This document shows, piece by piece, positions 1 to 64,000 of a stretch of DNA of 64,000 nucleotides. A program made the translations under genes and the position numbers. The notes under the pieces are model-generated. The model searched no databases, was not told the DNA's origin, and worked only from the letters and a program-made list of their open reading frames with translations. How positions within the stretch are numbered: the stretch's first letter is position 1; each line of letters begins with the position of its first letter. The stretch comes from Thermogemmata fonticola (lineage in GTDB: Bacteria; Planctomycetota; Planctomycetia; Gemmatales; Gemmataceae): contig NZ_JACEFB010000017.1 in the NCBI RefSeq assembly GCF_013694095.1, positions 1-64,000 on the forward strand, written 5' to 3'.

Positions 1-522
1 GCGGAGGCGGGGAGCCGGGAGCGGATTCCGCCGGCGGGTTTGCCGGTGCCGGTGCCGCCGAAGCGAGACGGGACGAGCGGTCCGGGGGGTAGCTCGGAGG
101 CGTTGCCGCCGCTGACGTTGCCGCCGGAGATACCGCCGGTGGTGCCGCCGCTGCCGGGCGCGGGAGGAGGCGGGAGTTCGACCTCGCGGTATCGGGCGGA
201 GGTGGCCGGGCCGGAGCGGAGAAGAGGCGGGGAGGGCCGAGAGGCGCTGCGGGTGAGTTATCGGGCGTGGTCGGGTGCGGGTGCGGTGGAGGGATACCGC
301 CTGCTGCGGTTTTTGAATTACACGGAGGAAGCGGTGACGGTGGAGGTGGAAGGGCGGCAGGTGGTGGTGCCGGGGCGGAGTGCGTTGCCGGTGTGGGTGG
401 GTCCGGTGGTGCGGTGGCGTGTGGCGGGGGAGGCGGAGCGGCAGTGGGTGTTGGCGGCGGAGGTGGGGGGCGTGGATGTGGTCATGGGGCGGGGCGAGGG
501 CGGCGGCGATGGGAAGCGGTGA
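1..522 (+). CDS. Hypothetical protein, 5'-truncated by the window edge
   Basis: The frame is open from base 1 to a TGA at 520-522, so only the C-terminal 173 residues are visible. They consist of a proline- and glycine-rich linker (about residues 10-60) and a compact segment rich in Val, Trp and Tyr (about 80-165) that looks like a small all-beta domain. No family is recognised. An internal ATG at 40 is unlikely to be the true start because the frame is open upstream. The stop lies 14 bases inside the following nnrD gene, so the two are probably translationally coupled. Confidence 0.6.
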   Translation, partial: AEAGSRERIPPAGLPVPVPPKRDGTSGPGGSSEALPPLTLPPEIPPVVPPLPGAGGGGSSTSRYRAEVAGPERRRGGEGREALRVSYRAWSGAGAVEGYRLLRFLNYTEEAVTVEVEGRQVVVPGRSALPVWVGPVVRWRVAGEAERQWVLAAEVGGVDVVMGRGEGGGDGKR

Positions 523-1450
523 CAGCGGGGAGGCAGTGAGCTGGCAGCCGGTGGTCGAGGTGCCGCGACTACCGGTGCGGCGGCGGGAGTCCCACAAGGG
601 GGATTACGGGACGGTGGTGGTGGTGGGCGGCAGCCGGGGGATGGCGGGAGCGGCGGTGCTGGCGGGTCGGGCGGCGTTGCGGAGCGGGGCGGGGCTGGTG
701 CGGGTGGCCTGCCCGGCGGACATCTGGGACGTGGTGGCGGGGGCATATCCGGGGTACACGACGTGGGGGATACCGCAGAGCGCGGGGGGAACGTATGCGG
801 AGGGAGCGGCGGAGGCGTTGGCGGCGGAGTGCGCGCGGGCGGATGCGGTGGCGATCGGTCCGGGGTTGGGGCGGCGGGCGGATACAGTGGCGTTGGTGCG
901 GCGAGTGCTGGAGTTGTTGCCGGCGGAGCAGCCGGTGGTCATCGACGCGGATGGGTTGTATGCCCTGTCGCCGTATGCGGAGTGGGGGCTGCCGCCGGGG
1001 CGGAGCGTGGTGCTGACGCCGCATGCGGGGGAATTCGCCCGGCTGAGCGGCTGGACGGCGCCGGCGCACAATCCGGAAGTCCAGGATCAAGAGGCGGAGC
1101 GGCAGAGGCAGGCGGTGCGCTTTGCGCGGGAGCAGGGGGTGGTGCTGTTGCTCAAGGGGAGCGGGACGCTGGTGAGCGATGGTCGGCGGCTGTACCGCAA
1201 CAGCACGGGCAATCCGGGGATGGCGACGGGGGGCAGCGGGGACGTGCTGACGGGGATGATCGGGGCGCTGTTGGCGCAGGGATGGGCGGGGTTTGAGGCC
1301 GCGGTGCTGGGAGCGTGGGTGCATGGGCGAGCGGGGGACCTGGCGGCGCGGCATCTCGGCTGGACGGCCCTGACGGCGGCGGACCTGCTCGATTACCTGC
1401 CCGCGGCGTGGAAGGAGCGGGAAACTTCCCCCTGGGCGGAAGGCACGTGA
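509..1450 (+). CDS. nnrD: ADP-dependent NAD(P)H-hydrate dehydratase (carbohydrate kinase-like fold)
   Basis: The 313-residue product should repair hydrated nicotinamide cofactors by ADP-dependent dehydration of NAD(P)HX. It has the family motifs in order: HKGDYG near residue 29, GGSRGMAG near 41, GPGLG near 117, DADG near 146, LTPHAGEF near 169 and the C-terminal TGGSGDVLTG near 240, where the Asp of GSGD is the catalytic base of the fold. The length fits the stand-alone dehydratase, so the epimerase half usually fused to it in enterobacteria is absent. The ATG at 509 is preferred because it overlaps the end of the upstream gene and leaves a normal N-terminus. The frame is open further upstream, so a longer form cannot be excluded. 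Confidence 0.92.
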   Translation: MGSGDSGEAVSWQPVVEVPRLPVRRRESHKGDYGTVVVVGGSRGMAGAAVLAGRAALRSGAGLVRVACPADIWDVVAGAYPGYTTWGIPQSAGGTYAEGAAEALAAECARADAVAIGPGLGRRADTVALVRRVLELLPAEQPVVIDADGLYALSPYAEWGLPPGRSVVLTPHAGEFARLSGWTAPAHNPEVQDQEAERQRQAVRFAREQGVVLLLKGSGTLVSDGRRLYRNSTGNPGMATGGSGDVLTGMIGALLAQGWAGFEAAVLGAWVHGRAGDLAARHLGWTALTAADLLDYLPAAWKERETSPWAEGT

Positions 1451-1620
1451 CGGCAGGCACTTCACAGCGGGCGGTTGAGGGGGGCCGACTCCGGGGCGCG
1501 GGGGTTCAGGTGGCGGCGGACCAGGCCCTACTCGAAAGGCGGCTTTTCGGGTATTTTTCCGCAACATTGCACGATCGGTGTTTCTTCGTGAGCGGCACCC
1601 ACCAGGCGAATGGTTTTGTT

Positions 1621-1665
1621 GGCCGAAAAATCTGACTTTTTTGCGATTGTTAAGACTTTTCGGCC
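1621..1665. promoter_or_regulatory. Inverted repeat in the sigma-factor leader
   Basis: GGCCGAAAA (1621-1629) and TTTTCGGCC (1657-1665) are exact 9-base inverted repeats separated by 27 bases of T-rich sequence. They lie between nnrD and the ECF sigma gene, about 75 bases before its start. This may be an operator or a leader hairpin. Only the symmetry is seen directly. Confidence 0.4.
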
Positions 1666-1741
1666 TTGCTCGTTCCGGAATGGGAGTTAGGATGGAAGTT
1701 GGGTGGAAAAGTTTGGAGAGCAGCCCGCAGAGGGAAGATGG

Positions 1742-2368
1742 ATGATGGACGGAAATCTTTCAACGGCGGTGTTGCAAGAGTATCTGTGCCGCTGGCGGGC
1801 TGGGGACACGGCGGCCCTCAACGAGCTGCTCCAGACGGTGTTCCGCCGGCTGCGATATTTGGCGGCGCATATGCTGCGGGGTTTTCCCAATCTGCGGCCT
1901 TATGCCGATTGCGATGATTTGCTGCAAGGAAGCATGCTGCGTTTTGTGCGGACGCTGCGGATCATCCAGCCGCGGACGACGCGGGACTTTTTCAATTTGG
2001 CGGCGGTGCACATGCGGCGGGAGCTGATGGACCTGGCACGGCGGGCCAAGCGGCGGATCGCGCCGTCCTCGTTGCACGCGGCCAGCGTGGAAGGGGAAAG
2101 TCAAGGGGAGCGGGTGAGGACGGACGTAATGGACTCCAGCTCTTGCCCGCAGAAGGTGGCCGATTTCGAGGTGTGGGTCCGCTTCCACGAGCTGGTGGAC
2201 AATCTGCCGATTGAGGAGCGGGAGGTGGTGGGGCTGATCTTTTACCACGGCTGGAGGCAGCAGCAGATTGCCGAGCTGTTCAATGTGAGCGTGCGGACTG
2301 TTCGGCGGCGCTGGGAGACGGCCCGCCAGCGTCTCCGGGCCATGCTCCAGCAAGAATTCGACCGGTAA
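1742..2368 (+). CDS. ECF-like RNA polymerase sigma factor
   Basis: The 208-residue product has a region-2-like helix block around LRYLAAHMLRGFP and DCDDLLQGSMLRFV (about residues 36-75) and a region-4 helix-turn-helix near the C-terminus (LPIEEREVVGLIFYHGW, then QQQIAELFNVSVRTVRRRW), as in planctomycete ECF-like sigma-70 proteins. The ATG at 1742 is chosen because GAGGGAAG lies about 7 bases upstream. A GTG at 1703 would add 13 residues. No anti-sigma factor or kinase gene follows directly, which is often seen beside such genes, so its signal input is unknown. Confidence 0.85.
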   Translation: MMDGNLSTAVLQEYLCRWRAGDTAALNELLQTVFRRLRYLAAHMLRGFPNLRPYADCDDLLQGSMLRFVRTLRIIQPRTTRDFFNLAAVHMRRELMDLARRAKRRIAPSSLHAASVEGESQGERVRTDVMDSSSCPQKVADFEVWVRFHELVDNLPIEEREVVGLIFYHGWRQQQIAELFNVSVRTVRRRWETARQRLRAMLQQEFDR

Positions 2369-2741
2369 GCAGGAAAATTTCGACCTGCAAGAGCGGCGCT
2401 GTCATCGTCTTGTCCTGTCTCGGGGCGTACGGGGCTGGTGCGGTGGGTTCCTCTTTCAGGAAGAGCATCTCTGCAATAGCAGCGGCATGAAGGGGAGCGC
2501 GTCCGGCGGCAGCGGAGTGTTCCGAAGAGTGGGGCGAGGCGAACGGTACGTCGGGGTGCCAGCCGTGGGGCGGGGGTCGGCACTTCGGGGCCATTGCATC
2601 GCGGGGCCGGTTCGCTAGAGTTATCGTCAGAAGCGGCGGGAAGCCGGAAACCGATGAGGGCGCCAAGGTGCGACCGCCGTTGGGCGGCGGTCCGCGTGGG
2701 CGGATTCCCTGCGGCGGGGAGAGGTGGAGCGAGGCGAAGCG
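2369..2741. other. Intergenic, no gene seen
   Basis: No frame here has both a plausible start and protein-like composition. I see no repeat or terminator. The GAGCGAGGCGAAG just before 2742 is the likely ribosome-binding region of the next gene. Confidence 0.5.
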
Positions 2742-3818
2742 ATGATTTTGCTCTGTCCGGGTTGCCGGGGTTTGGTGGAGCCGGCGGCGGAGGGAGGCAA
2801 GCTGCGCTGCCCGAAGTGCCAGCATGAGTTTGCCGCGCCCCAGCGTTATGAGCCAGAGGTGTTGCGCGGCGGGGTTGGGGGAATGGGGGCTAGCGGTGCG
2901 GCGACGGCCTCGGTGTCCGGGGTGCCTTCCGCGGCAGGAGGGGGGATGGTACCGCCGGTGGCGCCGCCGCCGATTGTGCCGCCGCCGATCGCCCCTCCTG
3001 TTTCCTCGCCGGTGGCGCCGCCGCCGATTGTGCCGCCGCCGGTGGCCTCAGGCCCTGCGGCGTCTGTCGCTGTCGGGAGTGGGACGATTGGGGCGGGCGG
3101 GGGTGTGCCGCCGGAGCTGCCGACAGGTTACACGCGGTCGCTGACGCTGACCGTGGCGCCGGGGGTGCTGCGCTGGTGCCCGGCGGTGCTGTTGCCGCTG
3201 GCTCTGGTGTGCACGTTTTTCCCGTGGGTGACGATGTCGATCGGCGGCTCGACGGTGTATGCCCAGGGTCCGTGGCGAGCGATCTTCGGCAGCGTCTATG
3301 CCAACGCGGAGCTGGTGCAAGTCAGCCGCTGGCCGGTGGAATGGGTCCAGCACGTCGGTTCGGATGCTGCCCTGGTGTTGCCCGCGGTGATTCTGCTGAT
3401 TCTCGCGGTACTGGTCGCCTGGGCCGATCAGGGGCTGAGCACCGTCGATTTCCGCAAGGTCCCGCCCTTGGCGCGCTTTTGGCCCTGGCGGCGGAGCATT
3501 CTGCTGGCGGCCTCCGCGGCGGCTTTGGCCCTGTTTGTCCTCCAGACATGGCGCGGCTGGGGATTGGAGCGCGCCCTGCACCAGACAGTCAATGAGCGCT
3601 TCGCCCAGGAATGGAACGAAGCCCTGCCCAATCCCGTGCACCTGGCCCTGGTGGAGTATAAGATCGATCAGGAGTTACGGCGGTACAATTTGGAGCACAC
3701 CTGGGCGCAGTGGCTCGGTTTGGCCAGCTTGGTGCTCTCCGTCCTGGCTTTAGCAGCGACCCTGGCCCTGGAGCGTCGCGGCCAACGTCCGCCTCCCCGC
3801 CTGGTGATCCAGTATTAG
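2742..3818 (+). CDS. Zinc-ribbon, proline-rich multi-pass membrane protein
   Basis: The 358-residue product begins with a CPGC-x15-CPKC zinc ribbon (residues 5-27), followed by a long low-complexity Pro/Ala/Val linker with repeated APPPIVPPP units (about 60-120). Then come four hydrophobic segments (roughly 145-170, 210-230, 245-265 and 325-345) separated by charged loops. This layout of cytoplasmic zinc ribbon, flexible linker and membrane domain is common in planctomycete hypothetical proteins, but the function is not known. A GTG at 2724 is possible, but the ATG at 2742 places the ribbon at the extreme N-terminus as in related proteins. Confidence 0.75.
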   Translation: MILLCPGCRGLVEPAAEGGKLRCPKCQHEFAAPQRYEPEVLRGGVGGMGASGAATASVSGVPSAAGGGMVPPVAPPPIVPPPIAPPVSSPVAPPPIVPPPVASGPAASVAVGSGTIGAGGGVPPELPTGYTRSLTLTVAPGVLRWCPAVLLPLALVCTFFPWVTMSIGGSTVYAQGPWRAIFGSVYANAELVQVSRWPVEWVQHVGSDAALVLPAVILLILAVLVAWADQGLSTVDFRKVPPLARFWPWRRSILLAASAAALALFVLQTWRGWGLERALHQTVNERFAQEWNEALPNPVHLALVEYKIDQELRRYNLEHTWAQWLGLASLVLSVLALAATLALERRGQRPPPRLVIQY

Positions 3819-4063
3819 ACCTCAGCCTGCCGCCGCCGAGCAGTAACACCCACCGCCAGGCGATTCCGTAGGCCTAGAGCTTCCTTTGTCCACCCGGCCT
3901 GGCTTGGTTTGTTTTCCCCCCTCAATCGACAGCGAAGCGGGCATCGTCGGACGCTCCGTACCCCGCGGCGCAAGGATGCCGGAGACTGCTTGCGGGAAGC
4001 GGCACGAGCCGTGTCGGAGTTCGGGGCGGACGAGGGAGAGCGATTTCCGTGGAGGGCAAGACC

Positions 4064-6628
4064 ATGAGACGTTGGCTGTACGGCGTGGCGGTCCTGGTTC
4101 TGTCGGCTGGAGCCAGTCCAGCGCAGGAGGGGGCCGTTTCCCCCTGGTACCGGCTTTACGACGGCATCACGGCCTACATCGTCAACCCGCAGGGGAAGGA
4201 GTTTACGCTGGAGTGCCACATCAAGGACAGCAATTTTTTGGAGGTGGGTCCGCGGGAGGTGCTGGTCAAGGTGTACGATCCGCAGGGGAAGGCAGTGGTG
4301 CGGGAGGTGATTCCCGACGACGGCATCCCCGGTGGTGACACGGAGGTGGCAGCGGGAGGCTGGGACCATGTGGCGTGGCTCTTGGCGTACAGTTATCAGC
4401 GGGGCGCGACGCCGCTGGTGCGCTGGCGGCATTTTCACGAGCCGACGCGGTTGGCCGCCTTGCCTCAACGGAGCTTCCGCTATCGCGTTCACGGTCCGCC
4501 CGGCATTTACCGGTTGCTCCTCGTGGGCTGTCCGGATCATTTTGTGAGCTTCCGTTTGACGCCGGGGCTGGCCTACGGAGTGGCGGGGCACCCGTATTTC
4601 CTGGCCCTGGAACCGCGGCACCAGCGGCGGCACTTCCTCTACGTCCCGCGCGGCGCCACGGGAGTGAACATTGTGCTCTCCGATCTGGATTGGCCCAGTC
4701 CCGGCACCTTCACCTTACGGACGGCCCAGGGAGATGTGCTCTTTCGCGGAACAATTCAGGGTCTGATGACCACGGCCTCTGTGGCCTTCGCCGATCCGCA
4801 GAAAATGCAGGAAACGATCCTGGAGTGGGAATGCGCGGAACGCGAGGCGGTGTATCTGGTCGATGTCAAATGGACGTTCCCGCCGCAAAAGTCGATCCGG
4901 TATCGCGGCACGTATGCGGTGGCGGCGGTGTGGTGTCCCGATGCGGCAACAGCGCGGCAGATTCACAACGGAGCGATCTATCACGGCGGGGAGGTGTTTT
5001 GGCAGCCGTGGCAGGTGCGCCTGTACGACTGGCTCCAGAAGCTGCCGGAGAGCGAGCGGAGCTATCCGCCGGAGGCCCTCAAGCCGCGGGATTTCCTGCC
5101 GGTCAACGGTCCCTATTACGCCTCGCCCCCGTGCGATCTGCTCTTGCACAGTTACTTGCAGAAGCCGGAGCGCCGCCTGCTTTTTGCTGCCATCGAGGAC
5201 TTGGCCAAGGGGCTGCGTTCCATCGGGCCGAACGACCTGCCGAACGTCACCCTCGGCTATTTCGCCAACATGGCTTATGAGTTTGGCAATTACGCCTGGC
5301 TGAACTGGCGGCCGGCCTGGCTGCTCTTGCAACGGAGCGAGGCGCCGGAAGAAGTCAAAAAGCTGGTGCACGAGGCGATGCTGACTTGCGGGGACCGCCT
5401 GGCGTTCTGCCGCACCTGGGAACGGGTCAACGGCAACGCTTTCGCGCAGATCGTCGCCGCCCTGGCCTATAGCAGCCGGGCCACGGGGGACCCGCTTCAG
5501 CAGGAGCTGTTCCGCACCTATTTGCAGCGCTTTGCCACCGGGGGCTGGGGGCCGCGGGTGGGGATCGGGCCATCTGGCTTCTGCCAGGAAGGGTTCGGCT
5601 ACGACCACCATTATGGCAGCTACATTTTGGCGACCTGGCCGGCGGTGCTGCGCGACCTCCAGGAACCGCAGATGCAACAGATTTACGACCGCATCCGCCG
5701 GGGGTACAGCTACACGATGAATGAGGAATCGGCAGCCAATCCCTGGAGTTCGCGGACGCAGTATCCGCCGCATCGGCCCATCGAGCGAGAGGGGGAGTTT
5801 GCCTGGAAGGGGCTGCCCGGTCCGGACTTCACCACGAGTGTCAACGGGGGGAACGAGTGGTTTGCGGCGCGGCGCTCCCGCTATTACATCCTCACCTATC
5901 ATGGCCGGTTGACGCCCAAATGGGCCGGCAATGCCTTCCTCGGCCAGATCGGCTACGGCGGCGGAGCGCTCTGCCAGTTCCACATTCCCGGCTACGGCAC
6001 GGTGCTGGACTCCCGCCTGGCGGGGGACTACGGCCGGGGGATGCATCCGTCCCAGTGGCGGCAGTTCCACCTGCACACTCTGGCCGGGCAAATGGCCGAT
6101 GGCCGACCGCTGGTGGCTGCCGACAGCGAACACCTCAACGCCCGGCTCCAGGGCCAGACCGTGCAAAGCAGCGGCGAAGTCCGCGACGCCCCGGTCCAGG
6201 TCTTCCGCCAGTACGAATACCAGCCCGACGCCGTCCAGTGCTCGGTCCGCCTCAGCGCCACGGAGTTCCGCCCCTTGCTCGACCTGTGGATTCCCCATCC
6301 GCAGCGCAGCCAGATCGCCGAGGCGTATGAGATCATCCCCTACCTGCCCCTCCAGGCGGCGAAGAAAGGGCAAAAGCCGAAGCCCACCCAGGTCACGGCA
6401 GAGGATGCCCAGGGGAAAGCCCTCGGCCCCGTCCCGACGGATCGGTCCCTGCTGGCCCGAAAGGTCCGCATCGACCGCGGCGGCTTTGGCGTCATCATCG
6501 AGCTGGATCGCGACCGCCCCGTCCGCCTCGGCCCCAATCACACCCTCTGGATCGTCCTGGCCGAACAACCCACCGAGCCGGACAAAATCGCCCTGACCTA
6601 CCGCCTCGTCCCCTTCGTGCCGGAGTGA
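4064..6628 (+). CDS. Large secreted protein with a polysaccharide-lyase-like alpha-toroid signature
   Basis: The 854-residue product starts with a signal peptide (MRRWLYGVAVLVLSAG, cleavage after SPAQ). The first 300 residues look beta-rich. A helical middle part (about 330-560) contains NGNAFAQIVAALAYSS near residue 456 and GFGYDHHYGSY near 513, and the remainder (about 580-854) is again beta-rich. The order helical toroid with Asn and His, then beta-sandwich sheets, resembles polysaccharide lyases of the heparinase/hyaluronate-lyase type, whose chemistry uses Asn, His and Tyr. This assignment is inferred from motif style, not from a search. The start at 4064 has GGAGGG 7 bases upstream. The last codons are duplicated just after the stop. 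Confidence 0.7.
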   Translation: MRRWLYGVAVLVLSAGASPAQEGAVSPWYRLYDGITAYIVNPQGKEFTLECHIKDSNFLEVGPREVLVKVYDPQGKAVVREVIPDDGIPGGDTEVAAGGWDHVAWLLAYSYQRGATPLVRWRHFHEPTRLAALPQRSFRYRVHGPPGIYRLLLVGCPDHFVSFRLTPGLAYGVAGHPYFLALEPRHQRRHFLYVPRGATGVNIVLSDLDWPSPGTFTLRTAQGDVLFRGTIQGLMTTASVAFADPQKMQETILEWECAEREAVYLVDVKWTFPPQKSIRYRGTYAVAAVWCPDAATARQIHNGAIYHGGEVFWQPWQVRLYDWLQKLPESERSYPPEALKPRDFLPVNGPYYASPPCDLLLHSYLQKPERRLLFAAIEDLAKGLRSIGPNDLPNVTLGYFANMAYEFGNYAWLNWRPAWLLLQRSEAPEEVKKLVHEAMLTCGDRLAFCRTWERVNGNAFAQIVAALAYSSRATGDPLQQELFRTYLQRFATGGWGPRVGIGPSGFCQEGFGYDHHYGSYILATWPAVLRDLQEPQMQQIYDRIRRGYSYTMNEESAANPWSSRTQYPPHRPIEREGEFAWKGLPGPDFTTSVNGGNEWFAARRSRYYILTYHGRLTPKWAGNAFLGQIGYGGGALCQFHIPGYGTVLDSRLAGDYGRGMHPSQWRQFHLHTLAGQMADGRPLVAADSEHLNARLQGQTVQSSGEVRDAPVQVFRQYEYQPDAVQCSVRLSATEFRPLLDLWIPHPQRSQIAEAYEIIPYLPLQAAKKGQKPKPTQVTAEDAQGKALGPVPTDRSLLARKVRIDRGGFGVIIELDRDRPVRLGPNHTLWIVLAEQPTEPDKIALTYRLVPFVPE

Positions 6629-6653
6629 CGAGCTCGTCCCCTTCGTGCCGGAG
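6605..6653 (+). repeat. Duplication of the gene's last codons across the stop
   Basis: A 21-base sequence encoding the last Leu-Val-Pro-Phe-Val-Pro-Glu codons occurs at 6605-6625 and again, identically, at 6633-6653. The stop codon lies in the 7-base spacer. The period is 28 bases. Confidence 0.85.
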
Positions 6654-6974
6654 GGACGAGAGAGGGGAAGCCAGGGGACAAAGGCAGGGGTAAAGATAAG
6701 GAGACTCAACAGAAGCAAGGGGACTCCGAAGGCAAGGGGACTCCGAATCCGAGCAAAGGGGACTCCGAAGGCAAGGGGACTCTGAATCCGAGCAAAGGGG
6801 ACTCCGAAGAGAGAAGACGCGGAAGAAAGGAGGCTCAAGCGGGTGCTGGGCGGGGCACCGGGATGGACCGGTGCGGGACCGGTGAAAGGGTATGCCGATG
6901 AAAGGGCAGGCCGGTGAAAGGGACAGGCTTCCTCCGTGGCTACTAGGATAAGGGATGAGGCCGGAGGAAGTGCG
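6629..6974. repeat. Repeat-rich intergenic region (39-bp and 16-bp tandem units)
   Basis: GGGGACTCCGAA (one copy has T for C) starts at 6719, 6736, 6758, 6775 and 6797. The alternating 17 and 22 base spacing shows a 39-base higher-order unit present about 2.3 times. Further on, CCGRTGAAAGGG occurs at 6879, 6895 and 6911 with an exact 16-base period. No gene is seen. The purine-rich bias of the + strand is marked. Confidence 0.85.
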
Positions 6975-8285
6975 ATGCGGATTGCCTACATCACCGCCGG
7001 TGCGGCGGGCATGTTCTGCGGCAGTTGCCTCAAGGATAACACGCTGGTCGCTGCCCTGCGGCAAGCCGGGCAGGAGGCCGTCCTGATTCCGACCTACACG
7101 CCGATCCGCACCGACGAGGAGGATGTGAGCCTGCCGCGGGTCTTTCTCGGCGGCATCAACGTCTATCTGGAGCAGAAGTTCGCCCTTTTCCGGCGGACGC
7201 CCCGCTGGCTGGACCACCTTTTCAACCGCCGCTGGCTGCTGCGCCTGGCCTCCCGCTTCGCCTCCCGGACCCCGTACCGCGAACTCGGCGAGCTGACGGT
7301 TTCCATGCTCCGCGGGATGGACGGGAACCAGGCTAAGGAGATCGCCGAGCTGGCCCAGTGGCTGGCCGAAGAGTGGAAGCCCGAAGTCGTGGTGCTGACC
7401 AACGCCTTGCTCTCCGGCATCGTCCCAGAAATCCAGCGGCGCACCGGCGTGCCCGTGGTGGTCACCCTCCAGGGGGATGACATTTTCCTGGACGCCCTGC
7501 TGCCGGAGCACCGCCAGGAGTGCCTGCCGCTCATTCGGGCCAACTGCGCCCAGGTGGCCGCCTTCATCGCCACCAGCCGCTATTACGCGGACTACATGGC
7601 GGAGTATCTCGGCCTGCCCCGTGCCAAGATCGCGGTGATCTACCCCGGCATTCAGTTGGCCGGATGCAGCGGGGCGCGGCCCATCCGGCGGGAACCCCCG
7701 TTGACCATCGGCTACTTCGCCCGCATCTGCCCGGAGAAAGGCTGGCATCAACTCGTCGAAGCCTACTGCCTGTTGCGGCGTAAGGGGCGGAACCTGCCGG
7801 CGCTGCGCTTGAAAGTCGGCGGGTATCTCGGCGCGGCGGAGCGGGAGTACTTCCAGGAGCAGATGGCCCGGTTGGAAAAAGCTGGTCTGGCGGGGGAAGT
7901 CGAGCATGTGGATTGCCCGACGCACGCGGACAAGCTGCGCTTTTTGCAGTCGCTGGACCTGTTCTGCGTGCCGACCGTTTACCGGGAGCCGAAGGGGCTG
8001 TATCTGCTGGAGGCGTGGGCCAACGGGGTGCCGGCGGTGCAACCGGCGCATGGGGCCTTCCCGGAGTTGCTGGAGCGCAGCGGGGGCGGGGTCCTGGTTC
8101 CGCCGAACCAACCAGAAGCGCTGGCCGACGCCCTGGCCGAGCTGATCCTCGACCCGGACCGCCGAGAGCGCCTGGGTCAAGCCGCCGCCGCCGCCGTGCA
8201 TCAGGCCTTCACCGCCGAACGCATGGCCCAGGACACCCTCCAGTTGCTGGAACGTTGCCGCACTCTCACTACATTGCCATCATGA
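6975..8285 (+). CDS. GT4-family (GT-B fold) glycosyltransferase
   Basis: The 436-residue product should transfer a sugar from a nucleotide-sugar donor. The N-terminal half carries the glycine-rich acceptor-side loop (AGAAGMFCGSCLKDN, residues 8-22). The C-terminal half has the start of the donor domain (LTIGYFARICPEKGWHQLV, about 243) and the donor-site E-x7-E region in VYREPKGLYLLEAWANGVP (about 335). No signal peptide or membrane helix is present. The ATG at 6975 has GGAGGAAG 5 bases upstream. Its TGA overlaps the ATG of the next gene (ATGA at 8282-8285), so the pair is translationally coupled. The acceptor is unknown. Confidence 0.88.
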   Translation: MRIAYITAGAAGMFCGSCLKDNTLVAALRQAGQEAVLIPTYTPIRTDEEDVSLPRVFLGGINVYLEQKFALFRRTPRWLDHLFNRRWLLRLASRFASRTPYRELGELTVSMLRGMDGNQAKEIAELAQWLAEEWKPEVVVLTNALLSGIVPEIQRRTGVPVVVTLQGDDIFLDALLPEHRQECLPLIRANCAQVAAFIATSRYYADYMAEYLGLPRAKIAVIYPGIQLAGCSGARPIRREPPLTIGYFARICPEKGWHQLVEAYCLLRRKGRNLPALRLKVGGYLGAAEREYFQEQMARLEKAGLAGEVEHVDCPTHADKLRFLQSLDLFCVPTVYREPKGLYLLEAWANGVPAVQPAHGAFPELLERSGGGVLVPPNQPEALADALAELILDPDRRERLGQAAAAAVHQAFTAERMAQDTLQLLERCRTLTTLPS

Positions 8286-8743
8286 GCCGCACCTATACCA
8301 CCCGCCGGCGGGTCGAATTCGGGGATACCGACCTGGCCGGCATCATGCACTTTGCCAACTTCTTCCGCTTCATGGAATCGGCGGAGACGGAGTTCCTCCG
8401 CTCTTTGGGGCTGACGGTGAGCTGGCGGGATGCCGGCGGGCGCTGGGGCTTCCCCCGTGTCCAGGCGGCCTGCGAGTATTTCCAGCCGGCCCGCTTCGAG
8501 GACCTCCTGACCATCACCGTGACGGTGGAACACGTCGGGCAGAAGTCGGTGCGCTACCGCTTCGACTTCAGCAACGAGCAGGGGCAGACGATCGCCGTGG
8601 GGCGGATCACCGCCGTCTTCTGCCGGGCGATGGGGCCAGACCGCCTGGAAGCGGTCGAGATTCCCCCGGAGGTCCGCCAGCGCTTGCAGGGCGACGAGAC
8701 GCCAGACTTGGCCCACATCCCCCCTGTGCCGGACGTGCCGTGA
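8282..8743 (+). CDS. Hotdog-fold acyl-CoA thioesterase (4HBT/YbgC type)
   Basis: The 153-residue product has the 4-hydroxybenzoyl-CoA thioesterase signature near its start, VEFGDTDLAGIMHFANFFRF (residues 10-29), with the catalytic-type Asp at residue 15. The core FQPARFEDLLTI and a long C-terminal tail follow. The family hydrolyses acyl-CoA or acyl-ACP thioesters in the cytoplasm, and the natural acyl group cannot be read from sequence. The start overlaps the upstream glycosyltransferase stop by four bases, and its own TGA overlaps a GTG start of the next gene, so three genes are chained by 4-base overlaps. Confidence 0.87.
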   Translation: MSRTYTTRRRVEFGDTDLAGIMHFANFFRFMESAETEFLRSLGLTVSWRDAGGRWGFPRVQAACEYFQPARFEDLLTITVTVEHVGQKSVRYRFDFSNEQGQTIAVGRITAVFCRAMGPDRLEAVEIPPEVRQRLQGDETPDLAHIPPVPDVP

Positions 8744-9717
8744 ACGCACCGCTGCCTTACCTGACCCGGATGAACCTGGCCCTGCTCGACGGCCTGGAAC
8801 GCTATCCGGCGGCGCTCCTGGAACCGCACCGCCGCTTCCTTCTGGCCCAGCAGGAAGCCGAGGGCGGCTTCCGCGGCCGCGCCCCCGGTGCGGACCTGTA
8901 TTACACCAGCTTCGCCTTGCGTTCCCTAGCCGTGCTGCAAAGCCTGGAGCTGGAGGTGGGCCAGCGCGCCGCCGCCTACTTGCGCCAACGCCTCGCCGGC
9001 AGCACGCAGGTGGTCGATTTCTTCGCCTGGCTGCTCAGTGCTGCCCTGGTGCAGTTGTGCGGTTGCGACCTGTGGTCCGAAGCGCCCCCGGACTGGCAGC
9101 AGCGCCTGGCCGACCTCTTCGAGCGCTTCCGCAGCGCCGACGGCGGCTACGGCAAGACCCCCGCGGCCCCCCGCGGCAGCACCTACATCAGCTTCCTCGT
9201 CTGCCTGGCGGCGGAATTGCTCGGCCTGGACTTGCCGGACAAGCCCCGCTTGCAGGAGTTCATCCTCTCCCAGCGGCGGGACGACGGCGGCTTCGTCGAA
9301 GTCCCGGCCCAGCGCCGCAGCAGCACCAATCCCACCGCGGCGGCCCTCGGCGTGCTCCAACTGCTCGGCGGCCTCGATCCCCCCATCGCCGCTTCCGCGG
9401 CGGACTTCCTCGCCGGTATGCTCGCCCCCCTCGACGGCGGCCTGCGCGCCAACCCCCGCATCCCCCTGGCGGACCTCCTCTCCACCTTCACCGGCGCCTG
9501 GACCCTCGTCAGCCTCGGCGTGGCGGACCGCCTCCCCTGGAAACCACTCCGCGACTTCGCCCTCGCCTGTGCCGACCCCCACGGCGGCTTCCGCGGCGGA
9601 CTCTGGGATGAAACCCCCGATGTCGAGTACACCTTCTACGGCCTCGGCGTGCTCGCCCTCGCCGCCCAGCAGGACCCCGCCCTGACCCAGCACATCCCTC
9701 CCGACCCCAGCGGCTAG
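8740..9717 (+). CDS. Prenyltransferase/squalene-cyclase-like alpha-alpha barrel protein
   Basis: The 325-residue product contains evenly spaced repeats of the terpenoid-cyclase/protein-prenyltransferase barrel: EGGFRG (about 46), DGGYGKTP (about 131), DGGFVEVP (about 185), DGGLRANP (about 230) and HGGFRGGLWDE (about 285). The last repeat continues PDVEYTFYGLGVLAL. In protein prenyltransferase beta subunits the equivalent end carries a zinc-binding His, which I do not see here, and there is no DxDD of squalene-hopene cyclases. The activity is therefore open. The GTG at 8740 overlaps the upstream stop (GTGA); an ATG at 8770 is an alternative. Confidence 0.75.
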   Translation: MNAPLPYLTRMNLALLDGLERYPAALLEPHRRFLLAQQEAEGGFRGRAPGADLYYTSFALRSLAVLQSLELEVGQRAAAYLRQRLAGSTQVVDFFAWLLSAALVQLCGCDLWSEAPPDWQQRLADLFERFRSADGGYGKTPAAPRGSTYISFLVCLAAELLGLDLPDKPRLQEFILSQRRDDGGFVEVPAQRRSSTNPTAAALGVLQLLGGLDPPIAASAADFLAGMLAPLDGGLRANPRIPLADLLSTFTGAWTLVSLGVADRLPWKPLRDFALACADPHGGFRGGLWDETPDVEYTFYGLGVLALAAQQDPALTQHIPPDPSG

Positions 9718-9812
9718 GTCCCCGGACCCGTCCCGCCGCCCCGCCGTTCTGGACACGCCGCTGTCACCCAACCACGAGGTACCCCTGACCGGAAATCGCC
9801 GAGGATCGCGCA

Positions 9813-10529
9813 ATGGCTTTGATCGTCGAAAACCTGAGCAAAGAGTATCCCACCCGCAGCGGTCCCCTCACGGTGCTGCGCGAGATTTCCTTCACCTTGC
9901 TGCCGGGGGAATCTCTGGCCATCATGGGGCCGTCCGGTTCGGGCAAAAGCACGCTCCTGCACATCCTCGGCACCCTGGACACGCCCAGCGCGGGCCGCGT
10001 CACCCTCGAAGGGGTCGATCCTTTCCGCCTGCGGGAACGGGAACTAGCCGCCTTCCGCAATCGCCGCATCGGCTTCGTCTTCCAGGACCATCACTTGCTG
10101 CCCCAGTGCAACGTGCTGGAAAATGTGCTCATCCCCACTCTGGTCAGCGGGCGGCCCGCCGCGGAAGTGGAACGGCGGGCGCGGCAGCTCCTGGAACGCG
10201 TCGGGCTAGGGCATCGGCTGGACCACCGGCCCGCGGAGCTTTCCGGCGGCGAACGCCAACGCGTCGCCCTGGCCCGTGCCCTCATCTTGCAGCCGCTCCT
10301 CGTCCTCGCCGATGAACCGACGGGCAACCTCGACGCCGACAGTGCCGCCGTCGTCGCCGACTTGCTCGAAGAACTGCACCGCCAGGAGCGGAACATCCTG
10401 ATTGTGGTGACCCACAGCGTCGAATTGGCCCGCCGCTTTCCCCGCCGCGCCGACCTCCGCTCCGCCCGCCTGCACTTCCACGCCGAGCCTACCACCCCCT
10501 TCAGCAGTCCCGCCCCCCCTGCTTCCTGA
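9813..10529 (+). CDS. ABC transporter ATP-binding protein, LolD/MacB type
   Basis: The 238-residue ATPase has a Walker A GPSGSGKST (about residues 39-47), Q-loop FVFQDHHLLP (about 90), signature LSGGERQRVALARAL (about 145), Walker B plus D-loop LVLADEPTGNLD (about 165) and the switch His in VTHSVE. This class drives lipoprotein release or MacB-type export with separate FtsX-like permeases. None is encoded nearby, so the partner must lie elsewhere. The C-terminal 20 residues are Pro/Ala-rich. It follows the glycosyltransferase cluster by 95 bases in the same direction. Confidence 0.88.
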   Translation: MALIVENLSKEYPTRSGPLTVLREISFTLLPGESLAIMGPSGSGKSTLLHILGTLDTPSAGRVTLEGVDPFRLRERELAAFRNRRIGFVFQDHHLLPQCNVLENVLIPTLVSGRPAAEVERRARQLLERVGLGHRLDHRPAELSGGERQRVALARALILQPLLVLADEPTGNLDADSAAVVADLLEELHRQERNILIVVTHSVELARRFPRRADLRSARLHFHAEPTTPFSSPAPPAS

Positions 10530-10852
10530 ATCGGCTCGATCATCCGCTGCGGAAATGACGCCAAGCCAGCGGAGGGGTGAAACCCAGAAAGCCAACGGCT
10601 TGGGGAATGACAGGATGCTGCCACTTCCTCGAGCCGTCCGCCAGCGAGGAGGTGACTGTCGGCCGCCTGCGGACAATTTTCCCCTTCCTCCCCGCCGCTG
10701 CTGCTTCCCGGCCGGGTCGTACCTCCGTCGGAATCGCCAGAACGGCTGTTGGGGAACGCCCCGCGTCGGGTTGGGGGGGCCATGCTACTCGGCTCCTCAG
10801 CTTATCACCGAGAAAGCTTTCATCGATCACCGGCTTATCATCGAGAAAGTGA
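10530..10852. repeat. Intergenic region with a 33-base direct repeat
   Basis: GCTTATCAYCGAGAAAG occurs at 10800-10816 and 10833-10849, a 33-base period, immediately beyond the stop of the leftward LRR gene. The rest of the interval shows no gene. Confidence 0.6.
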
Positions 10853-11770
10853 TCAGTGTATGATCCTACAGCCCGGCAAGGCTTTTCGCAGTTCCCGAAC
10901 CCCTGCATCCGTGACACGGGTGTCGTACAGGTTCAGCCGTTGCAGGTTTTGAAGTTGGGTCAGGTGTTTGAGTCCGGCATCGGTGATTTGGGTGCGGCTC
11001 AAGTTCAGCTCTTGCAGGTTTTGGAGTTGTTTCAGGTGGGGGAGTGCAGCGTCGGTGATCTCGGTGTAGCTCAGGTTCAGCCATTGCATTTTTTTAAGCT
11101 TGGCCAGGTGTTGGAGTCCAGCGTTGGTGATCTTGGTCCGGCTGAGGTCCAGCGTGTGGAGGTTTTGGAGTTGGACCAGGTGTTGGAGTGCGGCGTCGGT
11201 GATCAGGCTAGGCTTCTCAAACAGAAGGTTGCTCAGGTACAGCACTTGCAAGTTTTGGAGTGGGGCCAGTTCTTTGACTCCGGCATCGGTGATCGGGGTG
11301 CCGCTCAGGTCCAGCGCTTGCAGGTTTTTGAGTTGGGCTAAATGTGGGAGTCCCGCGTCGGTGATCTGGGTGAAGCTCAGGTCCAGCAGGTGCAGGTGAC
11401 TCAGTTTGGCTACCTCCTTCAAACCCGCGTCCGTAATTCGGGTGAAACTCAGCCCAAAGGGTGCGCCGGGAGCGGGGAGCTTGCCTACTACGCCGTCCCC
11501 TGGCCACAGCCTAAACCGAAAACCAGGAAGGTCCCCCGCCTTGGCTACACTTTCCCCCACAAAAAACACGATGACTCCATAATCCATGACGCGGAGCCAG
11601 CCCACCTCGGCACCCGCCGCACGCCAGCGCTGGACTACCTCCTCCGGCAACCGACGGAGTTTGGCCTTACCCCCTGGCTCGTCGGGTTGCCCCCAATTTG
11701 ATCCCACGTTCAGCAGGAAAGCCCCGACCAGACCGAACCACGCCCCCGCCAGAGGAAGTCGCCGCTGCAT
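10853..11770 (-). CDS. Leucine-rich-repeat protein (TDAGL type), probably exported
   Basis: The 305-residue product starts with a hydrophobic stretch (LAGAWFGLVGAFLLNVG) that can act as a signal peptide. After a non-repeat region (about 25-105) it has eight LRR units of about 24 residues with the consensus TxITDAGLxHLxxLxNLxxL, ending close to the C-terminus. LRRs of this type mediate protein-protein contact, and no catalytic domain is attached. GGGGGAGGTC lies 6 bases before the ATG. The regular repeats make the DNA itself internally repetitive. Confidence 0.85.
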   Translation of the reverse strand: MQRRLPLAGAWFGLVGAFLLNVGSNWGQPDEPGGKAKLRRLPEEVVQRWRAAGAEVGWLRVMDYGVIVFFVGESVAKAGDLPGFRFRLWPGDGVVGKLPAPGAPFGLSFTRITDAGLKEVAKLSHLHLLDLSFTQITDAGLPHLAQLKNLQALDLSGTPITDAGVKELAPLQNLQVLYLSNLLFEKPSLITDAALQHLVQLQNLHTLDLSRTKITNAGLQHLAKLKKMQWLNLSYTEITDAALPHLKQLQNLQELNLSRTQITDAGLKHLTQLQNLQRLNLYDTRVTDAGVRELRKALPGCRIIH

Positions 11771-11979
11771 GACTGACCTCCCCCAAGACTTGAGTGTGCG
11801 ATGGAATTGACCCCTTCAGTGTAACCCTCCGCTATTCCTCTCACAAGCGAAAACGCGAAAGGGGCATGGTGGGAATCCACGCCACACGGTGCGGTGAAGC
11901 GTCGGGGGCAGAGGGGGAGGAAAGTGGCCGAGGGCGTTGGGCGGAGGAAAGGCGGCCAGGGGGTTGGCAGAGGGGGGGG

Positions 11980-13245
11980 TTACTTCCGGGCGCGGAGGTC
12001 GTAGCAGGCGAGTTTGTCCTGGTCGCGGAGGTAGAGTCGGCCGTTGGCGATGACGGGATGTGCCCAGCATTCGCGACCGCTGCGGTTGGTTTCCTGGAAG
12101 GCGCCGGCCAGGGTGAGGCCGTCCGGGGTCGCCTGGAGCAGGGCCACTACGCCGTTCTGGTAGCGGAAGTAGAGCATGCCGTCCGCGGCGATGACCGCGG
12201 CCGAGCCGCCGCCGCCCGCGGGATTGCGGCTTTCCTTCCACACGATCTCGCCGTTGCGGAAGTCCACGCAGGCGGGCAGGCCGTTGTTGTGTCCGTGGCC
12301 AAGGTAGAGATAATCTCCGACCAGGACCATCCCGCCGTGGTGGTTCTGCAACTCCCGGCCGGAATGGCGCTTGACTTCCTCGACTTGGACTTGCATCGGT
12401 CCCGTGACGCGCAGGCGCAGCAGGGCGGCACCGCTGTCGTAGCCGGTGGAGCAGAACAGGTAGGGGCTGCGGGCCACGACGGTCGGAATGTTGGCCGTGC
12501 TGTTGCTGACGCGCTTGTATTGCCAGAGGAGCTTGCCGCTTTGGGCTTCCACCCCCACGACGCCGCCGCTGGGTCCCAAATGGGTGACGTACAGGCTCAC
12601 GCCGTCCACCGTGACTTTGATCGGGGAGGCATAACCGGCCCCGCCGCAGCGGGGGATGGCACACTTCCAGATGACCGCTCCAGTGTCCTTGTTCAAGGCG
12701 ACCACGGCGGCCTCGTCACTTCCCGGCGTGCAGATGAGCTTGTTCCCATCCACCAGCGGCGATTCGCTGTAGCCCCAGCCGGACATCATCCGCCCCCCGA
12801 AGTCCTTGCCGTAGTTCTTCCGCCAGAGGACGCGGCCCGTGCGGGCATCGACACAGGCCAGGTCGCCGTCGCGGGTGAGGGCATAGACTTTGCCCTGGTG
12901 AACGACGGGGGTGCTATTCGGTTCGCCGCGCTGTTCGGAGTAGGGGGTGGACCAGAGCAGCTCGCCGGTCTTTTCCTGCCGTGCCCAGAGGTGATTGCGT
13001 CCCTCGAGCATTCCCGTGCCGTAGATCACCCCGCCGCTGACCGCGACCGAGGAGAAGCCGTTGCCGCAACCTTTGACGGTCCAGAGGAGCGGCGGTCCTC
13101 CCTTGGGCCAGCTTTTGAGCAAGCCGGTTTCGCGGGAGACGCCGTCGCGCTCGGGACCGCGCCACTGCGGCCAATCCGCCGCCCCCAGCAAGCCGGAGAT
13201 CAGCAGCACAACGCCCCCGCTGCCAAGCCAACTTGTACGGTTCAT
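11980..13245 (-). CDS. Secreted PQQ-like beta-propeller protein
   Basis: The 421-residue product has a signal peptide (MNRTSWLGSGGVVLLISGLLGAA) followed by the WPQWRGPERDGVS motif typical of planctomycete outer-membrane-biogenesis-like propellers. Repeated blades follow, such as GDLACVDARTGRVLWRKNYG, DTGAVIWKCA and AQSGKLLWQYKR. Blades of the form D-x-x-TG-x-x-LW are diagnostic. No PQQ-dependent dehydrogenase active-site pattern is evident, so an enzymatic role is not implied. It lies 108 bases downstream of a close paralogue on the same strand. Confidence 0.85.
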   Translation of the reverse strand: MNRTSWLGSGGVVLLISGLLGAADWPQWRGPERDGVSRETGLLKSWPKGGPPLLWTVKGCGNGFSSVAVSGGVIYGTGMLEGRNHLWARQEKTGELLWSTPYSEQRGEPNSTPVVHQGKVYALTRDGDLACVDARTGRVLWRKNYGKDFGGRMMSGWGYSESPLVDGNKLICTPGSDEAAVVALNKDTGAVIWKCAIPRCGGAGYASPIKVTVDGVSLYVTHLGPSGGVVGVEAQSGKLLWQYKRVSNSTANIPTVVARSPYLFCSTGYDSGAALLRLRVTGPMQVQVEEVKRHSGRELQNHHGGMVLVGDYLYLGHGHNNGLPACVDFRNGEIVWKESRNPAGGGGSAAVIAADGMLYFRYQNGVVALLQATPDGLTLAGAFQETNRSGRECWAHPVIANGRLYLRDQDKLACYDLRARK

Positions 13246-13353
13246 GGTGCAGCCCTCGTTCTCGAAGAAGATTCGATCCTGGTGAACCGTTCAACCCGCA
13301 GGCTGGGACCGTCCCCCCCGGCGCTTCCGGCGGCGCGGCGATCTTCTTCCGCC

Positions 13354-14685
13354 TCACGGCTTGACGTTATAGCAATATAGCATGTTCTGATCGCGGATAT
13401 AGAGTCGGCCGTTGGCAATCACAGGGTGCGGCCAACTCTGGGAATAGCGCTTGTTATCCGGCGGGGGCAGGCGGAAGGTCGAGACCACTTTCAGCTCCTG
13501 CGGCGAGGGTTCGATCAAGACCATCACGCCGTTCTGGTAGCGGAAGTAGAGTCGGCCATCGGCGTAGAGGACCGCCGCCGAGCCTTGACCGCCTCCGACC
13601 GCCTTGGCGTTGCGCTCCGGCCCCCACTTGATCTCCCCCGTGGCAAACTCCACGCACACCGGATGCCCCTGGTTCTGCCCGTGGCCGAAGTAGAGGTAGC
13701 CATCGACCAGGACCATGCCGCCGTGGTGATTGTTCAGCTCGGAGACTTTGTAGCTTTTGAGTTCTTTGACCTCGAAGGAGCCGTCGCCTTTGGGTAACAG
13801 TTGGAGCAAGGCCGCTCCGCCGCTATAGCTGCACGAGACCCAGACTTTATCCCCGGAGATGACGGGCATGGGAATCTGGGCCACGCCGCCGCTCGCCGCT
13901 TGACCCCGGTATTGCCACAGCAGCTTGCCCGTCTCCGCGTGAACGCCGATCAGTCCGCCGCTGCTGCCTGTGAGCACCACGTACATCGGCACGTTGGCGA
14001 TCACCGCCTTGACCGGGGAGGAATACCCCTGTCCGCCGCCGACGTTCCCCGCCGCACAGCGCCAGATTTCCTTCCCCGTGTCCGCGTCCCAAGCCACCAT
14101 CGTGGCCTTTGCTCCTCCCGGCGTGCCGATGACCTTTTGGCCGTCCACCAGCACCGATTCGGTGTACGCCCAGGTGGGCACCCGCCCGCCGTAGTCCCGG
14201 ACATAGTTTTTCGTCCACAGCAGCTTGCCGTCGCTCGTCTGGACGCAAGCCAGGGTGCCATCGCCGCTGACGACATAAGCTTTCCCTGCGGCCACGGTCG
14301 GCGTGCTCGCCGGTCCGTTCGTCTGGTTCTTGTAAGCCTGACCCGTCGCGGGCGGATCGGCAAACGGCGTGAACCAGAGTTCCTTGCCGTCGGCTTCATT
14401 CAAGGCCCAGATGCCGTCTTTGCCGTCGCGCAGACCGATGCCGAAAATTTTTCCTTCCGCGATCGACGGCGTGCCCCAACCCGCCCCGCGGTTGCCCACC
14501 TTCCACAAAAGCGGCGGACCCGAGGCCGGCCAGCTCCGCAATAGGCCCGTCTCGGTGCAGTAGCCGTCCCGCTTCGGACCGCGGAACTCCGGCCAATCCG
14601 CCGCACCGACCAGACCCGCTCCCAGCATCAGACCCCCAACTACCCCCACCCACCCCCGGATGGGCAACACCTCGCGTGCTTTCAT
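13354..14685 (-). CDS. Secreted PQQ-like beta-propeller protein, paralogue of the downstream gene
   Basis: The 443-residue product has a signal peptide ending VGAADWPEFRGPKRDGY. Its blades align one-for-one with those of the 11980-13245 gene: shared ADWP-FRGP, GDGTLACVQTSDGKLLWTKNY, ETGKLLWQYRG, LNNHHGGMVLVDGYLYFGHG and a matching C-terminus GRLYIRDQNMLYCYN. The pair therefore arose by tandem duplication. The start at 14685 is preferred because GGAGAAG lies 7 bases upstream. An ATG at 14706 would add seven basic residues. A symmetrical site lies about 55 bases upstream. Confidence 0.87.
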   Translation of the reverse strand: MKAREVLPIRGWVGVVGGLMLGAGLVGAADWPEFRGPKRDGYCTETGLLRSWPASGPPLLWKVGNRGAGWGTPSIAEGKIFGIGLRDGKDGIWALNEADGKELWFTPFADPPATGQAYKNQTNGPASTPTVAAGKAYVVSGDGTLACVQTSDGKLLWTKNYVRDYGGRVPTWAYTESVLVDGQKVIGTPGGAKATMVAWDADTGKEIWRCAAGNVGGGQGYSSPVKAVIANVPMYVVLTGSSGGLIGVHAETGKLLWQYRGQAASGGVAQIPMPVISGDKVWVSCSYSGGAALLQLLPKGDGSFEVKELKSYKVSELNNHHGGMVLVDGYLYFGHGQNQGHPVCVEFATGEIKWGPERNAKAVGGGQGSAAVLYADGRLYFRYQNGVMVLIEPSPQELKVVSTFRLPPPDNKRYSQSWPHPVIANGRLYIRDQNMLYCYNVKP

Positions 14686-15064
14686 ACGGCAGCTTCTCCT
14701 TGGCACATCAGAACCGTTTTCCGTGGGAACGACGCCTCTCGGAAAACACGTTTTCCCCGTCAGCGACCGCAGCTCAGGCCCGGTGGGAAAACCGCTTGTC
14801 CCGTGACGTTGGGAGTAAGGGACGGACCAACTCGGTCCGTAAGCGAACAGGCCGCAATCGGCCGGCGGGCGGGAAACTCGGTCTCCGAGGCAGGCGGACT
14901 AGGGATGATCTAGCACCCCCCGCCGCAAGAGCAAGCGGGAAAATGGCAAAAATGCCGCCCTGGGGAAACGTCGAGAAAAGGAACCTGGGCAACGTGGAGC
15001 CTGCGGCAGGTCAGCCCGGAGCGAGTCGAGGCGGGCGGGGAAGGATGGGGAGCAGTCGGGGTGG
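14686..15064. promoter_or_regulatory. Intergenic region with the inverted repeat GGAAAAC-2-GTTTTCC
   Basis: A perfect 7-2-7 inverted repeat, GGAAAAC AC GTTTTCC, lies at 14741-14756, about 55 bases upstream of the leftward PQQ-propeller gene. Related partial sites (GTTTTCCGTGGGAA at 14716, GGGAAAACCG at 14783) flank it. This is a good candidate operator by symmetry and position. The remainder of the interval holds no gene. Confidence 0.5.
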
Positions 15065-15721
15065 TCAACGGCAGCGGTAGAAACCCCCGACAAAGACGAT
15101 CGGCGGCCGAGGTGGCGGGACATACACCGGGCGGACGATGACCGGAGCGGCCACCACCGGCGGCGGCATCCACCACGGCGACCACGGCGACTCGTAAATG
15201 ATCGTCGTACTGCTCGACGAACGCAGCCCCGACGACGGCAGCACCGGCGGACGCGACTGCATCTCCGCAATCACCCGCGGTGACACCCCGTTGGCCTTGA
15301 GCCAGTCCAAATCGGACGTGGTCAATTGGAAGGTGCTCCCGGTGGCCCGGATTTGATTGATGATAACCTGTTCATCATGCCCCTGTTGTGTCAAGTGGAC
15401 GACATCCGTTAGGCCCAGCTTCTGGGGTGCGCTTGCCGCCGTGGCTGCGGCCTGTTGCAGGGCGAGTTGTTCCCGTCGTTCTTCTTTGTCTGCCTCGTTG
15501 CCGATGAGGCCGCCGATCCCCGCTCCGGCTAGCCCGCCGATGAGCGCGCCGGTACGCGGGTTGCCCGTCGCGGCTCCCACACCTAAGCCCGCTGCGGTTC
15601 CCAACGCCCCGCCAATAGCTGCCCCCGTTTGCGCTTGGTTCATATGTTCGCAGCCGCCGCTCGCCACAAGGCCGGCAAGCAGAACCCACGCGAACCCGAC
15701 TCGTGCTTGCATACCCCTCAT
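15065..15721 (-). CDS. Glycine-zipper putative lipoprotein
   Basis: The 218-residue product starts with a signal sequence ending VASGGC, an acceptable but weak lipobox. A glycine zipper with repeated GGA/GAA and GLIGN motifs (about residues 35-75) follows, then a short charged helix, a conserved-looking block QGHDEQVIINQIRATG (about 112) and a Pro/Val/Tyr-rich tail. Glycine-zipper proteins usually insert in or span the outer membrane. Start codons at 15721 and 15712 are both possible. The former is followed 9 bases later by the latter, and each has a purine-rich stretch before it. Confidence 0.75.
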   Translation of the reverse strand: MRGMQARVGFAWVLLAGLVASGGCEHMNQAQTGAAIGGALGTAAGLGVGAATGNPRTGALIGGLAGAGIGGLIGNEADKEERREQLALQQAAATAASAPQKLGLTDVVHLTQQGHDEQVIINQIRATGSTFQLTTSDLDWLKANGVSPRVIAEMQSRPPVLPSSGLRSSSSTTIIYESPWSPWWMPPPVVAAPVIVRPVYVPPPRPPIVFVGGFYRCR

Positions 15722-15800
15722 CCCCCTCTCAATCTCCGACCGACCCCGGCGTATAGCTCCCGGCCTCCCGCTTGTCAAGAGCACTCCACCACCTTGGCCG

Positions 15801-15938
15801 CTCGGGGTGTAACTAGATTTTCTGGGGGTGGGGGCTGAACCCGCGAGGTGTTTCCCCAGACTAGCAGAGCTGCCCGGCAGAGAACTCCCAGAGAATTTGG
15901 TTGCACCCGCCGCTCGGGGTGCAGCCAGATTTTCTGGG
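15801..15938 (+). repeat. 30-base direct repeat, the second copy forming a 22-bp hairpin
   Basis: A 30-base element beginning CGCTCGGGGTG and ending TTTTCTGGGGG occurs at 15801-15830 and 15911-15940, with three differences. An inverted copy of its core lies at 15887-15908, so 15887-15908 and 15917-15938 form a 22-base stem with an 8-base loop. The three non-Watson-Crick positions are all G-U when the + strand is transcribed, and would be C-A if the - strand were. No T-run follows. It lies in the leader region of the SH3-like gene at 16096, and the gap 15722-16095 holds no coding sequence. Confidence 0.7.
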
Positions 15939-16095
15939 GGGCTGAAGAGGGGCGGGGGGCTTCGGCTTGACGGGGAAGGCGGAGGTGCTATGGGAGGGGA
16001 ATTGCTCCCGAAGCTGGGACGAGCCGGTTCCAGAGAAGGGGTGGGACGTTCTGGGGACAGAGGAGAAGCGGAAACTTTGCCGAAGGGTTGTCATC

Positions 16096-17469
16096 ATGCG
16101 CGGCGCGGATGGGCGAAGAGGGCGGAACGGAGCGCGGAGAGGGGCCGGCTTTGGGGCGCGGTTGGGGCTGCGTTTCGGCCAAGTGCTGGTGCTGATCGCC
16201 GGGTGGGGACTGGGGGGAATTGCCGAAGCGCAGTCGGGGAGTTCGACCTCTGCGGGCGCTTCGCCTTCGGGGTCCGCCGGCGATAGTCCAGTCGGTTCTC
16301 CGAGCAACAGTTTGGGGAGCGGGAGCCTGCCGAAGCCGCCGTATTTGGCGGTGGTGACGGCGCCGCAAGTCACGCTGCGGGCTGGGCCGAGCGATCAATT
16401 CCCGGACACGGGCACCTTGCAAGCGGGGATGCTCGTGTGGGTGGATCATGAGGAAGGGAACGGCTGGCTGGCGGTGCAGGACCCGCCGCAAACTCTGCGG
16501 TGCATCAGTTGGGTGCCGATGCAGTTTATCAACTTCGACAAGTCTCGTCCGATTCCGCAGAATGTGGTAGTGGATGAAGCGGGGGCACCGTTACGTCCGG
16601 GCAAAATTGGCTTGGCGGAACCCTTGCCGGTGCAGCGGACGCGCGTACCGGGGGGGACGATTCTGCTGGTCATCGGTCCGCCGGTGCAGCGGGAGGGGAA
16701 GACGTGGTATCCGGTGGCGGCGCCGCCGGGGGATTTTCGCTACCTTCCCAAGCAGGCGGTGCAGGCGCAGCGGGGCGGGGCGTGGCATTATCAGGTGCGG
16801 GAACCGGCACCAGCACCGACGGCGGGAGCTGCGGGTTCCTCCGCGACCGCGGGACTGGCTGGGACGGTAGGTAACAGCGGCAGCAGTCGTCCGGCAGCAA
16901 TGCCCAGCCCGCTGGTGCAGCATCCCCTCTGGCAGCAGGCGGAAGCGGCGGAGCAGGCCGGGCGCTTCGAGGAAGCCGAGCGGCTCTTTTTCGAGTTGGC
17001 CCGCATCCTGAACGAACAAGGGAAGCAGCACGATCTGGCCAATCTATGCTACACGCGGATTCACGCCTTGCGGGAGAAGCGGCGGCAAGGGCCGCGGACC
17101 TCGCCTGCCCCATCGGGGTCCTTGCCGGCGTCTGCGAGCGGCTCAGCCGCACCGGCTCGGCTCCTGCCCCCGGAGACGCCGCCGGCATCCGCGGCGAGTT
17201 CTACCGGTCCAACTCCGGCGGCGGCGGACTCGCCCCGCTGGTACGGTCCCGGTCGGCTTGTGCGTTCCGCCATCGCCCTCGATGGCCGAAAAACCTACGC
17301 CCTGGAAGCCCATCCCGGCGTGCCCCTCGTCTATGTCGTGCCCGGAGCGGCGGGGGACCTGGAGCGTTACGTCAACACCGTCGTGCAAGTCTATGGCACG
17401 GCGCAGAATCGCCGCGGCTTGTCCTACCCCTACGTGGCGGCAGCGGCGGTTTCCCCCGCACCACGCTGA
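16096..17469 (+). CDS. Exported SH3-like domain protein
   Basis: The 457-residue product has a long basic N-region and one hydrophobic segment (FGQVLVLIAGWGLGG) ending AEAQ, a plausible signal peptide. A Ser/Gly-rich linker leads to a bacterial SH3-like domain (about residues 78-140: VTLRAGPSDQFPDTGTLQAG, then VDHEEGNGWLAVQDPP) and a second SH3-like stretch (about 180-235). The TPR-like segment HPLWQQAEAAEQAGRFEEAE (about 277), a low-complexity Pro/Ala/Ser region and a beta-rich C-terminal domain (about 380-455) complete it. Such domains often bind cell-wall or peptide ligands. The ATG at 16096 is chosen for the signal peptide, but the frame is open back to 15967. Confidence 0.72.
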   Translation: MRGADGRRGRNGARRGAGFGARLGLRFGQVLVLIAGWGLGGIAEAQSGSSTSAGASPSGSAGDSPVGSPSNSLGSGSLPKPPYLAVVTAPQVTLRAGPSDQFPDTGTLQAGMLVWVDHEEGNGWLAVQDPPQTLRCISWVPMQFINFDKSRPIPQNVVVDEAGAPLRPGKIGLAEPLPVQRTRVPGGTILLVIGPPVQREGKTWYPVAAPPGDFRYLPKQAVQAQRGGAWHYQVREPAPAPTAGAAGSSATAGLAGTVGNSGSSRPAAMPSPLVQHPLWQQAEAAEQAGRFEEAERLFFELARILNEQGKQHDLANLCYTRIHALREKRRQGPRTSPAPSGSLPASASGSAAPARLLPPETPPASAASSTGPTPAAADSPRWYGPGRLVRSAIALDGRKTYALEAHPGVPLVYVVPGAAGDLERYVNTVVQVYGTAQNRRGLSYPYVAAAAVSPAPR

Positions 17470-17597
17470 CATGGCACCATCAGTAGGAAACGGCGAAGCA
17501 ACACTTCGGGTGCAAGCGGAGCAGCGGGGCACCTGACGGAGCCAGCGGGGCGTCTCCCAATGGACTTGCGCTCGCCTTCCTTCGGAGTCGGCGGGCC

Positions 17598-17629
17598 AAA
17601 AAAAGACGACGGCCTCGCAGCGGAGGCCG
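17598..17629 (-). terminator. Rho-independent-type terminator for the leftward DUF1549/DUF1553 gene
   Basis: On the - strand a 7-bp stem (17629-17623 with 17616-17610, CGGCCTC/GAGGCCG) and 6-base loop are followed after five bases by seven U residues (17604-17598). It stands about 100 bases beyond the stop codon of the gene ending at 17733. Confidence 0.65.
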
Positions 17630-17732
17630 CCCCTTCGGTGAGATGTGCTTGCGAATCTAGGGGGTTGATCAGTTCTCGATGGAGCTGCGGAAACCGGTGG
17701 GCACTTGCCCCGTTTTGCCTTCGGTTCCCGGT

Positions 17733-19688
17733 TCAGTGATTGAGCATAAACTCGTTGCTGTTGAGTAAGGCCCAGAAGACATCCTGGTAGAAGGCCACGT
17801 CGTTGGGCGTGGCGCCGGGGACGAGGGCGAGGTTCCCCCTGCCCGTTTTGGTTCCAGGTTTGGGTCGAGCGGAGCCAGAGCCGGGCTGGGCCAAGGGGTT
17901 GGACAGGTCGATGACCGCTCGGCCATTGCGGACTTCTTCCAGGCGGGCGATCTCCTGAGCGGTGGGATGGCGATTGACGGTCATGAGGAACAGCTCGTCG
18001 TAGATGGCGCGGGGTGACGCGACGCCTTTGGCGGTATGGCGACGGACGACATCAGCCACGACTCCGGTGCCAGGTCCGCCGCGGGAGGTGCCGATTTCGG
18101 CGTTGAGTTCCTGGCCGTTCATCATGAGCAGGGCTTGGATGACGGTGCCGTTGAAGTTCACCTCGTTCCCTTCATCGTCGCCGAAGTTGACGGTGAGGCG
18201 TTGGAGCCAGCGGTCTTTGAGGATGCGGAATTCTTCGCCGCGGCGGGCTTCCGCACGCGTGGCGATGGCCAGGGACTCGAAGAGCACCTCCGGCGACATC
18301 GCCTTAAGCGGCATGCGGGCAAAATAGGGGTCGTACTTGGGGTCGATGTAGGCTTTGTTGGCGACGTGGCTGAGGTTGTACACGTGGCTGGTGCAGATCC
18401 ACTCCAGCAGTTTTTTGGGGTCGTAGCCGTAGCGCTTGAATTCGGTGGCGAGGTAGTCGAGCAGTTCGGGGTGGACGATTTCGTTGCCGCTGTGGAAGTT
18501 ATCGACGGCGGGTTCTTGAGTCAGGCCGCGGCCAAAGAGATGCCCCCACATGCGGTTGACAAAGGCGCGGGCGAAGTTGTCATGCTCGATGACCCACTGG
18601 GCGAGGATTTCCCGGCGGGTCTTGCCGCGCAGCGTCGGGGGCAGCTCGGCGGTGGGTGCGAGCCGCTTGGTCGGCGGTTCCTCGTTGGCAAATTGGGCCA
18701 GGTCGCGCAGCATGGTCGGGAAGGTGGCGCGCTTCTGGCCGTCGCGCCGCTCGAAAAACACCATGCCGTTGACGTTCCAGTCTGGGTGATCGGTCACTTC
18801 AATCGGCGGTGGCGTATTCTGGCCCAGGTTCATCGGATTGGTCGTGCCGCTGCGATCGGTCTGGCGGAAGAAGGCATTCACACCCCAGAAGTCCGTTTGC
18901 ACGTACTCCTTGTGATGGGGGTGGTCATGGCATTGCATGCACTGGCTCTGAATGCCCAGGAACAGGCGGGTGACCCGTGAGGTGATGGGCACGGCGTCGA
19001 AGCGGCCCTCCCTGGAGAAATCCGTAACCCGGCGGTTGTTCTCATCCACGATGGGATCGCCCAGGTGGCGGGCGATGAACACCACGGCGCCGTTCTCGTT
19101 CGACTTCCCTTTGGCGGTGATCAGGTCGTAGACGATGCGGTCCCAGGGCTTGCCTTCGGGGTACTGGGAGGAACCGGCGAACTGCTGGGTGAGCCAGAAG
19201 CGGAGCTGTTCCCGATAGACGCGATGGACGTTGCTGCGGGTGAGCAGCCAGGTGGTCCACAGCTCGGCGAAGTTTTCGGCGTAGGCGTTGTTGTAGTCGA
19301 TGGGCACGGGCAGGCCGGCGATACTGGTGACGGGCTTGCCATCGCGTCCGCGGGGCACGTACTTGTCGTCGTAGAGAAGCCGGCGCACGAGCTTGACCCG
19401 CTTGGTGGGGCTGGTATCCCGCTCGAAGTCGATGATCTCTTCCGGGGTGGGAATCCGGCCGATCAGGTCGATGAAGACCCGGCGCATGAACTCCAGGTCC
19501 GTGGCCAATTCTGCTGGTTTGGCAATGCCCGCTTCCTGCCACTTGGCGGCGATCAGTTCGTTGATCTTCTGGGTTTGCGGCGAGACGCCGGGGATCGGGC
19601 CTGGTTTCTCCTGGGCCGGCACTAGATGCAGGCACGCAAGCAGTGTGCCGAGAGCCAGTCCACCAGCGACAGTTGGCGTGCGGATCAT
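17733..19688 (-). CDS. DUF1549/DUF1553 (PSCyt2/PSD1) secreted cytochrome-like protein
   Basis: The 651-residue product has a signal peptide (GGLALGTLLACLHLVPAQ). The DUF1549 part (about residues 35-240) includes EFMRRVFIDLIGRIPTPEEI and the haem-type motif CMQCHDHPHHKEY (about 245). The DUF1553 part (about 345-600) includes NRMWGHLFGRGL and ends with the family's terminal EFMLNH. Such proteins are a planctomycete hallmark, and their role is not established; a c-type haem at CxxCH is inferred. It lacks the N-terminal cytochrome/Ig-like part of the longer relative at 42382-44802. GGGAGGG lies 9 bases before the ATG. Confidence 0.9.
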   Translation of the reverse strand: MIRTPTVAGGLALGTLLACLHLVPAQEKPGPIPGVSPQTQKINELIAAKWQEAGIAKPAELATDLEFMRRVFIDLIGRIPTPEEIIDFERDTSPTKRVKLVRRLLYDDKYVPRGRDGKPVTSIAGLPVPIDYNNAYAENFAELWTTWLLTRSNVHRVYREQLRFWLTQQFAGSSQYPEGKPWDRIVYDLITAKGKSNENGAVVFIARHLGDPIVDENNRRVTDFSREGRFDAVPITSRVTRLFLGIQSQCMQCHDHPHHKEYVQTDFWGVNAFFRQTDRSGTTNPMNLGQNTPPPIEVTDHPDWNVNGMVFFERRDGQKRATFPTMLRDLAQFANEEPPTKRLAPTAELPPTLRGKTRREILAQWVIEHDNFARAFVNRMWGHLFGRGLTQEPAVDNFHSGNEIVHPELLDYLATEFKRYGYDPKKLLEWICTSHVYNLSHVANKAYIDPKYDPYFARMPLKAMSPEVLFESLAIATRAEARRGEEFRILKDRWLQRLTVNFGDDEGNEVNFNGTVIQALLMMNGQELNAEIGTSRGGPGTGVVADVVRRHTAKGVASPRAIYDELFLMTVNRHPTAQEIARLEEVRNGRAVIDLSNPLAQPGSGSARPKPGTKTGRGNLALVPGATPNDVAFYQDVFWALLNSNEFMLNH

Positions 19689-19927
19689 GGGTCAAGTCCC
19701 TCCCGGAATATGGCGGCCTGGAGGCTGGATTCCGCCCGGCGGCGTACCCTGCATTCGGCCGGAAACTGTCTTACCCCATACCATCTAGGGATAGTCTAGC
19801 CCATGCGCGCCGGGGTGTACCAGCATTTCGTAATCTTTCCCCTGCGGAGAATCCGGCTATAGGTAAGACACAGAATCGCCGGGCGAAGTTCCGTATTCCT
19901 TGATCCTAGGCGGTAGACGGAGCGCGG

Positions 19928-20326
19928 ATGGTCTGGGATTGCGATTTGCGTCAGGTGGCGGAGTACATCCGTCGGGCGGAGACGGAAGAGCTGCTCGACC
20001 GGGTGACGGTGTACCGGGCGGGGATGGAACCCGCCGCGGTCGATCTTATGGAGCACGAGTTAGACCGCCGGGGGATTAGCCGGGAGGCGATCGCGGAACA
20101 CGCCGCTGCGCGCCGCCGCCATGCCATTCTCCTACCGGATGGCTGCGCCGTGTCGTGCCATTTCTGCTGGCGGCCTGCCGTCAGTCGGGCGTGGGGCTGG
20201 TACAAACTCTGGGGTTGGATTCCCATTTTCCCCCGCCTCTTCGCCCGCTGCGAGGTCCACGGAGGCCGGCCCGATGCCCCCGCCGAGGCGGAACAGGACA
20301 CGGACAGCTTCCCACCGTCGGAGTAA
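19928..20326 (+). CDS. Conserved-looking small hypothetical protein
   Basis: The 132-residue product has an acidic helical N-terminal half (RQVAEYIRRAETEELLDRVT and a following MEHELDRRGIS) and a C-terminal half with Cys residues at GCAVSCHFCWRP and RCEVHGG that could bind a metal. A short hydrophobic, Trp-rich segment (WGWYKLWGWIPIFP) lies between them. No family is recognised. ACGGAG is 7 bases before the ATG, and the composition matches the neighbouring genes, so it is probably real. Confidence 0.6.
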   Translation: MVWDCDLRQVAEYIRRAETEELLDRVTVYRAGMEPAAVDLMEHELDRRGISREAIAEHAAARRRHAILLPDGCAVSCHFCWRPAVSRAWGWYKLWGWIPIFPRLFARCEVHGGRPDAPAEAEQDTDSFPPSE

Positions 20327-20376
20327 ATCCGGGTCTCGGCCCACGTCCAGGGGCTGCGGCTCTGCGCAACGGACGG

Positions 20377-20628
20377 TTAGCTGCCTGATAGCAACTGGCG
20401 CACCTGCTCTTCCGTCACGCGGCTAAAGGGGATGCCGAGCTTCTGGCTCACCCAGCTCTGGAGCGCCGGATGATAGTGCGGAAAGGTGCTCCGGGCGAGC
20501 AGGGCCTTCATGCGGCGGTCCCGGTTGGCCCGTTCCTTGCGCTTGCGGTGGCCGTTGGCGATGCGCGACAAGGCCATGTTGTCCCGCATCCGGTCCATCC
20601 GCCGCCGTGTGGACATGCGCACAGCCAT
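20377..20628 (-). CDS. Small basic hypothetical protein
   Basis: The 83-residue product is strongly basic in its first 45 residues (Arg/Lys/Met-rich helix) and ends in a compact helix pair (WVSQKLGIPFSRVTEEQVRQLL). The shape suggests nucleic-acid or ribosome association, but this is only inference. AGAGGAG lies about 10 bases before the ATG, which supports translation. It stands alone between a rightward gene and the 14-base repeat array upstream of its start. Confidence 0.6.
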   Translation of the reverse strand: MAVRMSTRRRMDRMRDNMALSRIANGHRKRKERANRDRRMKALLARSTFPHYHPALQSWVSQKLGIPFSRVTEEQVRQLLSGS

Positions 20629-20967
20629 ATCTGTGATCTCCTCTGATGTCTGCCGCGGAGGTATTGCCCTGTTTGCAAGCAGGACCCCGTGAGCCGGAGT
20701 CCGTGAGCCGGAGTCCGTGAGCCGGAGTCCGTGAGCCGGAGTCCGTGAGCCGGAGTCCGTGAGCCTGCAAGAGAGATCAGTTTAGCAACGGCAGGGTCCG
20801 GCGGAAAGGCGGCGGTCACCCGTGGCGTCACCCGCGGTGCACCCGTGGCGTCCCGAAGCCTCCGGGCAGGAAAAACAGCAATAACCCCTCGGCGTCCCCG
20901 AAGACCCGCCGGGTCTCAAAGGTGCAGAGGGATTCATCGCAAAGATGTCCAAGGGTTCACCAGAGAT
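20629..20967. repeat. 14-base tandem repeat array in the intergenic region
   Basis: CCGTGAGCCGGAGT is repeated five times without change from 20687 to 20756, plus 9 bases of a sixth copy to 20765. Each unit contains TGA, and because 14 is not a multiple of three the array closes all three + frames. No gene is seen in the interval. The core TGAGCCGGAGT recurs once at 58183, in another repeat. Confidence 0.9.
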
Positions 20968-22035
20968 TCAGATGGTGTAATCCGGCTCGAAGACTTTGGC
21001 GGCTTTCGGGGTGACGAAGACGGTCTCGCCGGGCTTCAAGGCCAGGGCGCGGTAGCGTTCCGGGGTCAAATCGACGTTGAGCATCAGGCCGAAGTCTTCG
21101 GCGAGGACGCGGACTTTGACAACGGAGCCGGCGGGGTTGAGGTGGACGATCTTGCCGGTGAGGCAGTTGCTGCTGTCGGGATTGCGGGAGATGTCGAGTT
21201 CGTGGGGGCGGATGTAGGCGTCGATGCGGCCGTTTTCCCCCGTGCCGAAGACGCGGGCCGGGACTTCGACCGTGCCGGTTTCCCCCAGGAGGGCTTTGCC
21301 GCCTTCGACCCGCACAGGGAGCTTGTTGACGTTGCCCAGGAAATCCATGACGAAGGCCGTGGCGGGATGCTCGAAGACTTCCAGCGGCGTCCCTTCCTGT
21401 TCGATGCGCCCGTGGTTCATGACGACCACGCGGTCGGCCACCTCGAAGGCTTCCTCCTGATCGTGGGTCACGAAGATGCTGGTGACGTGGAACTCGTCAT
21501 GGAAGCGGCGCAGCCACAGACGCAGCTCAGCACGGACCTTGGCATCGAGCGCTCCGAACGGCTCGTCGAGCAGCAGCACTTTGGGGTCGGGGGCCAAAGC
21601 CCGGATTAGGGCGATGCGCTGTTTTTGCCCACCGGACAGCTCGCTGGGATAGTGCTGGGCCTTTTCCTCCAGGCGGACCAGACGAAGCAGCTCCATGACC
21701 CGCTCGCGCACCTGCCGCTCCGGCACCTTGCGCACCCGCAGGCCAAACGCCACGTTGTCATAGACCGTCATGTGCCGGAACAGAGCGTAATGCTGGAAGA
21801 CGAAGCCGACGTTGCGGTCGCGGGCCGAGCGGCGGGTGATCTCGTCATCGTGATAATAGACCGCGCCGCTGTCCGGCACTTCTAGCCCGGCGATGATCCG
21901 CAGCAGGGTCGTCTTGCCCGAACCGGACGGTCCCAGCAGGGCCACCAACTGTCCGGTGGGGCAGACCAGCGACACATTGTCCAAGGCGACGAATGTGCCG
22001 AAACGCTTGGTCAGATTCTGCACGCTAATCGACAT
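20968..22035 (-). CDS. cysA: Sulfate/thiosulfate ABC importer ATPase
   Basis: The 355-residue ATPase energises sulfate uptake. It has Walker [12 protein letters not shown] (about residues 33-43), Q-loop [12 protein letters not shown] (about 80), signature [16 protein letters not shown] (about 133), Walker [17 protein letters not shown] (about 155), a switch-His VTHDQEEA and a C-terminal TOBE-like beta domain (about 240-350), all typical of CysA. It is the last gene of cysT-cysW-cysA, 30 bases after cysW. Confidence 0.93.
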
Positions 22036-22065
22036 ACCTGCGCATCCGCAACCGTTGCTCTTGTC

Positions 22066-23103
22066 CTAGGGGGAAGGACGGTCCGGGGCATCCGGGAAGG
22101 CTGCGCTTGGGGCGGCTCGGGGGCCATTGGCGGCAGCCGAGGGGTCGGTTGGCTCCTCCAGGTCGGTTGGCTCCCGCGGCAAGTCCGGGGCTTCGCGCTG
22201 CGCTGGGGGCAGGCGCCGGCCTTCCAGAGAGACCTTGAGGATGAGTGTCATCACCGCCAGCAGGGTCAGCACCGAGGCCAGGGCGAACGCCGCCGGACTG
22301 TTGAAGTCCTGAAAGAGCAATTCCACTTGCAGCGGCATGGTGTTCGTTTCCCCCGGAATGCGTCCCGATACGACGGAGACGGCGCCGAACTCGCCCATCG
22401 CCCGGGCGTTGCACAAAATGATGCCGTAGAGCAGCCCCCATTTGATGTTCGGCAAGGTCACGCGCCAGAAAATCTGCCAACCGTTGGCTCCCAGACTCAA
22501 GGCGGCCAGCTCCTCATCGGGACCGATCGTTTCCATCACCGGGATCAATTCCCGCGCCACATACGGCAGGGTCACGAAGGTCGTGGCGAGGATCAACGCC
22601 GGGACGGTGAAAAGAAGGTCCAGCCCCTGGGCGCGCAGATACGGACCGAAAAACCCCTGCAAGCCGAAGAGCAAAACAAAGGACAAACCCGCTACCACCG
22701 GAGAAACGGACAGGGGCACGTCAAGGAGGGTGACCAGCAAGGTCCGCCCCGGAAAGCGAAAGCGTGCCACCGCCCAGGCCGCCGCCAGGCCAAAGATCAC
22801 GTTGCAGAGTACCGCCAGCGGCGCCACCGTCAGGGTCAACAGGATCGAATGGCGCGTGTCGGCATCCCCGAAAAGATGCTGGACGTAGGCCGCCAGCCCC
22901 TCCCGCAGAGCTTCGTAAAACACATGGACGACGGGAATCACGACCAGCACGACCATCAGCAGCACCGTCAGACTGATGAGCAGCAGGCGCACCCAAAGGG
23001 GGTCCTGCATCTGGCGGCGAATCCCCTGGGCGCGGTCCCGCACCGGGCGGCGCAGTCCCACCGGAGCGATCCCCGTATCTTCCGCGAGGTTCCCCACGCT
23101 CAT
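22066..23103 (-). CDS. cysW: Sulfate ABC transporter permease CysW
   Basis: The 345-residue inner-membrane protein has six predicted helices (from LLLISLTVLLMVVLVV to FALASVLTLLAVMTLIL). The EAA loop that contacts CysA is visible in EELAALSLGANGWQIFWRVTLP (about residue 210), and GEFGAVSVVSGRIPGETNT is characteristic of CysW. A charged, Pro-rich tail of about 50 residues after the last helix is longer than usual. It lies 94 bases downstream of cysT. Confidence 0.93.
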   Translation of the reverse strand: MSVGNLAEDTGIAPVGLRRPVRDRAQGIRRQMQDPLWVRLLLISLTVLLMVVLVVIPVVHVFYEALREGLAAYVQHLFGDADTRHSILLTLTVAPLAVLCNVIFGLAAAWAVARFRFPGRTLLVTLLDVPLSVSPVVAGLSFVLLFGLQGFFGPYLRAQGLDLLFTVPALILATTFVTLPYVARELIPVMETIGPDEELAALSLGANGWQIFWRVTLPNIKWGLLYGIILCNARAMGEFGAVSVVSGRIPGETNTMPLQVELLFQDFNSPAAFALASVLTLLAVMTLILKVSLEGRRLPPAQREAPDLPREPTDLEEPTDPSAAANGPRAAPSAAFPDAPDRPSP

Positions 23104-23197
23104 CCTTGGCGGCTCCCAGTTCCCTGGCGACGGATCACGAGGAACAAACGCTTGCCTCCCAGGACCTTCCCGGCAGTTCTCCGGGGCAGTTCTCGTT

Positions 23198-24022
23198 TCA
23201 TCCCCTCCGGCTCCAGGCTTCCAGGCGATTGATCACCACGAGCAACAGCAGCGAAGCGGCAAGCAGCACTGTGGCCAGGGCGGTCGCCTCCTTCACCCTG
23301 TCCCCGCCTTCCTCCAGGCGGCTGACGATCAGAAACGGCGCGATCTCCGTCTTATACGGCATGTTGCCGGAGACGAAGACGATGGAACCGTATTCTCCCA
23401 ATCCGCGGGCCAGGGCCAGGGCAAAGCCCGTGATCAGGCTCGGCACCAGGGCGGGAAAGAGGACATGGCGGAAGGTTTGCCAGCGACTGGCTCCCAGCAG
23501 GGCCGCTGCTTCCTCTTCTTCGCTGTCGAGGCTCTGAATCACCGGCTCCAAGGCCCGCACCACGAAGGGAAAGCCGATGAACACCAGCACGACTACGATC
23601 CCTAACCGGCTGTAGGCCGCCTCGATGCCCAACGGCACCAGGAACTGCCCCAGCCAGCCTTCGGCACTGTAGAGGTTGGAAAAGACCAGGCCCGCCACCG
23701 CCGTCGGCAAGGCCAAGGGCAAATCGACGAGGGAATCGAGCAGGCGCCGTCCCGGAAACTCGTAGCGCACCAGCACCCAGGCGATGAGCAGACCGATGAC
23801 GGTGCTGATCGCCGCCGCCACCAGCGACGCCCCGAAGCTCAAGGCATACGCCGCCCGCGCCCGCCTGCTCCACACCGCCGCCGTAAACTCCGACGCGCTC
23901 ATCCCCAGCGCCGTCACCACGCACGCCCCCAGCGGCAATAGTACCAGCACCGCCAGGTACACCACCGTGAACCCCAGGCTCAATCCATACCCCGGCAACA
24001 CCTTCGGATTGATCCGCCCCAT
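23198..24022 (-). CDS. cysT: Sulfate ABC transporter permease CysT
   Basis: The 274-residue permease has six helices, the EAA-loop motif EEEAAALLGASRWQTFRHVLFP (about residue 170) and GLGEYGSIVFVSGNMPYKTEI, which is diagnostic of CysT/CysU. It is the first gene of the leftward operon. No sulfate-binding protein (Sbp or CysP) precedes it: the next 560 bases upstream hold no gene, and the next gene is divergent. Confidence 0.93.
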   Translation of the reverse strand: MGRINPKVLPGYGLSLGFTVVYLAVLVLLPLGACVVTALGMSASEFTAAVWSRRARAAYALSFGASLVAAAISTVIGLLIAWVLVRYEFPGRRLLDSLVDLPLALPTAVAGLVFSNLYSAEGWLGQFLVPLGIEAAYSRLGIVVVLVFIGFPFVVRALEPVIQSLDSEEEEAAALLGASRWQTFRHVLFPALVPSLITGFALALARGLGEYGSIVFVSGNMPYKTEIAPFLIVSRLEEGGDRVKEATALATVLLAASLLLLVVINRLEAWSRRG

Positions 24023-24583
24023 CGCCTTGGCTCCGCCGCTGAGCTACCCTCCTGCTCCGGGATTCTCGCCGCTTTCCCCGCTCAAGCCGATCTCCTCGTC
24101 CAAACTGGGCACACCACGCCTGCTGTTCTCACCGTACTGCGGACCCTGCCGCCCTCTCTGCCGGCCTGCCCAGCTTCATCGGCGGCTTTCCCAGCCTAAC
24201 GGCTCCTGCGTTCCCGGCCAATTCCAATTCCCCCCTCCGACTCAGTTTTATCATTATTCCTATCAACTTGATCATAGATCGGCCATCAGGAATCGGCTCC
24301 CATCGACGGACAGCTTCAGGGTTTCCCCGAAAGGCTCGGTCTTCACATGTCGCAGTGCGGCTCTGGGGGAGGACGGACGGGCTAAGTCATCGATCGACAG
24401 CAGAGCCTCCGCGGCAGGGAGAGGTCCGAGGGTCCGAGGGCCGAGCGGTGTTGGCAGAAGTAAGGGCAGGGCTGGGGTGGCGCAGTCGCAGTGAGGTGAG
24501 CCGCTGCGAGTTCCATTTGCCGGCGGATTTTTTAGTGTAATGGAAGGAGGATGCGGTAGGCTGAGCGGTGGGAGGTGGAAGCG
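24023..24583. other. Divergent intergenic region between cysT and the FGE gene
   Basis: No convincing gene is found in these 561 bases. An AT-richer patch near 24245-24285 is the likeliest place for divergent promoters. Short imperfect repeats of GGTCCGAG occur near 24422-24440. GGGAGGTGG at the right end is the ribosome-binding site of the FGE gene. No binding-protein gene or recognisable riboswitch is seen. Confidence 0.5.
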
Positions 24584-25753
24584 ATGGCACACGGTCCGGA
24601 CAAGTCAGGCCGAGGGGAGCGCGGGAACTCGCGGAGCGGGGGTGTGGGGCCTGGAGATCGGGAAGGTGCAGTAGGCCGCGAGAGCCGGGCGGAGCGGGGG
24701 ATCAGTCAAGCCAGGCGGATTCCGCGGTGGTTCCCGCTGGTGTTGGGTGGGATTCTGTTAGGAGGCGTGCTGGTCATTGGTCTTTGGGCGCCGGAGTGGA
24801 GCCGAGGCCCAGCCCCGCCGGGCATGGTCTGGATTCCTGGGGGCAAGTTCCTCATGGGAACTGATGATCCGCACCCCTTCTTCGCCGATGCGCATCCGAT
24901 TCACGAAGTCGAGGTCCGCGGCTTCTGGATGGATGAGACGGAAGTGACGAATGCGGACTTTGCCCGCTTTGTGGAGGCCACGGGTTACGTGACGACGGCG
25001 GAGCGCCCGCCGACCAAGGAGCAGATTATGGCCTATCTGCCGCCCGGCTGGTCGGAGCCGCCCCCGGATAAACTCGTCCCCGGTTCGGTCGTCTTCGATC
25101 CGCCGTCGCACGCGGTGCCCTGGGATGACGAGTCCCGTTGGTGGAAGTGGGTGCCGGGCGCCTGCTGGAAGCATCCGGAAGGGCCGGGCAGCAGCATCGC
25201 CGAGCGCATGGATCACCCCGTGGTGCACGTCTCCTGGGAGGATGCCCAGGCGTATGCCCGCTGGGCGGGGAAGCGGCTGCCGACGGAGGCGGAATGGGAA
25301 TATGCGGCCCGCGGCGGCCTGGTGCAAAAGCCCTATCCCTGGGGCGACGCCGAACCCAACGCCGGCGGCCTCTGGCGCTGCAACATCTGGCAGGGCGAGT
25401 TTCCCCATCGCAACACCCGCGAAGACGGCTACGACCGCACCGCCCCGGTGAAAGCCTTTCCGCCCAATCCCTACGGCCTCTACGGCATGGCCGGCAACGT
25501 CTGGGAGTGGTGTCAGGATTGGTACCGGCCCGACTATTACGCCCACAGCCCGCGGAAAAACCCCCAGGGACCGGAGATCAGCTACGACCCCTCCCGGCCG
25601 CACGAGGCCCTGATCCCCAAGCGCGTCCAGCGCGGCGGTTCCTTCCTCTGTAGCTTCGGCTTCTGCGCCCGCTTCAAGGTCTACGGCCGGGGCAAAGGCG
25701 ATGTCGACACCGGCACCTCCCACCTCGGCTTCCGCTGCGTCAAAGATCGCTGA
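24584..25753 (+). CDS. Membrane-anchored formylglycine-generating enzyme (sulfatase-modifying factor)
   Basis: The 389-residue product has one N-terminal transmembrane segment (FPLVLGGILLGGVLVIGLW, about residues 50-68) and an FGE-sulfatase domain (about 80-389). The domain starts PPGMVWIPGGKFLMG and includes HPVVHVSWEDAQAYARWAGK, RLPTEAEWEYAARGG and YGLYGMAGNVWEWCQDWY. GGSFLCSFGFCARF carries the two cysteines (356 and 361) that match the redox pair of true FGEs, so it can plausibly oxidise a sulfatase Cys or Ser-type site to formylglycine. Many family members lack these cysteines. The ATG at 24584 is preferred over GTG 24575 because GGGAGGTGG lies 5 bases upstream. No sulfatase gene is in the window. 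Confidence 0.88.
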   Translation: MAHGPDKSGRGERGNSRSGGVGPGDREGAVGRESRAERGISQARRIPRWFPLVLGGILLGGVLVIGLWAPEWSRGPAPPGMVWIPGGKFLMGTDDPHPFFADAHPIHEVEVRGFWMDETEVTNADFARFVEATGYVTTAERPPTKEQIMAYLPPGWSEPPPDKLVPGSVVFDPPSHAVPWDDESRWWKWVPGACWKHPEGPGSSIAERMDHPVVHVSWEDAQAYARWAGKRLPTEAEWEYAARGGLVQKPYPWGDAEPNAGGLWRCNIWQGEFPHRNTREDGYDRTAPVKAFPPNPYGLYGMAGNVWEWCQDWYRPDYYAHSPRKNPQGPEISYDPSRPHEALIPKRVQRGGSFLCSFGFCARFKVYGRGKGDVDTGTSHLGFRCVKDR

Positions 25754-25819
25754 CCGTGTGGGGTCAAAAACACTCCCTTAGCGTCCGCTGCGGCTTCCGC
25801 TGCGTCAAAGATCGCTGAC
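25727..25819 (+). repeat. 28-base exact duplication of the FGE gene end
   Basis: The last codons and stop of the FGE gene (25727-25754) are repeated identically at 25792-25819, a 65-base period. The second copy is noncoding. The unit begins GGCTTCCGCTGCG and ends ATCGCTGAC. Confidence 0.9.
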
Positions 25820-25999
25820 ACCGAACGATCTGCGGACGCCGGCCATTCACAACGGGCATTTTCCGCATCTGGCCTTTTCCCATCTTTCCCATCGGGGCTT
25901 TGGGGGCTTTGGGTGGATTCAGGAATTTTTTGTCCTCTTGAGCGGTCAACGGTCGTTTCTCCTTTCAAGCCAGCCTAGAGGGAGGCGGAAGGGGGGATT

Positions 26000-26021
26000 C
26001 TTTCCACCCTCCGGTGGAAAG
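26000..26021 (+). other. Perfect 9-bp hairpin in the kinase-gene leader
   Basis: CTTTCCACC, a 4-base CTCC loop, and GGTGGAAAG form a perfect stem. No T-run follows. It lies in the 511-base interval 25754-26264 before the kinase, which otherwise contains only the FGE gene-end duplication and an alternative upstream start (ATG at 26160). Confidence 0.5.
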
Positions 26022-26264
26022 TCCAGGGAAACGTCAGCGAATCCGGCTAAGAGTGGGCGTGCCCTGTGCTGCAGAAACTTCCCGGAGGGCGGTGCGAGCA
26101 AGACGCACGGCGGAAGCGACTGGGGACCCGTATACCACCGTTCAGACGGGATTGCCACTATGATCTCTGTCAAATGGGTTGACGGTGCTTGCAAGACATC
26201 TTCCCCTCCTTTATCATTCAACCGTCTCAACTTTCTTGTGCGTGAGAGCGAGGGTTGGAGTGCC

Positions 26265-28295
26265 ATGGCGTCCTCCCTGTGTTCGGTGTGCTCGCGACCG
26301 TTGCCGGCGGAGAGTTTGGCCGAGGGGGTCTGTCAGACCTGTCGAGCGAATACGGGGCCGACGGACCTTGAAAGTTTGGCCGCCGTTTCGTCTGCGGCGG
26401 CGGGGATGCAGACGCAAGCGGCGGTGGGTCTGGCACAGTCCGAGGAGGTGACGCGGACTTATCACGGTGCCGAGCCGCAGACGCGTGTGGCCCTAACGGA
26501 GCATCTCGAAGGGTATGATACGCCACTGCCCGAAATGTTGCGGCAACTGCCGCCTGCTCCACCGGGTTATGAGCTGATCAAGCGGCTAGGCAGCGGCGGC
26601 ATGGGGGATGTGTTCCTCGCCCGCGAGTATCCCACGGAGCGCCTGGTGGCAATGAAAATGCTACGCTCGCCGGGCAACGCCATCGCCGCGGAGCGGTTCA
26701 TCTCCGAAGTGCGGGCTTTGGCGCGGCTGAATCATCCCCACATCGTCAAGGTGCTAGCCACGGACTTCCTCCGGCAGCAGCCGTTCTTCACCATGGAATA
26801 TGTCAGTGGTGGAACTTTGGCGGACCGCCTGCGCCAGGGTCCCCTCGACCCGCGGGAAGCGGCGCGGTTGATCATGCTCGTGGCCCAGGCGGTCCATGCC
26901 GCGCACACGGCCCAGGTCTTGCATCGGGACATCAAACCGAGCAATATCCTCCTCGATGCTCAAGGGCAGCCGCACATTTCCGACTTCGGGCTAGCCAAGA
27001 TGCTCGATCGTGATGACGGCCTGGTGACCATGACTGGTCCGCTGGGCACGCCGAGCTACATGCCGCCGGAGCAATGCTCGCGCCGCTTTGGACCGATTGG
27101 GCCGCCCGCCGATGTGTACAGCTTAGGCGCGACGCTTTATCATCTGGTTACGGGCCAGCCTCCCTATCGCGGCAAGACAGCGGTGGAAATCCTCCAGCAG
27201 ATTGAAGAAGGAATACCCCTCCGTCCCAGGGCGTTGCGCCCGGATTTACCCCCCGCCTTGGAAGCGATCATTCTCAAGTGCTTGCAGAAGCGGCAGGAGG
27301 ACCGCTATCCGAGCGCGGAAGCTCTGGCCGAGGACCTGGAACGCTTCTTGCAGAACTCAGTGCCGTCGGCCCCGCTGCATACGCCGTGGCGCCGCCTGTG
27401 GCTGTGGACCCGCCGCCAGCGCTCCCGCCTGTTGGCCGGGACAACCGGGCTCCTCCTCTTAGCGGTGGCCGCCATCCTCGGTGCGGTGCTGCCGCGCACC
27501 GAAACCCCGACACCGGACGAACGCCTCGCCGCCCTGATGAATTCCCTCCGTCAGGGAGAGTCCGTGACGCTCATCGGCCCGACCGGCCTGCCTGCTTGGT
27601 CGAAGGTCCTTCATGGGAATGTCGCCCTATCCTCCGACGAAACCAGCGAACGCGCCTGCGTCTATAGCAGCCTGGGATATGGCCTGGTGCTGCTGTTGCC
27701 TGAAGTGCCCCTGGATCGGTACACCCTGGAGGCGGAAATCCGCCTGGTGAACCTGGTCACCGCCCGCCGCGATGGCCTGCAAATGGGCGGCCTGTTCTTC
27801 GGCTATCTCCCGAACGACTCGGCCATGCCCGGCTGTGTCTTCCATGCCGTCAAACATGTCAGCTTCCTCGACCACCATTACACCCCGGAAAATCCCCAGG
27901 CGTATCTCCACCCCGAACATGTCTATTTCGGCGACCTGATCCTTCTGGAGCGTCCGGGCGATTTTCCGATACTGGCCTTTCCGCGTTCGCCGCACCGGCA
28001 TCCCTTCACGCCGTCCATCGTTTGCCCAGCACCTTGGCGGAAAATCCAGATCAAGGTCCGTCCGGACTTGGTGGAGACTTACTGGCGGGATGAGCGGGGC
28101 CAGATGGTGCGCTTCGCCGCGGTGAAGGGACCGGCCCTGGACAAGCAAGCGGAAGTCGCCGCCGACTCCCTGCGCAAAAGTTTCCCCCAGCTCGACTATC
28201 CCACGCCGGATTGGCATCCGCGCCGCGGACTGGGCCTCTGGTGCCACCGAGCGGTGTACGCCGTCCGAAACCTGACCCTCACTCCCGGAAAGTAA
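26265..28295 (+). CDS. Receptor-type Ser/Thr protein kinase with a C-terminal extracytoplasmic domain
   Basis: The 676-residue product begins with a CxxC/CxxC zinc-ribbon-like pair (CSVCSRPLP, CQTCRAN). The kinase domain follows (about residues 100-365): P-loop GSGGMGDVF near 109, Lys in VAMKML, HRDIKPSNILL near 220, DFGLAKM near 240 and GTPSYMPPEQ, all catalytic residues being intact. One membrane helix (LLAGTTGLLLLAVAAILGAVL, about 389-409) precedes a 260-residue outer domain of unknown fold, probably beta-rich. The kinase faces the cytoplasm and the outer domain may sense or bind. ATG 26265 gives a clean ribbon at the N-terminus; ATG 26160 would add 35 residues. Confidence 0.9.
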   Translation: MASSLCSVCSRPLPAESLAEGVCQTCRANTGPTDLESLAAVSSAAAGMQTQAAVGLAQSEEVTRTYHGAEPQTRVALTEHLEGYDTPLPEMLRQLPPAPPGYELIKRLGSGGMGDVFLAREYPTERLVAMKMLRSPGNAIAAERFISEVRALARLNHPHIVKVLATDFLRQQPFFTMEYVSGGTLADRLRQGPLDPREAARLIMLVAQAVHAAHTAQVLHRDIKPSNILLDAQGQPHISDFGLAKMLDRDDGLVTMTGPLGTPSYMPPEQCSRRFGPIGPPADVYSLGATLYHLVTGQPPYRGKTAVEILQQIEEGIPLRPRALRPDLPPALEAIILKCLQKRQEDRYPSAEALAEDLERFLQNSVPSAPLHTPWRRLWLWTRRQRSRLLAGTTGLLLLAVAAILGAVLPRTETPTPDERLAALMNSLRQGESVTLIGPTGLPAWSKVLHGNVALSSDETSERACVYSSLGYGLVLLLPEVPLDRYTLEAEIRLVNLVTARRDGLQMGGLFFGYLPNDSAMPGCVFHAVKHVSFLDHHYTPENPQAYLHPEHVYFGDLILLERPGDFPILAFPRSPHRHPFTPSIVCPAPWRKIQIKVRPDLVETYWRDERGQMVRFAAVKGPALDKQAEVAADSLRKSFPQLDYPTPDWHPRRGLGLWCHRAVYAVRNLTLTPGK

Positions 28296-28886
28296 CCCCG
28301 AATGGGGTGCGACCCCCTTCGATGGGCTTGGCCTCTCTGGCGCCCTCCAGACCGGGCAACCCTTGCCTCACGGCCGCTACCCCAACGCGCCGGCGTCCCA
28401 AGACCTGTCTGTGTGATCAATATATATACAGTGATATATCTGCTATATATAAACTACATCTCTAGATAGCCAAAAAAATGCGAATTTTCTGCATTATTTT
28501 ATACTCTTCGTCATATAATAAAAATAGAAGTAAACATCGGCACCCGTACTGCCACTGAGATCAGGGGAAACCAACAAGAGAAATCATGGGGAAGAGAAAA
28601 AGTCAAGAGTTTCCCGACCGGAAAAAAATGTTTCCAAGAGGGCTTGACAGGCGGAGTTGCGGTAGATTGTTCTGGAAGTTTTCCAACGGTGGGAGGACAA
28701 ACCGCTGGGCTTCCGGCCCGGAAGTTCCCCAAGGATATTCGTCCCATTGGTCACGCAAAAATTATTGACATGGGGTTTCGAGTCGTTACCTACTGAGAAT
28801 AGAGAGAAGAACACAGAGTGTTCGACTCAAGGGAAAGAGGTAGAGTTGCGTGGACTCTACCATCATTTAGATGAAAGGAGGTTTTT
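28296..28886. other. Intergenic AT-rich island
   Basis: From about 28405 to 28545 the sequence is strongly AT-rich, with TATATATA runs, unlike the rest of the window. No convincing gene is present, as reading frames here are short and lack protein-like composition. The right end supplies AAAGGAGG (28874-28881), an unusually perfect ribosome-binding site for the gene at 28887. Confidence 0.6.
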
Positions 28887-29534
28887 ATGGAGATTTGTTT
28901 TCCAGTCACCGAAGGGTGTTGTCCGCCCAACTACACGATTTGGGGGACGTACGACGCGAACAATCCCGCGGCCAATGGCAATGCGGTGATGACCAACGTG
29001 AACAACAGCAACGATGTCGTGGTGGCGGGGAACTTTCAGTTCCGCAGCGACGGCATCTGGATGGCGCAGTTTGCGGGGTTGACTGTCGGGGCGGTGTACA
29101 ACGTCAATGCGAGCTACGAGGTCAACACCCAGCCGGTGTATGCGCCCCAGGTGGAGAATGTGGAGGTGCAGGCTGACGCGCCGGTGGTGGCTCCGCCGCC
29201 TCCCCCACCCCCTCCGCCGCCGCCGGATGGCAATCATCGCATGTCCGTCGAAGCGGCGTGTCCCACCGGCTCGGCTGCACCGGTTCCCGGCAGTGTCTGC
29301 TACTACGGCACTTGCTCGGCCCATCTGCCCATCCGGCAGTTGCAGATCGTCACGTGGAACGAGCAGACGGGGGAAAGCTATAGCTGCGTGTCCGGCCTGG
29401 TTTGCGCGGGGAAGTGGGCGGCCCTCATTCCCCTACCCGCCGATAAGGGAAAGAGGGTTTACCTGTGCGACCTGCTCTTTTTGGGAGACCAGGGCCAGGT
29501 GCTCCAGCAGACCCGCATGCGGCTGGTTCGCTAG
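28887..29534 (+). CDS. Hypothetical two-domain protein with a polyproline hinge
   Basis: The 215-residue product has no signal peptide. An Asn/Val-rich N-terminal half (about residues 1-100; TIWGTYDANNPAANGNAV, MTNVNNSNDVVVAGNFQF) is joined by an eleven-proline run to a C-terminal half with six cysteines (AACPTGS, VCYYGTCSAH, YSCVSGLVCAG, LCDLLFLG). It looks like two beta domains, and the Cys pattern might bind a metal or form disulfides. No family is recognised. Translation should be strong: AAAGGAGG is 5 bases before the ATG. Confidence 0.65.
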   Translation: MEICFPVTEGCCPPNYTIWGTYDANNPAANGNAVMTNVNNSNDVVVAGNFQFRSDGIWMAQFAGLTVGAVYNVNASYEVNTQPVYAPQVENVEVQADAPVVAPPPPPPPPPPPDGNHRMSVEAACPTGSAAPVPGSVCYYGTCSAHLPIRQLQIVTWNEQTGESYSCVSGLVCAGKWAALIPLPADKGKRVYLCDLLFLGDQGQVLQQTRMRLVR

Positions 29535-29788
29535 CGGCAGGACGGCAGAACAGGCGCCCCTGAGCGGCCCGCCTCGGGCTTCACCAATTGCTCGCGCAGC
29601 CTCCCCTGCCTACGGACCTTCCCCTTTCTGAATCTTTTGTCCATAATGGACACAGTTTCAGAAAGCGCGGGGCACGGCATAGGCGGAAGAGGGCCGACTT
29701 TCCCGTCCCGGCTGGAAGGATTGCCGGAGGGGGAAACCAGCCCAACCTGTGCGGTTCCCGAAGAACAGGTCCGAGAGGAGGGGGAACG

Positions 29789-30511
29789 ATGAGCGAGCGA
29801 TTCACCACGGCGCTGGGCGGCGAGGCGGCGGGGGAATGGGGCAGCGGGATTTGCCGGAGTGCCTCCCTGGCGAATCTCGCCAAGGCGCTGGCCCAGGCCC
29901 AAGCGGAGCTGAAAAACCCGCCGAAGGATCGGGTCAACCCGCACTTCAAGTCGAAGTATGCCGATTTGGCAACGGTGCGGGACTGGGTGCTGCCGGTGCT
30001 CAATCGCCACGGGTTGAGCGTGGTGCAGTTGCCGTGCGAGGGGTCGGGTCGGCCGGCCTTGTTCACGCTGCTGTTGCATGAGTCCGGGGAGTATTTGGGC
30101 GCATGCTTGCCGTTGCGGCTGGTCAAGGATGATCCCCAGGGCATGGGTTCGGCCCTGACGTATGCCCGGCGGTATGCCCTGCAAGCTCTGGCAGGCGTGG
30201 CGGGGGAAGAGGATGACGACGGCAACAGCGCCAGCGGCACGGTTCAGCGCAGCCGTCGCGGTGCGGACCGGCGGGAGGAAAGCCGGCGGCGCATGCTGGA
30301 CTATTTCCAGCAGACCCACGGGGTGACGGCGGAGCAGGTGTGCCAGGCGGTGGGGGTCCAGCGCCCGGAAGAGATCGAGGAGACGCACCTGCGGCGCCTG
30401 CGGGACATCGCTGTGGCCCTGAAGAGCGGCCAGCCGGCCCGTGCTTTTTTCCCGTCCAGTCCCTCGACAACCGTTCCTCCAACCACGGCCAGTTTGCCCT
30501 CCGCCGCCTGA
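29789..30511 (+). CDS. ERF-family single-strand annealing protein
   Basis: The 240-residue product matches the ERF recombinase family. The core is SLANLAKALAQAQAELKNPP, NPHFKSKYADLATVRDWVLP, HGLSVVQLP, LLHESGEYLGACLPL, and DDPQGMGSALTYARRYALQA followed by GVAGEEDDDGN (about residues 28-150). The C-terminal 90 residues are variable and basic. ERF proteins anneal complementary single strands during recombination and are usually phage-borne. Here no integrase, exonuclease or capsid gene is near, so it is an isolated remnant or a domesticated gene. GAGGAGGGGGAA directly precedes the ATG at 29789. The frame is open upstream to 29588 but lacks coding character there. Confidence 0.87.
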   Translation: MSERFTTALGGEAAGEWGSGICRSASLANLAKALAQAQAELKNPPKDRVNPHFKSKYADLATVRDWVLPVLNRHGLSVVQLPCEGSGRPALFTLLLHESGEYLGACLPLRLVKDDPQGMGSALTYARRYALQALAGVAGEEDDDGNSASGTVQRSRRGADRREESRRRMLDYFQQTHGVTAEQVCQAVGVQRPEEIEETHLRRLRDIAVALKSGQPARAFFPSSPSTTVPPTTASLPSAA

Positions 30512-30688
30512 AGAGGTCCCGCTCCAGCTCCGAAACGGAAGCCTCGGTTGGCTCCCCCCCCGAAGCGCCGTCCGCGGATAGACCATCCGCTTCCGCCTTG
30601 TCCCCTTCCCCAGACGGCCGCTCCTCTGACTTCCTCCCGCGGCGTTGATAGGATAACCCGGCGGTTTCGCGGAACAGTGTCCTGAGGT

Positions 30689-31495
30689 GTGGCTGTGAGT
30701 GCGACAGGTTCGTTACCTTCGGAGCCGGAACGGCTGGATGTCATCGCGGTGGCACCCCATCCTGATGACGTGGAGATTCTCTGCGGCGGCACCCTGGCCA
30801 AGCTGGTGCTCTTGGGGTACCAGGTCGGCATCTTCGACCTGACGAACGGGGAACCGACCCCGCGCGGCAGCGTGGAGAAGCGGCTGGCGGAAGCGGAACA
30901 AGCCCGCCGCATCCTCGGCGTCCAGGTGCGCAAAAACATCGACCTGCCCAATCGTGTTCTCATGGATTGCCCGGAGAATCGCTTTCGGCTGGCCACCGAG
31001 TTCCGGCGGTACCGCCCCGGCATCATCCTCGTGGCTTATGGCCGCACGCCAGCCGCTTCCCCCGACCATTACCAGGGCCAGCTTATCGCCGAGGCGGCCC
31101 GCTTCTACTCCCAACTCACCCGCTGGGATGACCGCTTCGGCCACACCGCCCCGTACCGCATTCCCCATCTCGTGTACGTTCCGTTTCCGTTCGATGCGGA
31201 GAATCGCCACTGGCATAGCCAGTTTGTCATCGACATCACCGACACCATCGAGCAGAAACTGGCGGCGATCCGGGTTTACGAGTCGCAGTTTGACGCTAGC
31301 CGCTTCCAGCGGGTGGAGCACATGATCCGCTCGGTCAACGGCTATCATGGCGCCCGTTGCGGTTTCCACTACGGGGAGTTGTTCGCCCTGCCGGCGCCGG
31401 TTGGGGCCACGGACCTGGTCCAATTGGTTCACGGCAGCAAAGGCTCGCTTGCACCGGTGCAACTGCCGGGCAAGGATCATCTCCCCACCGGCTGA
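30689..31495 (+). CDS. PIG-L/LmbE-family N-acetyl-sugar deacetylase (BshB1-like)
   Basis: The 268-residue product has the zinc-binding PHPDD motif (about residue 21), DLTNGEPTPRGSVEKRLAEA (about 50), ARRILGV (about 72) and PDHYQGQLIAEAA (about 129), the pattern of PIG-L deacetylases. The closest style is BshB1, which removes acetyl from GlcNAc-malate in bacillithiol synthesis. No other bsh gene is nearby, so the substrate is inferred. The start is uncertain: GTG at 30689 or GTG at 30695, with no strong ribosome-binding site. Confidence 0.82.
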   Translation: MAVSATGSLPSEPERLDVIAVAPHPDDVEILCGGTLAKLVLLGYQVGIFDLTNGEPTPRGSVEKRLAEAEQARRILGVQVRKNIDLPNRVLMDCPENRFRLATEFRRYRPGIILVAYGRTPAASPDHYQGQLIAEAARFYSQLTRWDDRFGHTAPYRIPHLVYVPFPFDAENRHWHSQFVIDITDTIEQKLAAIRVYESQFDASRFQRVEHMIRSVNGYHGARCGFHYGELFALPAPVGATDLVQLVHGSKGSLAPVQLPGKDHLPTG

Positions 31496-31901
31496 GGCAT
31501 CGCTTCCCCTGGGTTCCAGTCGGGGGCGGGTCAAAGGCCGTGGCGGCGGTCGGCGTGCGGTGGTTAGGCTTCGAGCTTTTCTCGGCGAAAAAGCCCATCC
31601 GCTGGGAAGCGGTCGGCTGCTGCTGCGGTGGGTGGGAGGAAGGAGCGCCCCTGCCTTACGAGTCCCGGCGGTGGGACATCCCGTCGGCTGCCACGGTTGG
31701 AAAATCCGGTTTCTACGGGTGGAAAATCCAGTTCCCACAGTTGGAAAATCCGGTTGCCAGTGGGCGGAAAATCGGAACCTTCGGGAGGGAAAATCGTAAC
31801 GCCGGGGCAAATTCCCTCATGGCAGGGGGGCGAGACTGAAGGTATGATGGAAGAAAGAAGGCCGAATCGGCTGTCCGTCGCAACCCCAGGTGGAGACAGG
31901 T
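31496..31901. repeat. Intergenic region with five phased GGAAAATC octamers
   Basis: Exact GGAAAATC starts at 31699, 31721, 31743, 31766 and 31788, so the spacings are 22, 22, 23 and 22 bases. Flanking bases are partly shared (TTGGAAAATCCGGTT in the first and third). The last copy ends 106 bases before the next ATG. Two helical turns of spacing place all sites on one face of the DNA. No gene is seen in the interval. Confidence 0.85.
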
Positions 31902-33056
31902 ATGCGCTGCCGACACTACTGTGCTATCGCTCTGTTTGTGCTGGGCATGCTCGCCATCCTGCCCGTTCGTCCCTCGGCCCATCTCCTGGCCCAGAAAGGG
32001 GAGCCGCCGGTCGAGGAAACCTTCTCCACGGCGGATGGCGTCATTCTCCGTGGCCTGTTTTACAAGGCGGCGCAAAACTCCTCCTCGGCCCCTGTCGTCA
32101 TCCTGCTCTATCCGCCGGGTCAACGCGGGGCGGAGACCGATATGACTAAGGGGGACTGGGAAGGATTAGCGCGGCGACTCACCCAGGAGGGGTACAACGT
32201 CTTCCGCTTCGACTGGCGCGGACACGGCAAGCGGGGGCATGAAATCAAGGATAAGGATGTGTTCTGGACCAATCCCTACACCGGGCCGTGGAATGTCAAG
32301 TACGTGACCGGCTTTGGGAAAAAGCCGCTCAAAAATGACATCTACTTCAAGGACATTCGCGATCCGCTACGCTACATGCCGGTCTATCTGCTGGACCTGG
32401 CGGCGGTGCGTGCCCATCTCGATGCGAAGAACGACCTGCGGGATTGCAACACCAGTTCCCTCTATCTCATCGGCGCGGGCACGGCGGCGACCCTGGGCAT
32501 GGCCTGGATCGTGACGGAATGGTACCGCCCAGCGATTGCTCCGGGTGTGGCGGAGATTCTTCCCGCGGCACGCTATGAGTTTGTGCCCCAGCGGATTGCC
32601 GGGGGGGTCAAGGTGCCGGCGGGGGAGGACATTAGCGCGGCCGTCTGGCTCAGCCCGATTCGGCCCAGTGTGGTCAGCGAAACCTTGGCCAAAAGCTGGA
32701 TTAGCGCTTATGCGCCCAAATTGCGCGACAACAATCCCATGCTCTTCCTCTATGGGGATGGCGATGCCATAGCCCAGCGGGATGCCCGCTTCTTCTTCCA
32801 CGAAGTTCTCGTCGGTGCTGGCAACCGCCAACTCGGCCTCAACCCTCTCAATCCAAAATACCTCTTCTCCATCAAGGGGGCGAAGAGTCTCTCCGGCGTC
32901 GGCCTGTTGGGCAATAACGCCACGCTCAAAACCGAGGACACCATCTTGCAGTTCATGTCCGCTATTCAGAAGGAGCGGGCCAAGGTGGCGGCGCGCAATC
33001 GCGGCTACAGTGCCCCGCTCTTCATCGATCTGAGGTACTTTGGCTTCACGCCGTGA
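31902..33056 (+). CDS. Exported alpha/beta-hydrolase-like protein lacking the nucleophile
   Basis: The 384-residue product has a signal peptide (CAIALFVLGMLAILPV, to about residue 30) and an alpha/beta-hydrolase layout: VVILLYPPGQRG (oxyanion region, about 65), YNVFRFDWRGHG (about 100) and a strand-turn-helix at LYLIGAGTAATLGMAW (about 195). In active enzymes this turn is GxSxG; here it is GAGTA, so the catalytic Ser is missing. A late Asp region LFLYGDGDAI is kept. It is probably a binding or structural derivative. GTGGAGACAGG precedes the ATG at 31902. Confidence 0.72.
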   Translation: MRCRHYCAIALFVLGMLAILPVRPSAHLLAQKGEPPVEETFSTADGVILRGLFYKAAQNSSSAPVVILLYPPGQRGAETDMTKGDWEGLARRLTQEGYNVFRFDWRGHGKRGHEIKDKDVFWTNPYTGPWNVKYVTGFGKKPLKNDIYFKDIRDPLRYMPVYLLDLAAVRAHLDAKNDLRDCNTSSLYLIGAGTAATLGMAWIVTEWYRPAIAPGVAEILPAARYEFVPQRIAGGVKVPAGEDISAAVWLSPIRPSVVSETLAKSWISAYAPKLRDNNPMLFLYGDGDAIAQRDARFFFHEVLVGAGNRQLGLNPLNPKYLFSIKGAKSLSGVGLLGNNATLKTEDTILQFMSAIQKERAKVAARNRGYSAPLFIDLRYFGFTP

Positions 33057-33124
33057 TGGCGAATCCCCCGTCTTGGGACGTAAAAGCCTAAAGCGATGAC
33101 GCTAGGCGAACGCGGAGCGCGCTT

Positions 33125-33163
33125 GGCGGCTTAGCTTTTGCGAGAGGCGGCTTAGCTTTTGCG
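33125..33163 (-). repeat. 18-base duplication across the hisI stop
   Basis: GGCGGCTTAGCTTTTGCG occurs at 33125-33142 and 33146-33163. The second copy contains the end of hisI (stop 33152-33154 on the - strand), and the first is the noncoding copy beyond it. The period is 21 bases. Confidence 0.88.
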
Positions 33164-33526
33164 GTAGATGGTGGCAGGGTCCACGACGCGCTCAGCGGCG
33201 AGTTGGAGCTGGTCCCCTTCCACGCGGCGAAAGAAGCAGCTTTTGTACCCTTCGTGGCAAGCCGCCCCGCCCACTTGCCGCACTTTGAGCAGGACGGTGT
33301 CGGCGTCGCAATCCACGCGCACTTCCACCACGTGCTGCACGTGGCCGCTTTCCTCCCCTTTACGCCACAGGCGGCCCCGGCTACGGCTGTAATAGACCGC
33401 CCGGCCCGTCCGCAGCGTCTCCTCCCACGCCTCGCGATTCATCCACGCCAGCATCAGCACTTCGCCGGTCTCGGCATCCTGAGCGATCGCGGGGACGATC
33501 CCGCCGCTTTTGTCAAAGTTGATCAT
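33152..33526 (-). CDS. hisI: Phosphoribosyl-AMP cyclohydrolase
   Basis: The 124-residue enzyme opens the adenine ring of phosphoribosyl-AMP in histidine synthesis. It has the family hallmarks: [14 protein letters not shown] (about residue 25), [20 protein letters not shown] (about 45), the magnesium-binding VDCDADT (about 72) and the zinc-binding [15 protein letters not shown] (about 86). It is the stand-alone HisI form with no fused HisE. No other his gene is adjacent. Confidence 0.94.
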
Positions 33527-33888
33527 GCCGTGTCCCCAAATCGGCCGTGTCCCTCTCGTCTGGGGGGAATTTTACTCGCCCAGCCGCTTCCCAGCGTGGG
33601 CATACCCTCCGCTTCCTCCGCTCGGCTCCCCAGTCAGGCGATGGCGGCCTTCGCGATAACACCACCTAAAGCAGCTCCGCGGGGAGTTGTTGTTATAATA
33701 CGGTATAACACCTCTGGCCGCATCGGGCTTCGGCAGCGTGAGAGCACCCCGCCCGCTCGGATCACCCGCATGTCGGAGTCATCCGCCCTTCGGATGGAAC
33801 GGCGTGCCAAGAAATGAACCGCTCGCGGAAGCCGAGGATTGCCCCTAGAATCGTGGGGCGTTCACGTTTCGAGCGCCAGGGGGCGATC
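33527..33888. promoter_or_regulatory. Intergenic region with the inverted repeat GTTATA-6-TATAAC
   Basis: GTTATA (33692-33697) and TATAAC (33704-33709) form an inverted repeat that contains TATAAT on one strand and TATTAT on the other, so it may hold -10 elements in both directions or an operator. It is about 165 bases upstream of hisI. No gene is seen in the interval. Confidence 0.35.
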
Positions 33889-34422
33889 TCACCGTGACCC
33901 CGCGATCGCAGCTTTCACCTCCGGGCGGGACAGGACCACAAGGCCCCAAATCCCCGCGGGCATCCCGATCCAGCAACAACACCCGCTGATGCACGGAATG
34001 ATCGCCAGGATCGAAGCCGTCACGGGTAGCGCCAGGCCGGAGAGGTTCCACATCTGAATCCCGCCGATGAGGATTAACAGGCATAAAAGGATGCTGACAA
34101 TGGTGAAGGGAAAGGTCAGGGGGTGTTCGACGGAGTTTTTGAGTTCGGTCCAGAGTTCGATCAACTCCTCTTTCTCGTCCTGGGTCAGGTTGGGGTCTTG
34201 CTGGACGTTAGCGATGGCGTCATTGAAGGCTTTGGGCAGCAATGGCAGGGCGATGAGGAACAGGATCTCCGTCAGCAGGGTCAGGATGCCGGTGAGGATG
34301 AGCAGGAAAGCGGGGACACGCACCGCGGCTTTCGCGGCCAGATAACTCTGGTGGTAGTTATTGGGAAGGGGAGGCGGACCGTAGGGATACGAGCGGTAAT
34401 CATCGGGGGGGTAGCTGCTCAT
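33889..34422 (-). CDS. Four-helix membrane protein of unknown function
   Basis: The 177-residue product has a Pro/Tyr-rich cytoplasmic N-terminus (MSSYPPDDYRSYPYGPPPLP) followed by hydrophobic segments at about 37-60 (VPAFLLILTGILTLLTEILF), 103-122 (FTIVSILLCLLILIGG), 126-145 and 148-165 (the last with ISGCCCWIG). An acidic loop (QQDPNLTQDEKEELIELW) lies between the first two. AGGAGGAG is 8 bases before the ATG. No family is named with confidence. Confidence 0.7.
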   Translation of the reverse strand: MSSYPPDDYRSYPYGPPPLPNNYHQSYLAAKAAVRVPAFLLILTGILTLLTEILFLIALPLLPKAFNDAIANVQQDPNLTQDEKEELIELWTELKNSVEHPLTFPFTIVSILLCLLILIGGIQMWNLSGLALPVTASILAIIPCISGCCCWIGMPAGIWGLVVLSRPEVKAAIAGSR

Positions 34423-34567
34423 GTCTCGTCTCCTCCTGATTCCGGCTGGGGTGTCTTCGTCTCCTTGGTTCTGTCTGGGGTGTCTTGTTTCCTGATCTCG
34501 TAGGGCAACTTCGCTCTGGCAACCTCGACGGGGAGGAACCGTACCTTTCCGGCAGTGCGTGCGGCTT

Positions 34568-35080
34568 TTAGCATTGGATGAGGCTGAAGCAGTCGTAGCC
34601 GGCGAGACGTTCGCGTCCCTGGAGATGGGTCAATTCAAGCAGGAAGGCACAGCCGGCGACCTTTCCACCCGCCTGTTCGACGAGTTTGCAGGCTGCGGCC
34701 ATAGTCCCACCGGTAGCTAGGACATCATCGACGAGCAGCACCTGGGCGTGCGGGGCGATGGCATCGATGTGGACTTGCAGCTCGGCTGAGCCGTACTCCA
34801 GGTCGTACTTGTAGCTGTGGGTTTGGAAGGGGAGCTTGCCCGGTTTGCGCAAGGGGATGAGGGGCTTGCGCAGCTCCAGGGCCATCGGGGCCGCGAAGAG
34901 GAAGCCGCGGGCTTCCGCCGCCGCAATGGCATCGACAGGCCGGGTCGCGTAATGGGCGGCCAACTTGGCCACGGCGTAGGCATACGCCGACGGGTCGGCC
35001 AACAGCGGCGTGATGTCCTTGAACAAAATCCCCGGTTTGGGAAAATCCGGTACGTCGCGGATGTAGCTGCGCAAATCCAT
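34568..35080 (-). CDS. apt: Adenine phosphoribosyltransferase
   Basis: The 170-residue enzyme salvages adenine to AMP using PRPP. Visible features are the N-terminal IRDVPDFPKPGILFKDITPL (residues 7-26), AAEARGFLFAAPMA (about 55), the basic loop LRKPLIPLRKPGKLP and the PRPP-binding VLLVDDVLATGGTMAAA (about 119). Length and motifs are normal. GGGGAGGG lies 9 bases before the ATG. Confidence 0.95.
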   Translation of the reverse strand: MDLRSYIRDVPDFPKPGILFKDITPLLADPSAYAYAVAKLAAHYATRPVDAIAAAEARGFLFAAPMALELRKPLIPLRKPGKLPFQTHSYKYDLEYGSAELQVHIDAIAPHAQVLLVDDVLATGGTMAAACKLVEQAGGKVAGCAFLLELTHLQGRERLAGYDCFSLIQC

Positions 35081-35274
35081 CGGACGGCCCTCCCCACAGA
35101 TGGAATTTCCCTTAGCCTAGCAAAAAGCCGACAGCCTGGGATGTTGTTTTTTCCCAGATAATCTATCGGGTGGGGCACTGCTCTGCCGTGATTCGGAATG
35201 CCTGGCTGTGATTAGGAATCCGTGATGCGAACGGCCGGGATCAGAGTATCTTCCTGGAGGACCGTGGCAAGACG

Positions 35275-35745
35275 ATGAACCCGGAGCGTATGGTCATCCG
35301 TGCGGCGGAGCGGCGGGATTTGGCGGCGCTGGTGGCCTACAACCTGGCTTTGGCCTGGGAAACCGAACAGAAGCGGCTGGACCCGGTCACGGTCGAGGCG
35401 GGTGTGGCGGCGCTCTTGGGCGATCCGCAGCGGGGCTTTTACACCGTCGCCGAAGTCGAGGGGCAGGTGGTCGGCCAGGTGCTCATCACCTTCGAGTGGA
35501 GCGATTGGCGCAACGGTTGGTTCTGGTGGTTGCAGAGCGTCTATGTCCAGCCGGCGTTCCGCCGTCGGGGGGTGTTCCGCGCTCTGGTGGAACATCTGGA
35601 GGAGCGCGCTCGCCGGGAGGGCCAAGTCGTGGGCTTGCGCCTCTACGTCGAACGAGACAATCGGGCAGCCCAGGCAGTGTATGCCGCTTTGGGCTTGCAG
35701 CCGACCACCTACGGCGTGTTGGAGAAGTGCTGGAAGCCGGTCTGA
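35275..35745 (+). CDS. GNAT-family N-acetyltransferase
   Basis: The 156-residue product shows the GNAT order: an N-terminal helix pair (RRDLAALVAYNLALAWE), strands with GQVLITFEWSDW, motif A WLQSVYVQPAFRRRGVFRAL (about residues 79-99; acetyl-CoA pyrophosphate binding by RRRGVF), and motif B GLRLYVERDNRAAQAVYAALG. The substrate is unknown. ATG 35275 and ATG 35290 are both possible. An imperfect 11-base repeat GAAGCCGG-TCT spans the stop. Confidence 0.87.
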   Translation: MNPERMVIRAAERRDLAALVAYNLALAWETEQKRLDPVTVEAGVAALLGDPQRGFYTVAEVEGQVVGQVLITFEWSDWRNGWFWWLQSVYVQPAFRRRGVFRALVEHLEERARREGQVVGLRLYVERDNRAAQAVYAALGLQPTTYGVLEKCWKPV

Positions 35746-36005
35746 AGCCGGCGGTGGCCGCTGCGTTCCCGGACGATGCCGGTGTGTTGGTTTCCCCCCT
35801 GTCACGGTGCCGCTCTCCATTTTTCCCCGGTGGAATCGGCCTCGTGTCCCCATCGGCTCGGATTCGCCGCGTGAACCTAGCGCAAACCCAACCTCCAAAC
35901 CAAATCTGCGGTGCCTCCTTCTGCGGCTTCGGGTCCCCGGCTGAGGCTCGTGACTTTCCCCAACGTCGATTGCAAAGGCTTTCCCTCCTGCGGTAAACTC
36001 GCAGT

Positions 36006-36734
36006 ATGGACTTTACTGCGGAGGAATTGTTTGAGGCGATCGACCGGCTCATCGCCGGGCTGCTGGAGCGGGCGGGGATCGAGACGCCGCCGGTGGATGC
36101 TTTGTATCTGGCGAAGGAGCATTTAGGGATACCGATCACGATCCAGTCTCCTCCTCCGCCGGAAGCGGGGGAGCGTCCCCGTGCACGGCGGCGGCGGCCG
36201 AGTGCGGAAGACGGCATCGTGCTCACCGCCGGCATGACACGGGAACAGCGGCACAAGGCGGCGGCGGAGGGGATCGCCCTGGCCCTGGCTCCGCAGCTCT
36301 GCCGCAAATTGGGCCTTCCCTTCGATCCGCACGAGCGTGTCTTTCTGGGGCAGTTGCGCACGCTCTTTCCCCCCCGCCTGTTGTTACCGACGCGGATGTT
36401 CCGGGCGGCGCAGCGGGAATGCCAACGGGACTTGCTCGCCTTGCAGGAGCGCTTTGCCACCGCCTCGGCGGAAATGATTGCCCTGCGCTGGCTGGACCTG
36501 GACGAACCGGCGGTGATCAGCTTCGTCGATGACGGCGTGGTGTCCTTGCGCCGCAGCAATTGTGGGGTGAGCGGCAAGAACCTGCTCCCCGTAGAGCAGC
36601 AGTGCTACGAGCGGGTCGCCCTCCTGGAGCGGCCCCACCGTTTGCGGCAGCAAGGCTGGACGGTCCGCGGCTGGCCTCTCTCGGAACGCCTCGTGCTGCG
36701 GATAGTCCTTCACAGCACGCCGGATGATGTATAA
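36006..36734 (+). CDS. ImmA/IrrE-like protein with a degenerate metalloprotease site
   Basis: The 242-residue product begins with a helix pair DALYLAKEHLGIPITI as in IrrE-type peptidases. It also has the family's downstream LLLPTRMFRAAQRECQRDLL and LQERFATASAEMIALRW (about residues 125-165), where family members read LMP-x-x-F and VS-x-x-A-x-x-x-RL. The HExxH position aligns with AEGIA in QRHKAAAEGIALALA (about 82-96): the Glu is kept and both His are lost, so zinc peptidase activity is unlikely. The assignment is by pattern, not by search. A strong terminator follows at 36851. Confidence 0.6.
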   Translation: MDFTAEELFEAIDRLIAGLLERAGIETPPVDALYLAKEHLGIPITIQSPPPPEAGERPRARRRRPSAEDGIVLTAGMTREQRHKAAAEGIALALAPQLCRKLGLPFDPHERVFLGQLRTLFPPRLLLPTRMFRAAQRECQRDLLALQERFATASAEMIALRWLDLDEPAVISFVDDGVVSLRRSNCGVSGKNLLPVEQQCYERVALLERPHRLRQQGWTVRGWPLSERLVLRIVLHSTPDDV

Positions 36735-36850
36735 TATGACGGTGATGACCACGGCGGTGGACCCACAGACTCCGGGCTTCTGACCGCCGTCGTTATTTTG
36801 TCGGACGGCCTGCCTCCTCCTCGCAGTTTGGCCCTAGCGCCGGGCACCCT

Positions 36851-36881
36851 ATCCCGACCCCTCCGTCGGGATCGGTTTTTT
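36851..36881 (+). terminator. Rho-independent terminator
   Basis: ATCCCGAC (36851-36858), a 6-base loop, and GTCGGGAT (36865-36872) form a perfect 8-bp stem followed by CGG and six T residues. It ends transcription from the IrrE-like gene and lies 138 bases before greA, so it separates the two units. Confidence 0.85.
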
Positions 36882-37018
36882 GTCGGCTGGGCCGGATCAC
36901 TACCGCGGCAGCACAAGGGGAGGGGTGCGTGTCCTCCCGTCCGGCGTTGGAATGGATACGGGAACGGGTTGAGACGGCAGGGCCGAGGTTCCCCCTCGCC
37001 CTCAGGAGAGTTCCGACG

Positions 37019-37504
37019 ATGAGCCAAGACGCTATCCCGATGACCCGCGAAGGCTACGAGAAACTCAAGGCGGAGCTGGATCGCCTGCGGAATGTCGAAA
37101 TGGTCGAAGTGACCAAGCGGGTGGCCAAAGCCCGCGAACTGGGCGATCTGAGCGAAAACGCCGAGTATCACGCCGCACGCGAAGACCAGGGTCTGCTCCA
37201 GGCTCGCATCAACGAGCTGTCCGATCGGCTGGCGCGCGCCGTGATCATCGATCCGAGCCATCTCCCGCGGGACACCGTGGTCTTCGGCAGCCGGGTCAAA
37301 GTGCTCGACCTGGACATCGAGGAAGAGGAAGTTTTCGAGCTGGTCGGACCCGGACAGGAAGACCCCGACAATGGCCGCATCTTGAGCACCAGCCCCATCG
37401 CCCAGGGATTGATGGGCCACAAGGTCGGGGATGTGGTCGAAATCCCCGTGCCCCGCGGCGTCATCCGCTACAAAATCCTCGACATTTCCCTGGCCCAGCT
37501 CTAA
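37019..37504 (+). CDS. greA: Transcription elongation factor GreA
   Basis: The 161-residue factor reactivates backtracked RNA polymerase by stimulating transcript cleavage. The N-terminal coiled coil (residues 8-75) has the tip GDLSENAEYHAAREDQ, with the acidic pair Asp and Glu that positions the second magnesium. The C-terminal FKBP-like domain (80-161) includes GSRVKVLD, ILSTSPIAQGLMGHKVGDVV and the final YKILDI. AGGAGAG precedes the ATG at 37019. Confidence 0.95.
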   Translation: MSQDAIPMTREGYEKLKAELDRLRNVEMVEVTKRVAKARELGDLSENAEYHAAREDQGLLQARINELSDRLARAVIIDPSHLPRDTVVFGSRVKVLDLDIEEEEVFELVGPGQEDPDNGRILSTSPIAQGLMGHKVGDVVEIPVPRGVIRYKILDISLAQL

Positions 37505-37927
37505 CTCTTGCCCCTGGAACGTCGGCCGAGCGGCGAACCGACGCTTCGAGAAGGAAGGGCGTTCCCGCAGCGGCGCCGGGGGGAGGGCAGGGTTCCTTCC
37601 GGGGGAGCTGGGTCGGCCGCGCCGGGGTGAGGAATGGGCAGGGTCCGCCGTGAAGTGAAAGTCGGTTCCGCCGCGGAAGCGGCACACCTGACAGGCCTTT
37701 TCAGGAAATTGTGAAAATTTTGGCCTTGCCCTCTTGACGGTCCTAAAACCTAACCGAGATGATATAGAAAGATTCGCCTGCGCTGTGCCTTCAGGCTAAT
37801 CTTGGGCTGGCTGCTACGATTGGCGGCGCGGAGGCGTGAGACGGAGGTCCGGGGCGCGCGCGATTCTCGACGTACAATTCGGCGACGTTCAGGTGGCATT
37901 GGTACACGACGGGGAGAGTTCCCGAAC
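37505..37927. other. Intergenic, weak promoter candidate only
   Basis: No gene is seen. TTGACG at 37734-37739 is followed after 21 bases by GATATA (37761-37766), which is too wide a spacing for a standard promoter. It is the only promoter-like sequence before the FHA gene. Confidence 0.35.
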
Positions 37928-38458
37928 ATGTCCGACCCGCTCTTTTCCAGTGTCGTTCTGTCGGACGGGGAACGGCGTGAGCTGTTCCGGCGGGCGCGGG
38001 AGGCCTTGCAGCGAGCCTGTGGGGATCAGACCATTGCCGGCGATAGCCGTGTTTTGTCGCCGCAAGCCGGTCCCCGCAGCGACGCCACCGTCGCAGTACC
38101 TGTCGACCAATTGCCCCGCCAATGCCCCTGCTTTTTGCAAGACGAAGCCCAGCACATTTACCCCCTTCACGTCGGAGTCAACACCATCGGCCGGATGGCG
38201 GATAACGACATCGTCATCCGCGAGGAGTGCATTTCCCGGCGGCATTGTGCCATCGTCGTCCATCATAATTGGCAATGCGAGTTGTACGACGTGGCCTCGA
38301 AGAACGGCACCTATCTGAACAATCAGCGGATCAGCCGCCCCACGCCGCTGTGTCATGGTGACCGCATCACTTTGTGCAACCGGGTGTTGACGTTCTATCT
38401 TGCGGAGGCGCCGCCCTCTTCGCCGTCCCCTTCCATCCCGACAGCCCAGCCGCTGTGA
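37928..38458 (+). CDS. FHA-domain protein
   Basis: The 176-residue product has a helical N-terminal stretch (DGERRELFRRAREALQRACG, residues 13-32). The FHA domain follows (about 75-165): NTIGRMADNDIVIREECISRRHCAIV with the conserved GR, S and RH residues that bind phosphothreonine, then VASKNGTYLNNQRI. It probably reads out Ser/Thr kinase signalling, of which the genome has at least one example at 26265. GGGGAGAG lies about 9 bases before the ATG. Confidence 0.88.
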   Translation: MSDPLFSSVVLSDGERRELFRRAREALQRACGDQTIAGDSRVLSPQAGPRSDATVAVPVDQLPRQCPCFLQDEAQHIYPLHVGVNTIGRMADNDIVIREECISRRHCAIVVHHNWQCELYDVASKNGTYLNNQRISRPTPLCHGDRITLCNRVLTFYLAEAPPSSPSPSIPTAQPL

Positions 38459-38671
38459 GTCGGCGCCAGTTTTTCCCCCAAGCGGTCTGCGCCGAGAGTT
38501 CGGAAGAGACCAAGCCCCCAAGCTGGCGGCAGGCACTGTCTCAGTCCGCAAGCGTTGGTGCAGCCGGTGGGTACAGCGGTCCCGCGCCGGGTGTTTGGGG
38601 GCAGGTGGATTTGTAGCCGGTGGAATGGCTCCTCGCCAGACGACTGGGGCAGGTGCAGGAGCGATCCCGGC

Positions 38672-39496
38672 TCACGGCTTGTGATTGCCGTAGGGCGTCG
38701 GAATGTATTGCACGGCGGGCTGGCGTTGCACCGGCTGGGGGAAGAGATTCATCAACTGGTAGAACTCCTGGGGCAGATCGCTGCGCACGGGCAGGCCCAG
38801 CCGCTTGGCCTCCTCGAAACTGATGGGATGGTCGTGCGTCCACGTCCCCTGAGTGAGCAGGTCGGCGAGGCGTTCCGCCTGCTCTTGAGGCATCTTGCCT
38901 TCTAGCAACTCCAGGACTTCCGAGCGGATTTGTTTGAGGGCCTTGGCGGCGATGTCGGCCAGGATCAGGGTGCGGTCCTCGATTTCGTCGATCTTTTTCT
39001 CTTGTACGACTTTGACCAGAGACGCGGCGGGGTATTCGCCGAGTTGGGGATCAACCGGTCCGAGGACGGCGTGGCTGTCCATGATGATTTCATCCGCGGC
39101 CAGGGCGATGAGGGTGCCGCCCGACATGGCGTAGTGCGGCACAATCACGGTGACTTTCGCTTTATGGGCCTTGATGGCGCGGGCGATTTGGAGGCTCGCC
39201 AGAACTAGCCCGCCGGGGGTGTGCAGCACCAGGTCGATCGGAACATCGTCATCGGTTAGGTGGATGGCGCGGATCACTTCCTCGGCATCATTCACATCGA
39301 TGTAGCGCATCAAGGGGAAGCCGAGCAGGCTCATGGTTTCCTGCCGGTGGACCAGGAGAATGACCCGGCTTTTGCGTTGCTCTTCGATGCGGTGCATGAG
39401 GCGCAGGCGGGCCGATTCCAGCATTTTCTGGCGCAACACCGGTTGCAGCATGACGATCATCAGGAAGATCCAAAACCACTCGCCCAGTCCGCCCAT
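38672..39496 (-). CDS. SDH-type (ClpP-fold) membrane-anchored serine proteinase
   Basis: The 274-residue product has an N-terminal membrane helix (LGEWFWIFLMIVMLQPVL) and a crotonase/ClpP-like domain of the SDH_sah family. It shows DVNDAEEVIRAIHLT, VLHTPGGLVLASLQIA (oxyanion region, about residue 90) and HYAMSGGTLIALAADEI with the nucleophile Ser in MSGG (about 124). VLGPVDPQLGEYPA and a helical tail follow. It likely cleaves membrane-proximal peptides. A rhomboid protease gene lies 115 bases upstream on the same strand. Confidence 0.86.
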   Translation of the reverse strand: MGGLGEWFWIFLMIVMLQPVLRQKMLESARLRLMHRIEEQRKSRVILLVHRQETMSLLGFPLMRYIDVNDAEEVIRAIHLTDDDVPIDLVLHTPGGLVLASLQIARAIKAHKAKVTVIVPHYAMSGGTLIALAADEIIMDSHAVLGPVDPQLGEYPAASLVKVVQEKKIDEIEDRTLILADIAAKALKQIRSEVLELLEGKMPQEQAERLADLLTQGTWTHDHPISFEEAKRLGLPVRSDLPQEFYQLMNLFPQPVQRQPAVQYIPTPYGNHKP

Positions 39497-39611
39497 GATC
39501 GTTTCTCCCTTGGCTTAGGTGCTTTGCGTTGATTCCTGTGCTGGTGGCAGGTCCAATAGTGCGGGTCGCAGCTCAGAGGGCGTTTCCGCCCGGCGTTGTG
39601 CCGCCTCTCTG

Positions 39612-40310
39612 TCACCAGGGCCAGTATTCATCCGGGTAGCGCCGGCGGTAGCGTTGCTGAGGTTTCTTGCAGAGGGGGAGCAGCAGCATGCCCATCACGA
39701 AGCCGCCCACGTGAGCCCACCAGGCGACCCCGCCGAAGCTCTCCGCCGGTAACAGCAAGGCTAAGGTACCGCTATAAAGCTGCGTCAAAAACCAGATGCC
39801 GATGAACACCAGCGCTGGCAGCTCGACAAAGATCGGGAAAAAGACGATCAAGATGAGGGTGACGATCCGGGCGCCCGGATAGAGGAGCAGGTAAGCTCCG
39901 AGCACGCCGGCCACGGCTCCGGAGGCCCCCAGCGTCGGCGTAGTGCTCGCTGGCATGCTCAGCACGTGGGTCAAGCCCGCGGCCACGCCACAGAGGAGAT
40001 AGAAGATCAAATAGCGGGCGGGTCCCATGCGGTCTTCGACATTATCGCCGAACAAATAGAGCGTCCACATGTTGCCGAGGATATGCAGCCAGCCGCCGTG
40101 AAGGAACATGCTGGTAATCAGCGTCGGCCAGTGCCGCCACGGGTCCGCCAGCAGCTCCGCCGGAACCAGGGCGAGCAACTGCACCAGCCGCTCCAGTTGC
40201 GCCGCCGGAAGGGCCACTTCCTGCAGGAACACCAGCGCATTCAGCGCGATCAACGTCCAGGTGACCCAGGGGACGCTGCGGGACGGAACGTTATCCTGAA
40301 TCGGAAACAT
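39612..40310 (-). CDS. Rhomboid-family intramembrane serine protease
   Basis: The 232-residue product has seven hydrophobic segments. It carries the rhomboid hallmarks: SMFLHGGWLHILGNMWTLYL in L1/TM2, the nucleophile in LGASGAVAGVLGAYLLLYP (Ser, about residue 132) and the catalytic His in WWAHVGGFVMG (about 203). It cleaves substrates within the membrane. The start ATG at 40310 gives the typical MFPIQDNVPSR N-terminus of planctomycete rhomboids. Confidence 0.93.
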   Translation of the reverse strand: MFPIQDNVPSRSVPWVTWTLIALNALVFLQEVALPAAQLERLVQLLALVPAELLADPWRHWPTLITSMFLHGGWLHILGNMWTLYLFGDNVEDRMGPARYLIFYLLCGVAAGLTHVLSMPASTTPTLGASGAVAGVLGAYLLLYPGARIVTLILIVFFPIFVELPALVFIGIWFLTQLYSGTLALLLPAESFGGVAWWAHVGGFVMGMLLLPLCKKPQQRYRRRYPDEYWPW

Positions 40311-40748
40311 GACGACACCAGCTCCGCCTCAGAGTTTGTTACATGATCTAGGAAGTCCGTTCGGTAAGAGCAACACCGCGGTATTGACGGAGTGCCGCTG
40401 GAGGGCGAGTTCAGCCGAGTGGCACCGCATCGTCTGTGCCGTAGCGCTACGGGCATTAGCTGGTTTGGGGACTTGTCCTAGGCTTGGTTCGGCGGGCGGC
40501 GGACGAGTCAAGGGGGGGCGGAAAGCAAACGCCGGCGGTCGATCCCGAACGAGGGGGTGGCCACCGGCGGCAGAAGAGCATGCGGAGGGGATGGAACTCC
40601 CCACGGGTTTCCGTCGCGGAGGGAAAGTGATCCGATCCGTCACGGATGGGTGAGGAGCGGCGGGGGGGACGGGAACGTTTCCCCCGCCGGGGAGCGTCAG
40701 CAGCGGCGAAAAGGGGCCGCCGAGGTGTTTTTCAGGGACAGCGCATGG
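40311..40748. other. Intergenic region with a 14-base perfect palindrome
   Basis: CCGTAGCGCTACGG (40439-40452) is a perfect palindrome about 130 bases upstream of the rhomboid gene. It could be an operator. No gene is seen in the 438 bases. Confidence 0.4.
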
Positions 40749-42095
40749 TCAGCCGAGCAGCTTTTCGATCGGGCGGCCTTCGCGGAACAGTTGCATGGGC
40801 CGGCCGGTAGGCGTGGTCAGTTCCATATGCGGGTCGATCCCCAGGTGGGTGAAGATGGTGGCAGCCAGGTCGTCTGGCGTGCACGGTTCGGTGGCCGGTG
40901 CCATGCCCGAAGCGTCGGTGCTGCCGTGGACATAGCCGCGGGGGAAGCCGCCGCCGGCGAGGACCACCGCCATCGATCGCGCCCAGTGATCCCGGCCCGC
41001 ATTGCGGTTGATCCGCGGCGTGCGGTTGAACTCCCCGGCCACCATGACGATGGTGCTGTCCAAAAGGCCGCGATCTTCCAGGTCGCGGACCAGGGCGGAC
41101 AGGACCGTATCCAGCACCGGCAGGAGGTTGTTCTTCAAGCGGACGAAGTTCTGGTTGTGGGTATCCCAGCCGCCGAAGGTGACGGTGGCGAAGCGGACGC
41201 CGGCCTCGATGAGGCGGCGCGCAGCCAGGGCGCCGCGGCCGAACGGAGTGTTGCCGTACATCTCCAGTGTGGCGGCCTTTTCGCGGGACAGGTCCAGGGC
41301 TTCGCGCGTCCGGTCGCTCCGCAGGATGTCCAGGGCCTGCTGGTGGAAGGTGTCCAAGCCATCGAGCAGCTCGCTGGAACGATCGTAGGCGGTGAAGGTG
41401 CTGTCGAATTGCCGCAGGAGTTTGTCCCGCTTCTCCAGGTCTTCCAGGGTGAAGGTGCCGCGCAGGGACAGACCCCGGACACTGAAGCTGCCCCCAGCGT
41501 TCCCTCGGCCTTTCTCCCCGCCGACTCCATTCCCTTCAATGAGGAACGGGTTGTAAGCGGTGCCCAAATAGCCGGCCATGCCGAAGTTTGTATTGGCATT
41601 ACCGCCGAAGGTGACGTAGGGGGGAACGCCCCGCGGCACACTCAGCAGCCGGGCCGTCAGCGACCCCATCGAGGGATACTGCAAGGCGGCGGTCGGCTTG
41701 TTCCCGGTGGTCATGAACACGCTCGCCGGGCCGTGGCTGGGGATGGTGTGATAGAGCGAGCGGACCACGGTCAGCCGGTTGGCAATCTGGGCGGATTTCG
41801 GCAGCGGTTCCGAGAAGTAGAGGCCCGGCACGGAGGTCGGGATGTTCTTGAACTCCCCGCGGATGCCTTCTGGGGCATCGGGCTTGTTGTCCCACATGTC
41901 AATGGTGGCGGGGCCGCCGGCCAGCCAGAGCAGGATCACACTGCGGGCTTTCGCCGGGCGCGTACCCTTGCTCCGGGCTTGGGCTTCCGCGGCGAGGAAA
42001 CCCGGCAGCGTCAGCCCCAAGGCTCCTGCCGCTCCGATCTGCAAAAAGTCGCGGCGGTGGAACCCTTCGCAATCGGTCCGTTTCAGCAGCGTCAT
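40749..42095 (-). CDS. DUF1501 protein with a Tat-type signal
   Basis: The 448-residue product has a Tat-like leader (CEGFHRRDFLQIGAAGALGLTLPGF). The DUF1501 domain, a sulfatase-like fold, shows SVILLWLAGGPATIDMWDNKP (about residue 52), LYHTIPSHGPASVFMTTG, FATVTFGGWDTHNQNF, VMVAGEFNRTPRIN and GRDHWARSMAVVLAGGG. Members occur next to DUF1549/DUF1553 genes across planctomycetes, as here (gene at 42382-44802 upstream on the same strand), suggesting joint function in an exported complex. AGGAG is 7 bases before the ATG. Confidence 0.92.
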   Translation of the reverse strand: MTLLKRTDCEGFHRRDFLQIGAAGALGLTLPGFLAAEAQARSKGTRPAKARSVILLWLAGGPATIDMWDNKPDAPEGIRGEFKNIPTSVPGLYFSEPLPKSAQIANRLTVVRSLYHTIPSHGPASVFMTTGNKPTAALQYPSMGSLTARLLSVPRGVPPYVTFGGNANTNFGMAGYLGTAYNPFLIEGNGVGGEKGRGNAGGSFSVRGLSLRGTFTLEDLEKRDKLLRQFDSTFTAYDRSSELLDGLDTFHQQALDILRSDRTREALDLSREKAATLEMYGNTPFGRGALAARRLIEAGVRFATVTFGGWDTHNQNFVRLKNNLLPVLDTVLSALVRDLEDRGLLDSTIVMVAGEFNRTPRINRNAGRDHWARSMAVVLAGGGFPRGYVHGSTDASGMAPATEPCTPDDLAATIFTHLGIDPHMELTTPTGRPMQLFREGRPIEKLLG

Positions 42096-42253
42096 GGCAC
42101 TTCTCCTGGGAGTGAAGGAAGGAAAAAACCAGGGTCCAACTCTTTATCCTAACGGTCGCTCCTTGTCTTATCCCAACCGGTCGCTCGCGCTCCTTACGTC
42201 TTCCCCAACCGGTTGCTCCTAACGGTGCTGTGCCCGCCGGTGTTTCCTTGTAG

Positions 42254-42300
42254 GTGTCCGACATCTCTCCGGTGTCCGACATCTCTCCGGTGTCAGGCAT
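42254..42300 (-). repeat. 18-base tandem repeat between the DUF1501 and DUF1549 genes
   Basis: GTGTCCGACATCTCTCCG occurs at 42254-42271 and 42272-42289, with a degenerate third part (GTGTCAGGCAT) to 42300. On the - strand each unit reads GGAGAGATG, a purine run next to an ATG, but no gene continues from it. The 286-base gap holds nothing else recognised. Confidence 0.85.
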
Positions 42301-42381
42301 TCCCTCTCAACCGTGGCAAGTCTGATCGCGGCGGGCGTTCAAGTCCACCGAGAGTATGGCGTCTCTAAGCGTCGCGGCCTC

Positions 42382-44802
42382 CTAGTGGTTCAGGATAAAC
42401 TCGCGGGTGTTGATCAAGGCCCAGAGGATATCGATGATCGCCTCCTGGCGGGTGCGTGCGGTGCGGAAGTGTTCCAGGGCAGCGGCTTTTTCCTGCGCCG
42501 TGGGATAGCGGCTGAGGGTAGCCAGGAACAGCTCGTCCGTAACTTCTTCGTTGCTCAAGCGGGAACGAGCCAATTGCACGGCCCGGCCCTGCGGTTGATT
42601 GAACTTGGCGAGCAGGCTGGGGTCCGTCATGCGGAAGAGGGTTTGGGGCAGGGCGGGTTCCATAGCGCGCTCGCAGTCGCAGGCGGTGGTCCGGGGCGGG
42701 CGGCCAAAGATCCGCAGCACGTAGGCCACATTCCCGACAAGGCGGCTGGAACCGACTTCGATCATCTTCATCCCGTTGAAGACGGCATCCGGGCCGGTAA
42801 ACGGCTCGTTGACCCCCAGGGCGCAGTTGAGGATGTCCACCACCTGCTCGGCCATCAGAGGCCGGATGTAGGCGCGGGAATAGTTATTCGTGTCGAACTT
42901 ATTGCTGTCGTTGACGGTGGAGTCCAGTTGGTAGGTGCGGCTGGTGAGGATCAGTTTTTCCAGGTGGCGGATGTTGTAGCCGCTGCGGATGAACTCTTGG
43001 GCCAGCGCGTCGAGCAGGCGGGGATTGCTCGGCGGGTTGGCTTGGGAGAAGTCATCGACGGGGTGGACCAGGCCGATGCCGAAGTAATGGGCCCAGACGC
43101 GGTTGACGAAGGCACGGGCGAAGAAGGGATTGTCCGGGCGGGTCATCCACTCGACGAGGCGGAGGCGGGGGTCGACGCCAGCTTGGAGCGGGATTTCCGG
43201 GCCGCCCAGAGCTTTCGGAGTGGGGACGCGGCCAGTGCCGGGGTTAGGACGCAAGCGGTTGTTCGGAATCTGGCGGGGGACGAACAGCTCCCGCAGCAGG
43301 ATCGCCTGGTTCTGTTGCGTCACCTTGGCTCGGCGCTGCGCGTTGACAGCATCGACCAGCTTTCTCACTTCGGGGCTGCTGAACTGATTGTTCTGATATA
43401 TCACCCCCGCGAAGATATTGGCGAAGGCCCAGTAATCCTCCTGCGTCCAGCGGTCCGTGGGATGCTTGTGGCACTGAGCGCACTCCAGGCGGATGCCGAG
43501 GAAGGCGGCGGCCACCTTTTCGCCCCACTGCTCAATCGGCACTTGCTGCTGCCGGCGCCAGAAGAGGTCGAGCGTCTTTTTGGACGGATAGTCGGTCTGG
43601 GCGCCGGCCAGCATCTGCTCATCCACACGCTGAGCGAAGGCGATCCACTCTTCCGGGGTCATGTCGTCCCGGCTGGTCGCGGTGAGGATGTCCCGTACGA
43701 TCTGGTCGTAGGGAACGTTGTCGGCGATGCGCTTGCGCAGCCAATCCTGCCACATTTGGGAACGGCGGGGTTGGATCTGCGCTGGGTTCTCCAGCGCCTG
43801 GGTGTTATTCCCCGTGACATCCGAGAGTTTGGTGGCCCACAGGGCGGCATGGAGCGGATGGGCCAGCAACCGATCGATCAGTTTTTCCCGCTTTTTGGGG
43901 TCGGTGTCGGCGAGGAAGGCGCGGACTTCCTCCGGCGTAGGAAGTTGCCCGATGGTGTCGATGTACACCCGGCGCAGGAAGACAGCATCGGGAGCCAGAT
44001 CCGCCGGGACGATATTGAGCAGCCGGAGTTTGGCGAAGACTTCCCGATCGATGAAGTTATGCTCCGGCAGGGTGGGGTAGGCGGCTTCCCGTCTCGGCGC
44101 CGGGACGAGCACGCGGATGGAGCGCACTTGTCCCCGGTAGAGCACCGTCAGGGCGGCATCGCCGGGTTGTTTGGGGGTGAGTTGGCCGAGGGGACTGAGA
44201 TGGGCCACGGCGTCATCGCTGATCTTGAAGTCGCAGAAGGGGGTGACCTCTTCCTGGCTGCCATCAGCGAAGTGGGCGGTGACCCGCACCTGCAAGCTCT
44301 TCCCGTCCGCCAGCAAGGCGAAATCGCCCGGCACTACTTCCAGGCGCTCCACCGTGCCGCTGCCCGGCGTCCACTTCGCCCCCTGGCGGACCCATTCCAC
44401 AAACATCTGGTACATCCAGCTTCCCTTGCCGAAGCGCATCCCGCCTTCGTGGGGAACCTGGCCGGTCGCCTTGAGCAAAAGCAGGCTGGCTTCCGGCTGC
44501 TGGGGATTGAGCCGACGGCCCAGGTTGTCCCGCGTCAAGGCGGCGTAATCCATCGCCGGTTCGTAGCCGAACAGGGACAGGCGAAAGCCGTTTTTTCCCT
44601 GGAACGAACCGTGGCAGCTCCCCATATTGCAGCCGGCTTTGGTGAGCAGACCCATGAGGTGGCGCTCGAAGTCCACCGTGGCGATCTCTCCGCCCGTGGG
44701 GAGGGGTACGGCCCCTTGGCCCGACGGAGCGAACAGGACGAACAGCCCAGCGGCGATGCCCAGACGGAGAGAAGGAGTCCAATGGCAGCGTTCGGTCTTC
44801 AT
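42382..44802 (-). CDS. DUF1549/DUF1553 protein with an Ig-like domain and two haem-type motifs
   Basis: The 806-residue product has a signal peptide (LGIAAGLFVLFAPSGQGA) and an N-terminal cytochrome-like part with KAGCNMGSCHGSFQGKNGF (about residue 57; a CxxxxCH variant). A bacterial Ig-like domain follows (about 145-235; VTAHFADGSQEEVTPFC). DUF1549 comes next, with FLRRVYIDTIGQLPTPEEV and a CAQCHKHP haem site (about 435). DUF1553 includes NRVWAHYFGIGLV and the terminal FILNH. The ATG at 44802 is chosen because GGAGGGGG lies 6-7 bases upstream. It is probably co-transcribed with the DUF1501 gene downstream. Confidence 0.91.
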   Translation of the reverse strand: MKTERCHWTPSLRLGIAAGLFVLFAPSGQGAVPLPTGGEIATVDFERHLMGLLTKAGCNMGSCHGSFQGKNGFRLSLFGYEPAMDYAALTRDNLGRRLNPQQPEASLLLLKATGQVPHEGGMRFGKGSWMYQMFVEWVRQGAKWTPGSGTVERLEVVPGDFALLADGKSLQVRVTAHFADGSQEEVTPFCDFKISDDAVAHLSPLGQLTPKQPGDAALTVLYRGQVRSIRVLVPAPRREAAYPTLPEHNFIDREVFAKLRLLNIVPADLAPDAVFLRRVYIDTIGQLPTPEEVRAFLADTDPKKREKLIDRLLAHPLHAALWATKLSDVTGNNTQALENPAQIQPRRSQMWQDWLRKRIADNVPYDQIVRDILTATSRDDMTPEEWIAFAQRVDEQMLAGAQTDYPSKKTLDLFWRRQQQVPIEQWGEKVAAAFLGIRLECAQCHKHPTDRWTQEDYWAFANIFAGVIYQNNQFSSPEVRKLVDAVNAQRRAKVTQQNQAILLRELFVPRQIPNNRLRPNPGTGRVPTPKALGGPEIPLQAGVDPRLRLVEWMTRPDNPFFARAFVNRVWAHYFGIGLVHPVDDFSQANPPSNPRLLDALAQEFIRSGYNIRHLEKLILTSRTYQLDSTVNDSNKFDTNNYSRAYIRPLMAEQVVDILNCALGVNEPFTGPDAVFNGMKMIEVGSSRLVGNVAYVLRIFGRPPRTTACDCERAMEPALPQTLFRMTDPSLLAKFNQPQGRAVQLARSRLSNEEVTDELFLATLSRYPTAQEKAAALEHFRTARTRQEAIIDILWALINTREFILNH

Positions 44803-45146
44803 GTCATGCCCCCTCCGAGGCAGCGGCAGCAATCCCACAGGTTCCCCGACCTCTGCCGTGGCAAGCCGTAAAGTTCGATCACACTCTTTGGCGAGACTCA
44901 AGGCGGGAGGAAAATCCGGGTTAGCGGGGTTCCTATTCCGGATACGAGGCAGGCTCAGTTTACGTACATCTCTAATCTTTTCAACGATCCCAGCCGCTAT
45001 AAGTTTCGCAGAAATTCGGAAGGGATGCAAGAAAAATTTTTCAAAATCTGGAGCTATGCTGGATTTGTGTACACACCAAAAGGGGAACAGGCGGGGCGAG
45101 GGGGTTCACGGGAGGGGGAGGAAACACCGTTTTCGGAAGAGGTGGG
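44803..45146. other. Intergenic, AT-richer middle part
   Basis: No gene is seen. The stretch around 44955-45075 is AT-richer than the surroundings and lies upstream of the leftward DUF1549/DUF1553 gene, so it probably carries its promoter. The right end holds the degenerate copy of the amidohydrolase gene-end repeat. Confidence 0.4.
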
Positions 45147-45215
45147 TCATTGTTCCCCGTTTTCGGGAGGGGCGGGTCGCTGTTCCCCGTCGTTTTCGGG
45201 AAGGGAGGGCGATTG
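45127..45215 (-). repeat. Three degenerate 30-base units spanning the amidohydrolase stop
   Basis: Units based on CCCCGTTTTCGGGAGGGGCG cover 45127-45215. On the - strand they encode the tail LPENDGEQRPAPPENGEQ and, past the stop at 45147, a third copy reading (in frame) SSENG. The gene end is therefore itself a repeat that crosses the stop codon. Confidence 0.75.
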
Positions 45216-46526
45216 CCTTCTGTTATTGGGAACGGAAAGCCATCGGCCTGCGATCATGACTCCGGCTACGGGTACCGCCGATTCCAGGATGGCCCGGCAA
45301 GGGTCGGTATGCGTCGGGATTCCAGGGGGCCAGGGAAGGACGATCAGATCGGCGGCTTTGCCAGGGGTGAGCGTGCCGAGTTGGGCTTCGCTTCCCAGGG
45401 CAGCGGCGGCCTCACGGGTGATCATCCCCAGGACTTCTTCCGCAGGTAGATCGGGATAGCGCTGGTGGACGAAGCGAGCCTCCGCGAGAAGGTTCAGGTC
45501 GGGGTTGGAAGCGAGGCTATCCGTGGCCAAGCAGAGGCGGACCCCGGCGTGCCGCCAGCCTGGGAGAGGATAAGGGGAATGGCCGAAGGCCGCATGGGTT
45601 CGTGGGCAGTACACCACCGTGTGATGCGCCGGCAAACTTCGGGGGGCCAGGTAATTCGCGTGAATCCACAGTACTGGCCCACGGTGGGAGCTAGCCCAGG
45701 CCAGAAGGGCTTCCCAGGAAGGGATCAGTCCGGCGGGGTCCCACACGCCGAGGCGCTGGAGCAGGTCCCGAAAGGCACCGCGGCGGGTATGCAACAGCTC
45801 CGCTTCCTCCTGGCTTTCGGCCAGGTGAATCGCTACGGGGCATTGCCCCTGTGCGGCTAGGTCCAAAGCGGCGGCGAAAAGTTCCCGGCGCACGCTGTAG
45901 GGAGCATGGGGACTGACACCTCGACGCCAGCGGCAGGGAGCAGGTTCCGCTGATTCGGAGGACGGGGCAGCGGCAGAGACGGGGAAACCGGCCAGCGGAG
46001 AAGTGCCAGCGAGGGAGGAAGCGCCGGAGAGCGCCGGGGTCAGCCATGCCTCGGCCGCTCGGCGTGCCGCCTCCGCACGGGGCAGCGTCAAACCGAGCAC
46101 TTCCAGGAAGGCCACGCCTCGCAGGGGGGACCGCGTTAGCATCGGCCAAAGCTGCGGATCTGTGACAATATCCCCGACCGTGGTGACACCAGCCTGCCAG
46201 CACGCCAGCAGCCCGGCTTGCATGGCTTCCTGCCGCTGGGCAAAGGTCTGATGGCGGCGGATAGCGACCACCTGCTCCAACCAGTCGGGCAAGGGAACGG
46301 CGGCGGACGCCGAGGCAGGCCGGCAGGCTGCCGCCTCGCTCAGGTCTAAATGAGTATGGACGTTGATGAGGCCGGGCAGGAGGATTACGTCTCCCAGGTC
46401 CACATCGGCGGGGGTTTCGCCAGCCGGTGTGACCGAGACGATGGTGTCACCCGCGACGGCCACCACTCCTCCGGGCAACGGAGGCCGATCCATCGGGACG
46501 ACCCAGCGGGCCTGATAGCTTCTCAC
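45147..46526 (-). CDS. Metal-dependent amidohydrolase (chlorohydrolase/deaminase-like)
   Basis: The 459-residue product fits the TrzN/MtaD-type amidohydrolases that deaminate or dechlorinate heterocycles. Metal-site motifs are LPGLINVHTHLDLSEA (about residue 55), SPHAPYSVR (about 205), VAIHLAESQEEAELL (about 230) and LATDSLASNPDLNLL (about 325). A Ser/Ala-rich insert (about 165-195) is unusual. The GTG at 46526 overlaps the upstream stop (GTGA), so it is translationally coupled to the GNAT gene. The substrate is unknown, and the C-terminus is a repeat. Confidence 0.83.
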   Translation of the reverse strand: MRSYQARWVVPMDRPPLPGGVVAVAGDTIVSVTPAGETPADVDLGDVILLPGLINVHTHLDLSEAAACRPASASAAVPLPDWLEQVVAIRRHQTFAQRQEAMQAGLLACWQAGVTTVGDIVTDPQLWPMLTRSPLRGVAFLEVLGLTLPRAEAARRAAEAWLTPALSGASSLAGTSPLAGFPVSAAAPSSESAEPAPCRWRRGVSPHAPYSVRRELFAAALDLAAQGQCPVAIHLAESQEEAELLHTRRGAFRDLLQRLGVWDPAGLIPSWEALLAWASSHRGPVLWIHANYLAPRSLPAHHTVVYCPRTHAAFGHSPYPLPGWRHAGVRLCLATDSLASNPDLNLLAEARFVHQRYPDLPAEEVLGMITREAAAALGSEAQLGTLTPGKAADLIVLPWPPGIPTHTDPCRAILESAVPVAGVMIAGRWLSVPNNRRQSPSLPENDGEQRPAPPENGEQ

Positions 46527-47323
46527 GCGCGCACTCCGGCGGCCACTGGCGTGGGGGTTGGTCTTTGCGCCGCTTGCCAGGCAGGACGCAATTGCGGCTG
46601 GCATCCCGGCGGCAGCGTCTGCTCATACAGATCATCCCCCGGTCCCCGGCGGTACACCGTCTGCTGCAACTGGGCGATGATCTGTCGGAGCCGCTCGCTA
46701 CTCAACGCCGAAACCGGTTCCTCCATCGGGCGTAGGAACAGTTGCAGCGGGACCGGCTCGGCTTCTTCCTCCCCCTCATCATTGGCCGCGAAGTTGGGCG
46801 TGAGAAAATCCACCCCTTCGATCCACCACGCCCCGACGCGCTGGAACAGGCGCACACGGGCCGTCCAGAGTTGCCAGGCGGCTTCCCCCGCGTCCGCCTC
46901 TGGCCGGCGGCTCTCCCAGAGCACAAACGGCAGGGGTTCTCCTAACTCCCCGGCATCTACCGCCATCTGCCGAAAAAATTGCTCCATCAGGCGGGTCCCC
47001 ACGCCCAATCGCCGTGCCCACTCCGCGACCCCCAGGTAGCACAGATAGCCGCAGAAACCCGGCAGATAGGCCCCGTAGGCGTAGCCCGCTAAGCGCGGCG
47101 GAGCTTCCAGGTCGGCTTCACGTGCTGCCAGAAACAAATGCTTGGTCCATTCCTGACGGAAGTTCCGCTTGCGATGCCGCCGATTCTCCACCGCCTTCTC
47201 GATCCAAATCCACGGGATGCGCTCTTCCGGAGCCAAGGTCTGCTCGTACAAGTCCCCAGCGGCTTGCGTCAGGGGATCGTTCAAGTCGAAGGTTTCCCAC
47301 ACCACGATACGTTCCGAACGCAC
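46523..47323 (-). CDS. GNAT-fold acetyltransferase-like protein
   Basis: The 266-residue product carries a GNAT core with LAGYAYGAYLPGFCGYLCYL and motif A YLGVAEWARRLGVGTRLMEQ (about residues 95-115). A long C-terminal extension (about 170-266) is rich in Glu, Pro and Gln. The extension is not typical of small GNAT enzymes, so its acceptor may be a large molecule. The first gene of a two-gene leftward unit, it ends inside the amidohydrolase start. Confidence 0.75.
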   Translation of the reverse strand: MRSERIVVWETFDLNDPLTQAAGDLYEQTLAPEERIPWIWIEKAVENRRHRKRNFRQEWTKHLFLAAREADLEAPPRLAGYAYGAYLPGFCGYLCYLGVAEWARRLGVGTRLMEQFFRQMAVDAGELGEPLPFVLWESRRPEADAGEAAWQLWTARVRLFQRVGAWWIEGVDFLTPNFAANDEGEEEAEPVPLQLFLRPMEEPVSALSSERLRQIIAQLQQTVYRRGPGDDLYEQTLPPGCQPQLRPAWQAAQRPTPTPVAAGVRA

Positions 47324-48018
47324 AAAGCACCTCTCCTCACACAGTTGCGGCGACCGGTCCCCCGTTTCGACGGAGTGCTGCCAAGGTCTTGCCTTCCGGC
47401 CGCCGCGGCTCGGCGTCCGTATTCTACCTGCCCCCCTGCCAAAAACCCTGCCGGCTCCTCCCCCTGCCCTGGACGTAACCTCCTCGGCCGCCCTTCCTAC
47501 TGTTCCTGACGCAACATCTTGAGAAAATTATAGTTATGATGATATAAGCTGCATCTCTGGCTGCCCTGGTTACGTCTCAGCCGCTGACGCTCTTGACCCG
47601 GCCCTTCCCGAAAGCTGGCCTGGAGCCGCCCCCAAAATGCAACCCTGGCGGTACTTTCTCCATTCCTTCCCATCAGCCGGAGCTTCCCAGTTTCGCCCCC
47701 TCTCCATGGCCAGGGCCAACGCGACAAGCGGCGGGTCATCGACAAGGCCCAGAAACTGCGACTGGAAATGAAGGCGGGGCGTGAACCGCCTGCGGAGTCG
47801 TGCAGCTCTCCTGCCGCAAGGCGGACTCCGAGGTTCACGCCCGCCAACGATATAACCGGGAACAACTGTTATGAGGCGGGAAACTGGACTGATGCCGCGG
47901 GGAAGGTTTCACCAAACGGTCGGTTGGTCATGCCCCTGAGGGACCCATGCCAGACGAAACCGGGACGCTTCGGACTCCATGCGAAATCCAATTGAGGGAA
48001 CAGGGGCGAACCCACCAG
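47324..48018. other. Long intergenic region with an AT-rich patch and a putative structured RNA
   Basis: No gene is convincing in these 695 bases. An AT-rich patch (47517-47550) may hold promoters for the leftward GNAT gene. The right third contains the structured element described separately. Reading frames through it have mixed composition and no ribosome-binding site. Confidence 0.5.
47773..47961 (+). ncRNA. Putative structured RNA, two hairpin domains
   Basis: Domain 1 (47773-47845) is a long hairpin: outer arms GGCGGGGCGTGAACC (47773-47787) and GGTTCACGCCCGCC (47832-47845), with one bulged base, and inner arms GGAGTC (47794-47799) and GACTCC (47824-47829). Domain 2 is closed by GGTTTC (47906-47911) and GAAACC (47956-47961). 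It encloses small stems ACCAA/TTGGT and CCC/GGG. A purine-rich joint connects them. No protein gene fits the region. The family is not identified; IscB-associated omega-type RNAs are one group to compare, but no nuclease gene is nearby. Confidence 0.4.
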
Positions 48019-48438
48019 TTAGCGGCCGGAGGGGAGCGCGTAGGGCAGGGTAGGTCCATTGGCGGGTTCGAGCATGAAGAAGTCACGCGGGCTGCGGGCG
48101 AAGGGATGGTGGGGGAACACCAGGGTGCCGTGCGGGCCGAAGGGGCCGTAGGCATGGGCGCTGCCATCGCAACCGGGGCCGCAGCGTCCGCCGGGTGGAA
48201 TGTGGAAGAACTTTTTCAAGTGGGGATGGAGGCCGTAGCGATCCGGTCCGCGTCCCGGCGGCAGATCACCCGCTCCCAGGAGCGTATTGGGGCCGCCGAT
48301 GACCACTGGCAAGCCGTTGACACCTCCGCGTCCTGCGGGTGGGGCAAACCCGCCGGGGTCCGCCGCTGCTGGCCCCGCTAAACCCCACGCCAGCAGAATC
48401 ACGCCCACATTGTGCATCCACCACGGCTTTCGGATCAT
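48019..48438 (-). CDS. Small exported Gly/Pro/His-rich protein
   Basis: The 139-residue product has a signal peptide (WWMHNVGVILLAWGLAG, cleavage after AAA) and a mature part of low complexity rich in Gly, Pro, His and Phe (GLHPHLKKFFHIPPGGRC, FGPHGTLVFPHHPFARSP). Such small secreted proteins are common in planctomycetes and have no assigned role. The ATG at 48438 is preferred because GGGAGGAAGGAAG precedes it. An upstream start would disrupt the signal peptide. Confidence 0.65.
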   Translation of the reverse strand: MIRKPWWMHNVGVILLAWGLAGPAAADPGGFAPPAGRGGVNGLPVVIGGPNTLLGAGDLPPGRGPDRYGLHPHLKKFFHIPPGGRCGPGCDGSAHAYGPFGPHGTLVFPHHPFARSPRDFFMLEPANGPTLPYALPSGR

Positions 48439-48564
48439 CGTCTTCCTTCCTCCCGGCAGGCCGTCCTCGTGCGGCCCCTTCCCTAGGGGCACCCATTCCT
48501 CAGGACAGGCATTTTTGCTATCGAACCGAAACCCCGCAGGGATTCACAAAAAAATTGAATCTGG

Positions 48565-48596
48565 TTGACAACCTGGCCGCGCGCAGGGATGATAAC
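48565..48596 (+). promoter_or_regulatory. Candidate promoter of the five-gene GTPase/Hsp70-like operon
   Basis: A perfect -35 TTGACA (48565-48570) is followed by TGATAA/GATAAC (48590-48596) at 19-20 bases, a slightly wide spacing. A second AT-rich element (TATCATAATT) lies just before the start at 48669. The -10 match is imperfect, so this is tentative. Confidence 0.45.
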
Positions 48597-48668
48597 AAAG
48601 CGGGAGCTAAGCGCAACCTGCTAGCGGTGTATCATAATTGAACCACAATTTGTTCATCACGAGCAACC

Positions 48669-50117
48669 ATGCCTACGCGCAGTCCTTACGAAGATGAGGA
48701 TGCTGCCCCCCCATTGTCGAGCCGCCCCTCCGCCCCGGCGAGTCCAGCAGGAGGGGGGTCGGCGCGTCCGCCGTCGGCTTCGGCGGGAGCGACGCCCTCC
48801 TCGTCTCCCCAGCCCGTTCCCTCACCGTCTCCCACACCCACACCCCTGCGCTTCGGTGTCTGCGGAGTCCTGGAAAAAATCGACGAATTGGAAACTGAAT
48901 TGGGACAGATCGGGATCATCCGCTACGTGACTTCCGGCGTGACCTACACTGCCCCGCCGGCCTCGGTGCAACCTTGCGCTTGGCTCAAGCATCCGCGCGA
49001 TCCCCAACGCTACGAGTGCCTCTGGGATGTCCGCAACTCCAACAACCTGCTCCAACTTCGCCAAGCGATCGAGCAGGCCGTCCAATCCGGGGAAATCCGG
49101 CAGGCCGACTCTCCCGTAGGCGATCGGCTGGACCGGGTCGTCTATCTGCTCGCCCAGCACATTGCCAGCCTGCACCGCGAAGGGTGGTCCGCAGGTTTGA
49201 TCTGCCCGGAGAACGTCTTTTACAAAGACGATGGCTCGGAGGTCTTTCTGGCCGACTTGGGCTTTTACTGGAAACCGGCGCGCGGGGAGCCGCCCTGGGA
49301 TGCGGAACCGGGCCGGCCCGAATGGATCGAGGCCAACTGGACTTACGCCTGGCTCTATTCCCGTCCGCCGCTTCAGCAGCAGTTCGCCTGTAGGAGCTTC
49401 GCCCCCCCAGTCTGGGAAAAACAACCCTTCACCCCGCCGACGCCTGCGGAAGACGTGCAGACCTTCGCCCGGCTCCTCTGGTGGTTGGTCGTCGGCAATG
49501 ACCGCGGCCCCCAAAGCCTTACCCCTTTCCTAAACCTGCTGCATGCCGCCATCGAGGGACAGGTGGCCGACATGGCCGATTTCCTCGCCCAGCTCGAACG
49601 ATGTCCCCCCAGCTCCCATTTCAACCGGGCGCGAGCGGTATCCTCCCGCGGACCGTCCCCGCTGGGGCGGCGGACCGTTCTCCTTCTCGGAGCTGCGGTC
49701 CTTGTCATCGGCGCCGCCGGATTGGCTTATTACCTTTTGAGTCGAACGCCGCCGGAGGGGGAGGACAGGAAGATAATTATCCCTTCGCCGGAGGAGTTTG
49801 CCCAAAAGCCTTACGAGGAACAAATGAAGTACTGGCGGGACACATACAATCCTCAATCCCCCCTCACGGATGAACAGAAGGCCACCCTGGCAAAACTACG
49901 CTGCAACACTCTCCAGAAAGTTGAAGAGAAGCACGACGAGCTTGTGGATAAAGCCTTCGATCATGCCGAGCGCTTCAACGTCGCTCGTGAGTTTAAGAAG
50001 CTGCTGGACGATGTCAAGTTGTTACGATCCAAGCCAGTGCATGACCCTGAAGTAGAAAAGAAGGAGCAGTTATGGCAGGAGATTATCGAACTGCGTTTGC
50101 TCGAGTTGGAAGCTTAG
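48669..50117 (+). CDS. Membrane-anchored pseudokinase, first gene of the GTPase/Hsp70-like operon
   Basis: The 482-residue product starts with a Ser/Pro-rich tail (1-60). A kinase-like domain follows (about 62-320): the catalytic-loop region reads LHREGWSAGLICPENVFY (about residue 168) and the metal site reads LADLGFYW (about 194). Compared with HRDxKxxN...DFG, the catalytic Asp and Lys are missing and DFG is DLG, and no glycine-rich loop is seen. A membrane helix (TVLLLGAAVLVIGAAGLAYYLL, about 335-357) precedes a charged, probably coiled-coil outer region. It is likely a scaffold or sensor. Its 3' end overlaps the next gene by 46 bases. Confidence 0.78.
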   Translation: MPTRSPYEDEDAAPPLSSRPSAPASPAGGGSARPPSASAGATPSSSPQPVPSPSPTPTPLRFGVCGVLEKIDELETELGQIGIIRYVTSGVTYTAPPASVQPCAWLKHPRDPQRYECLWDVRNSNNLLQLRQAIEQAVQSGEIRQADSPVGDRLDRVVYLLAQHIASLHREGWSAGLICPENVFYKDDGSEVFLADLGFYWKPARGEPPWDAEPGRPEWIEANWTYAWLYSRPPLQQQFACRSFAPPVWEKQPFTPPTPAEDVQTFARLLWWLVVGNDRGPQSLTPFLNLLHAAIEGQVADMADFLAQLERCPPSSHFNRARAVSSRGPSPLGRRTVLLLGAAVLVIGAAGLAYYLLSRTPPEGEDRKIIIPSPEEFAQKPYEEQMKYWRDTYNPQSPLTDEQKATLAKLRCNTLQKVEEKHDELVDKAFDHAERFNVAREFKKLLDDVKLLRSKPVHDPEVEKKEQLWQEIIELRLLELEA

Positions 50118-51391
50118 CCACGCTAGCCGTCTGCGTTCTGTTTTGTAGCCAAGCCCCGCGCCTGCTGTCCCAGGACATCCCCCAAGGACAGGGCAAGCGG
50201 ACGTTGTACCTCCTGCTGCGTATACCTTCCAATAAGCTTGATGATCCTAAACAGCAAGAAGATTTGATTTTGCAAACGATCAAAAGAGGGATCCAAAGAG
50301 CCAAGCTGAAAGTCCGAGAAGAGCCGATCATTCGCACTGTATCTCCCGCCTTTGTCGAGGAGATCCAAAGGCTTATCCCCGGCAGTGGTTGGCGAGTAGA
50401 GGCGGCGGACGACGCCCAAGCCGAAAAGAATGGAGCAAACGGTAATATTCAGGAAAAACTGAACATTAGTCTTCTTGATGCCAATAATAACATATACAAA
50501 ATCCAATTGCCATCGGACAAATATGTTCTCAAAGAACTCGATGTAGAATTTGCCAATGGCAAACTCCAAACCTTCAAATTGTCTTCTCCGAAAGACAAAC
50601 AACCGGTAGCACTGCGACCTAATTATCCTGGTTCTTACGTCCTACGTCTGCAAGGTAACGATGTGCCCCAAAAATGCACCGCAACAATCTTGAGTAGCAA
50701 AGGGGAACAGAAATTGAGTGCCGATTGGCCAGTCCAAAGCAGGGCTTACTTACTTATTCTCAAGGATTTTGAGGGGAATCTCGATGAGCTGTTCGCCGTG
50801 GTCCAAGACCCCGATTTGGTCGGTAACCCCATCCAGTTACTATCCCTCGATCAGCACCTATTTGCAGTTGCTTCCGTGGGCCTAGAAACGGAACCGACTT
50901 CTTTCATTCACGGAAATACGCTCACCGTGGTGGTACCCGATTTGAAAACACGCAGAGTCAAACATGTTTGGGTATATTTGCCCATTTCCGAGGAAAAGGT
51001 AGATGAGGAAATCGCACGCTGGCTGAAACATAGCAGCGTAAAGAATGTGTCGAAAGACCTGCCTCTGCTCATCGAGAAAAACCTGGTACGATTCGATCCC
51101 AATCAGAGGGCGATACTCGACAAGGATGTGATAAACCAGCCAAAGTGGTGGGAGACCGGACGCAACGGAAAAGATCATTTCACCCGAACCTTTGAGTTGA
51201 AAGACATTCCTGAACTGGTCAATCGCATCCCTAGCATGTGGATGCTCACAGTGTGGATCTTTGAAGATAGCGATGGGAATAAAGAATTGATCTTTATCAA
51301 GAATCGACAGGGAAAAACTGCTCCTTTGGAATCGCAGGAAATCATCACTTGGCGACAGTCCCTACCGAAACTCAAGACGAAACCTAAATAG
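50072..51391 (+). CDS. Exported protein of unknown fold, low GC relative to neighbours
   Basis: The 439-residue product has a hydrophobic leader (VGSLATLAVCVLFCSQAP) consistent with a signal peptide or anchor. Only beta-type motifs are seen (TLYLLLRIPSNKLDD, YKIQLPSDKYVLKELDVEFA, PGSYVLRLQGN, NTLTVVVPDLKTRRVKHVW). It may form repeated sandwich domains. AAGGAG lies just before the ATG, which sits inside the preceding gene, so coupling is likely. The codon composition is AT-richer than the flanking genes. No family is recognised, and its place in the operon suggests it works outside the cytoplasmic membrane with the pseudokinase. Confidence 0.72.
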   Translation: MAGDYRTAFARVGSLATLAVCVLFCSQAPRLLSQDIPQGQGKRTLYLLLRIPSNKLDDPKQQEDLILQTIKRGIQRAKLKVREEPIIRTVSPAFVEEIQRLIPGSGWRVEAADDAQAEKNGANGNIQEKLNISLLDANNNIYKIQLPSDKYVLKELDVEFANGKLQTFKLSSPKDKQPVALRPNYPGSYVLRLQGNDVPQKCTATILSSKGEQKLSADWPVQSRAYLLILKDFEGNLDELFAVVQDPDLVGNPIQLLSLDQHLFAVASVGLETEPTSFIHGNTLTVVVPDLKTRRVKHVWVYLPISEEKVDEEIARWLKHSSVKNVSKDLPLLIEKNLVRFDPNQRAILDKDVINQPKWWETGRNGKDHFTRTFELKDIPELVNRIPSMWMLTVWIFEDSDGNKELIFIKNRQGKTAPLESQEIITWRQSLPKLKTKPK

Positions 51392-51459
51392 TCACGGACC
51401 TCTGACTGAAAATAAAGAATAGCTTCCTCGATTTCGGACAGTGGGAGAGTGGATGAGCT

Positions 51460-53514
51460 ATGGCCATGAGCAGCGCGATACCTGCCCCGCTGACCCCCGC
51501 GGAATGCCCCTTGCTGGTCAAGTACGCCCAGGACCCGAATGCGGCGGCAGAGCTGGTGCAACGGTACAACCAGAGCGTGGAGCGCCTGCAGAATTTGCAA
51601 CGCGGGGAGTACGCCGCCCTTCTGGCGCGTGAGGATTTCGTCCAGGAGGTGGTGGGCCTGTTGGAAGACATCCGGCAGCGCCTGACCCGCACCAAGTACG
51701 TGGTCGGCTGCATCGGTATCACCCAAGCGGGCAAATCGACCGTGGTCAACAGCGTCTTGGGGGACGAAATCTGCAAGCCCGGCGCTATGGATGCCTGCTC
51801 GAGCCTGCCCAGCCGCATCGTCAAAGCCGACCACTTCGCCCTGGACCTGGAGTACCTCACGCCAAAACAGTTTGAACAACGCCTCCATCGCCTGTGCCAG
51901 GAAGCCCTGGGGTTGAGCACCGTCGGCGACCTGGACAAGGACATCGTGCCCTACCTGGACAAGGCGGAGTACTTCCGCAAGGAAGGGGTGGAACGCCCGC
52001 GCTTGCAGGACGATTTGAAGTATCTCAAAGGCTTGATCGAGGCATACAAGCGGCGGGGGAAACAGGTCCTGACCGATCCGCCGCGGCGGGAAAGCAATCT
52101 GCCGTATGAGCAGCGTTATGCCTACACGACGCACGGAGGCGGACGCGGCCAGGATGCGCTGCTTTTGCGCGAGGCCCGCTTCCGCGTTAAGAACTCCTAC
52201 ATCCCGGACGATCTGGAGTTGTGCGACCTGCCGGGTCTGGACAGCAAGCGGACCATCGACGATATCGTCACCTGGGAGTATCTCTCGCAACTGGATGGGG
52301 CCTTTCTTTTCGTCAATGCCGCCAGCAACTTCCTGACGGAAGGGATGCTCAAGGCCCTCTGCCAAGTCATGCAGGTTTTCGACCACAAGCTCACCGACCG
52401 GGCGTGGGTCATTTTCAACAAGATGGACACGCTAACGCCAGACAGTTTCCGGGATGGAGCCAACGAGAACATCTTTCACACGATCGAGCGCTTTTTGGAG
52501 CGGTCTCAGCTTCCCGCGTCCCAGGTTTGTTTCACCGCCAAGCGCATCTGGGAGAATGCTTTGAGGAACAAAGGGCGGGCCAATCTGGAGCAGGCCTGCG
52601 ACTTCGTGGGGCAGACACCGGAGCGGCCCATCCCCGCTTGCTGCCCGGAGAACATGCGGTCGGCCTGGGAGGAATTGCTCAAAGATGGCGGGATCAGCTA
52701 TCTCCGGCGGTTGATCTTCGAGCATGTGGCGCGTTCGGTGGCGGCGGAAGTACGCCAAGATGTGGAACGCAAACTCAAACGGTTCCACGAAAAGCTGGAA
52801 CAGCACCTTCAGGCGGAAGAGCTACGACGCCGCTTGGACCCCGAAGCGCTGCGCAATATCCAGACGTGCTACAGCGAGGTCATCCGCCTCCAACGCGATC
52901 TGCTGCTCCGCTGGCGCAACTACACGGCGGCGCGATCGGTGCTGGATACCTTCCGCGAACAGCAGCTCAAAAACATCATCGACTCTCTGGAACGCGAGAA
53001 TCTGGAATATAGCAGTCAAGACGAGATTGCTCGCCTGGTGGATACCAATGCCCGCCTCATCGAACGTCTGTTGAAACAATGCCTCCATACCGGTCTGGTT
53101 TTTCAGCGGGCTTACGAAGAGATTCGCACCCAATTGGAGAAGCTGCCCACGGTCCGCTGGGGGAACTCCCAGGAGACGTGCGAGAGTTGGTGGCAAAGGA
53201 TCAGCGACGAAGACCGTGCCCACTATGCAGAGTGGTTGGGCAATGGCCAGGACTTGAGGTTTATCACCTCCGAGCTGGAAAGCTGGCTCCAGGGCCGCTT
53301 GGACCTGCCGGGCGGTGCAGGCCTAACCTCCTCCGGCTTCCTGCGCGACCGCCAATCCCTGCGGTTGCTCCAGGAGCGGCTCGACAGCGTCTTCGACTAT
53401 CTCGATCAGAAGATTCGCTCCCGCCTCCGCTATCGCCTGCGGCAGTTGAGCAGCGAATTGTCCCTTCTGGTCGATGAACATAAAAGTGGCAGCGACGGCC
53501 CGCCCGCAAAATGA
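51460..53514 (+). CDS. Dynamin-like GTPase (SrfC-like)
   Basis: The 684-residue product has a GTPase domain with G1 GITQAGKST (about residues 85-93), G3 DLPGLD (about 256) and G4 NKMD (about 320). A long helical region with heptad-like charge patterns follows (about 400-680; RRLIFEHVARSVAAEVRQDV, LQERLDSVFDYLDQKIRSRL), which suits a dynamin-type stalk. There is no transmembrane helix. The domain plan and the Hsp70-like neighbour resemble SrfC of srfABC loci; that relation is inferred. Dynamin-like proteins usually remodel or tether membranes by GTP-driven assembly. The start may be ATG 51460 or 51466. Confidence 0.82.
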   Translation: MAMSSAIPAPLTPAECPLLVKYAQDPNAAAELVQRYNQSVERLQNLQRGEYAALLAREDFVQEVVGLLEDIRQRLTRTKYVVGCIGITQAGKSTVVNSVLGDEICKPGAMDACSSLPSRIVKADHFALDLEYLTPKQFEQRLHRLCQEALGLSTVGDLDKDIVPYLDKAEYFRKEGVERPRLQDDLKYLKGLIEAYKRRGKQVLTDPPRRESNLPYEQRYAYTTHGGGRGQDALLLREARFRVKNSYIPDDLELCDLPGLDSKRTIDDIVTWEYLSQLDGAFLFVNAASNFLTEGMLKALCQVMQVFDHKLTDRAWVIFNKMDTLTPDSFRDGANENIFHTIERFLERSQLPASQVCFTAKRIWENALRNKGRANLEQACDFVGQTPERPIPACCPENMRSAWEELLKDGGISYLRRLIFEHVARSVAAEVRQDVERKLKRFHEKLEQHLQAEELRRRLDPEALRNIQTCYSEVIRLQRDLLLRWRNYTAARSVLDTFREQQLKNIIDSLERENLEYSSQDEIARLVDTNARLIERLLKQCLHTGLVFQRAYEEIRTQLEKLPTVRWGNSQETCESWWQRISDEDRAHYAEWLGNGQDLRFITSELESWLQGRLDLPGGAGLTSSGFLRDRQSLRLLQERLDSVFDYLDQKIRSRLRYRLRQLSSELSLLVDEHKSGSDGPPAK

Positions 53515-53660
53515 CAGCACCGTCCCCAGGAGAGGCGAAGCATTCTCTGGCGGCGTGGGGTTGTCTCTTGCTGGCCATCCCGCAGGAAGGATCCGGCGGC
53601 TCTGCATACTAACGGCGATGGGAACTGATTGTCCGCATCCGTACCGAGGTGGGAACAGAC

Positions 53661-56357
53661 ATGTCGATCCGCGTGCCTCTGATCATGGAGAACATTTACA
53701 TCCGCACGGGGTTGTGTGCCCATACATTCCAATTGTCTGGCCACATACGCCCCAGTCAACCCTGGGACCAATTGGCTTCTTTTGGCGTGTTGATCTATTG
53801 GCCGCGGGAGTTCGGCTGGCTGCGGCTCTATGCTATGGCGGATGCCGGCAGCGGCGGGACGAATATCCCCTTCCAGGACAGTACGGCCGGTCTCGATAGG
53901 GTCTGCCAAGATCATGCCGCCCGGCGGGAACAGGTGGCGCCGGGGAAATTTCTGAGCAACTACCGCTTCCTCGCCTCGAGTCTGCCGCAAATGAACCGCG
54001 TGTTCCTCACAGTCGAGGTGGATACTGATGACGAGGGTTTCCACAACCAGGTTCAGCAGTTGGGAGCCGCCGACAAACAGGAGTACACCCATCCGATCCG
54101 GTTGTTGATTTTCGATGGCAAGCAGTTCGGGCGGTATATCCAGCAGGAAGGAGAGCTTTCGCTGATCCTCAAGCCCTGCACTCCCCTGCCGCGCTATGAA
54201 GGGGTGTTGACCATCGATTTGGGGAACACGAGCACCACGGCCGTGACGCAGGACTTGCGCGACCAGACCTACCTTTCCACCTCGCTCAAGACGGTGCCGT
54301 TGGAGGAAGGGCGGAGCAGCGGCGGCGAAGCCCAACCGCTGGTGTCGGCCGTGCGGATCGACCGGATCATCAGTTTTGGAGCCAACATTGAAGGGCAGCG
54401 CCGCTTTCCGAGCCTGCCGACAGATGAGAGGGCCGGGGCCATCCGTTTCGTGGCGGGGGAACGGGCGGTCACCAATTTGAGCGCCGGCGATGTGGGGGTG
54501 GTCCTGGGTGCCAAGCAGTTGTTGAGCACGCAGCCGTTGTTTCGTCCGGCGTCGTCCGAGGGGGCCGATTGGACGGCGATGCGGCAGGAGGAGCCGACGT
54601 TTTCCCTGCTGACGGAGCATGAACGCGCGCCAGGGGTGATCCAGCGGGAAACCATCGAGATGCTCCATCGGGTCCCCGGCGAGCTGCTCTTCAGCTACGT
54701 TTATCAGCAATTCCGCCGGGCCCAGAAAGGTTGGCCCGATGACGTGGTCCTGACCTATCCGACGACCTACAGCCCCCGCGAGTTGCTGCAACTCCAGAAA
54801 GCCGCGGCGCTAGGCTGGCTGCGGGCGATGGGGCTGCCCCAGAGCGACCAAAACGCCTCCCTTGACACAGGCGGGGATGGCACGTTGCAAGAGTTGGGCA
54901 GCCGCGTCCGGCAGTGGTTGCAGAACCCCGACACCCCTTGCCCCTTGATCGGCCTAGCGTTGGATGAAGCGACGGCGGCGGCCTTCTACTATCTCTATCG
55001 GCGCGTCTTCGACCTGCATGGCGGGCTGGTCCGTTTCCGCTATCTCTATCCCAACGGCATCCACATGCTGCTGGTGGATGTTGGGGGTGGGACGACGGAT
55101 ATTGCTTTGGTTCGCGCTGTATCTCCGGTCCAGGAACAGCATAATTTGTATGTGGAAATCCTCAACCGTAGCGGTTTGCGCCGCTTCGGCGGCGATGCTA
55201 TGACCCGCGAGATTTGCCGCCTGCTCAAGGCCAAAGTGCAAGGGCTCATCCGGCGTGTGCGGCAAATGCCGAATACTCCGCCGCCTCTGCCCGCGCAGCT
55301 TCCGGCAGGTCAAGCCCGCCAAATCGTGGAAGGCTACATCACTCGCCTGCGGGATGCCGATCCTAAGGATGAACTGGTTCCTACCCGTTTCGACCCCAAC
55401 AGAATGGACGAGGACAACCTCCAGCGGCGGACCTGCTTCCACGGCCTCTGGCGCCTGGCCGAAGAAATCAAGCGCCGGCTCAGCGAATCCGCTAAGGATA
55501 GCCGCGGACGCAGCGTACGCCTGCGGGATTTGGACCCCTCCTTGCTCCGAGCCGATACATCCCCCCTCATGGCAGGCATACTCCGCAACATTCCGCAACA
55601 GGTCCAAAATACCCTGATCAACCAGATTGCTGACACCACGATCTCCCGGAGCGAAGTCGATCCCCTCCTGCGCGACCATTTGGAACGATTGGTCCAGCAA
55701 TGCAATCGCTTGATCATGGACCAAATGGACAAGGACCTGGAAACGGGAGTGGGAATCGACTGGGTGATCCTCTCCGGCAACGGCTCGCTCTATCCCCTGT
55801 GCCGGGAGGTTTTGGAAGAGAGGCTCTGCGTGCCGTATGTCCAGCAGAAACTGTACTGCGAGGAGCAAAATCTGAAGTATGCTGTGGCGAAGGGAGCGAC
55901 CCTGGCCCGGATGGTAGAGCGCGTGCCCCGCACGTTGCAGATTCGCTTCAATAGCCGCTTGTGCGATCTGCTGCCCTTCGACGTCGGTTATCACGACATG
56001 CGGACCGGTCGACACCGCGTGCTGTTTACCGCTATGACCAGTTACCGGCAACTGGAGTCTCAGGCCCAGGAAGTCGATTTGCGTTCCGTCACGAGCGGGG
56101 AGGCAGGTTGGGAGGGGGGGCAACAACTGGGGCGTGTTTTCAACCTGGAACGCCGGTTTCCGGGTGAGGAGGAGCATCGGTGGGAGCCGTACCTGTCGTA
56201 TGAGTTCAAGGACCCCCTCTCCGGGCGGATCGAGATTAGTTATGTTTCCGCGGAGGGGTTTTTCCGGGTGATGGACAGAGAAACGGGGGCCATCGGCCAG
56301 ATGCGCGTCATGACTGCGGAGGATAGCCGTCCCGTGGCGATGGGGGGAGACATTTGA
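53661..56357 (+). CDS. Hsp70/actin-superfamily ATPase (SrfB-like)
   Basis: The 898-residue product shows the five-motif plan of the actin/Hsp70 ATPase fold: phosphate-1 GVLTIDLGNTSTTAVTQD (about residue 182), a connect motif ALDEATAAAFYYLYR (about 431; compare EPTAAALAY in Hsp70), phosphate-2 MLLVDVGGGTTDIALV (about 469) and adenosine motif WVILSGNGSLYPLCREVL (about 700). The N-terminal 180 residues and the region between motifs are larger than in DnaK, as in SrfB proteins. No substrate-binding domain of DnaK type is obvious. The ATG at 53661 is preferred, with GAGGTGGG about 8 bases upstream. Confidence 0.85.
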   Translation: MSIRVPLIMENIYIRTGLCAHTFQLSGHIRPSQPWDQLASFGVLIYWPREFGWLRLYAMADAGSGGTNIPFQDSTAGLDRVCQDHAARREQVAPGKFLSNYRFLASSLPQMNRVFLTVEVDTDDEGFHNQVQQLGAADKQEYTHPIRLLIFDGKQFGRYIQQEGELSLILKPCTPLPRYEGVLTIDLGNTSTTAVTQDLRDQTYLSTSLKTVPLEEGRSSGGEAQPLVSAVRIDRIISFGANIEGQRRFPSLPTDERAGAIRFVAGERAVTNLSAGDVGVVLGAKQLLSTQPLFRPASSEGADWTAMRQEEPTFSLLTEHERAPGVIQRETIEMLHRVPGELLFSYVYQQFRRAQKGWPDDVVLTYPTTYSPRELLQLQKAAALGWLRAMGLPQSDQNASLDTGGDGTLQELGSRVRQWLQNPDTPCPLIGLALDEATAAAFYYLYRRVFDLHGGLVRFRYLYPNGIHMLLVDVGGGTTDIALVRAVSPVQEQHNLYVEILNRSGLRRFGGDAMTREICRLLKAKVQGLIRRVRQMPNTPPPLPAQLPAGQARQIVEGYITRLRDADPKDELVPTRFDPNRMDEDNLQRRTCFHGLWRLAEEIKRRLSESAKDSRGRSVRLRDLDPSLLRADTSPLMAGILRNIPQQVQNTLINQIADTTISRSEVDPLLRDHLERLVQQCNRLIMDQMDKDLETGVGIDWVILSGNGSLYPLCREVLEERLCVPYVQQKLYCEEQNLKYAVAKGATLARMVERVPRTLQIRFNSRLCDLLPFDVGYHDMRTGRHRVLFTAMTSYRQLESQAQEVDLRSVTSGEAGWEGGQQLGRVFNLERRFPGEEEHRWEPYLSYEFKDPLSGRIEISYVSAEGFFRVMDRETGAIGQMRVMTAEDSRPVAMGGDI

Positions 56358-56391
56358 GCAAAGACTCGGCAGGTTGGTGGGAAGAGCCACA

Positions 56392-58179
56392 ATGCGTGAC
56401 GCAAGTTGTGCCGGTGAACTGGCGGTGCTGCTTCGGGAGATGGCGCGGTTCGCAGTCCGCTTGGCCGATGTGGGTGCCCACTGGCCGGGGGAGTCGGCCG
56501 CCCGACGCTTCCTGCAACTGCTGCCGGAGCGGGAGAACGCGCCGACGGATGTCTGGGGTTGGACCCGCTTGCTGTTGCAATGGCAGCAATGGCGTCCGCC
56601 GCATTTTTTGCGCCGGCTGCTGACGCCGGAACCGGAGGAACTGGAACGGTGGCGGCGGGTCTGCGAGCAATCCAGCGGTGCCCCCGGAGCACGCCGGCGA
56701 GGAACCCTTTCCTGGGGCCGGTGGTTTGGGACTGCTGAGGAAGAGGAAGATACCCGCCTCCTTTTTGCCCGCTTGGCTGAGTGCCTGGCCGCCTGGCGTC
56801 CCGCCAGCCGCGAACGCCGTCGAGCCTTGGAAGAACTCCTGCGCTACGGCCTGGAAGTCGAAAACATCCTCGCCCGCTTGCGGGAACGGGATCAATGGGT
56901 TCCCCTCATCCTGGTGGAGTTGGCGGAGCACGTCGTGGAAACGGCGGAGCGCTGGCGCTGCGGCATGCCGCTGCCGCAGGGACCCTGGCTTACCCTGCTG
57001 GAAGAATCGGGCAGCCCCCCGCCCAGTCATTCCGAGGAAAACAAAAAACTCTGGCGCGGCTGGCTGAGTAATGGAGGAACGCCCTGGTTCGATCAGCTCG
57101 CACAATTGGCGCAGCACGACTCCGCCGCCGCCGCTTGGCTCCAAGCCGTGTGCCAGGGTTTGGCCGTCCAGTGCTATCCCTGCGGCAATGGCTCCAGCTT
57201 CTGGCAGTGGCCCCCTCAGGCGGAGAGTCCCCCCGGTAAAGTCGAGTGCCACGCGGGCGGTTCCGTCGGCCGCATCATCCGCGTTGAACGTTACGCCACC
57301 GATCCCGCTCTTGTCATCTGCACCTGGGAAGCTCCGCAAGAACTGATCGATTATTACGAACAGACAAAGGCCTTGCTGCAACAGGCCCGCGAAGAGGGTC
57401 TGCATGCCCTCGCCGATGCCTGCAAGCGGGAGTTGTCGCGCCTGCTAGCTGAGGGCCAGTTGCCGCTGCGGGAGCATGTGGTTCGCTTGATCGACAGTGT
57501 GGATTCCCCCGAAGCCGCCCCATCGGTCCGGACGGATTGGCCCCCCGTGTGCGTGCGCCAATGGTTGTCTTTCCTCGGATGGAAGGTCTTTCCCCTGTCC
57601 GAGGGCTATCCCCCTGATGCGGAGGAATACCCGCAGCGCTATCAGTTCCGTCCGGTGTTTAAGAAGGATGTGCCGGTGAAAACGGTCCTCGGCGTGCGAG
57701 TGTTCGGCCTGGAGGATGCAAACGGGGAGATCGTCCGCCCCGCGGAGTTGCAAGTGTCCGCCGGTCCGCCGCCGGTGGGCTTGAATGAGCTGGAAGCGGT
57801 CGCTCGGCAAACCCCTGGCGAGATCGGCCAGCGCCTCCAGGAGTCACTGCGCGCCTTCCGCCTGGCGGGCTTGCAGGGTTGCCTGGAACAACAAGTCGTG
57901 GATTTGTTCAAGCTGTATTGGGAACTCCGGGCGCAGTGGATGCAGAGCGATCCGCAAGTGGCCCAGCAGTTCGGGGAACATTTGGCGGGGATGCTTCAGG
58001 AAGGCTTCGGGATCACCACGTTCGAGCCAACTACCGATCGGGATTTTCCGCAAGGGTGGCTAACCTATCCGCCAGGAACTCGCCTGACGAAGGGGCGCGT
58101 AACCCGCATCCTGCGTCCCGGTCTGCGCTATCAGGCGGACGGGAGCCTGCGCCTGCCAGCGTATGTGGAAGCGGAGTAG
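56392..58179 (+). CDS. Helical protein with a GrpE-like C-terminal domain
   Basis: The 595-residue product is mostly helical and Trp/Arg-rich in its first 350 residues (AVLLREMARFAVRLADVG, LRYGLEVENILARLRE, LVELAEHVVETAERW). The last 130 residues resemble GrpE: a helix pair (LRAFRLAGLQGCLEQQVVDL, AQQFGEHLAGMLQEGFGITT), then FEPTTDRDFPQ and TKGRVTRILRPG...DGSLRLPAYVEAE (about 567-595), like the GrpE end G-x-V-x-x-V-x-RPGY...LRPA-x-V-x-V. Its place directly after an Hsp70-like ATPase gene supports a nucleotide-exchange role, but this is an inference from pattern and order. The stop region is duplicated downstream. Confidence 0.65.
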   Translation: MRDASCAGELAVLLREMARFAVRLADVGAHWPGESAARRFLQLLPERENAPTDVWGWTRLLLQWQQWRPPHFLRRLLTPEPEELERWRRVCEQSSGAPGARRRGTLSWGRWFGTAEEEEDTRLLFARLAECLAAWRPASRERRRALEELLRYGLEVENILARLRERDQWVPLILVELAEHVVETAERWRCGMPLPQGPWLTLLEESGSPPPSHSEENKKLWRGWLSNGGTPWFDQLAQLAQHDSAAAAWLQAVCQGLAVQCYPCGNGSSFWQWPPQAESPPGKVECHAGGSVGRIIRVERYATDPALVICTWEAPQELIDYYEQTKALLQQAREEGLHALADACKRELSRLLAEGQLPLREHVVRLIDSVDSPEAAPSVRTDWPPVCVRQWLSFLGWKVFPLSEGYPPDAEEYPQRYQFRPVFKKDVPVKTVLGVRVFGLEDANGEIVRPAELQVSAGPPPVGLNELEAVARQTPGEIGQRLQESLRAFRLAGLQGCLEQQVVDLFKLYWELRAQWMQSDPQVAQQFGEHLAGMLQEGFGITTFEPTTDRDFPQGWLTYPPGTRLTKGRVTRILRPGLRYQADGSLRLPAYVEAE

Positions 58180-58245
58180 GGTTGAGCCGGAGTAGGGTTG
58201 AGCCGGCCGCTGCCGGCGATGTGGAAGCGGAGTAAGGTTGGGCCG
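58161..58245 (+). repeat. Operon-end duplication across the stop codon
   Basis: The last codons and stop of the GrpE-like gene (58162-58189, with TAG at 58177) recur at 58218-58245 with minor changes and TAA as the stop. A shorter copy of GGAGTAGGGTTGAGCCGG lies between them, near 58188-58206. The segment TGAGCCGGAGT at 58183 is the same core as the 14-base array at 20687. Confidence 0.8.
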
Positions 58246-58383
58246 ACTACCGGCACGGCGGATGTGCTGGGCCAGCTTCCTACGTACTGGCAGGACGTAT
58301 CTGGGGCCAGACGAGACGGGTTCCAGCCGCTCGGCCCTGGGGCTTGCGATTGGCCCTGGGGTTTGCGCTGGGGCTTTCCCGCC

Positions 58384-58614
58384 TCACTCCGTCTTACCGT
58401 GCCGGCAGACCTCCACCCGGTTGATCAGGCGGCGGCGGCCAATCGAGGGCCGAAGCGACTCCTGCGCCAACTGCTTCATGTAGTAACTCGTGACCTTTCC
58501 TAGGATGATCACTTCCTGGTCGTTGACCACGACCTGCAACCGGCGAAGTTGGGGGAGAGGACTGTTCTGGAGAATGTCGGCCGGCTCCATGCGAGGGGTG
58601 ACAGTCGCGTTCAT
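58384..58614 (-). CDS. BON-like domain protein
   Basis: The 76-residue product is almost entirely one BON-like domain: RRLQVVVNDQEVIILGKVTS (about residues 24-43) followed by YYMKQLAQESLRP and the last strand LINRVEVC. BON domains bind phospholipid or other membrane components. There is no signal peptide, so export is not shown. TAGGAGTG lies about 8 bases before the ATG. It lies convergently beyond the GTPase/Hsp70-like operon. Confidence 0.72.
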   Translation of the reverse strand: MNATVTPRMEPADILQNSPLPQLRRLQVVVNDQEVIILGKVTSYYMKQLAQESLRPSIGRRRLINRVEVCRHGKTE

Positions 58615-59002
58615 AAATCACTTCACTCCTACGGTGTCCGTGCTTCATGCCCTGCAAGCGGTGGGGAGTTGTTCGCCCACGGCCTCCGTCTCAGCCGCGC
58701 GCCGCCACCGCTCCACCTGAGTGTTGGCAGAGTCCCTTCCCGGCGAAACGGCCCTCCTGGGATGCCGGTTCGCTTCCTGCACCACGCGACAGCACAGAAA
58801 CACAAACGTCATGATGGGAGAAACTGGTCCATTCCTTGGGTCAGCCGGGCGATCGCGACAATCCTGTCCCGGTCCCGAATGGGGCGAAGGAATATAACCA
58901 TATTCATGGTAAGCCGTCGCGGAGGCCTTTGCAACGAAAAAATCCAATTTTTTTTCCAAGCCTTCCTATCAGCCCGGCGGTCCGCGGGGCGGGGGTGAGG
59001 GC
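58615..59002. other. Intergenic, no gene seen
   Basis: A 104-codon leftward frame (58645-58959) exists, but its composition (many Arg, Pro and Cys in shadow style) does not look like a protein. The T-rich patch near 58940-58960 is the only AT-rich spot and may belong to a promoter. Confidence 0.45.
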
Positions 59003-60832
59003 GTGAAAACCGAGGGTTTGGTGTTTTTCCGCTTCTTATCCTGGGGTGATGCACCAAGGCGGATGCTGGCGGCGAGCCTCTGCCAGCATGGCGGGGGTTG
59101 GCTGGCGGCCGCCACGCTGTTGGCCGTTGGCGGCCCGCTGTTTGTCTGCATGCCGCCGTGGACCGATGTGACGCTCTACGACCTGGCGGCGCGGAATGTG
59201 CTGCGCGGCGGCGTCCATTACCGGGATGTGTTTGATACCAACTTTCCGGGCATGGTCTGGTGTTTCGCTCTGCTCCGTTGGTTGGTTGGTTCCAGCTCCG
59301 AATGGCTCCGCCTCGCTGATCTGGTGGTGATCGGCAGCGCGGTGGCCGCCTTGGCGGTGGGGTTGAAGCGCGGGGGAGTGCCGCCCTCCCGGCTGGGTTG
59401 GTTCGTGGCGGCGTGTGCCCTCTTTTATCTGTTCCTCAGCGAATTCAATCACGTGCAGCGGGATGGGTGGATGCTGCTGCCGGCCCTATTGGCCCTGGAG
59501 GTGCGGTGGCGGCGGTGGCGGCTCGGCCACGACCTGTCAGGGCAGTGTTCCTTCCGGCGGCATAGGCTGGCGGTGGGTGAAGGCATGCTCTGGGGGGTCG
59601 GAGTGTGGCTCAAGCCGCATGTCAGCATCCCGGCGCTGGCTGTGGTGGGAGCCGGTGTCGTACTGCTTTATCGCCGCGGCGGATGGCGTATCCTGGCCGG
59701 GGATAGCGCCGCTGTGCTGGCCGGGGGGCTACTCTGCGGTGCAGCCGGGATCGCCTGGCTAATGGCTACCGGAGCCTGGCCGTACTTCCTGGACATCCTG
59801 ACCCGTTGGGTGCCCGGTTATCTGAGCTACTGGCCGGAGGGCCTCGCCTTTCGGGCTGGTTACCTTTTCCGGTGCTTTGGTCCCTGGAGTGCCTTGCATG
59901 CCTTGGCCCTGCCAATCGCGGCTTACTGGCTGTATCGCCTGATCGCCATCCGCGCACTTCCTGGTACCAGTCTGGCTCCTGGTTCCTCAACGTCCATGAA
60001 AAGGCTAAGCGATGATAGCGGTGATCAAGGTGAAGGGCCGATCGGGATAACCCTCCTGGCGGCCTTATATGTTGGGTGGTTGCTGCAAGTGGTGGTCGTG
60101 CAAAAGCCGTTCGATTACGCCCATGTTCCCCCAGTGTTCCTGGCCCTCGCCCTGCTGACGGTCGGGGGCTGGAATGCCAGCAAGCTCCTGGTGCTGGGAG
60201 TGCTCGCCGGTTCGCTGCTGCTGCAAGTACCGCCGGTGTCTGCGGCATGGCAGCGGATGCAACAATTCCCCCTGCTCGAACGCTGGACGGCCCATCCGCT
60301 TTTGGACCGAGAGCGCACCGGCCTTTGGCTCCGTTGCTGGACAGAAGGCAGCACGCCGGAATTGCGCAACCGCTTGGGGCTGTACATCGATTGCCATTGC
60401 GCCACGAATTGGGAGGACCTGGCTCAAGTCGCGGACTATTTGCGGCAAGTGCACCCGCCGCTCCAGGATGGCGAGCTGAATTGCTGGCATGACGGCACGC
60501 ATCCCCTGTACCTCCTCCTGAATCTGGAGCCGGCGACGCGGTACCTGCACTATGGCACGGCCTTCTCCATCCGCGCACGAGTGGGGGAGATCGCCGAGGC
60601 GGTGGCCTGGAGCCGCCAGCGCTACGTGGTGAGCGATCTCTACCCTGTTCTCCCGGACATTTCTCCTGACCAATTACCGGTAGCGGACGGCCAGGAACTC
60701 CACTTGCCCCGGGACTTTCCCGCACCCTACCGCCAGCTCTTTCCCTGGAATCAGCCGCTGGTTTTCCGCTGGGGCCGGTATTGCGTCCACAAGGTGGAAG
60801 GTCCGCTCGGCGTGATCGACATCCACCCTTGA
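59003..60832 (+). CDS. Multi-pass membrane protein, GT-C glycosyltransferase-like
   Basis: The 609-residue product has about ten hydrophobic segments. The first external loop reads WTDVTLYDLAARNVLRGGVHYRDVFDTNFPGMVW (residues 53-86, only parts quoted as motif: DVTLYDLAARN and YRDVFDTNFPG), the pattern of GT-C enzymes that use polyprenyl-phosphate sugars (D/E-rich loop and n-PPG motif). A 190-residue soluble C-terminal part (about 420-609) follows. The donor and acceptor are unknown. The start is GTG 59003, with a G-rich stretch before it. Confidence 0.72.
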   Translation: MKTEGLVFFRFLSWGDAPRRMLAASLCQHGGGWLAAATLLAVGGPLFVCMPPWTDVTLYDLAARNVLRGGVHYRDVFDTNFPGMVWCFALLRWLVGSSSEWLRLADLVVIGSAVAALAVGLKRGGVPPSRLGWFVAACALFYLFLSEFNHVQRDGWMLLPALLALEVRWRRWRLGHDLSGQCSFRRHRLAVGEGMLWGVGVWLKPHVSIPALAVVGAGVVLLYRRGGWRILAGDSAAVLAGGLLCGAAGIAWLMATGAWPYFLDILTRWVPGYLSYWPEGLAFRAGYLFRCFGPWSALHALALPIAAYWLYRLIAIRALPGTSLAPGSSTSMKRLSDDSGDQGEGPIGITLLAALYVGWLLQVVVVQKPFDYAHVPPVFLALALLTVGGWNASKLLVLGVLAGSLLLQVPPVSAAWQRMQQFPLLERWTAHPLLDRERTGLWLRCWTEGSTPELRNRLGLYIDCHCATNWEDLAQVADYLRQVHPPLQDGELNCWHDGTHPLYLLLNLEPATRYLHYGTAFSIRARVGEIAEAVAWSRQRYVVSDLYPVLPDISPDQLPVADGQELHLPRDFPAPYRQLFPWNQPLVFRWGRYCVHKVEGPLGVIDIHP

Positions 60833-61019
60833 AGCCAGCTCGTCGAGGTTCGGGGGAGAGTGTTTGTCCCGGCGGGGGTATGAGTCCGTCCCAGCGCATC
60901 AGGAGCGGATGCGCTCATAGCGGCCCTGTCGGTTCGGAGTATAATGGCAAAGTAGCTCAGACCCATGTCGGACGCGGAGAAGGAAGGTAAGAATCGATCA
61001 GCCGAAGGAGGGAAGCAGC

Positions 61020-61490
61020 ATGGCTCTGACGTTAACTTCACCGGCATTTAGCCACGGCGGCGAGATTCCCACGGAATACACTTGTGAAGGGCCGGATGTG
61101 TCCCCGGAGCTGCGCTGGTCCGGTGCGCCTCCCGGAACGCAGAGCTTCGCCCTGATCGTGGATGATCCCGATGCGCCCGATCCCGCGGCGCCCAAGATGA
61201 CCTGGGTGCATTGGGTGCTCTACAACCTACCCGCGGACTGCACCGGCTTGGCCAAGGATGTCCGCCAGTTGCCGGCGGGGACCTGTGAAGGACTCAATGA
61301 CTGGAAACGCACCGGCTACGGCGGACCTTGCCCCCCCATCGGGCGGCATCGCTACTTCTTCAAACTGTACGCTCTAGATACCGTCCTGCCGGATTTGGGC
61401 ACGCCGACCAAGGACCGGCTCCTCCAGGCCATGCAAGGCCACATCCTGGCTCAGGCGGAACTGATGGGCACCTATCAGAAGAAGAAATAG
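61020..61490 (+). CDS. YbhB/YbcL-type PEBP-family protein
   Basis: The 156-residue product has the phosphatidylethanolamine-binding-protein fold motifs: CEGPDVSPELRWSGAPPGTQ (about residue 22), IVDDPDAPDPAAPKMTWVHW (about 45), GYGGPCPPIGRHRYFFKLYALD (the GxHRY...LYALD signature). AAGGAGGGAAG lies just before the ATG at 61020. No signal peptide is present. The ligand is unknown, and the family includes kinase-inhibitor homologues without demonstrated kinase targets in bacteria. Confidence 0.93.
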   Translation: MALTLTSPAFSHGGEIPTEYTCEGPDVSPELRWSGAPPGTQSFALIVDDPDAPDPAAPKMTWVHWVLYNLPADCTGLAKDVRQLPAGTCEGLNDWKRTGYGGPCPPIGRHRYFFKLYALDTVLPDLGTPTKDRLLQAMQGHILAQAELMGTYQKKK

Positions 61491-61588
61491 GGAGCGTGCG
61501 CCGGGGGTGGGTTCTGCCTCCTCCCCGGACGGGTGAAGGAGGCGGAGGGTTTGCGGCAGGGCCCAGGAGCACACGGTTTTCCGGATGC

Positions 61589-61732
61589 ATGATGTGGCTA
61601 GCGGGCTGCCGACCCAAGCGGCGGATCGACCCCGGCGGCCTGGAGGAGTGGTACGGCAGCAACGGCGTAATCCCACGCTGCTCCGCCCTGGGCCAAGTGC
61701 TGCGTCAGCCCTGTGACACTGGGGAGTCCTGA
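61589..61732 (+). CDS. Possible small protein preceding the sigma gene
   Basis: A 47-codon frame with protein-like composition (PKRRIDPGGLEEWYGSNGVI) ends two bases before the ATG of the ECF sigma gene, so it could be translationally coupled to it. There is no good ribosome-binding site, and the frame is open far upstream. It may be only a leader. Confidence 0.28.
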   Translation: MMWLAGCRPKRRIDPGGLEEWYGSNGVIPRCSALGQVLRQPCDTGES

Positions 61733-61734
61733 TC

Positions 61735-62334
61735 ATGGCCGAACCCACACCCCCGCGCGATGACCGCGATCTCGTCGCCGCCTATCAGGCCGGCAGTGAT
61801 ACGGCCGCGCAGATTCTCTTCGACCGCTATTGCGAGAAGTTGCTCCGCTTGGCTCGCCGCCGCATCGGCCAGCGCCTCCTGAAACGCATCGACCCGGAGG
61901 ATGTGATCCAATCCGCCTTCCGCACCTTCTTCGTCCACCTGCGCAAAAGCGACTTCAGCTTTGCTGAGGAAAGCGATCTGTTCAAGCTGCTCGTGCGGCT
62001 GACGGTGCACAAAACCCTCCGGCAGATCGCCCACCACCGGGCCGCCAAACGCGATCCCGCCCGCGAAGTCGTGAATGTTTTGGACGACCGGGACCTGATG
62101 GAACAGTTGATCTCCCAGGAGCCGCCGCCGGAAGCGGAAGTGACCCTCGTGGAAGAGATGGAGCGCTTCTTCGCCCGCCTCTCCGACTTCGAGTGCAAGG
62201 TCCTGGAACTGCGCTTGCAGGGATATTCCACCTCCGAGATCGCCCAGAAGCTCCAAACTTACGATCGCAAAATCCGGCGGGTCCTGGAACGGATCGAAAA
62301 GCTGGCCCATCAGCACGCCGCCGAGTCCGGCTGA
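61735..62334 (+). CDS. ECF-like RNA polymerase sigma factor
   Basis: The 199-residue product has sigma region 2 in QILFDRYCEKLLRLARRRIG and RIDPEDVIQSAFRTFFVHL (about residues 23-65) and region 4 in LSDFECKVLELRLQGYSTSE, then IAQKLQTYDRKIRRVLERI (about 145-185), the planctomycete ECF-like pattern. It differs from the sigma factor at 1742, which has a longer, more basic linker. GGGGAG precedes the ATG. Target promoters are unknown. Confidence 0.88.
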   Translation: MAEPTPPRDDRDLVAAYQAGSDTAAQILFDRYCEKLLRLARRRIGQRLLKRIDPEDVIQSAFRTFFVHLRKSDFSFAEESDLFKLLVRLTVHKTLRQIAHHRAAKRDPAREVVNVLDDRDLMEQLISQEPPPEAEVTLVEEMERFFARLSDFECKVLELRLQGYSTSEIAQKLQTYDRKIRRVLERIEKLAHQHAAESG

Positions 62335-62371
62335 CCGGAAATGCGCTCTTCCCGCAGCGTCAGCCCTGGGA

Positions 62372-62557
62372 TCACACCGTGGCCTTCGCGACAGCGAGGT
62401 CCTGGAGTGCTGTTTTGAGTCTGGTCTCATATTCGGCTTCGAGTTCCTGGCGGATTTGTTTTTGGATCTTGTCCTTTTCTGGTTCCAGCTCGTGTTCTGT
62501 TTTTTGGGTCAGCTCGGTTGCGAGCCGGGTGAGTTCTTCCCTCTGTCGGATTTCCAA
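62372..62557 (-). CDS. Short coiled-coil frame, possibly a fragment
   Basis: The 61-residue frame is a highly charged helix (RQREELTRLATELTQKTEHE, KQIRQELEAEYETRLKTALQ) consistent with a coiled coil. The only nearby start is TTG at 62557, and the frame continues upstream without an ATG, so it may be the tail of a decayed gene rather than a complete one. Confidence 0.35.
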   Translation of the reverse strand: MEIRQREELTRLATELTQKTEHELEPEKDKIQKQIRQELEAEYETRLKTALQDLAVAKATV

Positions 62558-62822
62558 TTCGGGGAGGATGTAAAATAGAACACAGCGATCAGGGTGCCTG
62601 CGGTGAGGGTGCGCCTAGTAAGAATAGGATTCAACTGGTCATTGGAGTCTCCTGGGAACGATTACGAATGCGTCTTGGGAAGAATTGTTTCGCTCTTAAT
62701 GTCGACCTATGCTTCGTGCAAGTTGTATGCGGTCTTGTGCGTTGGTGTTGCTCTTTTGTGGTTTTGCCCTGCGTTGTTGCGGGGTGGGATTGGACAGTGG
62801 TAAGATCGGGTTGTAAGGGTGC

Positions 62823-62846
62823 GATTTTTGCTACGTAGCAAAAATC
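62823..62846. promoter_or_regulatory. 24-base perfect palindrome
   Basis: The half site GATTTTTGCTAC is followed at once by its reverse complement GTAGCAAAAATC, with no spacer. The palindrome lies about 75 bases upstream of the zinc-ribbon gene at 62920. It fits a dimeric repressor site better than a terminator, because no T-run follows on either strand beyond the arms. Regulation is inferred. Confidence 0.55.
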
Positions 62847-62919
62847 TCCTTTCCAGAGGTCCGATGTCATTTACCTGAACCAGTCCTGAACCCGTGACTG
62901 TCCAAAAGGAGGTGCTGCT

Positions 62920-63381
62920 GTGCCGCTTTCGTTCTTCTGTCCGTTTTGCTCGGCCCGTTTGCTGGTGGCCGATCACATGGTTGGACGCCAGGTTCAGTGC
63001 CCGAATTGTGGTGAACGGCTTCTGATTCCGGAGCTATCACCTCCGCCGTCGTCTTCGGGTCCTGCCGAGGTCCCGAGTTCCAGTTCTCCGGTACCAAGGT
63101 CTCTGCCTCCAGTTCCGAATCTCCCGGAGCCGACGGTCATTTACCAACCGGTCGTGGTGCAACCGCCCCTGTCGAGTCCGTTTGACTTTTCCGAAGCGAC
63201 TAGTCCGCCCAGTCGGATCACCATCACTCATCGTCACAGTGACTCGTTCGGGACAGCCTTCGGGAGTTCCTTCGGGAGTGCGCTGGGCGGCTTTCTTGGC
63301 TCAATGGTCGCTGTTGCCATTGTTCTTATTGTGCTTCTCGGTCTGTGTTTGCTCACCGCCGTGTTTTCCGGGTTAAAGTAA
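62920..63381 (+). CDS. Zinc-ribbon protein with a C-terminal membrane helix, probably 3'-truncated
   Basis: The 153-residue product has a CPFC-x17-CPNC zinc ribbon (residues 7-30), a Ser/Pro-rich linker with a short Ser/Gly region (SFGTAFGSSFGSALGGFLGS), and one membrane helix (MVAVAIVLIVLLGLCLLTAV, about 129-149) right before the stop. Translation should be efficient: AAAAGGAGG is 6 bases before the GTG start. Related planctomycete proteins often continue beyond the helix into a beta domain, and such a domain appears in a different frame downstream, so the gene may be broken. Confidence 0.72.
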   Translation: MPLSFFCPFCSARLLVADHMVGRQVQCPNCGERLLIPELSPPPSSSGPAEVPSSSSPVPRSLPPVPNLPEPTVIYQPVVVQPPLSSPFDFSEATSPPSRITITHRHSDSFGTAFGSSFGSALGGFLGSMVAVAIVLIVLLGLCLLTAVFSGLK

Positions 63382-63464
63382 AGTCAGAGGACCACCCCCG
63401 TCCCGTAGGGTTACACCGGACGAATCCGCCCGCTACCAATGGTGCTTTGGTTCCGAACAGTTAG

Positions 63465-63640
63465 GGGCAAACGTCCAAGGATCCCAAGATCGCCAAAACG
63501 ACGCCGTCGGTTCCTCCGACGACCGAGGCTTCCAGCTGGGTCGATGTCAGTCAGGTTGCCTTACGTCATGGCGACTTGCAGGTCCGTGTCTTCCGTGTAG
63601 CGATTGGTAAGGTGGTCCTCGAATATCTGTTTGAGTTGGC
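63465..63640 (+). pseudogene. Fragment of the extracytoplasmic domain of a zinc-ribbon protein
   Basis: A frame without start encodes TTPSVPPTTEASSWVDVSQV and then ALRHGDLQVRVFRVAIGKVV (about 63495-63620), which looks like the start of the domain found after the membrane helix in planctomycete zinc-ribbon proteins (WVD-x-S...GDVxVRV...VxIGKV). It is preceded by a stop in the same frame, and the likeness ends near 63640, where it runs into the 3' end of a leftward gene. It is probably the remnant of the gene at 62920 or of a paralogue. Confidence 0.5.
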
Positions 63641-63705
63641 CTTCTCCGCGAGGCACCGGCTGGCGGCCTCGCTCGAACGATTGCGGGCATTCCGCCGTCC
63701 CAAGT

Positions 63706-64000
63706 TTATTCCGACAGCGGAATGGGAACGAGCAGGCTTTCCAGCGGCGCGGGCCGGCCCTGGGCTTCCAGGAGGAAGCGCTCGATGGGGAAACGGCGCT
63801 GGAGTTCGCAGCGGGGGGAAGCAGCATGGCGGCTGCGCACGAGGGTGAGGGCGGGCAAGGGTTGAGGGGAGGCCAGCAGCAGGAAGAATTCGCGGGTTTC
63901 CTTCTCTCCGGTCAGGATATCGACGATCCGAAATGCCTCCGCCTCCCGCGGGGTCAGGATGTGCTCGCCCCTTTTCAGGAACCCGCCCCGATTGGTTTCC
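63706..64000 (-). CDS. Hypothetical protein, 5' part beyond the right edge
   Basis: The - strand frame is open from the window edge to a TAA at 63706-63708, giving the last 97 residues of a protein. The visible part reads LTPREAEAFRIVDILTGEKE, then TREFFLLLASPQPLPALTLV and ELQRRFPIERFLLEAQGRP, with normal coding composition. There is no membrane helix. The family is not recognised. Confidence 0.65.
   Translation of the reverse strand, partial: ETNRGGFLKRGEHILTPREAEAFRIVDILTGEKETREFFLLLASPQPLPALTLVRSRHAASPRCELQRRFPIERFLLEAQGRPAPLESLLVPIPLSE

Follow-up and report, generated by a model that had tools for sequence, protein, structure and literature searches.

A row of five identical octamers, GGAAAATC, stands in front of a hydrolase-like gene of Thermogemmata fonticola and raises the question whether it is a set of protein-binding sites kept by selection or the remnant of a tandem repeat. 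The first-pass annotation of this DNA had taken the former view, proposing selection on the octamer rather than a fresh tandem duplication and pointing to operators and iteron arrays. We have examined the array itself, its surroundings in the window (the whole stretch of 64,000 nucleotides that was analysed), the rest of its genome, and the corresponding DNA of relatives.

Results

An octamer array between two genes

The array and its neighbours are as follows.

29588-30511: match to ERF, a single-strand annealing family; neighbour of the array
30689-31495, + strand: PIG-L-family (GlcNAc-PI de-N-acetylase) gene, upstream; family match
31667-31686, + strand: possible very degenerate extra copy, weak; GGGACATC core with two mismatches, some 25 nt ahead of copy 1
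31691-31800, + strand: 22-bp tandem array of five copies, the first three about 80% alike and the last two sharing mainly the octamer
31699-31706, + strand: octamer GGAAAATC, copy 1, exact match
31721-31728, + strand: octamer GGAAAATC, copy 2, exact match
31743-31750, + strand: octamer GGAAAATC, copy 3, exact match
31766-31773, + strand: octamer GGAAAATC, copy 4, exact match
31788-31795, + strand: octamer GGAAAATC, copy 5, exact match
31819-31848, + strand: promoter-like site ATGGCA-18-TATGAT, consensus match only
31902-33056, + strand: alpha/beta-hydrolase-like gene, downstream, 384 aa; Pfam Hydrolase_4, 27.1 bits (cut-off 27)

Exact matching on the + strand confirmed the five octamers and their steps of 22, 22, 23 and 22 nt as first reported. 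The array lies inside the 406-nt gap between the PIG-L and hydrolase genes, and the 106 bases given between the last octamer and the next gene also agree with our start codon, the ATG at 31902; the GTG at 31890 could serve instead. The protein encoded there has, by eye, a signal-peptide-like start. The promoter-like site sits between array and hydrolase gene, beginning 24 nt past the last octamer; it is the single such match found, and shuffling the 600-base region gives an expectation of 0.1.

Across the window the octamer occurs 11 times where 2.05 occurrences are expected, a total reached in none of 100 shuffles, and the regular spacing makes chance placement of the five untenable. Identical 8-mers in chains of four or more, with near-constant gaps of 12-45 nt, occur at 5 places, this array included, in a 464-kb sample of the same genome (the window plus 20 stretches), and at 0 places in an order-2 Markov copy of that sample.

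A tandem unit with an invariant core

The repetition is not confined to the octamer. Tandem Repeats Finder recovered a 22-nt unit, CCACGGTTGGAAAATCCGGTTC, at 31691-31759 (3.1 copies, 80% matches), with a fourth copy placed in register. Copies 1-3 differ from one another in 9-23% of the 22 columns, copies 4-5 differ from copies 1-3 in 41-55%, and copy 4 differs from copy 5 in 36%. Outside the array, the profile score of the degenerate copy at 31667-31686 is reached at 30 of 63,861 positions. Because copies 1-3 share flanks beyond the octamer, the octamer was not copied alone, and tandem duplication is part of the story; to that extent the proposal of selection instead of duplication is not supported. 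In its make-up the array consists of head-to-tail copies of a unit in the range of about 10-100 bp, as minisatellites do.

The other half of that proposal, that the octamer is spared, fared better. Nine columns of the 22-column unit are invariant, and eight of these are contiguous and constitute the octamer, a contiguity equalled in 47 of 100,000 column shuffles. When decay at a uniform rate was simulated on a tree resembling that of the array copies, a run of eight appeared in 0 of 2,403 kept trials (of 40,000), the longest run being 7. Uniform decay is a poor fit to the invariant core, and the octamer is indeed better preserved than the spacers. Even divergence along the unit is the neutral expectation for a tandem repeat, rather than a requirement for membership of the class, and the octamer is spared beyond that even-decay null. 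The array was, however, noticed because of its core, which may account for part of the apparent sparing: some 100 arrays, extrapolated genome-wide from about 22 non-triplet arrays per Mb, could each have displayed such a core. This ascertainment lessens the point that core conservation makes against a minisatellite, and does not remove it. Because the core is invariant while its flanks differ, an operator array specific to this species stays in contention.

The array in its own genome and among relatives

The first-pass annotation had suggested looking for the octamer at this spacing elsewhere in the genome and upstream of orthologues of the gene at 31902. Neither search found it. Outside the array, the 4.8 Mb of the own genome contain no two octamers spaced 20-25 nt apart. 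Such pairs are present in 9 of 99 genomes (the own genome and relatives): all four pair matches of the own genome are this array, and the other eight genomes carry 1-2 isolated pairs each. The hydrolase search gave a match in 36 of 41 genomes, own included, and the octamer was found upstream of the match in 0 of 29 relatives on either strand within up to 600 nt (27 stretches had the full 600 nt and two were shorter; the distance runs back from where the protein match begins and may take in some coding sequence).

The single genus mate examined, G001, keeps the gene order, with a hydrolase protein 82% identical and the PIG-L gene likewise upstream. Its intergenic region between the same two genes is 455 nt long, and the + strand of that region has no octamer even at two mismatches; the - strand has 1 at one mismatch and 4 at two. 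Relatives that keep the intergenic region and lack the octamers were what the first-pass annotation had named as speaking against its view, and on the + strand G001 is such a relative. Over the 90 nt before the start codon the two species are identical at 34 of 90 positions without gaps, a value that 20 of the 4,064 other offsets equal or surpass, which hints at a weak kinship of the promoter regions and at none over the array. The intergenic DNA of G001 is barely alignable to that of the own genome, and a distance of this size possibly allowed site turnover.

Taken over the own genome, the genus mate and the 29 relatives, the array is restricted to one locus and one lineage, which is usual for minisatellites though not strictly required of them; over the same comparisons we found no conservation of sites at orthologues or in a regulon, by which an operator array would be recognised. 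Nor is there a clear excess of single sites in the 464-kb sample, where related 14-mers number 19 against 13.5 expected (sd 4.3; Markov model). All 12 sites that were checked among those with one mismatch fall within a stop-free frame (155-1,004 aa), a weak indication, as the array's own stop-free frame measures 367 aa; the longest open frame across the array is antisense to the PIG-L gene.

Other tandem arrays

Arrays of a non-coding type, defined by a period that is not a multiple of three and not by gene calls, are abundant in this genome: 10 with units of 14-40 bp were found in the 464 kb (about 22 per Mb). Identical criteria yielded none in a 200-kb sample of G001, which is a draft in 270 contigs and may have lost repeats in assembly. 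At the G001 counterparts of three array sites (L230:11203, 20687 and 6714/6879, the last identified by a match for the downstream gene only) the repeats are missing. Species-specific arrays are the rule at the few places checked, and the octamer array behaves alike.

Three of the window's other arrays are as follows.

6714: 17/22-bp composite array
6879: 16-bp array
34422: 29-bp array

The first two belong to a series of three different arrays (28 bp, 17/22 bp composite, 16 bp) that occupies about 320 bases at 6605-6928, upstream of a gene at 6976. At 20687-20765 a 14-bp unit, CCGTGAGCCGGAGT, is repeated 5.6 times without a flaw and is absent at the G001 counterpart; its perfection probably reflects recent expansion. 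One 40-bp unit is found in tandem at L238:11505-11626 (3.0 copies) and at L238:12638-12799 (4.1 copies), about 1 kb apart and nearly identical. A 23-bp unit with a GGGAAAGCGGATG core and paired-copy variants, repeated 6.7 times at L230:11203-11355 (G000:C1, about 591202), fills the gap just before a gene that by eye resembles an ABC-transporter ATPase. A family of GGRAAA-cored arrays is clear in the own genome only for this 23-bp array and the octamer array, other hits being irregular; the reversed-pattern control (148 matches against 56) is an unfair one, since the reversed word has other dinucleotides.

Octamer chains in public collections

Three octamers at 20-24 nt spacing occur in at least 117 stretches of many unrelated genomes and in 27 viral stretches, so that a spacing of about 22 bp between these octamers does not point to any single system. 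Of 144 loci from two public collections, chosen for having three octamers at this spacing, 134 contained chains of three or more. Among the matches listed, 82 of the 134 chains have gaps that are all multiples of three, suggestive of coding repeats; most of the chains printed show the near-identical spacers of ordinary tandem repeats. Several viral contigs (L187:7998-8051, L190, L194, L196, L200, L204 and L205) share a conserved direct repeat with a GGGAAAATCCC core at 23-nt spacing; in L187 it falls within the open frame at 7577-8398, which may be a replication gene that contains an origin. In Atopobiaceae, TGTGGAAAATCC arrays at 23 nt occur at L108:16-138 and L132:7418-7471, the former adjoining a gene that by eye resembles a metal ATPase; the reverse complement of TGTGGAAAATCC resembles a DnaA box. 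In literature searches covering bacterial minisatellites, planctomycete tandem repeats, Thermogemmata, phased sites and the octamer, no title or abstract start concerned the array.

Discussion

With some confidence, though well short of certainty, we regard the array as a lineage-specific, partly decayed intergenic minisatellite, born of slippage and without a dedicated role. What we observe in its support is a repeat that occurs once in the genome, is missing from the genus mate and the 29 relatives examined, and shares its genome with many similar non-coding arrays. A unit of about 22 bp, CCACGGTTGGAAAATCCGGTTC, would have multiplied head to tail between the PIG-L and hydrolase genes, probably by replication slippage. 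Point mutations and a 1-nt indel, seen in the 23-nt step, would have come after the multiplication, with copies 4-5, at the downstream end, decaying further than copies 1-3. Beyond possibly modulating the downstream promoter, such an array would have no dedicated function; it would be one of many in its genome, of little importance beyond strain typing. Against this account stand the contiguity of the eight invariant columns, the small resemblance of copies 4-5 to copies 1-3 outside the core, and the position of the array just upstream of a promoter-like site.

It is possible, if distinctly less probable, that the array is a species-specific operator, in which five sites about 22 bp apart bind one regulator, for example as a row of response-regulator dimers, and control the hydrolase promoter. 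The octamer is conserved beyond the uniform-decay null and the promoter-like site begins close downstream, so that this part of the original operator or iteron proposal retains some footing. The genome gives no sign of a regulon, having no second array or spaced pair, and the genus mate has none; the octamer is missing upstream of the hydrolase in all 29 relatives, single 14-mers are only slightly in excess, and no regulator family was matched among the seven neighbouring proteins scanned. The geometry is also less favourable than first thought. DNA has a helical repeat of 10.5 bp per turn, at which steps of 22, 22, 23 and 22 bp produce, by arithmetic, drifts of about 34, 34, 69 and 34 degrees and leave the first and fifth octamers about 170 degrees apart. 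The earlier argument that the sites share one DNA face holds only at about 11 bp per turn, and it is weakened unless the bound DNA adopts such a repeat. Rather doubtful, in our estimate, is a combination of the two accounts, in which slippage supplied the 22-bp phasing and selection now keeps only the octamer for a putative regulator of the one hydrolase gene, the minisatellite having been recruited as a cooperative operator. If true, tandem duplication would here have given birth to a phased regulatory array, and were the octamers bound, the locus would illustrate on a small scale how a tandem repeat can turn into a phased operator row, the repeat and its preserved core both being still discernible.

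The remaining explanations are far less probable. An RNA element in the leader, or a short coding repeat, has slim prospects: copies 1-3 could on paper form tiny GGA-AAA-TCC hairpins, but on neither strand is the folding better than that of shuffled sequences (z 0.82 and 0.41), the window has no Rfam match, and a coding repeat is rejected because a period of 22/23 nt changes frame at every copy. We give slightly less credit to replication-type sites, whether DnaA boxes or plasmid or phage iterons. Iterons are often 20-23 bp apart, and copy 2 read in reverse complement (TTTTCCACC) differs by one base from the DnaA-box-like motif TTTTCCACA; the other copies are further from the box, however, and the genes with a DnaA C-terminal domain are both on other contigs, C7 and C12. 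No replication initiator was found among the seven neighbouring proteins scanned, and neither initiator gene nor origin adjoins the array as far as these draft contigs extend; the iteron part of the original proposal thus found no support, nor did DnaA boxes. The two DnaA C-terminal domain matches are separate ones, at G000:C7:60370-60567 and G000:C12:83948-84145. Equally improbable is a curved stretch of phased A-tracts (AAAAT every two turns) upstream of the promoter. An A4T tract is present in every octamer, and one repeat spans about two helical turns, but a wedge model (phased A6 control, 0.445) predicts a ratio of end-to-end to contour length of 0.986, a bend equalled or surpassed in 1,120 of 1,598 window segments. 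Curved DNA was rejected on this ground, the predicted curvature being no higher than background.

Comparison with known systems

Among regulatory systems, the closest likeness is to the rows of phosphorylated BvgA (BvgA~P) dimers in Bordetella, which, in the excerpted text of PMC7250471, occupy sites at 22-bp spacing upstream of promoters. The sites described in that excerpt are bound by head-to-head dimers, with the last abutting the -35 element, whereas here the putative sites are exact direct repeats, and a gap of 24 nt separates the last of them from a hexamer that is no more than promoter-like.

The intergenic minisatellites and VNTR loci of bacteria, to which we provisionally assign the array, offer the broader likeness: a unit of tens of bases repeated head to tail between genes, restricted to a lineage, in a genome with many such arrays. 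Examples are the promoter tandem repeats of M. tuberculosis (in the excerpt of PMC12817950) and the minisatellites among the variable segments of E. coli (in the excerpt of PMC2884548). The octamer array differs from such loci in that its copies are diverged rather than over 90% identical, which makes it an old array, and in that its 8-bp core is unusually well kept.

Follow-up and report, generated by a model that had tools for sequence, protein, structure and literature searches.

An accessory five-gene cassette of Thermogemmata fonticola combining a pseudokinase, an exported protein and a dynamin-like GTPase with Hsp70-like and GrpE-like proteins: a candidate membrane machine

Introduction

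What could a bacterium achieve with a dynamin-like GTPase encoded next to a large Hsp70-like ATPase and a GrpE-like protein, in a unit that starts with a degenerate kinase and an exported protein? In eukaryotes Hsp70 regulates membrane coats, as in clathrin uncoating, and the planctomycete phylum is noted for its complex membranes. An operon in which a bacterial dynamin comes with an Hsp70 of its own and a repeat-containing GrpE would offer a compact, testable system for studying how chaperones control membrane remodelling. The open-access papers searched describe no dynamin-Hsp70-GrpE unit. The locus analysed here lies within the window, a stretch of 64,000 nucleotides of Thermogemmata fonticola (contig NZ_JACEFB010000017.1, forward strand).

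Gene organization

An earlier note on this DNA described five co-directional open reading frames with short or overlapping junctions. This holds for all five, which are found on the + strand within a segment that a congener lacks:

48669..50117, + strand: gene 1, membrane-anchored pseudokinase, 482 aa (profile matches to Pkinase-type relatives, hydropathy)
50072..51391, + strand: gene 2, predicted exported protein, 439 aa (hydropathy; no known family)
51460..53514, + strand: gene 3, dynamin-like GTPase, 684 aa (Pfam Dynamin_N, PDB, PADLOC)
53661..56357, + strand: gene 4, Hsp70-like ATPase (profile alignment to the whole DnaK ATPase domain)
56374..58179, + strand: gene 5, GrpE-like protein with tandem GrpE C-terminal (beta) domains (family profile against canonical GrpE)
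48364..58399, no strand: accessory segment absent in congener G001, which has ~550 bases instead

A 46-nt overlap joins genes 1 and 2, and the remaining junctions measure 16 to 146 bases. None of the opposite-strand open reading frames of at least 150 aa is a better gene candidate than the five on the + strand, which are preferred because their products are the ones conserved elsewhere. The open frame of gene 4 begins at GTG 53649, but its fifth residue, M5, is the invariant start in a six-member alignment and ATG 53661 is therefore the likely initiation codon. The motifs that the earlier note had listed are present as well: GITQAGKS, DLPG and NKMD in gene 3, and IDLGNTSTTAV, VDVGGGTTDI and LSGNGS in gene 4. 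The G+C content falls to 0.52 over genes 2-3, compared with about 0.63 around them, a dip that may point to transfer.

Conservation and distribution

A survey of planctomycete genomes, as proposed in the earlier note, shows that the order kinase-like, exported, dynamin, Hsp70-like and GrpE-like gene recurs in other genomes with protein identities of 21-50%. All five genes are kept at seven loci, and several further loci are cut by contig ends. The cassettes sit in unlinked genomic contexts and their neighbouring genes are not common to different cassettes. Conservation of the order at such identities, while the flanking genes are not shared, excludes a chance arrangement.

Gene 3 was detected in five of the 41 genomes searched among the window's relatives, the window's own genome included. 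In L006, L007, L009 and the Gemmataceae contig L021 it is accompanied by the other four genes; L008, which belongs to a different family of the same class, has genes 1-4 and an unrelated protein at the place of gene 5. The complete order is found again in L217, L218, L220 and L221, and up to the contig end in L222 and L223 (the latter being the same contig as L021). Occurrences were counted with the gene 2 profile, that gene being the most specific component: the cassette is present in 11 of the 102 genomes of the order and in 8 of its 44 genera, in one family only. One genome outside the order also has it, without gene 5. Genome G395 carries two divergent copies, and L053, which has genes 2-4, is more loosely related.

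Congener G001 has flanking genes collinear with those of the window, ~10 kb (48364-58399) being replaced by ~550 bases between them, and the cassette is therefore an accessory unit. Gain in the window lineage or loss in the congener fits this comparison equally. Neither direct repeats of at least 10 bases nor a mobile-element signature is found at the edges of the accessory segment. Likewise missing at the same place in G001 is the gene for a membrane protein (59003-60832) that follows the cassette. This congener is devoid of the cassette, yet it carries a different dynamin-Hsp70 pair (L054 4117-11001) whose Hsp70-like protein has 1300 aa.

The pseudokinase and the exported protein

The gene 1 protein has an N-terminal Pro-rich stretch, a kinase-like domain, a membrane helix placed by hydropathy at aa 332-350 and an extramembrane C-terminal coil; one membrane helix is present in most gene 1 proteins across cassettes. 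Its profile weakly matches kinase-like genes located upstream of related dynamin/Hsp70 pairs, and these score as Pfam Pkinase with E 1e-18 to 1e-20. The kinase alignment localizes two sites:

49194..49214, + strand: degenerate catalytic loop GLICPEN in place of HRDxKPxN, without the catalytic Asp and without the loop Lys
49254..49262, + strand: DLG, retained at the position of DFG

The HRD Asp expected of an active kinase is absent from the 11 cassette kinases aligned and from the three kinase-like relatives, all of which keep residues of DLG, DFG or DAG type. The degenerate kinase with a membrane helix perceived in the earlier note is thus borne out on both counts. Such Pfam Pkinase genes upstream of dynamin-Hsp70 pairs (L067 13612-14466, L068 13565-14698 and L225 4517-5488) have HGN, HGC and HGA instead of HRD. 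Judging from this missing Asp, pseudokinases may be general to dynamin-Hsp70 loci.

Gene 2 codes for a protein with a signal-peptide-like hydrophobic segment at its N terminus (hydropathy peak at aa 7-25), so that its earlier description as an exported protein is retained as a prediction. The segment is found in most gene 2 proteins, and the relatives keep AQ(E/D/V) after it. The protein has no Pfam match and no PDB match.

The dynamin-like GTPase

Gene 3 matches Pfam Dynamin_N with E 1.7e-7 and 31.8 bits, over the cut-off of 27. Together with its P-loop, DxPG and NKxD motifs this places it among bacterial dynamins, in agreement with the earlier assignment. Its nearest solved structures are the Slr0869 chains (E 2e-11 in the PDB), which we take to be SynDLP, followed by mitofusins. 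The PADLOC models LeoA (E 9e-8) and LeoBC (E 8e-6) are also matched. In profile comparisons the gene 3 family is closer to the dynamins of related pairs (E 3.6e-32) than to other planctomycete dynamins (E 1.5e-15). Hydropathy reveals no membrane helix in gene 3, and no membrane-binding element was identified in it.

The Hsp70-like ATPase

The gene 4 protein carries an N-terminal extension of about 180 aa. The alignment of its cassette family to DnaK spans the entire ATPase domain (E 4e-17, prob 98.8), and the profile retrieves DnaK and SSB1 from the PDB. Residues D190, K289, E440, D477 and T482, which we equate with DnaK D8, K70, E171, D194 and T199 on the basis of the profile alignment, cover all five Hsp70 catalytic positions and do not vary among ten cassettes. 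In this protein the nucleotide-binding domain by which the Hsp70 superfamily is recognized is complete and has the catalytic D, K, E, D and T, in keeping with the Hsp70-like ATPase of the earlier note, and the invariance of these residues makes it likely an active ATPase. A profile search detected no substrate-binding beta domain in the gene 4 cassette family; in related pairs this domain gives a weak profile match (E 1.9e-4, prob 48). The C terminus may be beta-rich, a prediction at very low confidence. AlphaFold models of genes 5 and 4, built from two-sequence alignments, had mean pLDDT values of 40 and 36, respectively, and were unusable.

The gene 4 profile also retrieves large Hsp70-like relatives across the phylum. 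Of 23 further planctomycete loci, about 16 have a dynamin, identified by its match to the gene 3 profile, immediately upstream of the gene for the Hsp70-like protein. In the tree the cassette Hsp70s group together (SH-aLRT 90), adjoined by L053.

The GrpE-like protein with repeated domains

The window protein of gene 5 taken alone belongs to no Pfam family, being below Pfam detection. When the profile of its eight-member family is compared with canonical planctomycete GrpE, 108 columns align (E 2.6e-8, prob 95), which upholds the earlier proposal of a GrpE-like partner; seven unrelated alignments gave E 0.26 or worse. At the level of the family profile the GrpE hallmarks, a helical segment and a C-terminal beta domain, are both found. 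The beta domain occurs twice in the window protein:

57664..57762, + strand: GrpE beta-domain copy 1, aa 431-463 (profile)
58090..58173, + strand: GrpE beta-domain copy 2, about aa 573-600 (match aa 573-588, extended by eye to 600)

As a check on the tandem arrangement, the canonical GrpE model matches three cassette proteins with E 1e-4 to 6e-4, the best E among 20 shuffles per protein being 0.021. At dynamin-Hsp70 loci related to the cassette, the gene at the same downstream position in L227 matches Pfam GrpE in two stretches (E 1.3e-11), and the downstream genes of L059 and L066 match it with E 2e-4 and 6e-4. Counted partly by eye, the C-terminal copies number two in the window, four in L227 and about five or six in L059 and L058. 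Such multi-copy proteins are encoded downstream of dynamin-Hsp70 pairs at L059 10719-13364, L058 6578-14044 and L227 13645-15639. Canonical GrpE functions as a dimer, each chain having a single C-terminal domain; proteins with tandem copies could bind several Hsp70s.

A proposed membrane machine and its alternatives

The reading favoured here, with a probability of about 0.5, is that the cassette encodes an accessory membrane machine in which a pseudokinase and its secreted partner gate a dynamin cycled by an Hsp70 and a multivalent GrpE. It is preferred because the gene order is conserved in unrelated contexts, because dynamin and Hsp70 genes adjoin at most of the further loci, and because GrpE-like genes follow several related pairs and kinase genes precede some of them. 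The invariant Hsp70 catalytic residues, the mostly conserved helix of gene 1 and signal-like segment of gene 2, the sporadic distribution and the absence from the same site in the congener argue in the same direction. The cassette proteins would form a single complex located at the membrane. The transmembrane pseudokinase, coupled to the secreted gene 2 protein, would anchor and gate the cytoplasmic dynamin-like GTPase. The Hsp70-like protein would act on this dynamin, loading, remodelling or dismantling its assembly at the membrane through ATP hydrolysis, and the tandem-domain GrpE-like protein would recharge the Hsp70-like protein. The machine would presumably respond to envelope damage or conflict rather than serve in housekeeping. 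Counting against this mechanism, a substrate-binding domain was not detected in gene 4, nor a membrane-binding element in gene 3, and no J-domain gene was identified.

A conflict function is quite possible in its own right: the complex would sense damage or an invader, phage or competing bacterium, at the envelope, and the dynamin would remodel or seal the membrane, or kill the cell, under Hsp70/GrpE control. The patchy occurrence of the cassette, present or absent as a whole block, the two divergent copies of G395 and the LeoA/LeoBC matches of gene 3 are in line with such a role. A further element comes from four of the closest cassettes (L021, L222, L217 and L218), where the gene directly upstream of gene 1 codes for a protein that combines a beta-helix with a DO-GTPase2 domain (E 7e-8 to 1e-5). 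DO-GTPases have been described as cores of predicted conflict systems, some of them with HSP70 and GrpE (PMC7159879), and this neighbour links the four cassettes to such systems. The window copy has no DO-GTPase neighbour, the cassette contains no toxin-like or variable effector gene, its edges bear no mobile-element signature, and its neighbours, as scanned with Pfam, include no recognised defence gene; all but the first of these speak against a conflict system. The additional gene, located at L222 5213-7288, L217 2946-5084 and L218 12174-14120, forms a six-gene unit with the cassette. Its product has a zinc-ribbon-like cysteine pattern in L222, and a homologue is located elsewhere in two other cassette genomes.

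More tentatively, the proposed machine might be a bacterial counterpart of chaperone-driven coat dismantling, with a dedicated Hsp70 and a tandem-domain GrpE that holds several Hsp70s cycling a membrane dynamin coat, and the transmembrane pseudokinase in control.

It is unlikely that the cassette is an ordinary envelope housekeeping module supplying a specialised chaperone to a membrane-remodelling dynamin. Constant components, intact catalytic sites and the spread of dynamin-Hsp70 pairs across the phylum would suit this role, but the five-gene form occurs in only about a tenth of the order's genomes and a congener lives without it.

Relation to SrfABC

The earlier note had also recognised in genes 3 and 4 the SrfC/SrfB arrangement of srfABC loci. 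What survives is a remote profile similarity of both proteins, gene 4 family to bona fide SrfB (E 3.5e-10, prob 96.7) and gene 3 family to SrfC (E 2.5e-6). DnaK fits the gene 4 family better than SrfB does, with the restriction that the DnaK alignment is the deeper one and the two E values are not strictly comparable; SrfB and DnaK profiles compare with E 3e-5. Gene 4 scores 19.3 bits against SrfB (PF07520), in the ATPase core only and below the curated cut-off of 27.1. The gene 3 window protein has no match to SrfC Virul_Fac (PF10139), the best of six family members reaching E 0.017, and none of 294 planctomycete genomes has a Virul_Fac match over the cut-off. In the srfABC loci used as yardstick (Methylobacterium, Enterobacter sp. 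638, Cereibacter and Rahnella plasmids) the hsp gene precedes the dynamin gene and SrfA is present, whereas the dynamin precedes the Hsp70 in the window. Neither gene 1 nor gene 2 is similar to the SrfA profile, and nothing in the cassette resembles SrfA. SrfB lies on a very long branch of the Hsp70 tree with weakly supported placement.

With scores under the Pfam cut-offs, a reversed order and no SrfA, the identification of the cassette as SrfABC was rejected, and even a distant form of that system is very unlikely. The similarity of both genes, distant when set against nearer families, marks the dynamin-Hsp70 pair and SrfC/SrfB as remote relatives at the profile level, the cassette not being a member. 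The comparison also suggests that SrfB and SrfC, whose annotation is limited to virulence factors, are themselves an Hsp70-like/GTPase pair. In two proteobacteria (L120 12146-16366 and L122 11698-15006) srfABC is followed by genes for a membrane protein, a vWA protein and an ABC transporter, which suggests a longer srf operon.

Comparison with known systems

SrfABC of Proteobacteria shares with the cassette a GTPase gene beside a gene for a large Hsp70/actin-fold ATPase, but lacks the pseudokinase, the exported protein and the GrpE-like protein. The DO-GTPase (GAP1-N2) systems likewise bring together GTPase, Hsp70 and GrpE genes and are membrane-associated (PMC7159879); the core GTPase of the window is a dynamin instead of a DO-GTPase, and neither DO-GTPase nor GAP1 domains are matched by its five proteins in Pfam. 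LeoABC is approached through the matches of gene 3, although the cassette has a single dynamin rather than three. To our knowledge LeoABC has no Hsp70 or GrpE. The cassette resembles the DnaK-GrpE pair in the whole Hsp70 ATPase domain with its catalytic residues and in the GrpE-like C-terminal domain. It departs from that pair by the large N-terminal extension of gene 4, in which the substrate-binding domain is undetected, by the repeated GrpE domains and by a dedicated dynamin neighbour.

Follow-up and report, generated by a model that had tools for sequence, protein, structure and literature searches.

GrpE, the exchange factor of DnaK, resets Hsp70 chaperones: a single-unit protein that acts as a homodimer, it binds the nucleotide-binding domain (NBD) of Hsp70 and speeds the release of ADP. 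The contacts with the NBD are made through the beta domain and helices of GrpE (PMC10825016). Genes of Hsp70 and GrpE were also recorded together with GTPase genes in a 2020 eLife survey of conflict systems, in which GTPase systems with HSP70 and GrpE accounted for about 14% of the GAP1-N2 neighbourhoods, chiefly in actinobacteria and firmicutes (PMC7159879). For the srfABC operon, SrfA, SrfB and SrfC are described as forming a complex, in an account that mentions neither GrpE nor Hsp70 (PMC6950479).

Here, we analysed a five-gene cluster within a planctomycete window (the whole stretch of DNA under study, 64,000 nucleotides), in which the gene of a protein termed P0001 stands next to that of a divergent Hsp70-like ATPase, P0002. 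Like GrpE (PF01025; 3a6m, 1dkg, 4ani, 9bls), P0001 has helices and, after them, a beta domain that shows the pattern GxVxxVxxxGYxxxxRPAxVxV, and its gene adjoins an Hsp70 gene. Unlike GrpE, it combines several diverged units in one chain (two clear ones, up to eight in relatives), has no recognisable long N-terminal dimerisation helix (in a poor full-length model) and lies, as a single sequence, under Pfam detection. The cluster shares with GAP1-N2-type GTPase conflict systems the co-encoding of a GTPase, an Hsp70 and a GrpE; however, the GrpE of those systems is described as an ordinary exchange factor, whereas P0001 is a diverged tandem, and the GTPase encoded here is dynamin-like, the cluster having no DO-GTPase or GAP1 match in a Pfam library that may lack such models. 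It resembles srfABC in being a multi-gene cluster and in P0002, whose nearest Pfam family is SrfB (PF07520); in contrast to srfABC, its third component is GrpE-like. In this comparison, the GTPase passes the Dynamin_N cut-off alone and P0001 matches nothing, in libraries that may lack models of SrfA and SrfC. With our unit HMM, no GrpE-like unit was found near classic SrfB-like loci of other classes. A description of tandem GrpE was not found in the literature searched, and since this was open-access literature, the absence is weak evidence of novelty.

Results and discussion

P0001 (595 aa, 56392..58179, plus strand) is encoded by an ORF that starts 34 nt after the end of the Hsp70-like ORF 53661-56357, in agreement with the original prediction, which had placed it directly behind the ATPase gene. 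As a single sequence, it gave zero Pfam or NCBIfam matches even at E ≤ 10 (a PADLOC search was likewise without a match), so that its relation to GrpE is visible solely at the level of profiles and structure. We compared the alignment of the window family (eight sequences) by hhalign with a profile of canonical GrpE that we had derived from planctomycete genomes. The strongest match was obtained for a unit that we call unit II (residues 388-461, 57553..57774, plus strand), whose profile segment 380-470 reached P = 1.8e-8 at a probability of 95%. Unit III (residues 465-595, 57784..58176, plus strand; profile segment 460-595) was weak by sequence, with P = 2.8e-3 and a probability of 11%. The GrpE pattern claimed for the C-terminus is thus indeed present there, but the stronger unit just upstream had been missed. 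Reversed profiles as controls gave P values of about 0.08-0.7 against GrpE, and the other four operon proteins stayed at probabilities of at most 1.6%.

Both units align to an identical portion of GrpE that comprises the end of its last helix and the beta domain, where the motif G-x-V-x-x-V-x-x-x-G-(Y/L)...R-P-A-x-V-x-V is located. Conservation of this motif is strong in unit II, in which the end of a helix is followed by the beta domain (VLGVRVFGL...GEIVRPAELQVSAGP), while unit III has four helices and then a beta domain with TKGRVTRILRPGL...LRLPAYVEAE. Relatives alone suggest a degenerate unit I in P0001 (residues 285-316, SVGRIIRVERYATDPALVICTWEAP; 57244..57339, plus strand): the segment itself is not significant (iE 0.58), and the relative in genome G033 reaches iE 1.7e-8 with an in-family HMM and 2e-5 with an out-of-family HMM. 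The remaining N-terminal region (residues 1-269, 56392..57198, plus strand) appears mostly helical in a low-confidence model, and hhalign detected no relation of residues 1-270 to GrpE (probability 0.8%). The original prediction had described a GrpE part fused to a helical protein; this was wrong in detail, as a further GrpE-like unit lies in the supposed helical protein, of which the N-terminal helical region remains.

Searches beyond the window family pointed in the same direction. Scanning genome contigs with the P0001 sequence alone yielded no relatives, and alignment A3 recovered two. An HMM of residues 382-595 (profile A2), applied to 392 genomes of the phylum, retrieved ordinary GrpE genes at E values of 7e-4 to 2e-7, which were confirmed with the GrpE HMM (E 1e-28 to 1e-62), and also long ORFs with several matches each. 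Among the C-terminal segments of the eight window-family members, GrpE was the sole Pfam family with more than one match, hit weakly by three of the eight (best 0.13); among 25 units, it was the most-matched family (9/25, best 1.1e-6). When a profile of these 25 units (A8) was searched against 177,635 PDB sequences, the first three matches were the GrpE proteins of Thermus (8.6e-8), E. coli (5.7e-5) and Geobacillus (1.4e-4), followed by human GrpEL1 at E 0.12, so that the comparison returned GrpE and not another fold. Searched alone, profile A2 retrieved no GrpE from the PDB, and the PDB profile evidence therefore comes from the wider family. Units from outside the window family matched GrpE in hhalign with a probability of 98% and E 1.3e-13. 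The single chain of P0001 hence comprises two or more units that are homologous to the segment of GrpE made up of helix and beta domain.

Structure prediction was informative for unit III. The full-length AlphaFold model, built from three sequences, was too poor for use (pLDDT 47.6). For residues 465-595, the AF2 model based on six unit rows had a pLDDT of 83.2 and a pTM of 0.77 and shows, as one chain, four helices and the small beta domain that a GrpE relative was expected to have. In a Foldseek search against the PDB, ranks 1-3 were all GrpE chains, at weak E values of 0.23-0.49. VIA-align placed the model on 1dkg_A with a middling Z of 6.1 (rmsd 3.2, 88 aa), on 4ani_A with Z 5.5 (90 aa) and on GrpEL1 with Z 5.4 (88 aa), these rows spanning the helix plus the beta domain. 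Many helix-bundle rows had equal or higher Z, mostly over model residues 1-75; the unrelated helical chains in this list (Z 4-8) were regarded as helix-bundle matches and not taken as relatives. As the underlying alignment mixed rows of units II and III, the model leans on the proposed homology, and we regard the apparent agreement of the predicted fold with GrpE as supportive, not as proof.

Planctomycetes of other classes encode relatives with three to eight tandem units. With iterated HMMs, we counted eight in G288 (spacing about 145 residues, iE 6e-14 to 2e-20), six in an ORF of G260 (eight if a second reading frame is included), five in G172, four in G127 and three each in G230 and G323. 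An HMM trained solely outside the window family recognised unit II of P0001 at iE 9.6e-12 and unit III in the relatives of G008 (3.7e-5), G112 (2.4e-4) and G114 (8e-4); unit III of P0001 itself was not recovered with it. Reversed sequences gave zero matches, and among 400 shuffles the unit HMM produced two domain matches past iE 0.01 and the GrpE HMM none. When the last units were compared, that of the window family matched that of the multi-unit proteins at P = 5.5e-5, and the latter matched canonical GrpE (P = 9e-9). With up to eight copies in its relatives, P0001 resembles a dedicated multi-copy reset factor. The units of G260 are spread across two overlapping frames (L082:9863-11548 and 10536-13367), and the G288 relative has all eight in one; the split is likely a frameshift or a sequencing error. 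We also considered Hsp70-GrpE fusions in long open frames of G060 and G288 and rejected them, because the two genes do not share a frame and long frames occur often at such a GC content.

The partner P0002 (898 aa, 53661..56357, plus strand; NBD at about residues 180-775) aligns in hhalign with DnaK over residues 180-781 (probability 97.5%, E 7e-12). This alignment ends at the linker/SBD start (residue 781); residues 735-898 alone reached a probability of 0.1%, and an SBD was not detected in hhalign against DnaK. Pfam did not assign PF00012 (Hsp70), and a search of the own genome with the HSP70 model gave none at this locus; the SrfB match stayed below the cut-off (E 3e-4, 19.3 bits against 27.1). 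The motifs of an Hsp70 ATPase can be read throughout, namely phosphate 1 (DLGN), connect 1 (DEA), phosphate 2 (D-x-GGGTTD), adenosine (GN) and connect 2 (KGA), and D186-G188-N189, E436, D473-GGGTTD480, G706-N707 and K744-G745 are invariant across five relatives. Lys70 is the catalytic lysine of DnaK; K285 of P0002 aligns with it and is invariant in the same five relatives. Judged from its sequence, P0002 looks catalytically competent, and we infer that it may truly cycle nucleotide, as the original prediction had proposed. Standard DnaK and GrpE are encoded elsewhere in the genome.

The pairing of the GrpE-like gene with the Hsp70-like ATPase gene is conserved. An Hsp70-like gene lies 5' of the GrpE-like gene in 14 of the 15 loci with enough flank (L005, L006, L007, L082, L083, L085, L087, L088, L090, L091, L107, L109, L165 and L167), often with the pair behind a dynamin-like GTPase. 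The GrpE-like gene of L091 is based on a tblastn match and that of L165 on the A2 profile (E 1e-7). L084 and L086 (contig ends) as well as L108 (no Hsp70 found, flank not further examined) were excluded from the count. The exception is L089, which has sufficient flank and lacks an Hsp70 gene in the stretch read; at L089:8059-12459 we noted a five-unit GrpE-like protein, and upstream of it a large kinase-like ORF. The full order of kinase-like protein, 439-aa protein, dynamin-like GTPase, Hsp70-like and GrpE-like gene is common to G033, G008, G010 and L091. In the window's family, 9 of 95 genomes yielded a relative of P0001 (one at E 6.5e-4 only) and 10 of 95 the P0002-type Hsp70 (E below 1e-40). 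All eight genomes with a clear GrpE-like match are among these ten, a co-occurrence with a hypergeometric P of 4e-10 if genomes are taken as independent, shared ancestry being ignored. As for the other two Hsp70-bearing genomes, the contig of G115 ends after the Hsp70 gene and G022 has a diverged GrpE-like gene. Conserved order and co-occurrence thus support the dedicated partnership suggested by the original prediction.

Upstream of the pair, a 684-aa dynamin-like GTPase is encoded at 51460..53514 on the plus strand (Pfam Dynamin_N E 1.7e-7, above the cut-off; PADLOC LeoA E 8.7e-8). It is preceded by the gene of a 439-aa protein of no known family (50072..51391, plus strand), which has a hydrophobic N-terminus (segment 7-25), gave no match in a Pfam search and is conserved by tblastn in L005-L007 and L091. 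The first gene (48669..50117, plus strand) encodes a kinase-like protein, predicted to cross the membrane once (336-354), which hhalign aligned over the catalytic-loop region with the protein kinase of L085 (probability 62%, P 7e-5). At the same position, L085 has a full protein kinase (PF00069 E 2.4e-21). The protein of the window carries GLICPENVF as catalytic loop and DLG at the DFG position and is thus probably a pseudokinase.

But, why should a bacterium that already has DnaK and GrpE encode a second, multi-unit GrpE relative? We consider it probable that P0001, a tandem derived from GrpE, serves the divergent, SrfB-like Hsp70 P0002 as its dedicated, putative nucleotide exchange factor. 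Each or some of its units would dock on the NBD of P0002, as GrpE does on DnaK, and the docked unit would open the Hsp70 cleft and release ADP. A single chain could in this way reset one or several Hsp70 copies, and the tandem arrangement may stand in for the homodimerisation of GrpE. With less confidence, we suggest that the Hsp70 might target the dynamin-like GTPase of the cluster or the assembly of this GTPase at the membrane, possibly under the membrane-anchored kinase-like protein.

Exchange catalysis could also have been lost, the GrpE-descended units now serving solely as a scaffold or docking array for several Hsp70 or GTPase molecules. The strong divergence of the units, their varying number (about two to eight) and the fact that many are single weak matches to the GrpE HMM would fit such a role. 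In E. coli GrpE, Arg183 is an important residue. Gly122 is another one (PMC10825016), and by eye the equivalents of both are not clearly kept in P0001; this apparently poor conservation of some interface positions keeps the scaffold explanation alive. We nevertheless think it unlikely, as the beta-domain motif of unit II is strongly conserved and the partner Hsp70 retains its catalytic motifs. The resemblance to GrpE might, moreover, be due to convergence, in that an unrelated protein shows a common combination of helix and beta-hairpin, and the missing family-library match of P0001 itself and the modest structural scores could be cited for this; yet GrpE tops both the PDB profile search and the fold search and is the most-matched Pfam family, the units from outside the family match it strongly, unrelated controls fail and the gene adjoins an Hsp70 gene, which leaves convergence very improbable. 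Least probable of all is that P0001, since GrpE normally serves DnaK, works as an additional exchange factor of the housekeeping DnaK, given that a canonical GrpE is already present and that the GrpE-like gene is, in the window's family, confined to genomes with the P0002-type Hsp70 and lies directly behind its gene.

Taking P0001 as a dedicated exchange factor, a broader reading, which to us is plausible rather than probable, would be that a separate branch of Hsp70 machines in Planctomycetota uses tandem GrpE proteins with up to eight units per chain as dedicated multi-site exchange factors, linked at the membrane to a dynamin-like GTPase, and thereby forms a chaperone-driven machine for membrane or polymer remodelling that is distinct from DnaK/DnaJ/GrpE. 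If true, a tandem of up to eight diverged units in one chain, together with a dynamin-like GTPase and an Hsp70 other than DnaK, would represent a new architecture of Hsp70 exchange factors. The SrfB-like branch of Hsp70 would gain a plausible nucleotide cycle, testable with two purified proteins, and the question would arise whether the units of a tandem work on their own, cooperate or form a scaffold.

Some related loci differ in composition. The window's genus is represented by one further genome in the sample; this genome lacks the GrpE-like gene and has, at L168 (G001:C196:8000-26000), a dynamin-like GTPase, a SrfB-like Hsp70 of 1300 aa and a third gene of 414 aa. The genes after classic SrfB-like ORFs (L103:11413-12966, L105:11605-12996, L168:10995-12239) end in a hairpin that resembles the GrpE motif, e.g. 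PGTVLREIRPAVIVKVNKVTRLLKGRVIS. A GrpE origin of the third gene in classic SrfB-like clusters is unproven, its profile reaching a probability of 19% against the units and 0.8% against GrpE. In G127, a vWA-domain protein (L085:10642-13062; VWA_2 E 1.7e-10) is encoded 3' of the multi-unit GrpE gene.
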